The notes under the pieces are model-generated. The model was not told the DNA's origin and made no database searches. It was given only the letters and a program-made list of their open reading frames with translations. The position numbers and the translations under genes are program-made. A stretch of 39,084 nucleotides of DNA, taken from IMG/VR virus record IMGVR_UViG_3300042332_001525, positions 1-39,084 of that record. One strand, written 5' to 3'. The stretch is from a virus. The stretch's first letter is position 1; each line of letters opens with the position of its first letter. Positions 1-39,084 of the stretch are shown one piece after another.

Positions 1-1
1 G

Positions 2-553
2 AGATTGCATTATGATAATCAGAATGGAAAAATATTATCATCTAAACAAAGAGAACTTACAAATTATAACAAAGATAATAAGATGCCAGGGTTTCATGCA
101 ACATCAGTTCGTTTACCAATGGTTTCTAACTTAGAATTTAAGATTAGAACTGATGCTATTAAGGTACGTTCAACAAGAATGACATCAGAAATGAAAACTT
201 TCATTTACAAAAATGGTAGACCAGACCATATGGATGGTTATCATGATGATTTGCTTATGGCATTGGCTATGTGTTTATGGGTTGTTGAACATTCTTTTAA
301 AAACCTTGAAAGGTTGGAGAAGCAAAACAAAGCAATGTTAAGTAGTTGGGTTGTTGGTGCACCAACAAAGAGTATTACAACTACATCGACATTTAATCAA
401 ACAACACAAGTAAAAGAAAAACCAACTGTCGTAAGTAATTGGATTGGTGGTGAAAATAAAAAAAATAAGCCAAATATAAGTCCTATAGTAAGCAGAAATA
501 TGCAAGACCCGACTGGTCAATATTCATGGTTATTTGGTGCGTCAAAAAAATAA
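2..553 (+). CDS. Terminase large subunit, C-terminal nuclease part (partial, cut by left edge)
   Basis: The reading frame is open to the left edge, so only the last ~184 residues are visible. The terminase large subunit is the ATP-driven DNA packaging motor and headful nuclease (T4 gp17 family). The motif GYHDDLLMALAM (about residues 78-89 of the visible part) matches the last acidic motif of the RNase H-like nuclease domain (HDDL-MAL in gp17), whose Asp binds catalytic metal. The preceding segment with RLPMVSNLEFKIRT looks like the usual beta strands of this fold. The final ~85 residues are Ser/Thr/Asn-rich and probably flexible. The portal gene is the next large gene, which supports the call. 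The ATPase domain lies outside the window. The apparent TTG start at position 5 is not a real start. Confidence 0.85.
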   Translation, partial: RLHYDNQNGKILSSKQRELTNYNKDNKMPGFHATSVRLPMVSNLEFKIRTDAIKVRSTRMTSEMKTFIYKNGRPDHMDGYHDDLLMALAMCLWVVEHSFKNLERLEKQNKAMLSSWVVGAPTKSITTTSTFNQTTQVKEKPTVVSNWIGGENKKNKPNISPIVSRNMQDPTGQYSWLFGASKK

Positions 554-559
554 AATAAT

Positions 560-829
560 ATGTTACCAAAAAGAGATAATTGTAAAAGAACATTTGTACG
601 TAAAGGTTATTTACCACAACTTTACACGTGGTCCCCTGGATGCACAACCTACGTACCTAATCAAGCCAATAAGTCTAAAAGTAGTGGTGGTAATTCAAAT
701 CCAACTTTTTGTAATGCAACTGCTGGGTCGCAAGGGCAAGATTGGATTACAACTTACGTATATAATATAACAGTTGTTAACTATGAACAACAGCATTCGG
801 CTTATGTCGAGTGTGATTACGTTCAATAA
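560..829 (+). CDS. Small Cys-containing hypothetical protein in head module
   Basis: This 89-residue protein has no family I recognise. It starts at ATG 560, six bases after the terminase stop, in the context AATAATATG, which recurs before many genes here. It has four cysteines (C8, C28, C51 and C85), a Gly/Ser/Asn-rich middle, and a Thr/Tyr/Val-rich end that looks beta-stranded. There is no signal peptide or membrane segment. Its position between terminase and portal suggests a small virion or assembly protein, possibly a head decoration or tail completion protein, but that is only context. An overlapping frame from 534 is less likely because it overlaps the terminase end and its composition looks less protein-like. 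Confidence 0.6.
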   Translation: MLPKRDNCKRTFVRKGYLPQLYTWSPGCTTYVPNQANKSKSSGGNSNPTFCNATAGSQGQDWITTYVYNITVVNYEQQHSAYVECDYVQ

Positions 830-876
830 CATTTATTTTTTGGTAAAAAATACTATAATTATAAAAAAATTAATTT

Positions 877-2952
877 ATGGCAGATAATAAAAATTTAACA
901 ATATTTCAAAGACTAGGTAAAGTTCTTAGCCCAGATTCTATAAAAGCAACACCTAAACAACAAACTTCAACTCAAAGATTTAATATCAATGGTGATGTGT
1001 TGTTAAAAACTAATAATAGAGCTGAATATGAAAAAGAAAAATTACAAGCTCAACAAAACAAATATTTGTCTCAAATGTGGAAAAAGGTTGAGAGTGGTCT
1101 TTTTCAACAATCAATAAACTATGAAACAACTCGTATTGGCTCCTATTCAGATTTTGAAGCTATGGAATTTTATCCAACAATTGCCGCTGCATTAGATATA
1201 ATGATGGAAGAATCAACAACTTTAAATGAAAAAGGAAAAATGTTAAATGTATATTCTGACAGTAATCGTGTTAAAGGTATTTTAGAAGATTTATTCTATA
1301 ATAGGTTAGATATACATACATCTTTACCTATGTGGACTAGAAACACATGCAAGTATGGTGATAATTTTTGTTATTTAAATATTGACGAAAAGTATGGTAT
1401 ATTAAGCGCTAAACAAATGCCTAATTATGAAATGGAACGTAGAGAAAGTGGTTTATTTGATATGATTACTGGTCGTGAAACACCAAATAGTCAAGTGGAT
1501 AGTGGTGACAAAACAAAATTTTATTGGAGAGGTCGTGACGTTGAATTTAATTCATGGCAAATAGCTCACTTCCGTTTATTAGGGGATGATAGAAGACTGC
1601 CTTACGGAACCTCTGTTTTAGAAAAAGCAAGACGTATTTGGAAACAATTAATTTTATCTGAAGACTCAATGTTAGTTTATCGTGTAACCCGTGCTCCAGA
1701 AAGACGTGTGTATAAGATTTATGTTGGTAATATTGATGATGCTGATGTTCCAGCATATGTAAACGAAATTGCTGATAGATTTAAACGTACTCCAATTGTT
1801 GACCCACAAACTGGTCAAATGGACCTCAGATATAATCAATTATCTAATGACCAAGATTTCTTTATACCTGTTCGTACTGAAGATTCACCAAATCCTATTG
1901 ATACGCTTCCAGGAGCTAGCAACTTAGACCAAATAGCAGATATTGAATATTTGAGAAATAATTTATTTACAGCTTTGCGTGTTCCAAAACCATTCTTAGG
2001 GTTTGATGAAACAGCTGGTGATGGTAAAAATCTTGCACTACAAGATATTCGTTTTTCTAGAACTATTAATAGAATCCAACAATCAATGCTTCAAGAGCTT
2101 AATAAGATTGCGATTATTCATTTATATTTACTAGGGTTTGAAGAAGATTTTGATAACTTTACATTAACACTTAACAATCCATCTACTCAAGCTGAAATGC
2201 TTAAAGTTGAGCACACACAAGCTAAAGTCACACTTTATAAAGACTCTGTTAGTGATGCTGGTAATGGTTTTGGTGCTATGTCAATGACTCGTGCTAAGCG
2301 AGAAATATTGGGTATGTCTGATGATGACATTAAAAAAGACTTGCTTGAACAACGCATGGAAAAAGCAGCAGCTGCTGAATTGGCTAATTCTGCTAATGTA
2401 ATTAAACATACTGGTATGTTTGATATTGTTGACAGAATATATGGTGACATGGATGTAGCACTTAAAGGTGGTGGTGAAGGGGCTGGTGGTGAATCTGGAG
2501 GAGGTAGTGAATCTAGTGGTAGTGCTGGTGGTCTAGGTGGAGCTTTTGGTGGTGGAGGCGGTGGAGGCGAAGATTTAGATTTTGGTGATGTAGAAGGTGC
2601 TGAAAGTGAAGCTGCTACTGAGGCTGGTGGTGAAGCAGAAACTGGTGCTGAAGTAGCTGGTGCAGGTGAAGAAGCTACTGAAGCTGGTGCTGAAGAAACT
2701 GCCGCAACAGAAGTTACAGAATCCGTTAAAAAAATTAACAAAATTTTGAAGGAGCAAAAAGTTGTTTTGGGTAAGAAAATAAATGAAAGAAACAAAAAAT
2801 ATCAAGAAAAATTTATTGATAGATTGGTGGAGTCAATAAAACCAACTATTGTTCAAAAAGAAGAAAAGGTAAAAATATATGACAAAAACGTTAGAGTTAA
2901 TAAGGACATTGACGAAATGATTAGTGATATTGATAAAATGTTAGATGAATAA
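877..2952 (+). CDS. Portal protein (T4 gp20-like)
   Basis: The portal forms the dodecameric ring at the head vertex through which DNA enters and to which the neck attaches. Recognisable gp20-like stretches include YPTIAAALDIMMEEST (about residues 100-115), the MWTRNTCKYGDNF segment, the FRLLGDDRRLPYGTSVLE block (about 233-250) followed by VYRVTRAPERRVYKIYVGN, and RVPKPFLGFDE. At 691 residues it is longer than T4 gp20 (about 520). The extra length is a C-terminal region: residues ~531-610 are almost entirely Gly, Glu, Ala, Ser and Thr, then a charged helical tail of ~80 residues follows. The leader is A/T-rich with no Shine-Dalgarno. The gene lies between terminase and prohead genes, as expected. 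Confidence 0.93.
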   Translation: MADNKNLTIFQRLGKVLSPDSIKATPKQQTSTQRFNINGDVLLKTNNRAEYEKEKLQAQQNKYLSQMWKKVESGLFQQSINYETTRIGSYSDFEAMEFYPTIAAALDIMMEESTTLNEKGKMLNVYSDSNRVKGILEDLFYNRLDIHTSLPMWTRNTCKYGDNFCYLNIDEKYGILSAKQMPNYEMERRESGLFDMITGRETPNSQVDSGDKTKFYWRGRDVEFNSWQIAHFRLLGDDRRLPYGTSVLEKARRIWKQLILSEDSMLVYRVTRAPERRVYKIYVGNIDDADVPAYVNEIADRFKRTPIVDPQTGQMDLRYNQLSNDQDFFIPVRTEDSPNPIDTLPGASNLDQIADIEYLRNNLFTALRVPKPFLGFDETAGDGKNLALQDIRFSRTINRIQQSMLQELNKIAIIHLYLLGFEEDFDNFTLTLNNPSTQAEMLKVEHTQAKVTLYKDSVSDAGNGFGAMSMTRAKREILGMSDDDIKKDLLEQRMEKAAAAELANSANVIKHTGMFDIVDRIYGDMDVALKGGGEGAGGESGGGSESSGSAGGLGGAFGGGGGGGEDLDFGDVEGAESEAATEAGGEAETGAEVAGAGEEATEAGAEETAATEVTESVKKINKILKEQKVVLGKKINERNKKYQEKFIDRLVESIKPTIVQKEEKVKIYDKNVRVNKDIDEMISDIDKMLDE

Positions 2953-2973
2953 TCAGTTTTTACCGTAAATAAC

Positions 2974-2989
2974 AATATTTATTAATTAA
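2974..2989 (+). promoter_or_regulatory. Weak copy of candidate late-promoter element
   Basis: TATTTATT (2976-2983) lies 15 bases before the ATG at 2999. It shares the core and spacing of the element GATATTTATAATAAAA seen upstream of other units, but only about 11 of 16 bases match. In DNA this AT-rich the match could be chance. Confidence 0.3.
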
Positions 2990-2998
2990 ATAGAAACC

Positions 2999-3790
2999 AT
3001 GGCAAATTTAGCCCAAATATCAAAAAATTTCGGTCATATAAAAAATCTTTACAATACACTTTTGGCTGAAAGCGTTATCTCAAAGGATATATCAAAAAAA
3101 GAGTTGTTTAAGGACTACGTAAAATCTTTAAAAGAAAATGAAATTCTTAAAACACAATTTTTGGTTTATACCAATATTGAACAAAAAATAGAATCGGATG
3201 CTACCAAAGCCAATCTATTTGTAAAAGAAAATATAGATTTATTTTCTAAGTTTGATAAAAAAGATATTATTGAAGCCAATAATAGATTAGTTGAGAAAAT
3301 TAACTTTGGTTATGAAGTTGACGATAATAAAGAAGAACTTTATGAATGTATTTCAACTCTTATATTCACAAAAAAAACTCCAGAAACTATTGATACGATA
3401 GTTGAAGCTACTAGCAAATTAGTTAGTTACATATTGAACAATAAACCAAAATCTATTACTGAAAGTATTGAGTTACCTAATAGTATGTTAAGCACTATTA
3501 TGGTCGAAAAATTCAATGAAAGATATTCTTCATTAGATGAAACAGAAAAAAATGTTTTAAAAGTGTTGATTGATTCTAGTGATGAAAAAAAGAAAGAAGT
3601 TTATTCTAATACTTTGAGAGAATGTATTGATTTAATAAATGAAAAGCTTGATACAACTGATTTAGAAGCTAAAGATAAACTATTAAGAGTCAAAGATAAA
3701 TTGTTAAACGACAAACAAGAAATAAACGAAAACTTTATTAAAAACATTTCTAAGTTAGTTGAATTAAGGGTTAGTCTTAAAGAAAATTAA
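2999..3790 (+). CDS. Hypothetical helical head-module protein
   Basis: This 263-residue protein is not one I recognise. It is Lys/Glu/Asn/Leu-rich and predicted to be almost all helical, with no membrane segment or signal. It lies between portal and protease, where T4 keeps small prohead core components (gp67, gp68), so a core or assembly role is plausible. It contains SITESIEL (about residues 156-163), and I-T-E fits the I/LxE consensus cut by T4-type prohead proteases, so it could be processed during maturation. It has a separate 46-base leader containing a TATTTATT element. Function is unknown. Confidence 0.7.
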   Translation: MANLAQISKNFGHIKNLYNTLLAESVISKDISKKELFKDYVKSLKENEILKTQFLVYTNIEQKIESDATKANLFVKENIDLFSKFDKKDIIEANNRLVEKINFGYEVDDNKEELYECISTLIFTKKTPETIDTIVEATSKLVSYILNNKPKSITESIELPNSMLSTIMVEKFNERYSSLDETEKNVLKVLIDSSDEKKKEVYSNTLRECIDLINEKLDTTDLEAKDKLLRVKDKLLNDKQEINENFIKNISKLVELRVSLKEN

Positions 3791-3814
3791 TTAGACATTT
3801 AAAGTTATGAGAAA

Positions 3815-4153
3815 ATGTTAGAAGAAAATGATAAGATGATAGATTACAACCAAATGGTTCTAAAAGAACTTGAGAGATTAAATAGTAACTATGAAAAAAT
3901 GAGAAACGATATGGATAATCGTTTTTCAGATTTAAATCAAAAACTTACAGAATTCAAAAATGTTGAAGGTAAGGTTGATAGTCATGTTAGATGGATTGAA
4001 CGTGTAAATGATGTTTGGTCTCCTAGCCAAATGAAAGAAGCTAAAGATGAAATATATCAACAAAAAAATAGATGGGTAGCAGCTATTGCAATCATCACTT
4101 TTGTCCAAGTAGCTGTGGGTGTCGCTATTGCTGTTTGGAACAACGTAAAATAA
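3815..4153 (+). CDS. Small coiled-coil protein with C-terminal membrane anchor
   Basis: The protein has 112 residues. Residues ~10-50 have heptad-like spacing (LKELERLNSNYEKM, RFSDLNQKLTEF) and should form a coiled coil. Residues ~87-107 form one hydrophobic helix, followed by a short NNVK tail. The layout, a coiled coil, a conserved-looking VRWIERVNDVW segment and then a single membrane span, resembles XhlA-type hemolysin/holin-associated proteins. A membrane protein in a head module could instead help anchor the prohead initiation complex to the membrane, as T4 gp40 is thought to do. The ATG at 3815 was chosen. A second ATG seven codons later (3836) is also possible. Confidence 0.7.
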   Translation: MLEENDKMIDYNQMVLKELERLNSNYEKMRNDMDNRFSDLNQKLTEFKNVEGKVDSHVRWIERVNDVWSPSQMKEAKDEIYQQKNRWVAAIAIITFVQVAVGVAIAVWNNVK

Positions 4154-4157
4154 CCAC

Positions 4158-4188
4158 TTGACAGTGTAAAATATTTTCATTATTCTTG
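4158..4188 (+). promoter_or_regulatory. Strong candidate promoter: TTGACA, 17 bases, TATTCTTG
   Basis: A perfect TTGACA (4158-4163) is followed after 17 bases by TATTCT (4181-4186), which continues as TATTCTTG. This fits a sigma70-type promoter, and the last eight bases also match the Bacteroidota -7 box TAnnTTTG with one mismatch. Transcription would begin near 4193-4196, just before the ATG at 4206. It sits directly after the stop of the preceding gene. Confidence 0.6.
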
Positions 4189-4205
4189 TGAAAAAACCAA
4201 GTAAT

Positions 4206-4649
4206 ATGAAAACAGGAAAAGAAGTAAAATCCGCATACTTTAATGAATATAATGTAGTATTCGGAAGCGTGAACAACAAAAATCCAAAAGCGATTTATAT
4301 TAACATTTCCGCATGGGCCCAGCCAAATTCTGATGAAGAACTAAGTTATTCTAGAGTAATCAGAAACATCAACAAAAACATAAAACAAACAATTTACGAT
4401 TTAATTGATTTAGATTCAAATTCTGTTTTCCAAAAAGAAAGAACAATTGTAGACTTGGATATTAGAGAATCTGGAATCAGATATGGAAAACGTAGTTTTA
4501 TGAATTGTGAAATAACATTATTTACGAATGTTGAAATACCAGTTAACACAGAAATGATGAAAGAAATGTTAACAAACGTTTCAAAAGAAGTAATAGAAGA
4601 TATATTTGAAAATAGTAAGATTTTTAAATATTACAAAAGAAAGAAATAA
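4206..4649 (+). CDS. Hypothetical protein in head module
   Basis: I do not recognise this protein of about 147 residues. A GTG at 4188 would add six residues, but it lies inside the predicted -7 box, so the ATG at 4206 (MKTGKEVKSAYF) is preferred. The sequence alternates beta-like (AIYINISAWAQ, MNCEITLFTN) and helical segments, is basic at the C-terminus (YYKRKK), and has no membrane segment. It is the only gene between a strong candidate promoter and a rho-independent-type terminator, so it may be expressed on its own schedule, probably earlier than the head genes around it. Confidence 0.65.
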   Translation: MKTGKEVKSAYFNEYNVVFGSVNNKNPKAIYINISAWAQPNSDEELSYSRVIRNINKNIKQTIYDLIDLDSNSVFQKERTIVDLDIRESGIRYGKRSFMNCEITLFTNVEIPVNTEMMKEMLTNVSKEVIEDIFENSKIFKYYKRKK

Positions 4650-4652
4650 ATC

Positions 4653-4680
4653 AAAGCCCTAGAATTCTAGGGTTTTTTTT
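4653..4680 (+). terminator. Intrinsic terminator after the 4206-4649 gene
   Basis: The palindrome CCCTAGAATTCTAGGG (4657-4672) forms a six-pair GC-containing stem with an AATT loop and is followed by eight T residues (4673-4680). The AAAG before it extends the stem against the T run. This is a classic rho-independent terminator on the plus strand. Confidence 0.85.
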
Positions 4681-4689
4681 ATTTATCTG

Positions 4690-4705
4690 AATATTTATAT
4701 TAATA
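4690..4705 (+). promoter_or_regulatory. Candidate late-promoter element before prohead protease
   Basis: AATATTTATATTAATA matches GATATTTATAATAAAA at 13 of 16 positions, with the TATTTATA core at 4692-4699, 18 bases before the ATG at 4718. It lies just after a terminator, so a promoter is needed here for the downstream protease-scaffold-capsid genes. Confidence 0.5.
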
Positions 4706-4717
4706 AGCTTATAAACT

Positions 4718-5440
4718 ATGGGTATAAATTACGATAATTTAAAAATATTAAAAAGGGGTGAAAGTGGCACGGGATTTCTCATTGAGCACGATGCTGGATA
4801 TATAAGTCCAGATGAACCTAGAAACCAACCATTCATCAGTGAAATAAAAAAAATAGATAGTGGCAAAATTATTATCGCAGAGCCATTAGTCGTATATGTT
4901 ATCCTACAAAAATACGGTGTCTTAAACCGTAATGGTAGAGTTTATCCAGAATCGGTTTTAAAGAAACAAATAGAAATATATCAAAAAGCTATTAAAGAAA
5001 GAGCTGCGGTTGGTGAATTAGACCACCCAGAATCTAGCGTTATAGCTGGTGATAGAATATCACATAATATCATAGAAACTTGGTGGGAAGGTAAAACTCT
5101 TATGGGTAAAATGGAAATCCTTATGACTCCAGGGTTTATTAATTATGGTATCGTTTCTACCAAAGGGGATGAAGTTGCTAATTTATTAAGAAACAGAATT
5201 AAAATTGGTGTTTCTTCGAGAGGTGTAGGTTCATTAAAAGAAGGTAGAAATGGAGAACAACTTGTACAAGACGATTTTGAAATTATTTGTTGGGATGTTG
5301 TGACTGCACCATCTACACCAGATGCATGGATATTCAGAAACGTTGAAGAAGCTAAACCTTATGTAGAAAATGTAGCACCAAAAGGCAATATAATTAAGGA
5401 AACTTTATCTGATAAGCTTAATAAATTCTTATTAGATTAA
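4718..5440 (+). CDS. Prohead core protease (T4 gp21-like, peptidase S78 type)
   Basis: This serine protease sits in the prohead core and, once the shell is built, cuts the scaffold and trims the capsid protein. The family signature is clear: GELDHPESSVI carries the catalytic His (H103), IKIGVSSRGVGSL the nucleophile Ser (S166 or S167), and WDVVTAPSTPDAWI (from about residue 192) the third conserved block. The region LNRNGRVYPESVL is also typical of this family. The length of 240 residues is close to T4 gp21 (about 212). Portal upstream, with scaffold and capsid downstream, reproduces the T4 20-21-22-23 order. It follows a terminator and a TATTTATA element, so it likely begins a transcription unit. 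Confidence 0.9.
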   Translation: MGINYDNLKILKRGESGTGFLIEHDAGYISPDEPRNQPFISEIKKIDSGKIIIAEPLVVYVILQKYGVLNRNGRVYPESVLKKQIEIYQKAIKERAAVGELDHPESSVIAGDRISHNIIETWWEGKTLMGKMEILMTPGFINYGIVSTKGDEVANLLRNRIKIGVSSRGVGSLKEGRNGEQLVQDDFEIICWDVVTAPSTPDAWIFRNVEEAKPYVENVAPKGNIIKETLSDKLNKFLLD

Positions 5441-5488
5441 GTTTTTTTTATAATTTTTATATATAATACGTCTTTTCTACAAATTAGA

Positions 5489-5504
5489 TATATTTATTAT
5501 CAAA
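5489..5504 (+). promoter_or_regulatory. Possible late-promoter element and leader before scaffold gene
   Basis: TATTTATTAT (from 5491) resembles the TATTTATA core, but it is 67 bases from the ATG at 5566, farther than the other copies. The 125-base gap 5441-5565 is otherwise very AT-rich, with a T run just after the preceding stop and no clear hairpin. This is a weak call. Confidence 0.25.
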
Positions 5505-5565
5505 TAAGGTGAATAATATTTTCATTTATTTACTCAATAACAAATAAAAACTGAATACACAAAAA

Positions 5566-6855
5566 ATGGCAGAGAAAAAAACAATCCTTGAAGAAGCACT
5601 TTTGGATATCCAAAATATTCAGAATGCTCTCAATGCCAACACGAAAGAAATACTTCGTAGCGTAGCTAAAGAAGAAATTGACGGTGTTGTAAAAGAATCC
5701 ATGAAGGGTTATGTAGAGGAAGAAGTTGAAGAAGCTCTTGATGAAGTATCTAACAAAGAACATGAAAAATCTGAAACTCCATCGGAGGAAAAGAAAGAAC
5801 ATGGTAAAGGTGGTACTGAGAAAAAAGAGAAATCTGAAATGAAATCTAAAACTAAAAAAATGACTGAGGGTGAAATGTCAACAGAAGGTATGGAAGAAGA
5901 AGGTATGTACGAAGAAGACATAACTGATGAAACATACGAAGAAGGAATGGATGCAATGGCATCAGAAGAAATAGACTTGACCCAAGCGTCTGATGATGAC
6001 GTAATCGCAATCTACAAGAAATTGAGTGGCGAAGATGAAATCGAAATCGTAGGTGACGAAATTCACTTAACTGTCTCTGAACCAGGCGAATATATCGTTA
6101 AAACTTCTGACCTTAATGCTGCATCTGTTGAACCAGAAATTGGTGATGAAGATGAAGTTGATTATGAAATCGAAATGGGTGATGAAGATGAAGAATCTGA
6201 ATTTACTTTAGTAGATGATGAAGAAGAAGAAGAAGAAGAAGAAGAAGAAGAAGAAAGCGAGGAAGCTGAAGAAGAAGAAGAAGAAGAAGAAGAAACTATT
6301 GACGAGAAAATTAGTGTTGGTATCGGTATGAGCGTAGGTTCACACCGTGGCCAAGGTCCTAAATCAATAGGTGCTCCAGAAAATCCAAAATCTGAATCAA
6401 TCAATGAAGCTGCTGCCGCTAAAAAACTTGTTTCTGAAACTGCTAAAAAATATAATTCTCTTTTAACTGAGGCTAAAAAACTTAAGGTTGAGAACGATGA
6501 GTTCAGAACAGCCCTTAAAGAATTTAGAGGTAAGTTAGTTGAGACTGTAGTTTTCAATAGCAACTTGACTTACGTAACAAGATTGTTTATGGAACACGCT
6601 ACAACTAAGGCAGAAAAACAAACTATTATCAAGAGATTTGATGAAGAAGTTTCAAACCTTAAAGAATCTAAAAAGTTATATAGAACTATTGCCAACGAAT
6701 TGGTTTCTAGGAAACCAATCGCTGAATCAATCGAAAACAAAATAATCAAAGAGGCTACTACCAGTTCTTCAAAGCAATTAAATGAAAGTACTGCGTATGT
6801 TGACCCTTCAACTAAAAGAATCCTTGATTTGATTCAAAGAGTTGAAAAAAAATAA
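5566..6855 (+). CDS. Prohead core scaffolding protein (T4 gp22-like), very acidic
   Basis: This is the internal scaffold on which the capsid shell assembles, later degraded by the prohead protease. The call rests on position (protease before, capsid after), extreme acidity and a helical C-terminal third. Residues ~280-400 (AAAKKLVSETAKKYNSLL, then FRGKLVETVVFNSNLTYVTRLFME, about 320-345) resemble the gp22 helical region. Residues ~219-243 are nearly pure Glu, encoded by GAA repeats. Several L/IxE sites (for example LLTE and IIKE) could be protease cuts. At 429 residues it is longer than T4 gp22 (about 270), mainly because of the acidic middle, which may also replace the small acidic gp67/gp68. 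Confidence 0.8.
   Translation: MAEKKTILEEALLDIQNIQNALNANTKEILRSVAKEEIDGVVKESMKGYVEEEVEEALDEVSNKEHEKSETPSEEKKEHGKGGTEKKEKSEMKSKTKKMTEGEMSTEGMEEEGMYEEDITDETYEEGMDAMASEEIDLTQASDDDVIAIYKKLSGEDEIEIVGDEIHLTVSEPGEYIVKTSDLNAASVEPEIGDEDEVDYEIEMGDEDEESEFTLVDDEEEEEEEEEEEESEEAEEEEEEEEETIDEKISVGIGMSVGSHRGQGPKSIGAPENPKSESINEAAAAKKLVSETAKKYNSLLTEAKKLKVENDEFRTALKEFRGKLVETVVFNSNLTYVTRLFMEHATTKAEKQTIIKRFDEEVSNLKESKKLYRTIANELVSRKPIAESIENKIIKEATTSSSKQLNESTAYVDPSTKRILDLIQRVEKK
6220..6294 (+). repeat. GAA trinucleotide repeat inside scaffold gene
   Basis: Twelve GAA codons in a row (6220-6255) and nine more (6268-6294) are separated by four codons (AGC GAG GAA GCT). They encode a poly-Glu tract. Such repeats are prone to slippage, so length may vary between virions. 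Confidence 0.9.
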
Positions 6856-6889
6856 TAACAAATAACAAAAAATAAAAAAAAAAACAACT

Positions 6890-8773
6890 ATGTCACATTT
6901 ATTAACATCTGGACAAGTGGGTAACATCGGATTAAACCACATGAAGGCTATCCGTAAAGAAACCCAATCAAAATGGGATAGCTTAGGCTTCCTTGATGGT
7001 CTTAAAGGCCACGTAAAAGAAAATATTGCTCAGTTATACGAAAACCAAGCTTCTAGCTTGTTAACTGAATCAACTACTGCAACATCATCTGGTTCTTTCG
7101 AAACAGTTGTGTTCCCTATCGTAAGACGTGTTTTCTCTAAATTATTAGCTAATGACATCGTGTCTGTACAAGCTATGAACATGCCTATCGGTAAATTGTT
7201 CTACTTCGTACCTCAAACTTCTAGCCGTGTAGACGGTTCTGGTGTTGCTGGTAACGACTACGCAACAATTCCTTATGGAACTACTTATTCAGCTCACACT
7301 GGTCTTAACGGTGAACACAATGGTGTTGCTACCGCTGCTGCTCTTCCAGTTGCTGTAACTAAAGCTTCAACTCCGTTGACTCAGTTTGAAGCTAAGAACT
7401 TGTATGATATATTCTACAACGATGGTATGTTTGACAATTCTAAAGGTACTTTAACTATCAAAGTTATAAACATGTCATCACTTAATGCTTATGTGTTTGG
7501 TAACGATGGTTCTTTAAGTGCAACTACTACTGGTTCTAACATTCTTCCATTGGCTCAAGACGGTTCCGTAAGAAGCGTTATCATAGGTCTTTCTGGTTTT
7601 TCTAACAATACAAATGGTGCTGAAGTATTAACTGGCCCAGATGGTAATATTATCGACACTGAGTCATTCTTGGCTTCATTGATATGTACTACTACAAACG
7701 CAATTAAAGATGCTGACGGTAATACAGTTATTGCTGCTAATGGTGAAGTTCCATTTCGTCTTGTTACTCAACAATACGGTAAAGCTATCGTACAAAATAA
7801 AGGTACGTTGACTAGTCCAGCTGGTGTAATGTATGTAGAATTAGACCTTCGTCACCCAGTTGGTACTTCTGCTGCTGGTACTGCTGTAGCTGGTACTGCT
7901 ACTTATGACGGTTATGTAGGTGCTACTGGTACAACAGGTGGTGTATTAGGTTCAGTATCTGGTTTAACTACCAACCCAGCTTACAAATTTGCTTGGGCTG
8001 AATACTCTTCTCTAGAATTGGAAACAGAACTTGGAGAAGTATCATTCAGACTTGATGAAGTTGTTGTTGCGGTTGAAGAAAGAAAATTACGTGCAACATG
8101 GTCTCCAGAATTGGCTCAAGATGTTAGTGCATTCCACAACATTGACGCTGAAGCTGAATTGACTGCAATGCTTTCTGAGCAAGTTGCTGCGGAAATTGAC
8201 CGTGAAATCCTTAGAGACCTTCGTAAAGCGGCTGCATGGCAATTGCGTTGGGACTACAACGGATGGAGAAAAGCTTCTTCTGCTGCTAGCCCTTATACTC
8301 AAAAGGATTGGAACCAAACTCTTATCACAAGAATTAACCAAATCTCTGCTCAAATCCACAAATCAACACTTCGTGGTGGTGCTAACTTCATCGTTGTATC
8401 TTCTGAAATTTCAGCTATATTTGATGACTTAGAATATTTCCACGTATCTGATGCTAACCCTGAGCAAGACCAATATAACATGGGTATCGAAAGAATCGGT
8501 ACATTGGGAGGACGTTATCAAGTATATCGTGACCCATATGCACCAGCTTACTCAGCTGTTATCGGTCACAAAGGTAAGTCATTGTTGGATACAGGTTACA
8601 TTTACGCACCATACGTGCCATTGCAACTTACTCCTACTATGTACAATCCTTTCAACTTCGCTCCAGTGAAGGGTATCATGACTCGTTACGCTAAAAAAGT
8701 AGTAAACAACAGATTTTACGGAGCAATTCGTGTAGACGGTGTACCTACTTTCAACGTAGCAGAACTTAGATAA
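6890..8773 (+). CDS. Major capsid protein (T4 gp23-like)
   Basis: This is the main shell subunit with the HK97 fold. gp23-like features include an N-terminal helical arm, the GSFETVVFPIVRRVFSKLLANDIVSVQAM block (about residues 68-96), the GEVSFRLDEVVVAVEERKLRATWSPELAQD block (about 382-411) and a C-terminal run of APVKGIMTRYAKKVVNNRFY. Residues L58-T59-E60 fit the prohead protease consensus (I/LxE), so mature protein probably begins at S61. At 627 residues it exceeds T4 gp23 (521). The extra residues are a Gly/Thr/Ala-rich beta-like insertion at about 135-370, a likely surface domain. Codons are richer in C-ending forms (AAC, TTC, GAC, CGT) than in neighbours, as expected for the most abundant virion protein. 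Confidence 0.93.
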   Translation: MSHLLTSGQVGNIGLNHMKAIRKETQSKWDSLGFLDGLKGHVKENIAQLYENQASSLLTESTTATSSGSFETVVFPIVRRVFSKLLANDIVSVQAMNMPIGKLFYFVPQTSSRVDGSGVAGNDYATIPYGTTYSAHTGLNGEHNGVATAAALPVAVTKASTPLTQFEAKNLYDIFYNDGMFDNSKGTLTIKVINMSSLNAYVFGNDGSLSATTTGSNILPLAQDGSVRSVIIGLSGFSNNTNGAEVLTGPDGNIIDTESFLASLICTTTNAIKDADGNTVIAANGEVPFRLVTQQYGKAIVQNKGTLTSPAGVMYVELDLRHPVGTSAAGTAVAGTATYDGYVGATGTTGGVLGSVSGLTTNPAYKFAWAEYSSLELETELGEVSFRLDEVVVAVEERKLRATWSPELAQDVSAFHNIDAEAELTAMLSEQVAAEIDREILRDLRKAAAWQLRWDYNGWRKASSAASPYTQKDWNQTLITRINQISAQIHKSTLRGGANFIVVSSEISAIFDDLEYFHVSDANPEQDQYNMGIERIGTLGGRYQVYRDPYAPAYSAVIGHKGKSLLDTGYIYAPYVPLQLTPTMYNPFNFAPVKGIMTRYAKKVVNNRFYGAIRVDGVPTFNVAELR

Positions 8774-8794
8774 TAAAATATCTTATATAAACTT

Positions 8795-8822
8795 AAAAGG
8801 TGGAATTTATTCCACCTTTTTT
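8795..8822. terminator. Bidirectional terminator between convergent genes
   Basis: AAAAGGTGGAA (8795-8805), loop TTTA and TTCCACCTTTT (8810-8820) form a perfect 11-pair stem with A residues on one side and T residues on the other. It can stop transcription from the capsid gene on the plus strand and from the small gene on the minus strand. Confidence 0.9.
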
Positions 8823-8848
8823 GTTTTATATACTATTTTAAACTAAGT

Positions 8849-9004
8849 TTATTTTTTGTTTAACTCTTGTTTAAAATCTTCAATTACTTTTGGTAAATTA
8901 TTAAAATAACTTCTCAGTGTTTTTCCCAAATCAGTATCATTAGGATTATTCTCAACAATTTTTTTAACATCTTTTAAAAAAGCTTCTAATATTTCTTCTT
9001 TCAT
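8849..9004 (-). CDS. 51-residue hypothetical protein with its own host-like promoter
   Basis: The ATG at 9004 (MKEEILEAFLKDVKK) is chosen. An in-frame TTG at 9043 would add 13 residues, but it lies within the upstream terminator hairpin. The protein is charged and predicted helical (MKEEILEAFLKDVKKIVENN, then a loop with NPNDTD, then SYFNNLPKVIEDF), with no Cys, signal or membrane segment. It is isolated: a terminator and a Bacteroidota-type promoter lie upstream, and the convergent terminator with the capsid gene lies downstream. Small, highly charged, independently promoted phage proteins are often early host-interaction factors. That is inference and no family is recognised. Confidence 0.65.
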   Translation of the reverse strand: MKEEILEAFLKDVKKIVENNPNDTDLGKTLRSYFNNLPKVIEDFKQELNKK

Positions 9005-9020
9005 TTTTAAAAATTTATTA

Positions 9021-9052
9021 CAAATATACAATAAAAAACCCAAAGAAGCAAG
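9021..9052 (-). promoter_or_regulatory. Bacteroidota-type promoter for the 51-residue gene
   Basis: On the minus strand, TATATTTG (9028 to 9021) is a perfect match to the Bacteroidota -7 consensus TAnnTTTG. CTTG lies 20 bases upstream (9052 to 9049), at the right place for the -33 box. The ATG is 16 bases after the -7 box. The -33 box falls in the loop of the preceding terminator. Confidence 0.6.
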
Positions 9053-9062
9053 TCTTTGGGTT
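9033..9062 (-). terminator. Intrinsic terminator ending the minus-strand tail operon
   Basis: Read on the minus strand, AACCCAAAGA, a six-base loop and TCTTTGGGTT form a perfect ten-pair stem, followed by a T-rich tail. It lies 25 bases after the stop of the 9088-9426 gene and closes the tail transcription unit. Confidence 0.85.
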
Positions 9063-9087
9063 ATTTTATATGTTAACTATGTTTTAT

Positions 9088-9426
9088 TTATTGAAAATTA
9101 GGTCCCAATTCACAAATTGTGGATTGTATTTGGTGCCAATAAGTATCTGCTTCATCTGCCAATGAATCACCAGTCATTCGATATCTACTAACTTCACCAT
9201 CTAGTGTATTTTGAGCATCTTTTAGATTATTAAATGGTTGTTGAAGTTTTTGCATTATTTTGGATTTTGTTTCTTCATCTAAATGAGCTATTGCTTTTTC
9301 AGTTAAACTAAAAGCTTCTTCATAACTTCCTATGGTCATTTTATTACAGGCTGTTTTCATAGCTGGTGTCATATATTGACCATCAATCATTTCTTCACGA
9401 AGTCTTTTACGAATAAACGTTTTCAT
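9088..9426 (-). CDS. Hypothetical protein, last gene of tail operon
   Basis: I do not recognise this 112-residue protein. It is predicted helical throughout. The start has a basic MKTFIRKRLREEM segment; the middle (SLTEKAIAHLDEETKSKIMQKL) reads as amphipathic helices. There is no membrane segment or signal. Its start is one base after the stop of the 9428-10834 gene, so the two are translationally linked, and a terminator follows it. A chaperone or minor structural role for the neighbouring beta-rich virion protein is possible, but nothing in the sequence proves it. Confidence 0.65.
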   Translation of the reverse strand: MKTFIRKRLREEMIDGQYMTPAMKTACNKMTIGSYEEAFSLTEKAIAHLDEETKSKIMQKLQQPFNNLKDAQNTLDGEVSRYRMTGDSLADEADTYWHQIQSTICELGPNFQ

Positions 9427-9427
9427 A

Positions 9428-10834
9428 CTATTGAGATTTTCTTAATTCTACTTGACTTATTATATCAAATTGACAAGCATTTTTGATTGTTGTAACTTCT
9501 AGGTTAGAATAAGCTTGAATATCCAAATAATATGTATTAGGTATAAGACTTTGAGTATCTAATAAGAAATAATAATAGTTATTTGCCATCTCTACTGGTT
9601 GCCAATCGATTACAGTTAATTCTGGAGCACCTTCGGTAACATATAATCTATATTTTAAATCACTTATATTTTGTGTTTGTTCAACGGTGTATGGTATTCT
9701 TGCTGACACAATAACTTTACGTATATCTCCACGTTTGATACGTTCTTTATTTTGGATACCGCTAATGTTTACACCAACCTTTTTAGGTAGCATATTATTG
9801 TTTCCTATGTTATAGTACCCAAAAGAGTCTTTAACAACAAAATCAAGTGTTATATTAGGTCTAGAAACACCATTTATTGTTACACCAGTCCATACGTCAT
9901 TGTACATTGTTTCAATATTTGTTGCAGTGGTTGGCACTATAATATCTATTGAATAAACACCTAAAGTTATGTGGTTAACATCTGAAGACGTATAAGCTGA
10001 AAACAAGCTTCCATTATTATTGTAGATATTAACTGATGGGTTAACATCTAAATTTGTAGGGTTACCAGCTAAATTAACGTATAAATATAGTTTATTTGGT
10101 TTATCTAGATAGAAATTGTTTCTATCATCTTTAATATGATTATCATATATTGTTTCAATATATGGTTCATAGAACGTTTGTGTGTTATTGTTAAAGAAAC
10201 CGACATATTGTAGAGTAGTTGTGTTCATAAGTTCATATGGTCTAGCATAAGCAACACCTAAACCATAATTAGTATCACCAGTTAATAAACCATTAACGTA
10301 ATCTGTTACATCCATTTCAATATTTTCATTACCTTTATCAAAATGTTGTGTTGTTACTGTTATACCTGATGGTGAACCAGAATAAACACCAGAACCATTT
10401 GCCCAAAATATACCAGTCCTAGCTTCAACCCAGTTTGATGGACCCGTATAATATGCACTTTCACCTATAGTAACAATAGGTACTTCATAATCGTATCCAA
10501 CACCATTATCCCATTCTTGATTTATTTTAAAAAGAACCAAATCAAAAGATGTTGTTCTATCTTTACCTGCCATGGTACCATTTAATAAATCGGTATCAAA
10601 TGAGCCAGTATTGGTCATTCTAAGGGTATGTTTTAATTTAGTTAAATCGGTGAATGTGCCACCAGTATATAGTGATTTAAGTGTTGATTCATCAAAATCG
10701 AATAAGAAACGACTATATTTTTGTTCACCTAACGCACCACCATAAAACAATTCTGTAATAGGATTAAGACCTGTGTTTACGTATTGGTTGCTAACTATAG
10801 TATTATTTTTATCAAAATAAGTGCGAATTACCAT
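9428..10834 (-). CDS. Beta-rich virion structural protein (tail or baseplate), jelly-roll-like N-terminus
   Basis: The protein has 468 residues. The first ~230 alternate short beta strands and loops. The stretch IEMDVTDYVNGLLTGDTNYGLGVAY (about 174-198) resembles the D-V-T-x-x-V-x-G-x-x-x-x-x-N-x-G-L signature of DNRLRE/carbohydrate-binding-like jelly rolls, which would suit a surface-exposed fibre or baseplate protein. The rest looks like Ig-like beta domains (FVVKDSFGYYNIGNNN; VSARIPYTVEQTQNISDLKYRLYVT). There is no signal peptide or catalytic motif. It begins its own unit behind the 16-base late-promoter candidate and lies next to the gp5-like gene. Its exact role (fibre, baseplate wedge, adhesin) is not determined. 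Confidence 0.7.
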   Translation of the reverse strand: MVIRTYFDKNNTIVSNQYVNTGLNPITELFYGGALGEQKYSRFLFDFDESTLKSLYTGGTFTDLTKLKHTLRMTNTGSFDTDLLNGTMAGKDRTTSFDLVLFKINQEWDNGVGYDYEVPIVTIGESAYYTGPSNWVEARTGIFWANGSGVYSGSPSGITVTTQHFDKGNENIEMDVTDYVNGLLTGDTNYGLGVAYARPYELMNTTTLQYVGFFNNNTQTFYEPYIETIYDNHIKDDRNNFYLDKPNKLYLYVNLAGNPTNLDVNPSVNIYNNNGSLFSAYTSSDVNHITLGVYSIDIIVPTTATNIETMYNDVWTGVTINGVSRPNITLDFVVKDSFGYYNIGNNNMLPKKVGVNISGIQNKERIKRGDIRKVIVSARIPYTVEQTQNISDLKYRLYVTEGAPELTVIDWQPVEMANNYYYFLLDTQSLIPNTYYLDIQAYSNLEVTTIKNACQFDIISQVELRKSQ

Positions 10835-10839
10835 ATTGT

Positions 10840-10855
10840 TTTTATTATAAATATC
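10840..10855 (-). promoter_or_regulatory. Candidate late-promoter element GATATTTATAATAAAA
   Basis: The minus strand reads GATATTTATAATAAAA, with the TATTTATA core at 10853-10846 and 11 bases to the ATG at 10834. The same 16 bases occur upstream of the PhoH gene (18955-18940), and a 14-of-16 copy precedes the gene starting at 14309. Confidence 0.6.
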
Positions 10856-10866
10856 ACGATTCTATG

Positions 10867-11841
10867 TTAATTTATCCTAACATTACGTGATAACATGGCT
10901 TTTTCCAAACTATCTGCTTTTGATTTAAATGCTGCTAATGCTTGTTTGTTTCCAGATATTGTTAAATCTGTTGGTGGGTTTCCACTTCCATTGTGAACAT
11001 GAGAAAAAAGAGCATCTTTCATTAATTTTAAATATTCTAATAAAACATCACCAAATGGTAATTGATGAGCTTCTGTTAATATTCTGGTCATTTCCTCATC
11101 GCTTATTAAATTATCTGGATTTGTTAAATCAAAACGTGGGCTACCATCAGCATGAGTTAATAAATTAATTTTATTTGCCACAATGTTTGTTATTGAGCCT
11201 CTTCTTTCTGGTTGTTGATTTGTTTTTGGTGTTGTTACTATATTATTTTTTAATTGAATATAGGCTTGTGAAGATGAGTTAAATTTAAAAGGATATGGAT
11301 TATTACTAGTTGGGTTTTCTGGAACAAATTTACCAGCTCTAATTAACACTTCATTTTTCTTTTGTATAATATCTGTGTTATACCTACCTTGTACAACAAC
11401 ATCTTCTGGATTTGCAAACACACCATTTAAATCAGGTATTTGTGCTGGATTTACTAATGGTGATTCAACACCAAAAGAAAAACCATTTAATGCTGAATAT
11501 AAAAATGGGTCTTCATTTAATTTAGGTAATTGAGATATAATTGGTCCTATATATAATCTATCAACGTGTTGTTGTTGTTTACTAAAAACAAATAATAATA
11601 CTACTTCACCTACTTTTGGTTGTACGCTAAAGTGTTTTGGCATAAGTGGAAAACACCATGGTAAATTTTCATCCAATATACTGTCATCACCACCAGTAGT
11701 CATAGAACCTTTAATCCTTACTTTAATACGACCTAAACCTTTATTTTCAATAGGTCCAGCACTAGACTCTAATGAAGTTACAACACCATATCTTACATTA
11801 AAATGGGTTAAAGCATTTTCGTATAAATTTTTTTTATCCAT
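10867..11841 (-). CDS. Baseplate hub/spike protein with gp5-like OB fold
   Basis: Residues ~16-100 match the N-terminal OB fold of T4 gp5, VgrG and phage gpV: VRYGVVTSLES, then GRIKVRIKGSM, then LPWCFPLMPKHFSVQPKVGEVVLLFVF, with the usual pattern of a strand, an acidic loop and a PKVGE-like turn. The central part (about 120-220) is Asn/Pro-rich. A repeated KNNI/KINLLTHADG segment resembles the beta-helix entry of spikes. Near the C-terminus SHVHNGSGNPP carries an HxH pair like those that bind metal in spike tips. No lysozyme domain is present, unlike T4 gp5, so host-wall digestion must come from another protein. The protein probably links tail tube to spike. Confidence 0.8.
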   Translation of the reverse strand: MDKKNLYENALTHFNVRYGVVTSLESSAGPIENKGLGRIKVRIKGSMTTGGDDSILDENLPWCFPLMPKHFSVQPKVGEVVLLFVFSKQQQHVDRLYIGPIISQLPKLNEDPFLYSALNGFSFGVESPLVNPAQIPDLNGVFANPEDVVVQGRYNTDIIQKKNEVLIRAGKFVPENPTSNNPYPFKFNSSSQAYIQLKNNIVTTPKTNQQPERRGSITNIVANKINLLTHADGSPRFDLTNPDNLISDEEMTRILTEAHQLPFGDVLLEYLKLMKDALFSHVHNGSGNPPTDLTISGNKQALAAFKSKADSLEKAMLSRNVRIN

Positions 11842-11842
11842 A

Positions 11843-12040
11843 TTATTTTTCGCCTTTTAATCTTTGTACTAAAATAAGATTAGCTTTTTCAAAATTTTTT
11901 TCGATTTCAACCAGATTATCAAAATCTTTAAGCATTTTTATTTTTAATGCTTCATGGTCGGCTTGGTATTGTTTAATTTTAAAAAGAATCTCATTATTTG
12001 ATAAAGATTCTAATTCTTCTGTTTTTGCTTTATCACTCAT
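11843..12040 (-). CDS. Small coiled-coil hypothetical protein
   Basis: This 65-residue protein is Lys/Glu-rich with clear heptad patterning (LFKIKQYQADHEALKIKMLKDFDNLVEIEKNFEKANLILVQRL), predicted as one long helix. It lies one base upstream of the gp5-like gene, whose ATG follows its stop, and it starts in the AATAATATG context. It could be a chaperone or linker for the baseplate hub. No family is recognised. Confidence 0.65.
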   Translation of the reverse strand: MSDKAKTEELESLSNNEILFKIKQYQADHEALKIKMLKDFDNLVEIEKNFEKANLILVQRLKGEK

Positions 12041-12052
12041 ATTATTTAATTT

Positions 12053-12484
12053 TTATCTAATTATTCCATCACCAATAGCCATTGATGTTGTTACACCTTG
12101 ACAAACAACTGGACCACCAGCATTACCACCAGCAGCTGTAACTGAGATACCAGGTGGAATCACAACTTCTATTTTTGATTTTGTTAAAATAGAATTTATT
12201 AGTTCTTGGGTTCTTATTAATTCCATCGCTTCTTCAACATTAGGCCCATCTGCAAATACGTTTCCAACAACTCTACCAGCATCTGATTGTTTACTTATTA
12301 TATCTGAAGCGATTGATTGTGGAGATAGTCCAGGTCTAAGTTTAGCACCAACCATTACTAATGGTGGTGGTAATGGTTCAACTGGTGTTTCTGGAATTTG
12401 AAATGCGCTTAGAATTAAATTTAAAATACCATTCATTGATGATAGGTTAAATCCAGATGTGGGTATTGGTTTAATGTCTGCCAT
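12053..12484 (-). CDS. Small Pro/Gly-rich baseplate-region protein
   Basis: The protein has 143 residues. The N-terminus is Pro-rich (about 30-50, with PVEPLPPPLVMVGAKLRPG), the middle is helical (about 60-105), and the end is Gly-rich and beta-like (IEVVIPPGISVTAAGGNAGGPVVCQG, finishing MAIGDGIIR). The end is reminiscent of PAAR-like spike tips but lacks a convincing set of metal ligands, so I leave it unassigned. It overlaps the upstream 12484-13911 gene by one base (stop-start overlap) and is 12 bases from the next gene, so it belongs to the tail operon. Confidence 0.65.
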   Translation of the reverse strand: MADIKPIPTSGFNLSSMNGILNLILSAFQIPETPVEPLPPPLVMVGAKLRPGLSPQSIASDIISKQSDAGRVVGNVFADGPNVEEAMELIRTQELINSILTKSKIEVVIPPGISVTAAGGNAGGPVVCQGVTTSMAIGDGIIR

Positions 12485-13911
12485 TATATAAGATTTCCTA
12501 ATAATTGTTGTATTATGTTTGTTGGTACACCTATTAAACTTTGCAATTGTGCTAACTTAAGAGTTACTTTTTCTTTTTGTTTTTTAGCCATTGCTTTAGA
12601 TACGAGTACAGCTATTTCTTTTAGCGCTATCGCTAATAATATTTTTATTAATTCTTCGGCAATAACTTTCATAATTCTATTCATCAAGTTTTTATTTTTC
12701 TTAATGAAATCAACACCATTAGTAAATGTAGCTTGTGGTCCATAAACTATTTTATAGTTTAAAACAAACGTCAATATTACTTTTGGGGATAAAACAATGT
12801 TAACAATAGATTTAATTAAAGTAACTATTATTTGTTGTATAAAATTTAATTTTGATGATACAACGTCAATTGGATTGGGAACATTTAGGGCACTTGCATT
12901 TGCCATATTTGTAAGACCGTTTTTAATTGCGTCTTTTTGTTGTATTACATTACCACCAGCACTTTTAAATTGTTGTGTAAAATCAGTTAATTGTGAAATT
13001 GGAACAGATGATGGTATATCATTAGTTGTTTTTAAATTTATAGAACCTTTTTTTCTAGCTAAAGCTTCTGCTTGTTGTTTGTATGTTTCTTCTTTTGTAA
13101 ATGAAAAGGCTGAATCTGGTATTGGATTTTTGTCATTATTGGCAACCATTTTATCAATGATTGTATTGATTTGAGCTTCACTTTCAAGTTGTTTAAATGA
13201 TTTACCAATAGTTGATGAGACGGTACCATAAATTATATCCATTACTTTATTTACAACGTTGTCAGAATTAAATAATATAAGACTATCAATAAAATCGTTA
13301 TTTAAATCTGTAAGTGTTTTGTTGTCGTAAGCTTGGTCTGCTTTTATTATTAAACTATTATTTGAAAAACCAAATGGCGCACCATTGGCTACAAATTTAA
13401 ACGTTATGATATTTTTCCAAGAATATTCAATACCTTCATCTTGAATAACACCATAAAGAAATGTGTTAAAATCTGTACTATTAACTAATGGAGTTGTTAT
13501 GTCATTATAAATTAATTGACCAGCTACTGAATTAGGGTCAGTTCTAAGTATATCTGCAAAATCAATTTTTTTAACTTGAATGTTTATACCAGGTCCAGTA
13601 GATTTCATCCAAGAAGGTAAACTTGGATTTACGCCACAACTTACAATATTTTTAAGTTCTACTTTAAGAGCTTTTTTAACTTCTTTTTCTATTCTTGGTA
13701 GTGAATGGGTTATTGTGTCAATAACTGATGAAACAAGGGCTTCAAAACCAACTAAAGTTTTAACTAAGTCTGTTAAAAATGAAATCACATCTCCGCTATT
13801 GTTAATTGATGCGAATGATGAACTTAACTTTAACTTAGGTAAACCTTCAGTTAAAGTTTTTACAGCCCCTATTTTTCCAAAGACTTCTTTTTTTTTACTT
13901 ATAACATTCAT
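12484..13911 (-). CDS. Large helical virion protein, possible tape-measure or baseplate hub component
   Basis: The protein has 475 residues. It is helical at both ends with a mixed middle. The N-terminal region has long hydrophobic helices (DVISFLTDLVKTLVGFEALV), and residues ~345-440 contain several strongly hydrophobic stretches (FIQQIIVTLIKSIVNIVLSP; EELIKILLAIALKEIAVLV) that could insert into a membrane or pack in a tail lumen. The middle has beta segments with IEYSWKNIITFKFVANG. Its position between the sigma-linked gene and baseplate genes suggests a tail protein. A tape measure of 475 residues would imply a short tail, so a hub or DNA-ejection protein is as likely. Overlaps of one base on both sides indicate coupled translation. 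Confidence 0.6.
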   Translation of the reverse strand: MNVISKKKEVFGKIGAVKTLTEGLPKLKLSSSFASINNSGDVISFLTDLVKTLVGFEALVSSVIDTITHSLPRIEKEVKKALKVELKNIVSCGVNPSLPSWMKSTGPGINIQVKKIDFADILRTDPNSVAGQLIYNDITTPLVNSTDFNTFLYGVIQDEGIEYSWKNIITFKFVANGAPFGFSNNSLIIKADQAYDNKTLTDLNNDFIDSLILFNSDNVVNKVMDIIYGTVSSTIGKSFKQLESEAQINTIIDKMVANNDKNPIPDSAFSFTKEETYKQQAEALARKKGSINLKTTNDIPSSVPISQLTDFTQQFKSAGGNVIQQKDAIKNGLTNMANASALNVPNPIDVVSSKLNFIQQIIVTLIKSIVNIVLSPKVILTFVLNYKIVYGPQATFTNGVDFIKKNKNLMNRIMKVIAEELIKILLAIALKEIAVLVSKAMAKKQKEKVTLKLAQLQSLIGVPTNIIQQLLGNLI

Positions 13912-14309
13912 TAAAAGTCAATTTCTTCTTCGTTTGATTTGTCTATACTAGCATCTTTTTTAAGCATTTCTCTAATTGATTTAAAATCACTAAGAGAAGC
14001 TGAACCTTGGCTTTTTTGACTGATAGCTGCATCCACATCACCACGATTTTTGATAATATCGCTTTGTAATTTTGCCAACTCTAATTTAATACGTATAGCC
14101 GAATCTTTAACTTTTAATAAACCAGATTTTTCTTTAGCCAATTTTGTTAAATCATCAACATCTGTTGGGTTGGCACTTGTAGATAGCTCATTGATTGTTC
14201 TTTGAGCGTCATTAATTTGTAAACAAGCATCATTATAAGTTTCTTGCATCAACCCTTCTAATGAATCATTATTGTTTACTTTTACGTCAGTTTTTCTTTT
14301 ACGGGGCAT
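13911..14309 (-). CDS. Small helical protein, first gene of tail unit; possible small terminase or late-transcription cofactor
   Basis: The protein has 132 residues. The start is strongly basic (MPRKRKTDVK). The body is helical with a heptad-like middle (LQSDIIKNRGDV; TKLAKEKSGLLKVKDSAIRIKLELAKL) and an acidic end (NEEEIDF). Small coiled-coil proteins with these ends include T4 gp16-like small terminases and small sigma-associated co-activators such as gp33, but no specific motif decides between them. It lies 48 bases downstream of the sigma gene, behind its own late-promoter candidate, and overlaps the next gene by one base. Confidence 0.6.
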   Translation of the reverse strand: MPRKRKTDVKVNNNDSLEGLMQETYNDACLQINDAQRTINELSTSANPTDVDDLTKLAKEKSGLLKVKDSAIRIKLELAKLQSDIIKNRGDVDAAISQKSQGSASLSDFKSIREMLKKDASIDKSNEEEIDF

Positions 14310-14318
14310 ATATCTATG

Positions 14319-14334
14319 TTTTACTATAAATACC
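14319..14334 (-). promoter_or_regulatory. Candidate late-promoter element (GGTATTTATAGTAAAA)
   Basis: On the minus strand it matches GATATTTATAATAAAA at 14 of 16 positions, with the TATTTATA core at 14332-14325 and 15 bases to the ATG at 14309. It occupies the short gap between the sigma gene and the tail genes. Confidence 0.55.
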
Positions 14335-14357
14335 TAAAGATATTGTTTTTTACTATT

Positions 14358-15083
14358 TTACAACCCAGTTTGTTTTAAAAAATCATAAAGTTGTTTATAT
14401 CGTTTCATAGCTAACCTTATATCTTTGGTTGAAAGATTGGTATAGTTTCTCATGGTTTCTAAAACAGAATTTTTATTATATTTTGAACCACCGTCCATAC
14501 CTAGGAAAGCTGATTCCCAATTTTCTAAAATTTCAATTAGAGCATAACCCACTTTTTTCTCATTGTCTGTTAATTTCTTTTTGGGTGGGTGTTTATCATC
14601 ATCTAACTCATTTTTAATTTCATAAATAACTGTAGTGATGAATTCATCCATTGAGAAGGTGTCTGCATCAATTTCATAAATTAAATCTTCTCTTTCTTCT
14701 AATTCAGATGATATATCTTCATAAGAAGATGTTTGTTTAAGATATTTCTCATCTTTAATTAAAAGACCTAAAATATAATTTTTACTTATTGTTCCAAAAT
14801 ATGAATAAGCTTTTTTTCCTTTATCGCTTTCAAACCTATGTACTTTTGTCATCAAAAATGATACGGTATCGGAATGTAATTCTTCAAACGTGAACCCTTT
14901 TCTATACAATTTGTACCTTCTTATTATCGACTCAATCATTTTATCTAGAGGTTTAATTAACGACTCTTTAAAAATGCGATTCCTTTCTATTTCGTTTGTT
15001 GATTCTAAAAATTTAACAACTGCTTCTTCTTCATCTGGACCAAAATACATTTCATTTGTTCTTTTGCGTCCTCTTTTAGTCAT
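14358..15083 (-). CDS. Phage RNA polymerase sigma factor (T4 gp55-like)
   Basis: The protein has 241 residues. Residues ~66-110 (FTFEELHSDTVSFLMTKVHRF, then KAYSYFGTISKNYILGLL) have the pattern of sigma region 2: an acidic helix, a Lys-rich link, then an aromatic A-YSYF segment and a helix with R/K-N-I. This is the part that binds the core polymerase clamp and melts the -10 element. T4 gp55 is the small family member that directs late transcription at TATAAATA. The rest is charged and helical with a C-terminal basic segment (LAMKRYKQLYDFLKQ). The starts are clean: it overlaps the upstream GT2 gene by one base. A late-promoter-like element lies just after the gene. A specialised role in late transcription is the likely function. 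Confidence 0.75.
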   Translation of the reverse strand: MTKRGRKRTNEMYFGPDEEEAVVKFLESTNEIERNRIFKESLIKPLDKMIESIIRRYKLYRKGFTFEELHSDTVSFLMTKVHRFESDKGKKAYSYFGTISKNYILGLLIKDEKYLKQTSSYEDISSELEEREDLIYEIDADTFSMDEFITTVIYEIKNELDDDKHPPKKKLTDNEKKVGYALIEILENWESAFLGMDGGSKYNKNSVLETMRNYTNLSTKDIRLAMKRYKQLYDFLKQTGL

Positions 15084-15883
15084 TATACAGTTTGTTCTAG
15101 ATATGTTATGCTTCTATCTTTAGAGAAGTAGTATTCTTTTTTAGCTTGAGCCAACCACCATTTTGCTTCATTTGGGTTCATAGTATCTTTATATGATGCA
15201 AACAAAGAATTTGGTCTTTGGTTAAGATGTTTATATCCAAATCTTGGGATGACCATAGTTTTAATCGCTTTAAATGTCATACGAAGTAAAAATTCATATA
15301 TAAATGTCAATTTAACATTTGATTTAAAACCTCCAAATTCTTCAATAAGAGATTTCTTAATTACCATACCATCAACATTAAAATTTTGATATGCTAAAAG
15401 AGCATTGTTATCTAATATACCCAATTCGTCAGAAAAACTTTGAGCCCATACTGCCTCATTGGTAAAACCAATAAATTGGCTACTAGCATCAACATCTACA
15501 ACAATTGGCATAAAAATACCTACCTCTGGATATGCTTCTGCGTACTCTATAACATTCTTAAACCAAATTTTAGCTAATTCATCATCAAATTCTAATAAAG
15601 AAACCCACTCTGATTTTGCAATACTAACACCATAATTAAATTGACTTGCGAAATCAGTGTTACCTTCGTTTTCAGCAATAACAACAGATGATGTTAATTC
15701 ACCATATTCAAATGATTTAACATAATCGGCTACATCACTACCTTTAGGTACTACAATAATTAATTCATCTGGTTTTACTATTTGTTCTTTTACGCTTTGA
15801 ATTGCGTTAGGAAAATATGTTTTTGTATCATCAGTCAATTCATGAACTGGTACAATAAGTGATATGTTACTTTTTTTACTCAT
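15083..15883 (-). CDS. Glycosyltransferase, GT2-like (GT-A fold)
   Basis: The protein has 266 residues. It opens with ISLIVPVHELTDD, the standard GT-A first strand, followed by KEQIVKPDELIIVVPKG, an NEGNTDFASQFNYGVSIAKSEWVSLLEFDDEL block (about 73-104) typical of GT2 donor binding, with FDD in place of the DxD metal motif. Acceptor-domain features include FNVDGMVIKKSLIEEFGGF (about 168-186). There is no membrane segment, so it is a cytoplasmic enzyme that adds one sugar. It is translated between a GT-B gene and the sigma gene, separated from the main glycan cluster by PhoH. Donor and acceptor are unknown. Confidence 0.85.
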   Translation of the reverse strand: MSKKSNISLIVPVHELTDDTKTYFPNAIQSVKEQIVKPDELIIVVPKGSDVADYVKSFEYGELTSSVVIAENEGNTDFASQFNYGVSIAKSEWVSLLEFDDELAKIWFKNVIEYAEAYPEVGIFMPIVVDVDASSQFIGFTNEAVWAQSFSDELGILDNNALLAYQNFNVDGMVIKKSLIEEFGGFKSNVKLTFIYEFLLRMTFKAIKTMVIPRFGYKHLNQRPNSLFASYKDTMNPNEAKWWLAQAKKEYYFSKDRSITYLEQTV

Positions 15884-15899
15884 TTTTTTTGTGTTTTAA

Positions 15900-17057
15900 T
15901 TAGTTGTTAGTTTGTTCATTTAAACTTGTCAATTGATTTTCCATTCTTGACAAAATTAAAGTTAGCTCTTGTTTTCTATCTTCAAACAATTTGGTATAAA
16001 CATTTTCTAATGTTTCTTTTTGTTTAGTTTCAGTATATTGTCCTTGGCTTTCTTTTATACCATTCATTAATTCAGTTGGTACTGAATCTTCAAACCATAA
16101 TTTCATATATGTTGCCACCAATTCAGCAAGATTCAATGTTGTATTTGTCCAAACACCATTATTTTTAATAATTAAGTTTCCTTGCTCATCTTTTGCTTCC
16201 ATCCATTCTGGAATAAGATTTGGAATTTTACCAATTATTGGTGTGTTACATTCCATTGCTTCAATTGGAAATGTACCAAAACCAGATTGGTCATCAACCC
16301 AAACAGCCAAACAAGATTTTGCTAATTCAGCAGCAAATTGTTTTCTAGGAAGACCTCTAAGTTCTTTAAAAGTTACCCATTTATATATTGGGTATTGAAG
16401 ATAAAAAGTTTTAGCTATTTTAGCAGCATCTCCTTGATTTCTGGTTACTAAACTAATGATAGGTTGTTTTGGTTTATCGCTAGGTTTAAAATAAGTAGGG
16501 ATTGAAACTGGAACAACATGAGTATTAATTGACGGGAATAATGATTTAAGGTAAGTTGCTTGTTTTTCAGATGTTGTAATTACATCATTAAAACCAAAAT
16601 CAGAATTCCATCTTTTACCAATCGGTAATAATTCTAACAAATAGTCATAACTTTGTGATAATACGATTTTTTTACAAGGAAACCCTTTAACTTGGTCCAT
16701 GATATTTGAAAAAATCTCAGGGATGATAATAAAATCAGCTGGGCTAATATTAAGTTCTTGTTTTTCGATAGAAACATGAGGCAGTTCTGCGTATAGTTCA
16801 CCTAACCAATCAGCAATACCTTGTCCGTTTTGGTCTCCTCTAAGTTTATAATCATTTTTTTCGTGTAAAATAGCTGCCTTGTAACCAAGTTCATTAAGTA
16901 ATTTTACATGTTCGTAAATGTTAGCAATACCAGCTGTTGGGTTGCCTTTGGTGTCTAGCGTGAAAAAATATAGAGTAAAATCTTTGTTTTCTAATTTTTC
17001 AACTGTCTTTTTACCTTGTTGAATTTGTTCTTCAAATTGTTGTTTGTTAACTTGCAT
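15900..17057 (-). CDS. Glycosyltransferase, GT-B fold (GT4-like)
   Basis: The protein has 385 residues. The N-terminal half shows FTLYFFTLDTKGNPTAGIANIYEHVKLLNELGYKAAIL (about 27-64), a Rossmann-like start with a Gly-rich loop. The C-terminal half contains ISLVTRNQGDAAKIAKTF and SGFGTFPIEAMECNTPIIGKIPNLIPEW (about 259-286), the GT4 signature in which E of F-P-I-E-A-M binds the nucleotide sugar. A Gln/Glu-rich helical tail (about 340-385) follows. It sits between a 120-residue unknown and the GT2 gene. It probably glycosylates a virion protein, a cell-envelope glycan or DNA. The acceptor cannot be read from sequence. Confidence 0.85.
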   Translation of the reverse strand: MQVNKQQFEEQIQQGKKTVEKLENKDFTLYFFTLDTKGNPTAGIANIYEHVKLLNELGYKAAILHEKNDYKLRGDQNGQGIADWLGELYAELPHVSIEKQELNISPADFIIIPEIFSNIMDQVKGFPCKKIVLSQSYDYLLELLPIGKRWNSDFGFNDVITTSEKQATYLKSLFPSINTHVVPVSIPTYFKPSDKPKQPIISLVTRNQGDAAKIAKTFYLQYPIYKWVTFKELRGLPRKQFAAELAKSCLAVWVDDQSGFGTFPIEAMECNTPIIGKIPNLIPEWMEAKDEQGNLIIKNNGVWTNTTLNLAELVATYMKLWFEDSVPTELMNGIKESQGQYTETKQKETLENVYTKLFEDRKQELTLILSRMENQLTSLNEQTNN

Positions 17058-17079
17058 TTTAGTAATTTTTTATGTTATG

Positions 17080-17442
17080 TTATTCCTTTTCTTTTAAAAT
17101 ACCATAATTATATAAGGTATTAAAGGCTAATTGATATGATAATGGTTTTTTGGATAGTGCTCTTTCGGAACCTAATGTGATGTCTTCTTCATCATCATCA
17201 ATAAAATCTAAAAGTGTGTCAATCATTAATTTAAAAACTTCATATTTAGGACCATCTATTTCTTTACCTCTTGTTGTCAATTCGATTGTTTCTTCTTTAC
17301 TTATAACTTGACCTTCTTCATTATAGTAAGTTTTTAAATATGTTGTTTCAATTTTGTCTGTAGGTTTATAACCTTTTGGTTCTAGAGCTTTATCTAAAGC
17401 ATCTACATTAATATAATAAAATACACCACCAAATTCAATCAT
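17080..17442 (-). CDS. Hypothetical acidic protein
   Basis: This 120-residue protein is not one I recognise. It starts with a beta-like MIEFGGVFYYINVDALDKAL, has a charged middle with KEETIELTTRGKEIDGPKYE, an acidic DFIDDDEEDITLGSERALSKKPLSYQLAFNTLYNYGI segment, and no membrane segment. It starts three bases after the stop of the HAD-like gene upstream, so both are in the PhoH operon. The KYEVFKLMIDTLLDFIDD segment could bind a partner, but no function is assignable. Confidence 0.6.
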   Translation of the reverse strand: MIEFGGVFYYINVDALDKALEPKGYKPTDKIETTYLKTYYNEEGQVISKEETIELTTRGKEIDGPKYEVFKLMIDTLLDFIDDDEEDITLGSERALSKKPLSYQLAFNTLYNYGILKEKE

Positions 17443-17445
17443 GTT

Positions 17446-18051
17446 CTAAATTTCTTCGTAAGTTGTTGTTATTATTTGTTTCAATATTTGTTTTCTTAAT
17501 TCTTCATCGTTTATAAAATCTAATATTGAGTCTATTTCGTAATCGCTTTTAATTTCTTTATTGTATGATGTTTTAACTTTAACACCAATCTTTCCTTCTG
17601 GTTTATTTTCCAAAGCTTTTGGATTCGCTGTAATTAAAACATCAGCACCACCCCATTCATCTTCGTGTTTACTAACAAAACGAATATTTTTTGCTCTACA
17701 ACCAGTTTTAGATAAAAAAAATAAAGTTGATGGAATTGCTTTGTTTACTTCACGACTTACAAGCTCTATTTGATGTTCTCCTTCAAAATCAATTTCATTA
17801 ATAAATTCATTAAACTTATTCATTAAACCATCGGATACTTGGTCAGCATGACCAAAAATTTCAAGAGGTGCTTCCAAATACATAAAACTATTTAGTTTAT
17901 CTACATTATCAAACTTAAAAAAGTTTAATAAATCAAAATCTGTAACATCATTTTCAGTAATATTAGTTTCACCAATATACTTGTTATATGTATAAGAAAA
18001 TTGACCGATAAAATCTCTTAACACTTCGTTTAAACTTATCGCTATATTCAT
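17446..18051 (-). CDS. HAD-like phage protein with degenerate nucleophile motif
   Basis: The protein has 201 residues. The N-terminus NIAISLNEVLRDFIGQF has the shape of HAD motif I (strand, then D-x-D-G-V/T, then a helix), but the nucleophile Asp and the second Asp are Ser/Asn (S-L-N). Later blocks, STLFFLSKTGCRAKNIRFV (about 108-126) and WGGADVLITANPKALENKPEGKIGVKVK (about 133-160), fit HAD motif II/III spacing and a motif IV-like AD-L-I-T-A region of NT5C-type deoxynucleotidases. If the comparison is right the enzyme has lost its catalytic aspartate and may act as a binding or regulatory protein. It lies 53 bases downstream of PhoH. Confidence 0.5.
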   Translation of the reverse strand: MNIAISLNEVLRDFIGQFSYTYNKYIGETNITENDVTDFDLLNFFKFDNVDKLNSFMYLEAPLEIFGHADQVSDGLMNKFNEFINEIDFEGEHQIELVSREVNKAIPSTLFFLSKTGCRAKNIRFVSKHEDEWGGADVLITANPKALENKPEGKIGVKVKTSYNKEIKSDYEIDSILDFINDEELRKQILKQIITTTYEEI

Positions 18052-18104
18052 ATAACACTAATCTAATAATTAAAAGTGTGTAAGTAAAGTAAAAAATAAA
18101 AAAT

Positions 18105-18932
18105 TTAAAAAAAATTATTTAATAATTTTTTAAACCAAGTTTGTTTTGTTTCTTTAATTTTACTAGTTTTTACCTCATAATTTTTTTGTTGAGGTTTTGT
18201 TGTATGGTATTGTTCAAATATTGGTTCTATTTGTTTTATTAGTGGATGTCTAACTACATCATCAAGACTAAATTCTACTACATCTACTCTATCGATGTTT
18301 TTAAAATATTTTGTTAAAAACATCAATGCGCTATCATATCTATTTTTTTGGTCTATTTGTTTTAAATCACCAAGTAAAATAATTTTACTATTTTCTCCTA
18401 ATCTAGTTAAAATTGTTCTGATATTATCAATACTGATGTTTTGTACTTCGTCAACAATAATAATAGCGTTATCAATGTTTACACCTCTCATGTAGGCAAT
18501 TGGTAAAATTTCTATTACTTTTTCATTTTTTAAAGTTTCAACCAATTCTCTACCGACAATTTTTTCAAAATTATTCAGAAAAGAATACATAAATGGTTCC
18601 ATTTTTTCTTCTAAAGTTCCCTTTAAAAATCCAATTTCTTCAGATTTAAGTGTTGTTACTGATTTAACTAGAACAATTTTTTCTATAGTTTTAGTATGTT
18701 TAAGTTCAATTAAAGATTGAGCACAAGTTATGTACGTTTTCCCGCATCCCGCAGGTCCAGTACATATAGTAACATCGTTTGTTTTGATTGAATTAGTAAG
18801 CTTTTTTTGGGTTTCGTTTTTGTGTTTTATGTCAATTTTTATTTTTGACAAGAGGGAAGAATTGAAACCAGTGAATATATCCTTTAAAACTTCAACCTCA
18901 TTTGTTTTTTTAGCTACGGTTTTTCTTGCCAT
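18105..18932 (-). CDS. phoH: PhoH-like P-loop ATPase
   Basis: The protein has 275 residues. Walker A is GPAGCGKT (59-66), Walker B is AIIIVDEVQNIS (about 154-165), and an ILLGDLKQID segment (sensor region) is also visible, as in PhoH/RNA-helicase-like ATPases. PhoH genes are very common in tailed phages of marine and gut bacteria, with proposed roles in RNA or phosphate metabolism that remain unproven. The short C-terminal tail is basic and Thr/Lys-rich. The gene sits directly after WecB and is preceded by a perfect copy of the 16-base promoter candidate, so it starts a new transcription unit. Confidence 0.9.
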   Translation of the reverse strand: MARKTVAKKTNEVEVLKDIFTGFNSSLLSKIKIDIKHKNETQKKLTNSIKTNDVTICTGPAGCGKTYITCAQSLIELKHTKTIEKIVLVKSVTTLKSEEIGFLKGTLEEKMEPFMYSFLNNFEKIVGRELVETLKNEKVIEILPIAYMRGVNIDNAIIIVDEVQNISIDNIRTILTRLGENSKIILLGDLKQIDQKNRYDSALMFLTKYFKNIDRVDVVEFSLDDVVRHPLIKQIEPIFEQYHTTKPQQKNYEVKTSKIKETKQTWFKKLLNNFF

Positions 18933-18939
18933 GCAGTAG

Positions 18940-18955
18940 TTTTATTATAAATATC
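18940..18955 (-). promoter_or_regulatory. Candidate late-promoter element GATATTTATAATAAAA
   Basis: The minus strand reads GATATTTATAATAAAA, identical to the element at 10855-10840. The TATTTATA core is at 18953-18946, 13 bases before the ATG at 18932. It fills the 23-base gap between WecB and PhoH. Confidence 0.6.
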
Positions 18956-19957
18956 TTAGTCTGTCAAGATGTTTAAAATTTCACAAATTTTTACCGCTGA
19001 CTTACCATCCCCGTAAGGTGATTCAACATCAACTACGTGGTTTTCAACATGATTTTTGAAGATTTCTTTTAAATGTTTTGGCTCTTCAACCAAAAAACTA
19101 GTTATCCCTACTGATTCTGGTCTTTCAGTTACTTTTCGACAAACAAGGCATTTTTTATTAAAGAAAGAGCATTCTTCTTGTATACCACCACTATCTGTAA
19201 TCACCATTCTAGTTTTTACTAAAAGCTCTAATAAATCGTTATGACCTAACGGGTTTATTACCGTTACGTTTGTCAATAAATTTTTATGTTTTTGAACATT
19301 TGGGTTAGGATGTATTGGTAATATGAATTCCAATTCTGGGTGACTTTTAGCCAATTCATTTATCTCAGTAAACCATTCATCAATTCTATCATGATTTTCA
19401 CGTCTATGCATTGTTACCAATATTTTGTTGGTGTATTCACATTTTGTTTTGTAATCTACTAAATTATCCAAAACAGTATTTCCAACAACAAAAACATTTT
19501 GGTTGATGTTCTCATTAAATAAATTTTCAGCATTTTGTTTTGTTGGACATAAATGAATGGAAGCGATTGTGGAGACTATTCGTCTATTGTTTTCTTCTGG
19601 AAAGGGATTTTCTGTGTCATAAGTTCTTAAACCAGCCTCTAAATGTATTACTTTGATTTTTCTATGCAAAGCTGATAAAGCCAAACCAACAACCGATGTT
19701 GTATCACCTTGAACTAGTACATAAGTTATACCGTCAAAAATTTCATCTGGTAAATTCATCAAATTACCAATAACCGAATCCAACCTATTAGAACTTAAAT
19801 CTGTCATTTCTAATTTATAGTCGTAGTCACCGTTGGCTATATCTTTATGCTGCCCAGTGAATAATACTTTGTATGGTATGCCATGTTTTTTAAATTCAGA
19901 AATTATTGGTTTTATTTTTATATATTCTGGACGTGTTCCGTATGTTAGTAAAATCAT
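18956..19957 (-). CDS. wecB: UDP-N-acetylglucosamine 2-epimerase
   Basis: The enzyme converts UDP-GlcNAc to UDP-ManNAc, a precursor of ManNAc-containing surface polysaccharides and of sialic-acid-like sugars. All expected blocks of the non-hydrolysing family are present: GTRPEYIKIKPII (7-19), LVQGDTTSVVGLA, VIHLEAGLRTYDTENPFPEENNR, MHRREN, ITDSGGIQEEC and TERPE near residues 285-290. At 333 residues it is shorter than bacterial WecB (about 375), mainly at the C-terminus. Its start is one base after the stop of the upstream GDPD-like gene. It is the last gene of the main glycan run. No matching UDP-ManNAc dehydrogenase is in the window, so product fate depends on host enzymes. Confidence 0.92.
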   Translation of the reverse strand: MILLTYGTRPEYIKIKPIISEFKKHGIPYKVLFTGQHKDIANGDYDYKLEMTDLSSNRLDSVIGNLMNLPDEIFDGITYVLVQGDTTSVVGLALSALHRKIKVIHLEAGLRTYDTENPFPEENNRRIVSTIASIHLCPTKQNAENLFNENINQNVFVVGNTVLDNLVDYKTKCEYTNKILVTMHRRENHDRIDEWFTEINELAKSHPELEFILPIHPNPNVQKHKNLLTNVTVINPLGHNDLLELLVKTRMVITDSGGIQEECSFFNKKCLVCRKVTERPESVGITSFLVEEPKHLKEIFKNHVENHVVDVESPYGDGKSAVKICEILNILTD

Positions 19958-19958
19958 A

Positions 19959-20402
19959 TTATTTGTATTTTTCTATATAATCGCTACATATACCTATGCA
20001 GCTTGTTGTATCATCGTTATTAAGTTCTGGCATAACAGCAATACTATTTTTTATTGGTTGTTTATTAGGAAAAGCCCATATGTAATTAAGACTTGTTAAG
20101 GTAACGGTATCATTCTCATGCCAAAAATAATTAAAAGGAAACATTTTAAAATTAGCATTGAAATAGGTCATGGCTTCTATATTTTTACAGTGAATCCATA
20201 ATTTTGAATTCCTATCTCGAAGCCATCTGAAATCAATACCATAATCTGGTTTATCATGACCTAACCAAAAGATATTGTCTTTATACCAAATATCAACTTC
20301 AACATCATAACCTTTGGATATTGCTAAGTCAATGTAAGTTGGTTCATTTTCCCAACTTTCCATTCTTCCGTTTATGTTACCTCTATGTGCTATTAATTTC
20401 AT
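19959..20402 (-). CDS. Glycerophosphodiester phosphodiesterase-like protein, short
   Basis: The protein has 147 residues. The N-terminus LIAHRGNINGR (HRG motif), then AISKGYDVEVDIWYKDNIFWLGHD (about 28-51, with E-x-D and H), are GDPD/PI-PLC-like TIM-barrel signatures: the catalytic His pair and metal ligands. Usual GDPDs have about 240-350 residues, so the barrel here is incomplete and ends after about four strands. It may be a minimal enzyme, a lectin-like relic or a binding protein. It overlaps the FkbM gene upstream by four bases (ATGA) and lies one base from WecB, so it is a regular member of the operon. Substrate is unknown. A teichoic-acid-like or phospholipid phosphodiester is possible. 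Confidence 0.7.
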   Translation of the reverse strand: MKLIAHRGNINGRMESWENEPTYIDLAISKGYDVEVDIWYKDNIFWLGHDKPDYGIDFRWLRDRNSKLWIHCKNIEAMTYFNANFKMFPFNYFWHENDTVTLTSLNYIWAFPNKQPIKNSIAVMPELNNDDTTSCIGICSDYIEKYK

Positions 20403-21037
20403 ATGTTTTTATTTGTTGCAATAATATCGCCTTCGTTGAAAGGGTGGTATGCTTCGTTTATAAACACTAATTCAAAACCTAATGATTCTAAAAACTCTAC
20501 TAAATCTGTTTTTAATAAATGACCTTTATAATATGGTAATTCTGAAGCTTCACAATGAATGAATTTAACTTTTTTAAGTTTATCACCCATACTTTTTAAA
20601 GCTGCTAATTCAACACCTTGAGTATCTAACCACATAATATCAACAACGTCAATATTATTTTGGTCTAACCACTCATCTAACCTTTTAGATTCAACACTTA
20701 TTTTTGTGAAATTTTGTGTTGATGCAAATGGTACACTTATTGGTTCTAAAAGAGATGAAGCTCCAACATTACCATGTGTAACGTAAAAGTCTAAAGTTCC
20801 ATTTTTATCACTTATTGCTAATTGTTCAACACTAATGTTTTCATGGTTAACACTTTTACCTAAACAAATGTTAAATTGTTCTGGATTTGGTTCAAAAGCG
20901 TAAATTTTTGAATTTTGATATACACTAGAAAACTCTATACTTTGGTTTAAATCTCTAGACCCAATATCTAAAATTACTCTTACTTCAAAACTTGGGTCTG
21001 TGTTTCTTATGTGTGTTATAAATTTATCTATTAACAT
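20399..21037 (-). CDS. FkbM-family methyltransferase
   Basis: The protein has 212 residues. The SAM site is VRVILDIGSRDLNQSIEF (motif I, D-I-G-S-R), with an E-P-N-P motif after YAFEPNPEQFNI (acidic loop), and the family signature VDIMWLDTQGVELAALKSMGDKL (about 133-155). FkbM-type enzymes put O-methyl groups on sugars or polyketides. A role in capping or modifying the glycan made by this cluster is likely. It lies directly downstream of the RuBisCO-like gene (five-base gap) and overlaps the GDPD-like gene by four bases. It has no signal or membrane segment. Confidence 0.85.
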   Translation of the reverse strand: MLIDKFITHIRNTDPSFEVRVILDIGSRDLNQSIEFSSVYQNSKIYAFEPNPEQFNICLGKSVNHENISVEQLAISDKNGTLDFYVTHGNVGASSLLEPISVPFASTQNFTKISVESKRLDEWLDQNNIDVVDIMWLDTQGVELAALKSMGDKLKKVKFIHCEASELPYYKGHLLKTDLVEFLESLGFELVFINEAYHPFNEGDIIATNKNI

Positions 21038-21042
21038 ATTAA

Positions 21043-22221
21043 TTATTTTTTACCCCATTTTTCAATAGCCTTGTTATATTCTGCTTCATATTTTTTATCA
21101 ATACTTTGTCTCATAGCTTTTGCACCAGCTAAAGTACCATCTGGATGACCATGTAATGCACCACCAACATTTGCCATAAAATCATTACCAACTTTATCAA
21201 TAACCCAATCAGTTAGACCTGGATGAAAACCACAACTTAACGCTGGCATTACATTATTTTCTGTTAGTATTTTTACAGCATTAATTGTTTCATTTTCATC
21301 CCATTTATAATATCCACCTATCATACCAGCATGGATAAAATCAACACCCATTAAACTAGCTAATTTACAAATAACTTTCCAATCAATATGAAAATCATGA
21401 TTTTTATTTGTTAATATTTTATCACCAGATTTCTGAAAATGGATAAAAATAGGTAAATCTAGTTCTCTTATTGATTTGTAAACACCTAGACCACACCAAA
21501 AATTAACATGAACTGAGTTACCACCCAATGCATATACTTGTTTAACTCTATCTAAAATGTATGCTGGGTCTGAATGAATCGATACTGAATATATTACATT
21601 TTTATCTTTTAAATAATTCATAATTAATGGTACCCTAACTTCAATTGGACATATAGCTGGGTTACTCATAATCTCATCTTCTTTAATAAAATTAACACCA
21701 CCTTCAACTAATTCTTTAACCATTTCTAAAAGTATTTCTGGTGTTATACCTATTTTAGGTTTAACAATCGCACCAAAAATAGGTTTTTCATATGTTTTAG
21801 TATATTCTCTAATTCCATTAACACCATATTTAGGACCTTTAAAATAAGTAGTTTTAATATGTTCTGGAAATGTTATATCTAATATTTGACACTTTAAAAT
21901 GTTTTCAATATCCAATTGACCACCCATGATGTTAACCAATAAATGAGATACACCATCAGTCGCATAATCAATATTAGCATTTGGGAAAGCTATCTTAACT
22001 ATACCTTCACTTTTATCAGTTAATTCATCTTCATCAGCTAAAACCATGCATGAATGTTTTTCAAATAACTCATCAGTCTCCCATGAGTTTCTAACATTTG
22101 GGTTACCAACACTTTGACCTATAGCTAAATTCCATGCTGCATCTCTTAATGTTGTTGTTGATTTTAAAAAATATTCAACAATAACATAATCTTCTTTTTT
22201 AATATTTTTTTTAAAAATCAT
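21043..22221 (-). CDS. RuBisCO-like protein (RLP, form IV type)
   Basis: The protein has 392 residues, a nearly complete RuBisCO large-subunit family length with both the N-terminal domain and TIM barrel. Recognisable blocks: FKGPKYGVNGIRE (128-139), KPKIG (154-158, Lys at both spinach K175/K177 positions), GGVNFIKEDEIMSNP (174-188, with K180, D182 and E183 matching carbamylated K201, D203 and E204), FIHAG (H297 = H327), ALSCGFHPG (S329 = S379) and VGGALHGHPDG. N97 fits N123. Changed positions by motif alignment: E60 is G35, H294-R295 are Q263-K264, and K334 is Y304. Loss of these residues, which bind the bisphosphate, argues against CO2 fixation. RLPs instead catalyse enolisation or carboxyl chemistry on sugar-phosphate-like substrates. 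Neighbours are a cupin, a nucleotidyltransferase and methyltransferases. Confidence 0.88.
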   Translation of the reverse strand: MIFKKNIKKEDYVIVEYFLKSTTTLRDAAWNLAIGQSVGNPNVRNSWETDELFEKHSCMVLADEDELTDKSEGIVKIAFPNANIDYATDGVSHLLVNIMGGQLDIENILKCQILDITFPEHIKTTYFKGPKYGVNGIREYTKTYEKPIFGAIVKPKIGITPEILLEMVKELVEGGVNFIKEDEIMSNPAICPIEVRVPLIMNYLKDKNVIYSVSIHSDPAYILDRVKQVYALGGNSVHVNFWCGLGVYKSIRELDLPIFIHFQKSGDKILTNKNHDFHIDWKVICKLASLMGVDFIHAGMIGGYYKWDENETINAVKILTENNVMPALSCGFHPGLTDWVIDKVGNDFMANVGGALHGHPDGTLAGAKAMRQSIDKKYEAEYNKAIEKWGKK

Positions 22222-22232
22222 ATTTTATTTAT

Positions 22233-22556
22233 TTATTCAATTATTATTTTATCATCAGTGATTGATGGTGTTTTTACTATTACTAATTCACAATCTTCTA
22301 AAAAAGTTGGTTTTGCGATGTAAAAAGGTTGAATGGTGAAAATATCACCTTCATTAATTTCGATATCATTTATTAACATTTTACCCTTAACTAAAAGATT
22401 TATCTCATGGATTTTTTCGTGGTAATGTTTATCCCAGAATTCACCTTTAGTGTGTTTTTTATAACAAACTTCAAAGTCTTTGGTCTTAAAAGCTGTAGGT
22501 AGAAAATCACCTACAAACCAACCATCTTTCATTTCATTTAATTTATAAATTTGCAT
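22233..22556 (-). CDS. Small cupin-domain protein
   Basis: The protein has 107 residues. The cupin-1 motif is DKHYHEKIHEINLLVKG (about 42-58), with H44, H46 and E51 as likely metal ligands; the second motif is NEGDIFTIQPF (about 68-78), which lacks the usual His. One-domain cupins act as sugar epimerases/isomerases, lyases or binding proteins. The start overlaps the nucleotidyltransferase end by 14 bases, and the stop is 11 bases from the RLP start, so the three are translated together. A joint step on the same sugar is likely but not shown. Confidence 0.85.
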   Translation of the reverse strand: MQIYKLNEMKDGWFVGDFLPTAFKTKDFEVCYKKHTKGEFWDKHYHEKIHEINLLVKGKMLINDIEINEGDIFTIQPFYIAKPTFLEDCELVIVKTPSITDDKIIIE

Positions 22557-23271
22557 GTTTTAAGTATTTTTCTAAATCATCTGGTATACCAACTGACCAA
22601 TGTTTAGATTGGTCAATATGGTATACACCTATTTTTTTATTTTCACCTATCATTTCATTATATGTTGGCGCTATGTAAAATTCATTATTAACTCTTATAT
22701 TTTTATTAACCATTGATTCAACTGAAGTTACGAAATCAGAACCTTTTTTCCAAAAATGAATTCCATTAAGTGAATACTCACTTATTATCTGTTTCTCAGC
22801 AAATAATATAGCATCACCATTTTTATCCAATTTAACATAACTATTTTTCTCTGTTAAGACATTGTATGTTACAACAATACCATCTTTATTTGTTTCTTTT
22901 AATGTCTTATGAAAATCTTTTGAATCCCATTCCATTATTTGGTCACAATTTGTAACAATTAATGGGTTGTCATTATTAATTAATTCTTTCGCTAATAAAA
23001 CACTACTAGCTGGACCTTCAGTTAAATAATCTATTTCTATTATTTTTGGATTATTGACTATTACGTTTAACAATTTAATCAATTCATTACTTTGGCCTTC
23101 ATGGTTATTAACTATAAAAATAAATTCACCCTCAATTCCGATTGAATTTATCGCTAATTCAATCATTCTTTTTTCACCAATTTTAATCATTGGTTTAATC
23201 TCATCATAACCTTTTATTTTAAAACGATTACCAAGACCAGCCATTGGGATTACTATATTAATTTTCATCAT
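22543..23271 (-). CDS. Sugar-phosphate nucleotidyltransferase
   Basis: The protein has about 243 residues from the ATG at 23271 (a second ATG follows immediately). NIVIPMAGLGNRFKIKGYDEIKPMIKIG is the nucleotide-binding signature (G-x-G-x-R-F and the Lys of KP) of the family that makes NDP-sugars from NTP and sugar-1-phosphate. LIVTNCDQIM (about 110) has the Asp that binds metal, and GIHFWKKG and EFYIAP are later family blocks. It differs from GlmU and RmlA in lacking extra domains. In the operon it sits between the WavE-like gene and the cupin. It probably activates the sugar made by RLP/cupin neighbours. The base and sugar are not predictable. Confidence 0.88.
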   Translation of the reverse strand: MMKINIVIPMAGLGNRFKIKGYDEIKPMIKIGEKRMIELAINSIGIEGEFIFIVNNHEGQSNELIKLLNVIVNNPKIIEIDYLTEGPASSVLLAKELINNDNPLIVTNCDQIMEWDSKDFHKTLKETNKDGIVVTYNVLTEKNSYVKLDKNGDAILFAEKQIISEYSLNGIHFWKKGSDFVTSVESMVNKNIRVNNEFYIAPTYNEMIGENKKIGVYHIDQSKHWSVGIPDDLEKYLKHANL

Positions 23272-23869
23272 TACATAAATTATGTTCAAATAATTTGTGA
23301 TGTTTATAATCTTTTATATGAATATTTCTTTTTAACCAGACAATATCATTATCATCATTTAAACAACCCCCAAATAAATTTATATTTATTATATTTTTTC
23401 TGTTAATATTTGATGTTATAATAGCTTCGGCATGTGTTGAATTACTTTCATCAAAATCCCAAATACTGACCATAGTATCAATATCTGATTCCATAACATA
23501 GTCAACATAAGAACTAGGTCTATATGGTAACTGATTATGAAAAAATAAAATATTAACACCTTCGGTTAATAGTGTAATTAACTTTTTAGGGTTTGTTGGT
23601 ATCATATCACTTCTCCATTTGAAAACTCTTTGATACCCAAGTTCTTTTGCTTTTTCAATACCTTTATTTGTAGTTAACTGTTGTAATTTTATATTCCCAA
23701 CACCTTTTTCATGCGGTACGTCATTAAATATAACAATATCATTATCACTATATCTTGATTCACTACCTTTCCATGTTGACCAAATCAAATTATACCCATC
23801 CCAAGCTTTTTTTAATTCTTCCACATTATTAGATGGTCCTTGTATTATTATAACTAATTTATTATTCAT
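23258..23869 (-). CDS. WavE-like glycosyltransferase
   Basis: The protein has 204 residues from the ATG at 23869; an in-frame TTG two codons earlier is less likely. IIIQGPSNNVEELKKAWDGYNLIWSTWKGSE (about 7-37) and FKWRSDMIPTNPKKL (about 85-99, R-S-D-M as metal/donor region) are typical of WavE enzymes, first described in Vibrio LPS core synthesis. The downstream part, DFDESNSTHAEAIITSNINRKNIININLFGGC, resembles the acceptor end of that family. No membrane segment. It overlaps both neighbours slightly (epimerase upstream, nucleotidyltransferase downstream), so it is part of the same compact sub-operon. Confidence 0.78.
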   Translation of the reverse strand: MNNKLVIIIQGPSNNVEELKKAWDGYNLIWSTWKGSESRYSDNDIVIFNDVPHEKGVGNIKLQQLTTNKGIEKAKELGYQRVFKWRSDMIPTNPKKLITLLTEGVNILFFHNQLPYRPSSYVDYVMESDIDTMVSIWDFDESNSTHAEAIITSNINRKNIININLFGGCLNDDNDIVWLKRNIHIKDYKHHKLFEHNLCNDEN

Positions 23870-24905
23870 GTACAACTAATAAAGACTTTATCCATTCATA
23901 TGATTTTTCTAAACCTTTAATTAAAGGTTCTGAAACTGACCAACCAATTTTTTCGTTATATAGTTTGTTGTCTGAGTTTCTTCCCTTAACACCAGTTGGA
24001 CATTTATGACCATACTTTGTAATAAATTCATCACCGTAAATATTTTTTATTGTTATATTTTTATCAGATAGTTTTATAACCATTTCAGCTAATTGATTGA
24101 TGGTTACCATCTCCTCAGAACCTATATTAACTGGTCCTGTAAAATCACTATTCATAAGTCTTAAAACAGCTTCAACACATTCATCAATATACAAAAATGA
24201 ACGAGTTTGACTACCGTCACCCCATACTTCTAAAACACCACCATCTGGTGTTTCTGAAGCTTTTCTACACATAGCAGCTGGTGCTTTTTCTTTACCACCT
24301 TTCCAAGTACCTTGAGGGCCGAATATATTATGAAATCTAGCAATTCTAACTTGCAAACCATAATTTCTCATAAAAGATAAAAACAATCTTTCACTAAATA
24401 ATTTTTCCCAACCATATTCTGAATCTGGATTAGCTGGATATGCTGAAGATTCTTCGCAATTAGGGTTATTAGGGTCTAATTGGTTGTGTTCTGGGTACAT
24501 GCAAGCTGAAGATGAATAAAAAACTTTCTTAACGTTTTTTAAAACAGCTTCTTTGGCAACATTTAGGTTTATCATTGCTGAATTATGCATTACATCGGCA
24601 TCATGTTCACCAGTAAAAATATAACCAGCACCACCCATATCGGCAGCTAGTTGATACACTTCGTCAAAAGAATTTTCTTTATCTTTTAAAGAAGATTGAT
24701 TAGGAGCCATCATTATTTTAGACACCAACATAGGGTCTCTCAAATCACCAACAATAAACTCGTTTGAGATATCATCTAAATTAAAGTATTCGTGTTTTTT
24801 AAGGTCAACAATTCTAACCCAATGACCTTCTGATTTTAATCTTTTTGCTAAGTGACCACCAATAAAACCACCACCACCTAATATTAATATTTTTTTTAAT
24901 ACCAT
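23862..24905 (-). CDS. GDP-mannose 3,5-epimerase-like SDR enzyme
   Basis: The protein has 347 residues. ILGGGGFIGGHLA (8-20) is the NAD-binding Rossmann motif, and YGWEK (Y164, K168) is the catalytic SDR pair. AADMGGAGYI, SSACMYPE (C135), FHNIFGPQGTWKGGKEKAPAA (about 191-211, with K207) and EVWGDGSQTRSFLYIDECVEAVLRL closely follow plant GDP-mannose 3,5-epimerase, including the Cys and Lys acid/base pair of its 3,5-epimerisation. That enzyme makes GDP-L-galactose (and GDP-L-gulose). Related bacterial enzymes may use other NDP-sugars, so the substrate is inferred. The length fits the family (about 350-375). It overlaps FkbM-like and WavE genes. Confidence 0.85.
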   Translation of the reverse strand: MVLKKILILGGGGFIGGHLAKRLKSEGHWVRIVDLKKHEYFNLDDISNEFIVGDLRDPMLVSKIMMAPNQSSLKDKENSFDEVYQLAADMGGAGYIFTGEHDADVMHNSAMINLNVAKEAVLKNVKKVFYSSSACMYPEHNQLDPNNPNCEESSAYPANPDSEYGWEKLFSERLFLSFMRNYGLQVRIARFHNIFGPQGTWKGGKEKAPAAMCRKASETPDGGVLEVWGDGSQTRSFLYIDECVEAVLRLMNSDFTGPVNIGSEEMVTINQLAEMVIKLSDKNITIKNIYGDEFITKYGHKCPTGVKGRNSDNKLYNEKIGWSVSEPLIKGLEKSYEWIKSLLVVHE

Positions 24906-25534
24906 TTTTTTGAATCGTTACTAATTTCGTATTTTACGTTATTTTTATTTAATATTTCATAAGAATTTTCTTTATTAGATATCCATGTTTTATACGTTTC
25001 TTCTTTTACGTATTTTTTATTTACCCACCAATCTTCATAATAATCATTAGGATAATCTTTATGTGATACATCAGCACAAACTAAAACATACCCCATATTT
25101 GTTAACAAATTTCTTTGAGGAATTTTTTCATGCGTTACATAATTGTCACCTAAGTGTGAATCATGTTCAATTGTTATTACTTTAAATTCATAACTAGTAT
25201 TTAAAATTATTTCCAACAATTTATATCTATCACCTAATTTTTCCATATCTAAGCTTAGATAGTCAATAATATTGGTCTCATAATATTTTGATAATAATTC
25301 GTTATAGTTTTGTTTAAAACAATCACATTTGACAAATGGGTTTTTTCTTTCACTCCATTCTTTTTGATAATCATTGATGTCTAAAGATAAACCAGTCCAA
25401 CCATTTTGTTCTAGTAAATAGGTGTTATTTATATTTTTAGGTAGGTAACAACCTAAATCTAAAAAAGTACCGTTTTGTTTTTTTAATAAATTAAAGACAA
25501 ATAAATCTTGTCCACATTGAGAAAAAGAAATCAT
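24896..25534 (-). CDS. FkbM-like methyltransferase
   Basis: The protein has 212 residues. ISFSQCGQDLFVFNLLKKQNGTFLDLGCYLPKNINNTYLLE (about 2-42) is the SQ-x-G-Q-D and SAM-binding motif of this family (D-L-G-C). SLDINDYQKEW and IDYLSLDMEKLGDRYKLLEI (about 88-107) form the second block. At the end, EDWWVNKKY is family-like. It lies between the small methyltransferase (14-base gap) and the epimerase (10-base overlap). It probably O-methylates a sugar hydroxyl or carboxyl of the glycan. Confidence 0.8.
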   Translation of the reverse strand: MISFSQCGQDLFVFNLLKKQNGTFLDLGCYLPKNINNTYLLEQNGWTGLSLDINDYQKEWSERKNPFVKCDCFKQNYNELLSKYYETNIIDYLSLDMEKLGDRYKLLEIILNTSYEFKVITIEHDSHLGDNYVTHEKIPQRNLLTNMGYVLVCADVSHKDYPNDYYEDWWVNKKYVKEETYKTWISNKENSYEILNKNNVKYEISNDSKKWY

Positions 25535-25548
25535 AAAATAGAATAAAA

Positions 25549-26133
25549 TTAATAACAGTTATAATTACCATAAACACAATCAGCAGTATGAAATTTTTCA
25601 GTAGAACCGTTATACAATTTTACCGAATCACCAAAATATTTAACATATTCTTCAAATGTAAATGAGTGTGGGTGATGAGTTTCTATTGGTGTATTTATTG
25701 GTTCAAAAAATCTAATAATTTTAGCATTCTTTTTGCATTTTTCAACAAATAAATCTGGGTCTATAATATGTTGTAAAACATTAAACAACCATATTTCATC
25801 AACTTTTGGTGATTCACAATCTTCATAAATTTCTCTTATAAATGTTATTTTTTTATCACCATAAAGTTCTTCACTATCTTCATATATAGTTGGTTCGACT
25901 ATATATGAAGGACCATAATTGTTACAATATAATAAAGCAGCTATTCTAGCTGGACCAATTTCTAATATAGTTTTATTTTTTAAGTCCAACTCAATGTCTA
26001 AATATCTAAAATAAAAATCATAAATATCTTTCCATCTATCTAACGCAATATCAGTACTGTCATGAGTATGATGTAATTTTTCTTCTTGTTGAGCTAAATC
26101 CCAACGTTCTTTGTTAATAGAATTTTTTACCAT
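25549..26133 (-). CDS. Class I SAM-dependent methyltransferase
   Basis: The protein has 194 residues. The motif I strand-loop is TILEIGPARIAALLY (about 54-68, E-x-G-x-x), with an E in VEPTIYED as the acidic ribose contact, and VDEIWLFNVLQHIIDPDLFVEKC as motif IV/V region. A C-terminal Cys/Tyr/Asn-rich tail ends in GNYNCY. Methyl acceptor is unknown, though surrounding genes make a sugar or glycan substrate likely. It starts three bases after the upstream FkbM gene stop. Confidence 0.8.
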   Translation of the reverse strand: MVKNSINKERWDLAQQEEKLHHTHDSTDIALDRWKDIYDFYFRYLDIELDLKNKTILEIGPARIAALLYCNNYGPSYIVEPTIYEDSEELYGDKKITFIREIYEDCESPKVDEIWLFNVLQHIIDPDLFVEKCKKNAKIIRFFEPINTPIETHHPHSFTFEEYVKYFGDSVKLYNGSTEKFHTADCVYGNYNCY

Positions 26134-26136
26134 TTT

Positions 26137-26730
26137 TTATTTGTTTTTTAAAACCCAATTTTCCCAAACAAACGGAAATCTCCATGATAATTCATGAGTT
26201 TCTGAAAGTTTTTGAACCAAGTTATTATAATTATTATTTTCTTCTTCATCAAATAAGTGAAATTGTACTTGTAAGTTTTTAATTTTACTTATATTTTTCG
26301 TATCAATTAATTCTTCCAATATTTGGTATTCAGCCCCTTCAACGTTAATTTTCATTAAATCAATATTATCATGTTTAATTAAATTAAAAATTTGACTAGC
26401 TGAAATCGCTTCAGATTCAAAATTTGATTCTTCGTAAAAAATAGAAGCTTCAGATTCAAAAACACCTAATTTTATTTTTTCTTTTTTATCAGAAACAGCA
26501 ACACAAAAAGTATTGTAACCTTTTTCTGTTAATTCATTACAAAATTGTGGTACCACTTCAAAACAATAAATTTTTGGTGAATATCTATTTTTTATTAAAT
26601 CAGACCAATGACCATGTCTAGCACCTAAATCTACTACTATAGAATCATTGTTTAAATTATAATTTACACGATAAGTATTATCGCCATTTTCTTGCCTCCA
26701 TTGTGTGTCATCTGACGGTTTTATTTTCAT
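26137..26730 (-). CDS. FkbM-family methyltransferase
   Basis: The protein has 197 residues. IVVDLGARHGHWSDLI (about 31-46) is SAM motif I, IYCFEVVPQFCNEL the acidic second motif, and IDLMKINVEGAEYQILEELI (about 123-142) the FkbM signature. The end (SWRFPFVWENWVLKNK) is aromatic. It overlaps the GT2 gene upstream by four bases. Role as for the other FkbM-like genes: O-methylation of a surface sugar. Confidence 0.85.
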   Translation of the reverse strand: MKIKPSDDTQWRQENGDNTYRVNYNLNNDSIVVDLGARHGHWSDLIKNRYSPKIYCFEVVPQFCNELTEKGYNTFCVAVSDKKEKIKLGVFESEASIFYEESNFESEAISASQIFNLIKHDNIDLMKINVEGAEYQILEELIDTKNISKIKNLQVQFHLFDEEENNNYNNLVQKLSETHELSWRFPFVWENWVLKNK

Positions 26731-27497
26731 ATCATATTTCTATTTTCAACAAATTTGTTACCATATAACAAATCTTTATGTTTTTCTAATATTTTAGCAG
26801 CGTTTACATAAACTAATTCATTATGCAAACTTTGATTTTTTTGTCTAGTAGTACCCCAATTAGGGTCTGATGTATAATCTATCCAATACAAACCAGATAC
26901 TTTACCCAATTCTTTGAACGCTCTCATTGAGATATCCATGTCATCATAATTTTGCGGAGCAAAATATTCATCTAAAAAATTTAGTTTTACGACATCTCTA
27001 TAATCATACATCAACGGTCCCCTATTTGCATATTCTCTAGCGTAAAATATATCTCTAGCACATTCTGTATTTCTAGCAATATCAATATAGTTTATCTGTT
27101 TTGTTGATTCGTTATAGATATTATTATGTGCAACAAATGATGTCACAGCAAAAACGTCATCAAATTTTAAAAATGGTTGTAACATTCTTAAATCAAAATC
27201 TTTTTCGTTGATAACCATGTCGTCTTGTAATAAAACAACATAATTATTTTGAACCATTTTTAGACCAGCATTGTTAGCCTTTGTTTCAAACACATTTTCT
27301 GTGTAAACATAATCAATTTTCTTGTCAGATACTCGGTCTAAAACGTTTTTGACTAAACTTTCACTATTATCAGTACAACCATCAAAAACAACTATTATCT
27401 GGTCATTTAATGAAGATAGATTATCAACTAATGAATTACAAACTCTTTCAGCTAAAGATTCTTTATTGTGTATCGTTAATAAACAACTTGTTTTCAT
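26727..27497 (-). CDS. Glycosyltransferase, GT2-like
   Basis: The protein has 256 residues. SCLLTIHNKESLAERVCNSL (3-22) and IIVVFDGCTDNSESLVKNVL (about 34-53) form the GT2 donor strand and D-G-C/S-T-D motif. NYVVLLQDDMVI (about 85-96) is the D-x-D equivalent, and APQNYDDMDISMRAF (about 200-214) resembles the ED-catalytic-base block. It overlaps neighbours by four bases on both sides. No membrane segment. Donor and acceptor unknown. Confidence 0.85.
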   Translation of the reverse strand: MKTSCLLTIHNKESLAERVCNSLVDNLSSLNDQIIVVFDGCTDNSESLVKNVLDRVSDKKIDYVYTENVFETKANNAGLKMVQNNYVVLLQDDMVINEKDFDLRMLQPFLKFDDVFAVTSFVAHNNIYNESTKQINYIDIARNTECARDIFYAREYANRGPLMYDYRDVVKLNFLDEYFAPQNYDDMDISMRAFKELGKVSGLYWIDYTSDPNWGTTRQKNQSLHNELVYVNAAKILEKHKDLLYGNKFVENRNMI

Positions 27498-28255
27498 TTC
27501 AGTAAGTATTTTGCTTTTTCAATACATTCACCCTTTCTGTCAAATAAATGGTCAACATATGGGTATGCTTCGATAACGTTATAATTGTATTTATTAAACA
27601 CCCAATTGTTAGCCGTTTGTTCACAACAGTGGTATATTTTACTATCAACATCTGTAACATCTGAAATATCAACCGAAATCATTTTATCCATAATATCTTT
27701 AGCGTCTTCCTTTTGAAATGTCACTGGTAAACCAAAAATACCTAAATTGTAGATTTTAAAATCAGTGTTGTTTAGAACTTCGTTACAAATTTTAATTTCA
27801 CCCCATCTAACATCACCATTTTTAACTATTCTTTCATATTTCCAAACTAAAATGTTATTCAAATTTATTTCTGGTAATTTTTCAATAAAAATTAAATCAT
27901 TATCAATTTTAATCGTATATTCACTATCAGATTTAGCATAATTAATAAAATCGTTTAACACCGTAAAACTATATTTCAAATCATTACCATATTGTTTTAG
28001 ATTTTCAGAATAATCAATATAAACAATTCTATCTTGGTCAATATTATATTTGGCCATTTTTTCTTTCATTGCTAAAACATTATCTGTGTATAAATGTAAT
28101 GTTTCCTTAGGGTTTTTGTAAATAAACGTTGCATATGAAGCTGATGAGTATTCTAAAATAAACTCATTGTTTTTATAAACATCGTAAGCCCATTTCCTTC
28201 CAATTTCTGACATTTTTTGTAAGTCATAACTATAATTTAACGCTATAAATTTCAT
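27494..28255 (-). CDS. Probable GT-A glycosyltransferase
   Basis: The protein has 253 residues. It has a Rossmann-like start (FIALNYSYDLQKM) and, at about residues 112-121, SEYTIKIDNDLIF, with D-N-D as a DxD-like metal motif. Other parts (WKYERIV; YHCCEQTANNWVF) are not family-diagnostic. The overall layout matches small GT-A enzymes found in phage and bacterial polysaccharide clusters, and its neighbours are clear glycosyltransferases. It overlaps both neighbours by four bases. Confidence 0.55.
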   Translation of the reverse strand: MKFIALNYSYDLQKMSEIGRKWAYDVYKNNEFILEYSSASYATFIYKNPKETLHLYTDNVLAMKEKMAKYNIDQDRIVYIDYSENLKQYGNDLKYSFTVLNDFINYAKSDSEYTIKIDNDLIFIEKLPEINLNNILVWKYERIVKNGDVRWGEIKICNEVLNNTDFKIYNLGIFGLPVTFQKEDAKDIMDKMISVDISDVTDVDSKIYHCCEQTANNWVFNKYNYNVIEAYPYVDHLFDRKGECIEKAKYLLK

Positions 28256-28926
28256 GGTATAAAGTTATTACAATTTATTTTATTGTCAAGACTAGTATTA
28301 AAATTTAACCCATGTTTTACGATTAAATTGGTTAATACGCTTTGGTCATTTCTATGAAATTGCCAATTTGGGAAGTTCTCACCGTACAAATTTTCTTCGT
28401 TATCAATTATGGGTTTTACGCTACAATAGTGTAGATAGTCTTTTAATAATGCTATCATTTGTTCTGTTTTTTTAAAAATTAAAAAACCAGCTTCCATTTG
28501 TGATGTTTCATGATAAACTGTGGTATCACAATCCATTAATATAAAACAATCTCTTTTTGAACATATTTTTTGTTGCCATCTTATACCACCCCAATTTGTA
28601 AAATAATAATCATTGGTGGTTGAGTATGATATTATATCGTTAACATCCATATTTATCAAATCACCAGAATCAGTATAAACTAATACATCACCATAATTCA
28701 TTTTTTCAAAAGTGTCTAAAATTATCTTTGGTTTCCACAACCAATAACCATCACCAGTTTGGCAATCTAAAATCTCTTTATTTTTTTCATAAAACTTACC
28801 AGTTTTTACTTCTTCAGACCTATAACCTATTATTTTTTGAAAACCTCTTTCTGAAAAATAATTTTTTAAAAAATCTTCACGTTGTCTAAATTTTTCATTT
28901 GTATAAAAACATAAAAAAACTTCCAT
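28252..28926 (-). CDS. Probable glycosyltransferase (GT-A type, capsule-like)
   Basis: The protein has about 224 residues from the ATG at 28926, one base after the upstream stop; a GTG at 28941 would overlap it. The sequence GDGYWLWKPKIILDTFEKMNYGDVLVYTDSGDLINM (about 58-93) follows the G-Y-W-x-W-K-P ... D-x-x-x-Y-x-D-x-G-D pattern of GT-A glycosyltransferases found in capsule loci, with YTDSGD as donor/metal motif. ETSQMEAGFLIFKKT and FHRNDQSVLTNLI (about 142-210) are later family-like blocks. No membrane segment. Confidence 0.65.
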   Translation of the reverse strand: MEVFLCFYTNEKFRQREDFLKNYFSERGFQKIIGYRSEEVKTGKFYEKNKEILDCQTGDGYWLWKPKIILDTFEKMNYGDVLVYTDSGDLINMDVNDIISYSTTNDYYFTNWGGIRWQQKICSKRDCFILMDCDTTVYHETSQMEAGFLIFKKTEQMIALLKDYLHYCSVKPIIDNEENLYGENFPNWQFHRNDQSVLTNLIVKHGLNFNTSLDNKINCNNFIP

Positions 28927-28927
28927 A

Positions 28928-29626
28928 TTAGTAAGTACCACGTTTGTTTAAATCAATGTTATTTTCGTATAAAATTGACCCCAATTCTTTTGAGTATTCA
29001 GACATTATCCATCTGCCTTTAACCAAAGCAGTTGCAATATAAGGATATACATTTGTATCGTAGTGGTTACCACCTCTTTTTGGTTCATTATCGTAATGGT
29101 AAGCACCTTTCATACCCATATGATTCATTGTATACGTATATTTAGATGTTTCTAACCATTTATCCTCTTTCACAGCCTCCATTAAAGCTATATAATCACT
29201 TGTGCGCCATATAGTGGCTTGCATAGCAAAAACGAAAGGATTAGAAGGTTCTATTTCGAATAGAGTATCCGATAGTTTTATATCACCTAATTGACCAGAT
29301 TTTATAAGTCTGACAAACGAATAGTCTGGGTTGTTTTTTAAAAAATTAACATATTCATTTAATTTATCTTCATTAACATTATCATATAAGAAAAAATCTT
29401 CTTGTAAATATATAAAATACTCACAATCGAATTTCTTCAGAGCATTAATCCAAACTTTATAATATGGGTCTTTATTGTCGTATATAAACATATCAGATAT
29501 GTTTATGTTTTCGACCTCTTTATCACTAATCATATAAAGAGGTATGTTTGTATGTTTCTTAATTTGATTTTGAAACGTATTCCAAAGGTCGGAACAATTT
29601 GTGTTGGTGTAAGCTACTTGTACCAT
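28928..29626 (-). CDS. Probable GT-A glycosyltransferase
   Basis: The protein has 232 residues. CEYFIYLQEDFFLYDNVNEDKLNEY (about 69-93) contains the Y-L-Q-E-D-F motif, an acidic DxD equivalent of several small GT-A families. The first strand (QVAYTNTNCSDLW) and a late MNHMGMKGAYHYDNEPKRGGNHYD segment add Asp/His-rich potential donor or metal contacts. It starts one base after the GT-D gene stop. The assignment depends on this motif and context, so only moderate confidence. Confidence 0.55.
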   Translation of the reverse strand: MVQVAYTNTNCSDLWNTFQNQIKKHTNIPLYMISDKEVENINISDMFIYDNKDPYYKVWINALKKFDCEYFIYLQEDFFLYDNVNEDKLNEYVNFLKNNPDYSFVRLIKSGQLGDIKLSDTLFEIEPSNPFVFAMQATIWRTSDYIALMEAVKEDKWLETSKYTYTMNHMGMKGAYHYDNEPKRGGNHYDTNVYPYIATALVKGRWIMSEYSKELGSILYENNIDLNKRGTY

Positions 29627-29627
29627 A

Positions 29628-30347
29628 TTAAAAAGTTGAAATCATTCTGCTATATACGGAATTTTTGTCCATATATGGTCTTGTTTTATATCCATGAACA
29701 AATTCGTCTATCGATGAACCAACATCAATATATGAATTATTAGGGTTATTAGTATATAAATTATGAATTATTATTTCTGAAACTGGGCCACAAGAAATAA
29801 AAAACAATTCGTTTATTTTGTTTTTATATTTTTCTAATAGTTCATCCATAAAATATTCGTTATTATCTTCCCAAAAATTAATACAATCATTTGGAAACGG
29901 TGTAATACTGGAGACAGTAAATGGGAAATTTTCTTTTTTAGCTTTGTAGTTGCAAATTAAATGTACAGGTCTTTTAAGTAGATTGTATTTTTCTATTGTT
30001 TTTTGGTAGTTGTAATTTATCCAAAGATTTACAAATGTTATGTTTTCATCTTTTTGTTTGATGTTTGATTTTAAAAAATTGTAATCACCTATATTGTCAG
30101 TAACTGAAGAAATAGCGTAGTAGTAATTATCTTCAGTATGGTTTAAAGTCTCTAATAAATCTTTACCAACTTTTGTTAAACCTAAAGGTGCTGACCACTT
30201 ATCTACTATCGATGCTTGTGTTACGGAACCAATAGCATTTCCATTCATTAACATAACCTCACCATCAGCATATCTTGTAAAAGTAAAATTTTCACCTTTT
30301 TCAATCATAAACCAAAATTTTTCAAAATCAACATTAAATTTTTCCAT
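29628..30347 (-). CDS. GT-D-fold glycosyltransferase-like protein
   Basis: The protein has 239 residues. FTFTRYADGEVMLMNG (about 21-36) is the F-x-x-x-R-Y-x-D-G-E motif of GT-D (DUF1792) enzymes, in which the D-G-E acidic residues bind metal or donor. LFFISCGPVSEIIIHNLYTNNPNNSYIDVGSSIDEF (about 187-222) is the C-terminal block of that fold. The fold was first defined for a glucosyltransferase that extends O-glycans on streptococcal serine-rich adhesins, so protein O-glycans are one acceptor type. It overlaps the upstream GT2 by 14 bases. Confidence 0.75.
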   Translation of the reverse strand: MEKFNVDFEKFWFMIEKGENFTFTRYADGEVMLMNGNAIGSVTQASIVDKWSAPLGLTKVGKDLLETLNHTEDNYYYAISSVTDNIGDYNFLKSNIKQKDENITFVNLWINYNYQKTIEKYNLLKRPVHLICNYKAKKENFPFTVSSITPFPNDCINFWEDNNEYFMDELLEKYKNKINELFFISCGPVSEIIIHNLYTNNPNNSYIDVGSSIDEFVHGYKTRPYMDKNSVYSRMISTF

Positions 30348-31065
30348 ATCTTACTAATTTAAAACCATCGTTAATTAATTTTTTATGGTACCAATCCATA
30401 TATCTTATATTATCTTCATTTAATGACAATGCGTTTTTTTCAGTACCCATTTCCCATCCTTTTGTGCTACCCCACATTTGTTTATTGTTTTCTGGATGAG
30501 GTGGTACATAAGTATTTAACCCTAAATATTTTTGTAACATATATGAAAAATGCATGTCTTCACCAACAGTTGTTAAATTAATTGGTGGTAGTTCTCTCCA
30601 GTATGTTGATAACCATTCTCTTTTAAAAAACCAAGCATGTCCAACAATATCAACTTGGATTGTTTCTGGATTATTTATGTCAGTCCAACCAAATCTTGTA
30701 TTAGGTCTATAGCTATTAGGTGTGTCATATATTAAACCAACAGTACCTAATAACCCTTCATGTTTTTTCATTGTTTCAAGACAATTTTCAAACCACATAT
30801 CTCCTGGTATTGTATCATCATCAAAGATACAAATGTATTCTGTTTTTGCATTTAAAGCAAAAGCAAATCTAGCCCAAACACCTAGGTTAATGTTTGAAGA
30901 AGCTGTAATTAAAGTATCAGTTAATTCTTTATCAAAACCTTCAGTATTATTTTGCCAAAGCATAATGTCTTTTGGTTTTATCGTTTGATTTCTGATAGCA
31001 TCAACTTGTTCTTTTAAGAACTGAGGACGTTTAAAACCATTTAATATAGCTGTTATCTGACTCAT
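30334..31065 (-). CDS. Glycosyltransferase, GT2-like
   Basis: The protein has 243 residues. ITAILNGFKRPQFLKEQVDAIRNQTIKPKDIMLWQNN (about 4-40) is a textbook GT2 beginning, and TEYICIFDDDTIPGDMWFENCL (about 75-96) the DxD block. GEDMHFSYMLQKYLGLNTYVPP (about 168-189) resembles the acceptor-side ED motif. No membrane segment. The start overlaps the 31062-32075 gene by four bases. Confidence 0.88.
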   Translation of the reverse strand: MSQITAILNGFKRPQFLKEQVDAIRNQTIKPKDIMLWQNNTEGFDKELTDTLITASSNINLGVWARFAFALNAKTEYICIFDDDTIPGDMWFENCLETMKKHEGLLGTVGLIYDTPNSYRPNTRFGWTDINNPETIQVDIVGHAWFFKREWLSTYWRELPPINLTTVGEDMHFSYMLQKYLGLNTYVPPHPENNKQMWGSTKGWEMGTEKNALSLNEDNIRYMDWYHKKLINDGFKLVRYGKI

Positions 31066-32075
31066 TGTTTTTTCTTTGTTTTATTTTTATATTTTTCATC
31101 CAATTCAAACATCCTATGTTTTTCTAAAATGTCAACACCGTTAATTTTTACCTTAGCCAAAAATTTTATAACATAGTGACCATTAAATTCAACAATTTTG
31201 TCAAAGGAAGTGATTTCATAACTATATTCTAAAAAATCTTCAGCACCTGTTGTTTTATATGTTATAAACCCAACTTCTTTTATATCTAACATGTTAGTAG
31301 AGGCTGGATTTTTAATAGCTTTTTTCAATTCATTTATGAAAAAAGTAGATGTTTTATTGTATTCATCTGGATACATACTAACATAAAACTCTAACAATTT
31401 GTTATCACCATTAATATTTCTAATGTTAAGTTTTTTTGTGAAATTTTCAATACTAAATTTAGGGAAAAAAGTTCTAACTATAGTAATAGGTTTTTGTGTT
31501 TTATGACTGGCAAAAAAATCATTAGCGCTAATATCACCATGTATAACAACATTTTCTTCTTTTCCTGTTATTGTTTCAGAATTATCATCAACTTTAATGA
31601 AAGTATTTGTTTCTACTTTCAGTGTATTTGTTGTATTGATAAGAGTATTATCTAATGATTCATTCACACTTAGTGTTATTTCATTATTATCAACTACCAT
31701 TTCCAATGGATATGAATTAGTAGGGTCTATTTTAATCTTATCCAATCCTATTTTTTTATCAGATTTCTTAGTTTTAACTATTGGATAACCATAGTCATCA
31801 TAACCAACTATTTCAACAACAACACCATCTGTTTGTCTTAATATCTTATAAGTTCTCCAACGCAAATCCATTACTTCTTGTGTTATTTCACCATGAACCA
31901 AAGCATCAGACAACTGGCCTTGAGTATGTCTTCTTTCTTGGTTAATATCACTACTTAAGCTTTCACCATTTTGACCAAAAGTATTTTTTTCAACGTTCGC
32001 AAACGCCAATGACATAATAGCCGCTTTTTTTTTAGCCCAATTTTTTACGTTTTTCATTATTTTTTTAATTAACAT
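31062..32075 (-). CDS. Unknown phage protein inside the glycan operon
   Basis: I do not recognise this 337-residue protein, and it does not look like a glycosyltransferase. The N-terminus is basic and helical (MKNVKNWAKKKAAIM). NGESLSSDINQERRHTQGQLSDAL and EITQEVMDLRWRTYKIL (about 36-95) look helical, then beta segments (VVVEIVGYDDYGYPIV) and a long Thr/Asn/Glu-rich linker (about 128-178) lead to a mixed C-terminal domain. The tail is basic (KYKNKTKKKQ). It overlaps the GT-B gene by 11 bases and the GT2 gene by four. It may be a virion protein that receives the glycan, but that is speculation. Confidence 0.6.
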   Translation of the reverse strand: MLIKKIMKNVKNWAKKKAAIMSLAFANVEKNTFGQNGESLSSDINQERRHTQGQLSDALVHGEITQEVMDLRWRTYKILRQTDGVVVEIVGYDDYGYPIVKTKKSDKKIGLDKIKIDPTNSYPLEMVVDNNEITLSVNESLDNTLINTTNTLKVETNTFIKVDDNSETITGKEENVVIHGDISANDFFASHKTQKPITIVRTFFPKFSIENFTKKLNIRNINGDNKLLEFYVSMYPDEYNKTSTFFINELKKAIKNPASTNMLDIKEVGFITYKTTGAEDFLEYSYEITSFDKIVEFNGHYVIKFLAKVKINGVDILEKHRMFELDEKYKNKTKKKQ

Positions 32076-32886
32076 ATTTTGAAATTTTCATTAGATTTTC
32101 TTCAGTTTGCATTCTTAATAAATCAATCAATTCTTGACCAATCATTTCAAAATAACCTTCTGATGAAGCACCATAGTTTCTAGTTGTCATTACGTCAACA
32201 CCCATACACTTGGCTTCCACAACCAATCTACAAAACGTTTCTCTTGCAATAGGATAGAACACCAAATGTGAACACTGTGCCAGCTTATCCAAAAAATCTT
32301 CTCTTTTCTCTTGATTTGTAATCAAACCAAAATCCAATTTGTTATCTTCACAATACTTTACAGCACCTTGCGTATTTTTAATCCAATTATCCGTGGCGTA
32401 AATACCGTGTTTACCATTTTTAACTGGATATTGTTTTAACATGTTTTCTAAAAGTTGCAAATCACTTTCAGCCCAAATAGATGAATGTAGGTTTACAAAA
32501 TTGGCTTTCACTTCGTTTATCTTATAAACTCTAAGATGGTCATTGGTTTGAACAAACACAGCTTTTGCGTTTTCATATAAATCATAATTGATTCTTTCGT
32601 TTTTAGGTATGATTGAATCTGGGTATCTCCATGGATGTCTTGAATGACATATTTTATAATCATTCTCGATAATAATGTAATTTAGTTTAGGTATTTCTCT
32701 AACCAAATTTGGTCGCATCAATGATATGTTTGAAATTATATAAAAGTTGTTTGGGTCCAAAAAAGTAATATTTTGCGAATATTCAAATTCAAAACCAAAT
32801 TTGTCAATTAATACTTGATTGACCCATTCAGAACCCCCATGTGAAACTTCTTTTATCGTAAAATCTGAAATCAATATTTTTCTCAT
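32065..32886 (-). CDS. Glycosyltransferase, GT-B-like
   Basis: The protein has 273 residues, short for a full GT-B. The start RKILISDFTIKEVSHGGSEWVNQVLIDKFG (about 2-31) has the Gly-rich loop seen in the acceptor domain of GT4 enzymes. HLVFYPIARETFCRLVVEAKCMGVDVMTTRNYGASSEGYF (about 207-246) matches the donor-side signature in which an E and a V-V-E-A-K-x-M-G block bind the sugar nucleotide. It overlaps both neighbours slightly. Donor and acceptor unknown. Confidence 0.78.
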   Translation of the reverse strand: MRKILISDFTIKEVSHGGSEWVNQVLIDKFGFEFEYSQNITFLDPNNFYIISNISLMRPNLVREIPKLNYIIIENDYKICHSRHPWRYPDSIIPKNERINYDLYENAKAVFVQTNDHLRVYKINEVKANFVNLHSSIWAESDLQLLENMLKQYPVKNGKHGIYATDNWIKNTQGAVKYCEDNKLDFGLITNQEKREDFLDKLAQCSHLVFYPIARETFCRLVVEAKCMGVDVMTTRNYGASSEGYFEMIGQELIDLLRMQTEENLMKISKYVN

Positions 32887-33599
32887 ATCACTTGTATATT
32901 TTCTTTTAATAGTTTGTCCATATAATCATATGGAATGTTGAAATAATGCTCTCCAAACTTATTTTTCTTATTAAATTCACTTAATCTTTCGGCCCTTGCT
33001 TTATATATTCTTTCAACGTATTCAACACTTAAGAATTTATAGTGTAATAATTTTAATTCTGGGCTATTAGAATACACTGCATTGTTACATTGAAACGAAT
33101 GACCACCTATCCCATATTGAACATCTAATTTTGGGTTAAAGATTATATTCTTGCAAAAAGGTGGATAGACTTCAGACCCAGTTTTTATTTTGTCAGTGAT
33201 TGGTTCTCCATCATATGTTGGAAATGTTTCACTAACCATATCATGACCATTAACTTTAGGAACAGTAATCCCATTATCTTTGTAATATTGAAGTTTATCT
33301 AGAAGTCTAGGGTGATATAGTATTTCATCACAATCACAAACAATTACCCAATCAGCATTTCTACTATATTGTTTATACCCATTTGATTTTATGTTTATAT
33401 AGTTTAGTTCGTTTATCTCATCATTGCTAGACCATTTAATTACAGTTACTTTAGCATATTTTTTATAAATTTCATCAGAACCGTCTGTTGAATTATTATC
33501 ATATATAAATATTTTTTCACAAATTTTTGAATAATAATCTAATGTAAACGGAAGAATTTTTTCTTCATTGTAAGCTAGTATGTGTGCGTGTATAATCAT
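32883..33599 (-). CDS. Glycosyltransferase, GT2-like
   Basis: The protein has 238 residues. HAHILAYNEEKILPFTLDYYSKICEKIFIYDNNSTDGS (about 4-41) is the GT2 strand with the N-E-E and D-N-N-S-T-D-G motifs. DWVIVCDCDEILYHP (about 82-96) contains DxD (D-C-D). The sequence also resembles the Glyco_tranf_2_4/GT92-like group by GIGGHSFQ and the conserved H-Y-K segment near 195. It overlaps its neighbours by four bases. Confidence 0.87.
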   Translation of the reverse strand: MIIHAHILAYNEEKILPFTLDYYSKICEKIFIYDNNSTDGSDEIYKKYAKVTVIKWSSNDEINELNYINIKSNGYKQYSRNADWVIVCDCDEILYHPRLLDKLQYYKDNGITVPKVNGHDMVSETFPTYDGEPITDKIKTGSEVYPPFCKNIIFNPKLDVQYGIGGHSFQCNNAVYSNSPELKLLHYKFLSVEYVERIYKARAERLSEFNKKNKFGEHYFNIPYDYMDKLLKENIQVI

Positions 33600-34381
33600 A
33601 TTTCAAGTATTTTTTTCCATAGTTCAAAAATCTCATTGTTGGATAAAGGTGAGACAATGTTATTTGTTTCTTCGTTACCAAAGAACTTAGTATTGGTCAA
33701 CCAACATTCGTCTTTAACCAAGCAAGCAACTTCACCTTTTGATGAATGATAAACTCTGCCAATTGAATCATACATTGATTGTTTATCGTTTGAAAAACCA
33801 ACAATCTCTATATTATCATTTAATAATGGTTGTACAAATTTAACATAATAATTTTGGTCGTTTATGTGACCAAATATTTTAATTTTTTTACAACCGTCAG
33901 CTAAAGCTCTTTGTATTGATAGGTGTGTTTGTTTTCGGTCTTCAATAGCACCTATTATACCAGCAACCAATTCCAATTCTGGTTTATCTATTGGTTTCAA
34001 ACTTGGTTTTAAATTTGGTATTATTGTAAATTGGCCAGTGTATGTACTATGATATTCTCTATGAGCATCATGTAAAAATATGACTGTATCCCAATATTGT
34101 TTTATATCACCAACTTTAAACCACCATTTCTCATGACATGATAGGATAACTTTTTTGGCAGCTGGTCTGCTAGGAAGTTGTAAAAAATGACAAATTAGTA
34201 CATCATCTTTATTTACCACAAAACCAGAATCTAATAAACCAGATTTACACTTATCTAAATGCCATTTATGAGGACCATAAAAAGTGGTATCAACCCCTCT
34301 CTTATTAAATTCATTTGTTAAATCAATAAATGCTGATGTTGAACCACCCTTTTCTGAATAACCACTTACAATCTTTACCAT
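33596..34381 (-). CDS. Glycosyltransferase, GT-B-like
   Basis: The protein has 261 residues. The start VKIVSGYSEKGGSTSAFIDLTNEFNKRGVDTTFYGPHKWH (about 2-41) carries the Gly-Gly-Ser loop of GT4-like acceptor domains. ELVAGIIGAIEDRKQTHLSIQRALADGCKKIKIFGHIND (about 137-175) resembles the first donor strand and helix with R-K. Nothing after residue 230 resembles a donor-binding E-x7-E motif, so the donor side is divergent or incomplete. It overlaps the fusion gene by one base. Confidence 0.7.
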   Translation of the reverse strand: MVKIVSGYSEKGGSTSAFIDLTNEFNKRGVDTTFYGPHKWHLDKCKSGLLDSGFVVNKDDVLICHFLQLPSRPAAKKVILSCHEKWWFKVGDIKQYWDTVIFLHDAHREYHSTYTGQFTIIPNLKPSLKPIDKPELELVAGIIGAIEDRKQTHLSIQRALADGCKKIKIFGHINDQNYYVKFVQPLLNDNIEIVGFSNDKQSMYDSIGRVYHSSKGEVACLVKDECWLTNTKFFGNEETNNIVSPLSNNEIFELWKKILEI

Positions 34382-35568
34382 TATAATATTTCAATATATT
34401 CATTTAAAATCTTATTTACATCAAAACCTTTAACATCTTCAATATTATTGCTAATCTCAATAGTAGTCTTAACTAAAGGATTTTTTTCAGTATTAATAAA
34501 TAAACCATTCGGAAATTTGGTGTTTATCAAATTACAACCAACATATAATTTATTCATGTGGTCAATAATTTCATCATCAAATATATGTATTATATCAAAA
34601 TTATGTTCTTTTACTTTATACAATGTGTTTGGTTGAGAAACAACTTCACCTTGTTGAGTTTTAAGTTTCCATTTTCCATCACCTAAAGCAAATCCTGGTG
34701 GTTGTTGTATCGGTGCCAAAATTATACCTTTTGTTTTAGCAAGGTTTGCAATTTTACCATTAATGTTTGAACAAATTGTAACATTATGTTTTTCTTTTTT
34801 TAATTTAGACGCTATTTCTAATATAATATTACTTTTTGGTGAATTATCATCAAATGATAATGAAGTTATTAGTACGTTAAGTTTTTCACCCTTTCTCAAT
34901 TTCTTTTTAATTGAAATGGGTAATTTATCTTTGAACTTTTCTGAAAATTCTTGTCTATTAGTTTCCCATTGGTCATTGGTCATACCAATAGATTTATGGT
35001 TGATTCTAATTACAGTTGTAACACCAAGTTTAACACCTTCTAAATAATTTTCAAAACAAAAATTAACATCATAAAAATGAAAACCTTTTACTTCTTCATT
35101 AAATTCTTTTTTTATTTTTGTTTTGTCAACAGCAAAGAAAACACCATCAACAATAACTGTTTCTTCGATAACTTGATTTAAGTCTGGTGAATAAGATGAT
35201 AACCAAGTTTTTCCTTCATGTGTATGCGCAACACGACCATACATTTTCTTTGGGTTTTCCCACCATTTACCGCTTTGCGCTAAGTACTTAGTACCAGCCA
35301 CTCCTATGATACCAAATTCAGGGTTTCTTTCAAATAGCTTAAGTAGTTTTTCTCCCCATGATTTTGTTTCAATAACCAAATCATCGTGACAGTAAACAAT
35401 AATATTATTTTTTGCTTGTTTTAGTCCACGATTATAACATGATGTTAAAGATTCACCATTGTTTATAATCTCAATTATTTCAATGTTTTTTACTAACCCA
35501 GAACTTTTAATCAAATGTTCTCTATGTTCTAGATTACTTTGTCTTGTGCAATATATTACTGTTATCAT
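34381..35568 (-). CDS. Bifunctional glycosyltransferase: GT2-like domain plus GT-B-like half
   Basis: The protein has 395 residues. Residues 1-225 are GT-A: ITVIYCTRQSNLEHREHLIKSSG, then NIIVYCHDDLVIETKSWGEKLLKLF (about 54-78) with H-D-D as the metal motif, and GFHFYDVNFCFENYLEGVKLGV (about 162-183) as the catalytic D-x-x-F block. Residues 230-395 restart with LNVLITSLSFDDNSPKSNIILEIASKLKKEKHNVTICSN, the N-terminal Rossmann half of a GT-B enzyme, but the donor half is missing; the 33596-34381 gene immediately downstream may supply a partner domain. Fusion of two folds in one chain is unusual but seen in polysaccharide gene clusters. Confidence 0.75.
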   Translation of the reverse strand: MITVIYCTRQSNLEHREHLIKSSGLVKNIEIIEIINNGESLTSCYNRGLKQAKNNIIVYCHDDLVIETKSWGEKLLKLFERNPEFGIIGVAGTKYLAQSGKWWENPKKMYGRVAHTHEGKTWLSSYSPDLNQVIEETVIVDGVFFAVDKTKIKKEFNEEVKGFHFYDVNFCFENYLEGVKLGVTTVIRINHKSIGMTNDQWETNRQEFSEKFKDKLPISIKKKLRKGEKLNVLITSLSFDDNSPKSNIILEIASKLKKEKHNVTICSNINGKIANLAKTKGIILAPIQQPPGFALGDGKWKLKTQQGEVVSQPNTLYKVKEHNFDIIHIFDDEIIDHMNKLYVGCNLINTKFPNGLFINTEKNPLVKTTIEISNNIEDVKGFDVNKILNEYIEIL

Positions 35569-36563
35569 TATTTTTTAAATCTGTTGTATGCGTTGTTTGT
35601 TATTTTTATCACATTAGCTTGACCGATAAAATCTTCTAATGTAATAGCATCTGAATAACTCATGGCAGAACGTAAATAGTCTTCAAAATTTTCTATCCAT
35701 TTAGCCAATGTATATTCAACTTGTCTAAATCTAATCACACCTTCTGAAGTTGTCAAGGTTTCTTTACCCCATTTTTTTTGAACTTCTTTGGTACTCATTC
35801 CTCTGAATTTTTTATACACAGGGATTTTATTATCGTAAGCCAATTTGGCAACTTCTTGATTAACTTTTATCTTACCCCATAGATAATTGTCACCACATGA
35901 TTCAATAGCTTTGTTAAATAGACTACCAACCATAACATAGTCAGCACCCAAAACCAATGCTTTGATAATATCACTGTAGTTTTGCATACCACCATCAGCT
36001 ACAATTTTAGCTGGATTATACAAATGTAATGATTCAAAATAACATTCTTGGATTAGCGATGCCATAGGATACCCTACACCAGTATGAACGGTTGTGCTAC
36101 AACCGCCACCGTTACCAACACCAACTCTAATAAAATCAGCACCAGCATTTGATAATTCAGTATAAGTTTTTGGATTAGCAACATTTCCAACCATTAGTGT
36201 CAAATTAGGATATTTTTGTTTTATTAGTTTTGTCGTTGTTAATAAATCAATCATATGACCATTTGCAATATCAATCAAATAATAACCATCATCATTTAAT
36301 TCATTAGACAAATATTTTGAAAACATTTCGTTTAAAGAATATGAAGTAAAACCTAATGAAGATTTTTCACCTCTTGGTAAGCATGTGTTTATCTTATTGT
36401 TATAAAATAATTCTTCATTTTCTGGACAAATAACAGTATCCATTGGAGCTGTAATTAGTGGCAAAAACCCATTATAATATGGGTTTATGTTTTTTCGACT
36501 ACTTATTGATGATACAGTAGCTGGTACTATTAGAATATCGTTAAAATCAAATTTTTCCATCAT
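35568..36563 (-). CDS. GMP reductase / IMP dehydrogenase-like enzyme
   Basis: The protein has 331 residues without CBS domains. MEKFDFNDILIVP (2-14) and LPLITAPMDTV (35-45) are family N-terminal blocks. RVGVGNGGGCSTTVHTGVGYP (from about residue 146) carries the catalytic Cys (C155), although the loop residues differ from G-S-I/V-C-T-T-R. ADGGMQNYSDIIKALVLGADYVMVG (about 189-213) is the phosphate-binding motif, and FRGMSTKE the mobile flap. TGVGYP and the C-terminal LRSAMSYSDAITLEDF segment resemble GMP reductase more than IMP dehydrogenase. The gene would alter the GMP/IMP balance for phage DNA or GDP-sugar supply. Start at 36563 or 36560. Confidence 0.82.
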   Translation of the reverse strand: MMEKFDFNDILIVPATVSSISSRKNINPYYNGFLPLITAPMDTVICPENEELFYNNKINTCLPRGEKSSLGFTSYSLNEMFSKYLSNELNDDGYYLIDIANGHMIDLLTTTKLIKQKYPNLTLMVGNVANPKTYTELSNAGADFIRVGVGNGGGCSTTVHTGVGYPMASLIQECYFESLHLYNPAKIVADGGMQNYSDIIKALVLGADYVMVGSLFNKAIESCGDNYLWGKIKVNQEVAKLAYDNKIPVYKKFRGMSTKEVQKKWGKETLTTSEGVIRFRQVEYTLAKWIENFEDYLRSAMSYSDAITLEDFIGQANVIKITNNAYNRFKK

Positions 36564-36720
36564 CTTTTTTATTCTCTATTTTTTCCAATTCGTTTAATAA
36601 TTTCTTAAATTCTTCTTTGTAACTTATGATTGAATAACCATCTAAATAATTTTTATGAGCTAATTCAATGTTTAACCATTTAAGTCTATTTTCTATTTCT
36701 AAAATTCTATTTTTATCCAT
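36547..36720 (-). CDS. 57-residue helical hypothetical protein
   Basis: A small gene begins at ATG 36720 in the AATAATATG context, right after the dUTPase stop (36722), and ends with TGA at 36547, overlapping the reductase start by 14-17 bases. The product (MDKNRILEIENRLKWLNIELA and so on) is predicted to form one long coiled-coil-like helix with a second Leu/Glu heptad (EEFKKLLNELEKIEN). The tight fit between neighbours and the start context support a real gene. No function assigned. Confidence 0.65.
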   Translation of the reverse strand: MDKNRILEIENRLKWLNIELAHKNYLDGYSIISYKEEFKKLLNELEKIENKKDDGKI

Positions 36721-36721
36721 A

Positions 36722-37309
36722 TTATTTTATACCAGTTGACCCGAAACCACCTGTGCTTCTTTCTGTGTTAGTTGAAACTTCATCAATTTTTATTAATTTA
36801 ACAATATTTTTAGCTGTAACAGTTGCCAAAACACCTTGAGCAATTCTATCTCCATGGTTTACAACAAAATCTTCATCACCTAAATTGATTAAAATTATTT
36901 TAATTTCACCACGGTAATCAGCATCAACCGTTCCTGGGGTGTTTAACACCGTTACACCATTCTTAGCTGCTAAACCGCTGCGAGGACGGACTTGGATTTC
37001 AAAATTATTTGGTAACTCAAAAAATAAACCAGTTGGTATTATAGCTCTTTTCCCAGCTTTTATTGTTACCAATTCTGTTAGATTAGCTCTAAAGTCAAAA
37101 CCAGAAGAACCAAATGTGGCATAATCTGGGTCTGGATTATTTGATTTGTTTGAAAATTTTAATTTAATTTTCCAAAAGTCTTGGTCAACACTAATGTTTT
37201 TTGATGTTGAATCTGAAAACTCTTTATCGAAATCTTCTTGAGTATAGGGGTCTTCTGGGTCAGCAATCTGTGAAATTCTTGCTCTCATTTTTTCTATTAA
37301 ATCGTTCAT
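36722..37309 (-). CDS. dut: dUTPase (trimeric type)
   Basis: The protein has 195 residues and hydrolyses dUTP to dUMP, keeping uracil out of phage DNA and feeding dTMP synthesis. The five motifs are in order: SGFDFRA (69-75), RPRSGLA (108-114), GTVDADYRGE (126-135), DRIAQ (154-158) and the C-terminal RSTGGFGSTG (184-193). An unusual N-terminal ~50-residue charged extension precedes the core, which normally begins at about residue 45. It starts two bases after the stop of the HD-like gene, and a 57-residue gene follows one base later. Confidence 0.93.
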   Translation of the reverse strand: MNDLIEKMRARISQIADPEDPYTQEDFDKEFSDSTSKNISVDQDFWKIKLKFSNKSNNPDPDYATFGSSGFDFRANLTELVTIKAGKRAIIPTGLFFELPNNFEIQVRPRSGLAAKNGVTVLNTPGTVDADYRGEIKIILINLGDEDFVVNHGDRIAQGVLATVTAKNIVKLIKIDEVSTNTERSTGGFGSTGIK

Positions 37310-37310
37310 A

Positions 37311-37877
37311 TTAATTGTTTTTTATTTTTGCGTGTTTAATGGCCAAGATATTACCCATTTTAAGTAAATCACCAAGCATTGAATTGTGATAATCTGACAT
37401 TTTATCGTCCACTTTATCAAAGAATAAAATCGCAGAAAATTCTTCCTCAGTTATTTTTATACCATATGAAAGAATATAATAAACACTTCTTTCACCTATT
37501 CGCATAGAAACAAGGTCTTCATTAAATTCATACATTTTACCTTGGTTTTTGCGATGCCATTCTGAGGTACAAGGTTTATACAATTTGGCTTTACCAATAC
37601 CGTGTAATAGACATACTTTTATAAGAGATGTTTGGTCTACTTTCTCGTCTTCTGGTAATGTGTTATTTATTTTTACAGCATAAGAGGCTACTTTAAGCAA
37701 ATGGTCAATAAGACCACCTTCAAAAGCATTGTGATAATCAGCCATGCTGCTGGCTGGAGCTTTGATGAAATCTTCACCTAAAAATTGAATGAGTTCATCG
37801 TTCATAAACCCATTATTTGTTGCCGTTTCAAAATATTTTTTAGTATTAGAAACTATTTTAGCTTGGTCTAAAGACAT
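37311..37877 (-). CDS. HD-domain-like protein with Asp-to-Gly change in HD pair
   Basis: The protein has 188 residues. It resembles HD phosphohydrolases of the YhaM type: YHNAFEGGLIDHLLKVASYAV (48-68) supplies the first His residues (H49, H59), and VCLLHGIGKAKLY (88-100) occupies the place of L-L-H-D-I-G-K. Here the diagnostic His-Asp pair is His-Gly (H92-G93), read directly from the codons CAC GGT. The Asp normally binds metal, so activity may be lost or changed. It is the first gene after a Bacteroidota-type promoter flanked by an inverted repeat. Confidence 0.7.
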   Translation of the reverse strand: MSLDQAKIVSNTKKYFETATNNGFMNDELIQFLGEDFIKAPASSMADYHNAFEGGLIDHLLKVASYAVKINNTLPEDEKVDQTSLIKVCLLHGIGKAKLYKPCTSEWHRKNQGKMYEFNEDLVSMRIGERSVYYILSYGIKITEEEFSAILFFDKVDDKMSDYHNSMLGDLLKMGNILAIKHAKIKNN

Positions 37878-37881
37878 TAAA

Positions 37882-37939
37882 TGCTAGTTTAGAAAATTGT
37901 TATTTTATGCAAATATACATAAACTTTTCCAAACTAGCA
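37882..37939. repeat. 15-base inverted repeat flanking a promoter (candidate operator or hairpin)
   Basis: TGCTAGTTTAGAAAA (37882-37896) and TTTTCCAAACTAGCA (37925-37939) are inverted copies with one mismatch, separated by 28 bases. The upstream arm overlaps the -33 box and the downstream arm is between the transcription start and the ATG at 37877. The layout suits a repressor that binds both arms, or a leader structure. Confidence 0.75.
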
Positions 37940-37941
37940 AA
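37910..37941 (-). promoter_or_regulatory. Bacteroidota-type promoter TTTG, 20 bases, TATATTTG
   Basis: On the minus strand TTTG (37941-37938), 20 bases, then TATATTTG (37917-37910) is an exact match to the Bacteroidota -33/-7 architecture. The ATG at 37877 is 32 bases after the -7 box. It likely drives the HD-like gene, dUTPase and at least part of the glycan run. Confidence 0.7.
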
Positions 37942-37946
37942 TAATT

Positions 37947-38495
37947 TTATAAAAGTTCTTTAGCGTTTTTTAATAATGTTTTCAACTCGTCAACATTATA
38001 TTCTCTTTTCACTTCGTTATTATTTTGAGTATTAGCAGCATTAGCTCTTATATCTTGTTTTCTAATTGATTCTCTCGCTAAATTGTCATCATTTAAAATT
38101 ACTTTATGTAAATTATCTTTTTTTGTATCCAGCGTTTCATTATGAATTTCACAAATTTCTGGTTCATAAAAGAAAGGTGTTCTATGTATAAGTGGTGACA
38201 TTTGAATGATATGTTCTCTACCTTCTACCAATTTTTGGTTTAAATAATCTAATTTAGGGTTATTTTCATGATAAACTTTTTCATGATACATTACTTCTTT
38301 AATTCTAGAAACAGCAGCTTTTTGCTTTTGTTCAAAATCTTTAATGATTTCTTTTCTTTTCCTTTCTCTTTCTCTTTTAGCTTTAGGTTCAACAATTAAA
38401 CGATAGTAAAAAGGGTTTTTAATGTATCTAAACCAAAGATTACTAACGTAAATTCTAAACCTCGTAAATGAAGATGGTGTTGATTTTGTTTTCAT
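37947..38495 (-). CDS. Basic hypothetical protein
   Basis: I do not recognise this 182-residue protein. The first half is very basic and aromatic (FRIYVSNLWFRYIKNPFYYR, then PKAKRERERKRKEIIKDFEQKQKA) and predicted as a long helix. The second half has PLIHRTPFFYEPEICEIHNE and an Asn-rich stretch before an amphipathic C-terminal helix (VDELKTLLKNAKELL). No membrane segment or catalytic motif. It starts four bases after the upstream GT-B gene. DNA or RNA binding is possible because of its charge. Confidence 0.65.
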   Translation of the reverse strand: MKTKSTPSSFTRFRIYVSNLWFRYIKNPFYYRLIVEPKAKRERERKRKEIIKDFEQKQKAAVSRIKEVMYHEKVYHENNPKLDYLNQKLVEGREHIIQMSPLIHRTPFFYEPEICEIHNETLDTKKDNLHKVILNDDNLARESIRKQDIRANAANTQNNNEVKREYNVDELKTLLKNAKELL

Positions 38496-38499
38496 AATG

Positions 38500-39084
38500 T
38501 TAATTTGTTGTTTGTAAAACCATTTCTGGTTTGTGTTTTGCCACCAAACTATGATATAAATTTCTTCTAGTTTCAGTAACTTTATTTATACTATACCTAT
38601 CTTTAATTGTATCATAAAGATTATTTTGCAATACAGTTATCATTTCTGGATTGTTTACAAGTTTTTTAATAGCGCCAAACCAATCTTTGTGGTTTTTATC
38701 ACTATCTACCAAAATTGCATTAGCTGTCATATCAAATTCACCACCAAACTTAATAGCATGATTCAAATCAATTTGATACGGACCATAATTTTGACCAATC
38801 AATGCTTTCTTATGGAAACCAGCTTCAATAACTTTTAATTGACTCTTAACTTTATTGAAAATGTTTTCTTCAAGTGGTGCCAATGAAACATCAAACAAGT
38901 TATAGTTTGTTGCGTAAGAAGAAATATGTTTGGTCCAAACTCTACGATAAGGTTCATTTGAAACATTTGGATACTCTGCTTGTTCAAACTTTAATAGAAA
39001 GTCTTTATATTCTGGACTAATAGCTTTATAATCATCAGTAAAAATCCTTTCATATTGATACCAGACACTTTCTTTTGGTAAAAT
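38500..39084 (-). CDS. Glycosyltransferase, GT-B fold, C-terminal part (partial, cut by right edge)
   Basis: The frame stays open to the right edge, so only the last ~194 residues are visible; an apparent TTG start at 38898 is internal. FDVSLAPLEENIFNKVKSQLKVIEAGFHKKALIGQNYGPY (about 63-102 of the visible part) is the donor-side signature of GT-B enzymes of the GT4 group: D-V-x-L-A-P-L, then N-x-x-K-S-x-L-K and the E-A-G block. A final helix has RRNLYHSLVA. It is the most upstream gene seen of the minus-strand glycan region, so the cluster probably continues beyond the window. Confidence 0.82.
   Translation of the reverse strand: MLPKESVWYQYERIFTDDYKAISPEYKDFLLKFEQAEYPNVSNEPYRRVWTKHISSYATNYNLFDVSLAPLEENIFNKVKSQLKVIEAGFHKKALIGQNYGPYQIDLNHAIKFGGEFDMTANAILVDSDKNHKDWFGAIKKLVNNPEMITVLQNNLYDTIKDRYSINKVTETRRNLYHSLVAKHKPEMVLQTTN

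Follow-up and report, generated by a model that had tools for sequence, protein, structure and literature searches.

A mostly viral family of RuBisCO-like proteins, predicted not to carboxylate, in a nucleotide-sugar gene cassette of a T4-type phage

The window, as we call the stretch of DNA analyzed here, spans 39,084 bp and is a virus record in IMG/VR. A portal protein, a head protease, and a major head protein are recognized in it through PHROGs; T4-type phages have the nearest relatives of this head protein, and its best matches include Microcystis and Flavobacterium phages. The window is a fragment of a T4-type phage that infects bacteria. Between the head protease and the major head protein lies a gene (5566-6855) with a very acidic, low-complexity stretch and long Glu runs; it is probably scaffold-like. 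A minus-strand phage run at 15083-35568 is rich in glycosyltransferase-like, FkbM-like, and sugar genes and contains the module that concerns us. These genes occupy about 20 kb of a T4-type phage, broken by phage genes such as PhoH (18105-18932), and phage genes flank the cluster at both ends. The phage gene at 35568-36563 is IMP dehydrogenase/GMP reductase-like, its best NCBIfam equivalog scoring 115 bits against a cut-off of 482.

Within this run, a minus-strand open reading frame (21043-22221) starts with ATG and continues, uninterrupted by stops, for 392 aa. Its product is a member of the superfamily of RuBisCO and RuBisCO-like proteins (RLPs): Pfam RuBisCO_large (PF00016) scores 117.9 bits (E 7.1e-34; gathering score 30.1), RuBisCO_large_N also exceeds its cut-off, and the matches listed in a PDB sequence search are all RuBisCO or RLPs, with MtnW of G. 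kaustophilus the best solved RLP relative (E 1e-35). The AlphaFold2 model (pLDDT 92.6, pTM 0.90) has its best fold matches in form III RuBisCO and MtnW (TM about 0.87). The first-pass annotation of this DNA had reported a full-length RLP in a phage genome. The intact reading frame, Pfam, PDB, and the model agree in confirming it, and the four RuBisCO motifs quoted there (KPKIG, GGVNFIKEDE, FIHAG, and GGALHGHPDG) are all found in the protein. An assembly chimera of phage and bacterial DNA, named there as a finding that would overturn the claim, was looked for and not found: PhoH, a late-sigma-like gene, and adjacent genes lie on the same side of the module in independent contigs from other samples (L001, L002, L012, L013, and L036). 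This synteny, together with the phage genes on both flanks, makes a chimera very unlikely.

None of the NCBIfam equivalogs for RuBisCO or RLPs reaches its cut-off; scores across the family range from 77 to 231 bits, against cut-offs of 409 to 700. For the window protein, the highest-scoring model is TIGR03326 (form III; 188 bits, cut-off 497), and PRK04208 (large subunit) gives 167 bits against 438, PRK13475 104 against 489, the MtnW models TIGR03332 and PRK09549 138.6 against 513.6 and 156.5 against 409, and NF042437 (OiaX) 138.4 against 700.

The neighbors of the RLP gene are nucleotide-sugar genes. Just 11 bp away lies a cupin of 107 aa (22233-22556, minus strand) with an invariant metal motif, H44-x-H46-x4-E51; a cupin is present at 55 of 81 RLP loci, normally directly upstream of the RLP. 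Overlapping the cupin by 14 bp is a stand-alone nucleotidyltransferase (22543-23268, minus strand) with a GxGxRF...KP motif, whose reading frame can be extended to a TTG at 23289, with homologs beginning at about 23268. This partner occurs at 78 of the 81 loci. Its nearest solved relative, 4evw, is labelled a nucleoside-diphosphate-sugar pyrophosphorylase (E 5e-34), and its matches to curated NCBIfam models are weak. The fourth member is a mini-GDPD-like protein of 147 aa (19959-20402, minus strand; 66/81 loci) in which HRG, E-x-D, and GHD motifs are invariant. Short motifs are the basis of the "GDPD-like" label, since Pfam gives no GDPD match, Foldseek returns nothing below E 0.001, and the GDPD match among PDB profiles is a weak one (E 1.8e-4). 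Other minus-strand genes join less regularly: an NAD-dependent nucleotide-sugar epimerase/dehydratase is a frequent partner (23862-24905; 32/81 loci), and an FkbM-type methyltransferase between the RLP and GDPD-like genes (20399-21037; 9/81) and a non-hydrolysing UDP-GlcNAc 2-epimerase, WecB, over its NCBIfam cut-off (18956-19957; 8/81), are optional.

The cassette is compact and conserved in orientation. Across the 81 viral loci, 197 of 198 nucleotidyltransferase, cupin, and GDPD-like genes within 4 kb of the RLP lie on its strand. The commonest order is nucleotidyltransferase-cupin-RLP-GDPD. The genes usually overlap: median gaps lie between -14 and -1 bp overall, and for adjacent genes in this order they are -14, -14, and -4 bp. 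Adjacent, co-oriented genes are also found in distant genomes: Azospirillum (L099) and Elusimicrobia (L098) carry the full module in the order GDPD-RLP-cupin-nucleotidyltransferase. There, the cupin and GDPD-like genes of both, and the nucleotidyltransferase of the GC-rich Azospirillum, were missed by gene calling and found by an all-frame search. The SAR11 order is GDPD, nucleotidyltransferase-like, RLP, nucleotidyltransferase, and the RLP and nucleotidyltransferase pair occurs in Nanoarchaeia as well. In Legionella, these 2 genes are the only adjacent pair, so the cupin and the GDPD-like protein are not strictly required. Retention of the module in distant genomes despite reordering is strong evidence for a single pathway. 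The second nucleotidyltransferase-like gene beside the SAR11 RLP (L093:7216-7980, L092:7232-7969, and L091:5874-6617) has a degraded GxGxR motif (VAGPNxxF) and is possibly a non-catalytic paralogue.

The active site separates the protein from carboxylating enzymes. We compared 40 family members, viral and cellular, in form I numbering, the N-terminal columns being set from a form II sequence. The positions K175, K177, K201, D203, E204, and S379 are invariant in all 40; G403 never varies and G404 almost never. All 40 also share 6 replacements (E60 to Gly, T65 to Asn, N123 to Gly, H294 to Gln, K334 to Tyr, and G380 to Cys) at positions that every form I, II, and III sequence compared retains. 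The retained set would support enediolate formation at a Mg2+ site in the established RuBisCO mechanism, in which K334 positions CO2. With K334 and H294 replaced, the RLP should not fix CO2, and we predict that the whole family is non-carboxylating. By this pattern, carboxylation residues swapped and the metal-binding lysine motif retained, the window protein would be classed as a form IV RLP. It resembles form IV RLPs in general in its fold, in its KPK and K-x-D-E metal motifs, and in the lost carboxylation residues. It differs from them in having a clade of its own, a signature (GQSxGNP/Q263/Y304/SCG), a nucleotide-sugar context, and a mostly viral distribution.

Relatives are plentiful in environmental viruses. 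A scan of IMG/VR viral contigs returned 167 with the RLP protein as query and at least 338 with an alignment as query; 80 relatives, full-length and 54-80% identical, were retained. The viral genes are under strong purifying selection, with a median dN/dS (omega) of 0.046 among close pairs, and the catalytic residues are invariant across 81 aligned viral RLPs. Reference collections look different: the RLP is absent from 50,697 INPHARED phage genomes, it has no PHROG family, and no full-length RuBisCO fold was found among the BFVD viral folds. Among the plasmid matches listed, RLPs are only of the OiaX or MtnW type, at about 30% identity to the window protein. A motif scan of IMG/VR for canonical RuBisCO (forms I and II) and OiaX gave 165 pattern matches, none of them confirmed with a form I query, a confirmation that divergent forms could escape.

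Cells carry the family too. A scan of genome contigs gave 24 cellular loci, 1 of which (Desulfosporosinus, L105) falls outside the family. They include SAR11 single cells, an alphaproteobacterial SAG, Azospirillum oleiclasticum, Legionella nautarum, L. maceachernii, and L. drozanskii, Elusimicrobia, Verrucomicrobiia, Pacearchaeota, Nanoarchaeia, Woesearchaeota, and others. A near-identical bacterial copy, the other finding held to be fatal to a viral RLP, did not appear: the closest cellular relatives are 57-60% identical to the window protein. Samples drawn evenly show the family to be rare among cellular genomes: 4 of 112 from the Legionella family carry it, as do 2 of 197 from the Pelagibacter family; across 398 genomes of the Legionella phylum there is a single match at 323 bits, the next scoring 136. 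DPANN matches at E 1e-41 to 1e-64 are a separate matter: all 12 examined are form III-type RuBisCO with complete active sites, outside the family.

In the careful tree, viral and cellular members fall together on one side of a 100/100 branch, and the quick tree agrees. Both set them apart from forms I, II, and III, MtnW, and OiaX-like RLPs. By sequence, then, they constitute a distinct, mostly viral family of form IV RLPs relative to the references in those trees, which cover forms I-III, MtnW, and OiaX-like RLPs. In both trees, a few sequences from SAR11 and MAGs fall inside the viral groups, which indicates that RLP genes have passed between viruses and cells. The first-pass annotation had proposed a tree and profile search that might reveal a phage-specific RLP. 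The family does lie outside the reference forms and its sequence set is largely viral, but it is not exclusively so: the same active site and gene neighbors recur in SAR11, Azospirillum, Legionella, Elusimicrobia, and DPANN archaea, and these, with the nested cellular sequences, leave phage specificity unsupported. One contig binned as cellular, from a Sphingobacteriales MAG (L100), shares its accessory families with the viral loci, and its divergent RLP forms a very long branch; this contig and a Crocinitomicaceae MAG contig (L082) may be phage DNA.

What does such a protein do? RuBisCO-family members usually serve cellular carbon or sulfur metabolism, as had been remarked of this gene, and those roles fit neither the active site nor the neighborhood. 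That a phage should use a true RuBisCO as an auxiliary gene to fix CO2 during infection has its precedent in published viral "rbcL" genes described as AMGs for carbon fixation, with activity claimed for one of them (PMC12615777, PMC8506154), and the family does retain its KPK, carbamylation, and metal residues. We nonetheless consider it extremely unlikely, because K334 and H294, present in all form I-III sequences compared, are Tyr and Gln family-wide, E60, T65, and N123 are lost as well, the 81 loci show no Calvin-cycle or AMP-pathway neighbor among their nucleotide-sugar partners, and scores fall below both the form III and the large-subunit cut-offs. Archaeal form III RuBisCO is the best fold match and the top NCBIfam model, yet the DPANN form III proteins keep all catalytic residues and sit elsewhere in the tree. 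A methionine-salvage RLP for sulfur recycling, whether an enolase like MtnW (2,3-diketo-5-methylthiopentyl-1-phosphate enolase) or an isomerase of the R. rubrum type, is very improbable. MtnW is non-carboxylating, is the best solved RLP relative in both sequence and fold, and probably shares the predicted enolisation chemistry; its site, however, has Lys at N123, Val at K177, and Ser at K334, its models stay far below their cut-offs, it is separate from the family in both trees, and no sulfur-salvage gene is recognized among the most frequent neighbors at the 81 loci.

More credible, but still unlikely, is a sugar-acid decarboxylase or transcarboxylase resembling OiaX (3-oxo-isoapionate-4-phosphate decarboxylase, of D-apiose catabolism) that makes a chain-shortened or branched sugar within a glycan pathway. 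The sugar context makes a decarboxylation step conceivable, OiaX-type RLPs share the fold and have phosphorylated branched sugar acids as substrates, and OiaX-like proteins make up most of the plasmid relatives listed. Against this, OiaX belongs to catabolic operons, retains K334 and H294, and carries Asp at E60 and Ala at K177; identity to OiaX and OiaX-like proteins is only about 30%, the NF042437 score is far from its cut-off, and no sugar-acid dehydrogenase or kinase is recognized beside the module. The RLP might instead have no catalytic work to do in viruses and be a host glycan gene that travels with its cassette, as its presence in cells and the nesting of cellular among viral sequences could suggest. 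An omega near 0.05, catalytic residues that do not vary in 81 viral sequences, and tight coupling to the nucleotidyltransferase in unrelated genomes leave little room for that idea.

We favor, with somewhat better than even confidence, a non-carboxylating form IV RLP in a four-gene nucleotide-sugar cassette, which would enolise or isomerise a sugar phosphate ahead of nucleotide activation for a glycan. Homology, separation of the family, residues, module conservation, selection, the glycosyltransferase-rich phage setting, and the usual lack of a HAD domain beside an RLP are observed; the enolisation or isomerisation, the order of steps, and the final glycan are what we infer. From knowledge of the RuBisCO family, a carbamylated K180 with D182 and E183 would bind Mg2+, and K154 would act as the base, taking the proton beside the carbonyl of a phosphorylated ketose held in the retained P1 site (S329-C330-G331 and G353-G354). 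The enediolate would be reprotonated rather than carboxylated, because Y304 and Q263 replace K334 and H294 of RuBisCO. The cupin possibly acts on the isomerised sugar phosphate, the nucleotidyltransferase would then activate it, and glycosyltransferases of the phage cluster would place the activated sugar in a glycan on the virion or the infected-cell surface.

Viruses that lack the RLP, cyanophages included, can carry the partner families as well. The nucleotidyltransferase of such modules usually bears a fused HAD phosphatase domain, either an N-terminal HAD_2 or a C-terminal acid-phosphatase-like one. These fusions (phrog_3980; glycan clusters of cyanophages and other phages) share a homologous nucleotidyltransferase, a GDPD-like gene, and sometimes a cupin with the RLP modules, which in contrast usually lack HAD. 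In an 80% non-redundant set of loci picked by top score, RLP-linked nucleotidyltransferases are unfused in 88 cases and fused in 6, and unlinked ones unfused in 6 and fused in 51. Shared descent inflates the Fisher result (p 1.5e-26): the tree shows about 9 changes of each trait, and an independent-pairs sign test gives p 0.5. With few independent events and a non-significant pairs test, it is suggestive that RLP and HAD fusion are largely alternatives in the cassette. The alternation parallels methionine salvage, in which a bifunctional enolase/phosphatase, MtnC, elsewhere takes the place of MtnW (an RLP) and MtnX (PMC6302742). We would give even odds to the broader view of a hitherto uncharacterised RLP function: a RuBisCO-fold enolase or isomerase for the precursor of an activated unusual sugar, spread mainly by viruses and able to trade places with a HAD-domain enzyme in the cassette.

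What emerges is a family of form IV RLPs that is distinct and mostly viral, with a fixed nucleotide-sugar gene context and a diagnostic active site. A literature search, beyond whose reach lay most subscription papers and preprints, returned no paper tying RLPs to nucleotidyltransferases and none joining RuBisCO-like proteins, phages, and auxiliary metabolic genes. Members may have been seen earlier and left without interpretation, since the 2007 GOS survey contained unplaced novel groups of RuBisCO homologs (PMC1821046). RuBisCO-family genes in viromes are currently read as carbon-fixation auxiliary genes: viral "rbcL" is listed in this way (PMC8506154, PMC12615777, PMC13390420), and one report groups a viral copy with "RbcL-like" proteins (PMC12607003). 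The published genes may include the family described here. Lost carboxylation residues beside sugar-activating neighbors suggest that viral "RuBisCO" of the window type probably serves an unusual surface-glycan sugar; if so, virome "rbcL" of this type is unrelated to carbon fixation. Since the aligned members of the at least 338 relatives lack the carboxylation residues and the scan for form I, form II, and OiaX motifs confirmed no relative, some viral carbon-fixation inferences merit re-checking. The family points to a new catalytic role for a much-studied fold, in a small cassette, common to phages, SAR11, Azospirillum, Legionella, and archaea, that is open to direct expression and assay.

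Within the family, 3 RLP residues co-vary: positions 264, 267, and 297 (R295, H298, and H327 of RuBisCO) read K-D-H in 39 of 81 sequences, S-A-Q in 33, and K-D-Q in 9. The resulting types (QKDHY, QSAQY, and QKDQY) show no association with the presence of a cupin (Fisher p 1.0). The trio may mark substrate variants, perhaps 2 substrate types.
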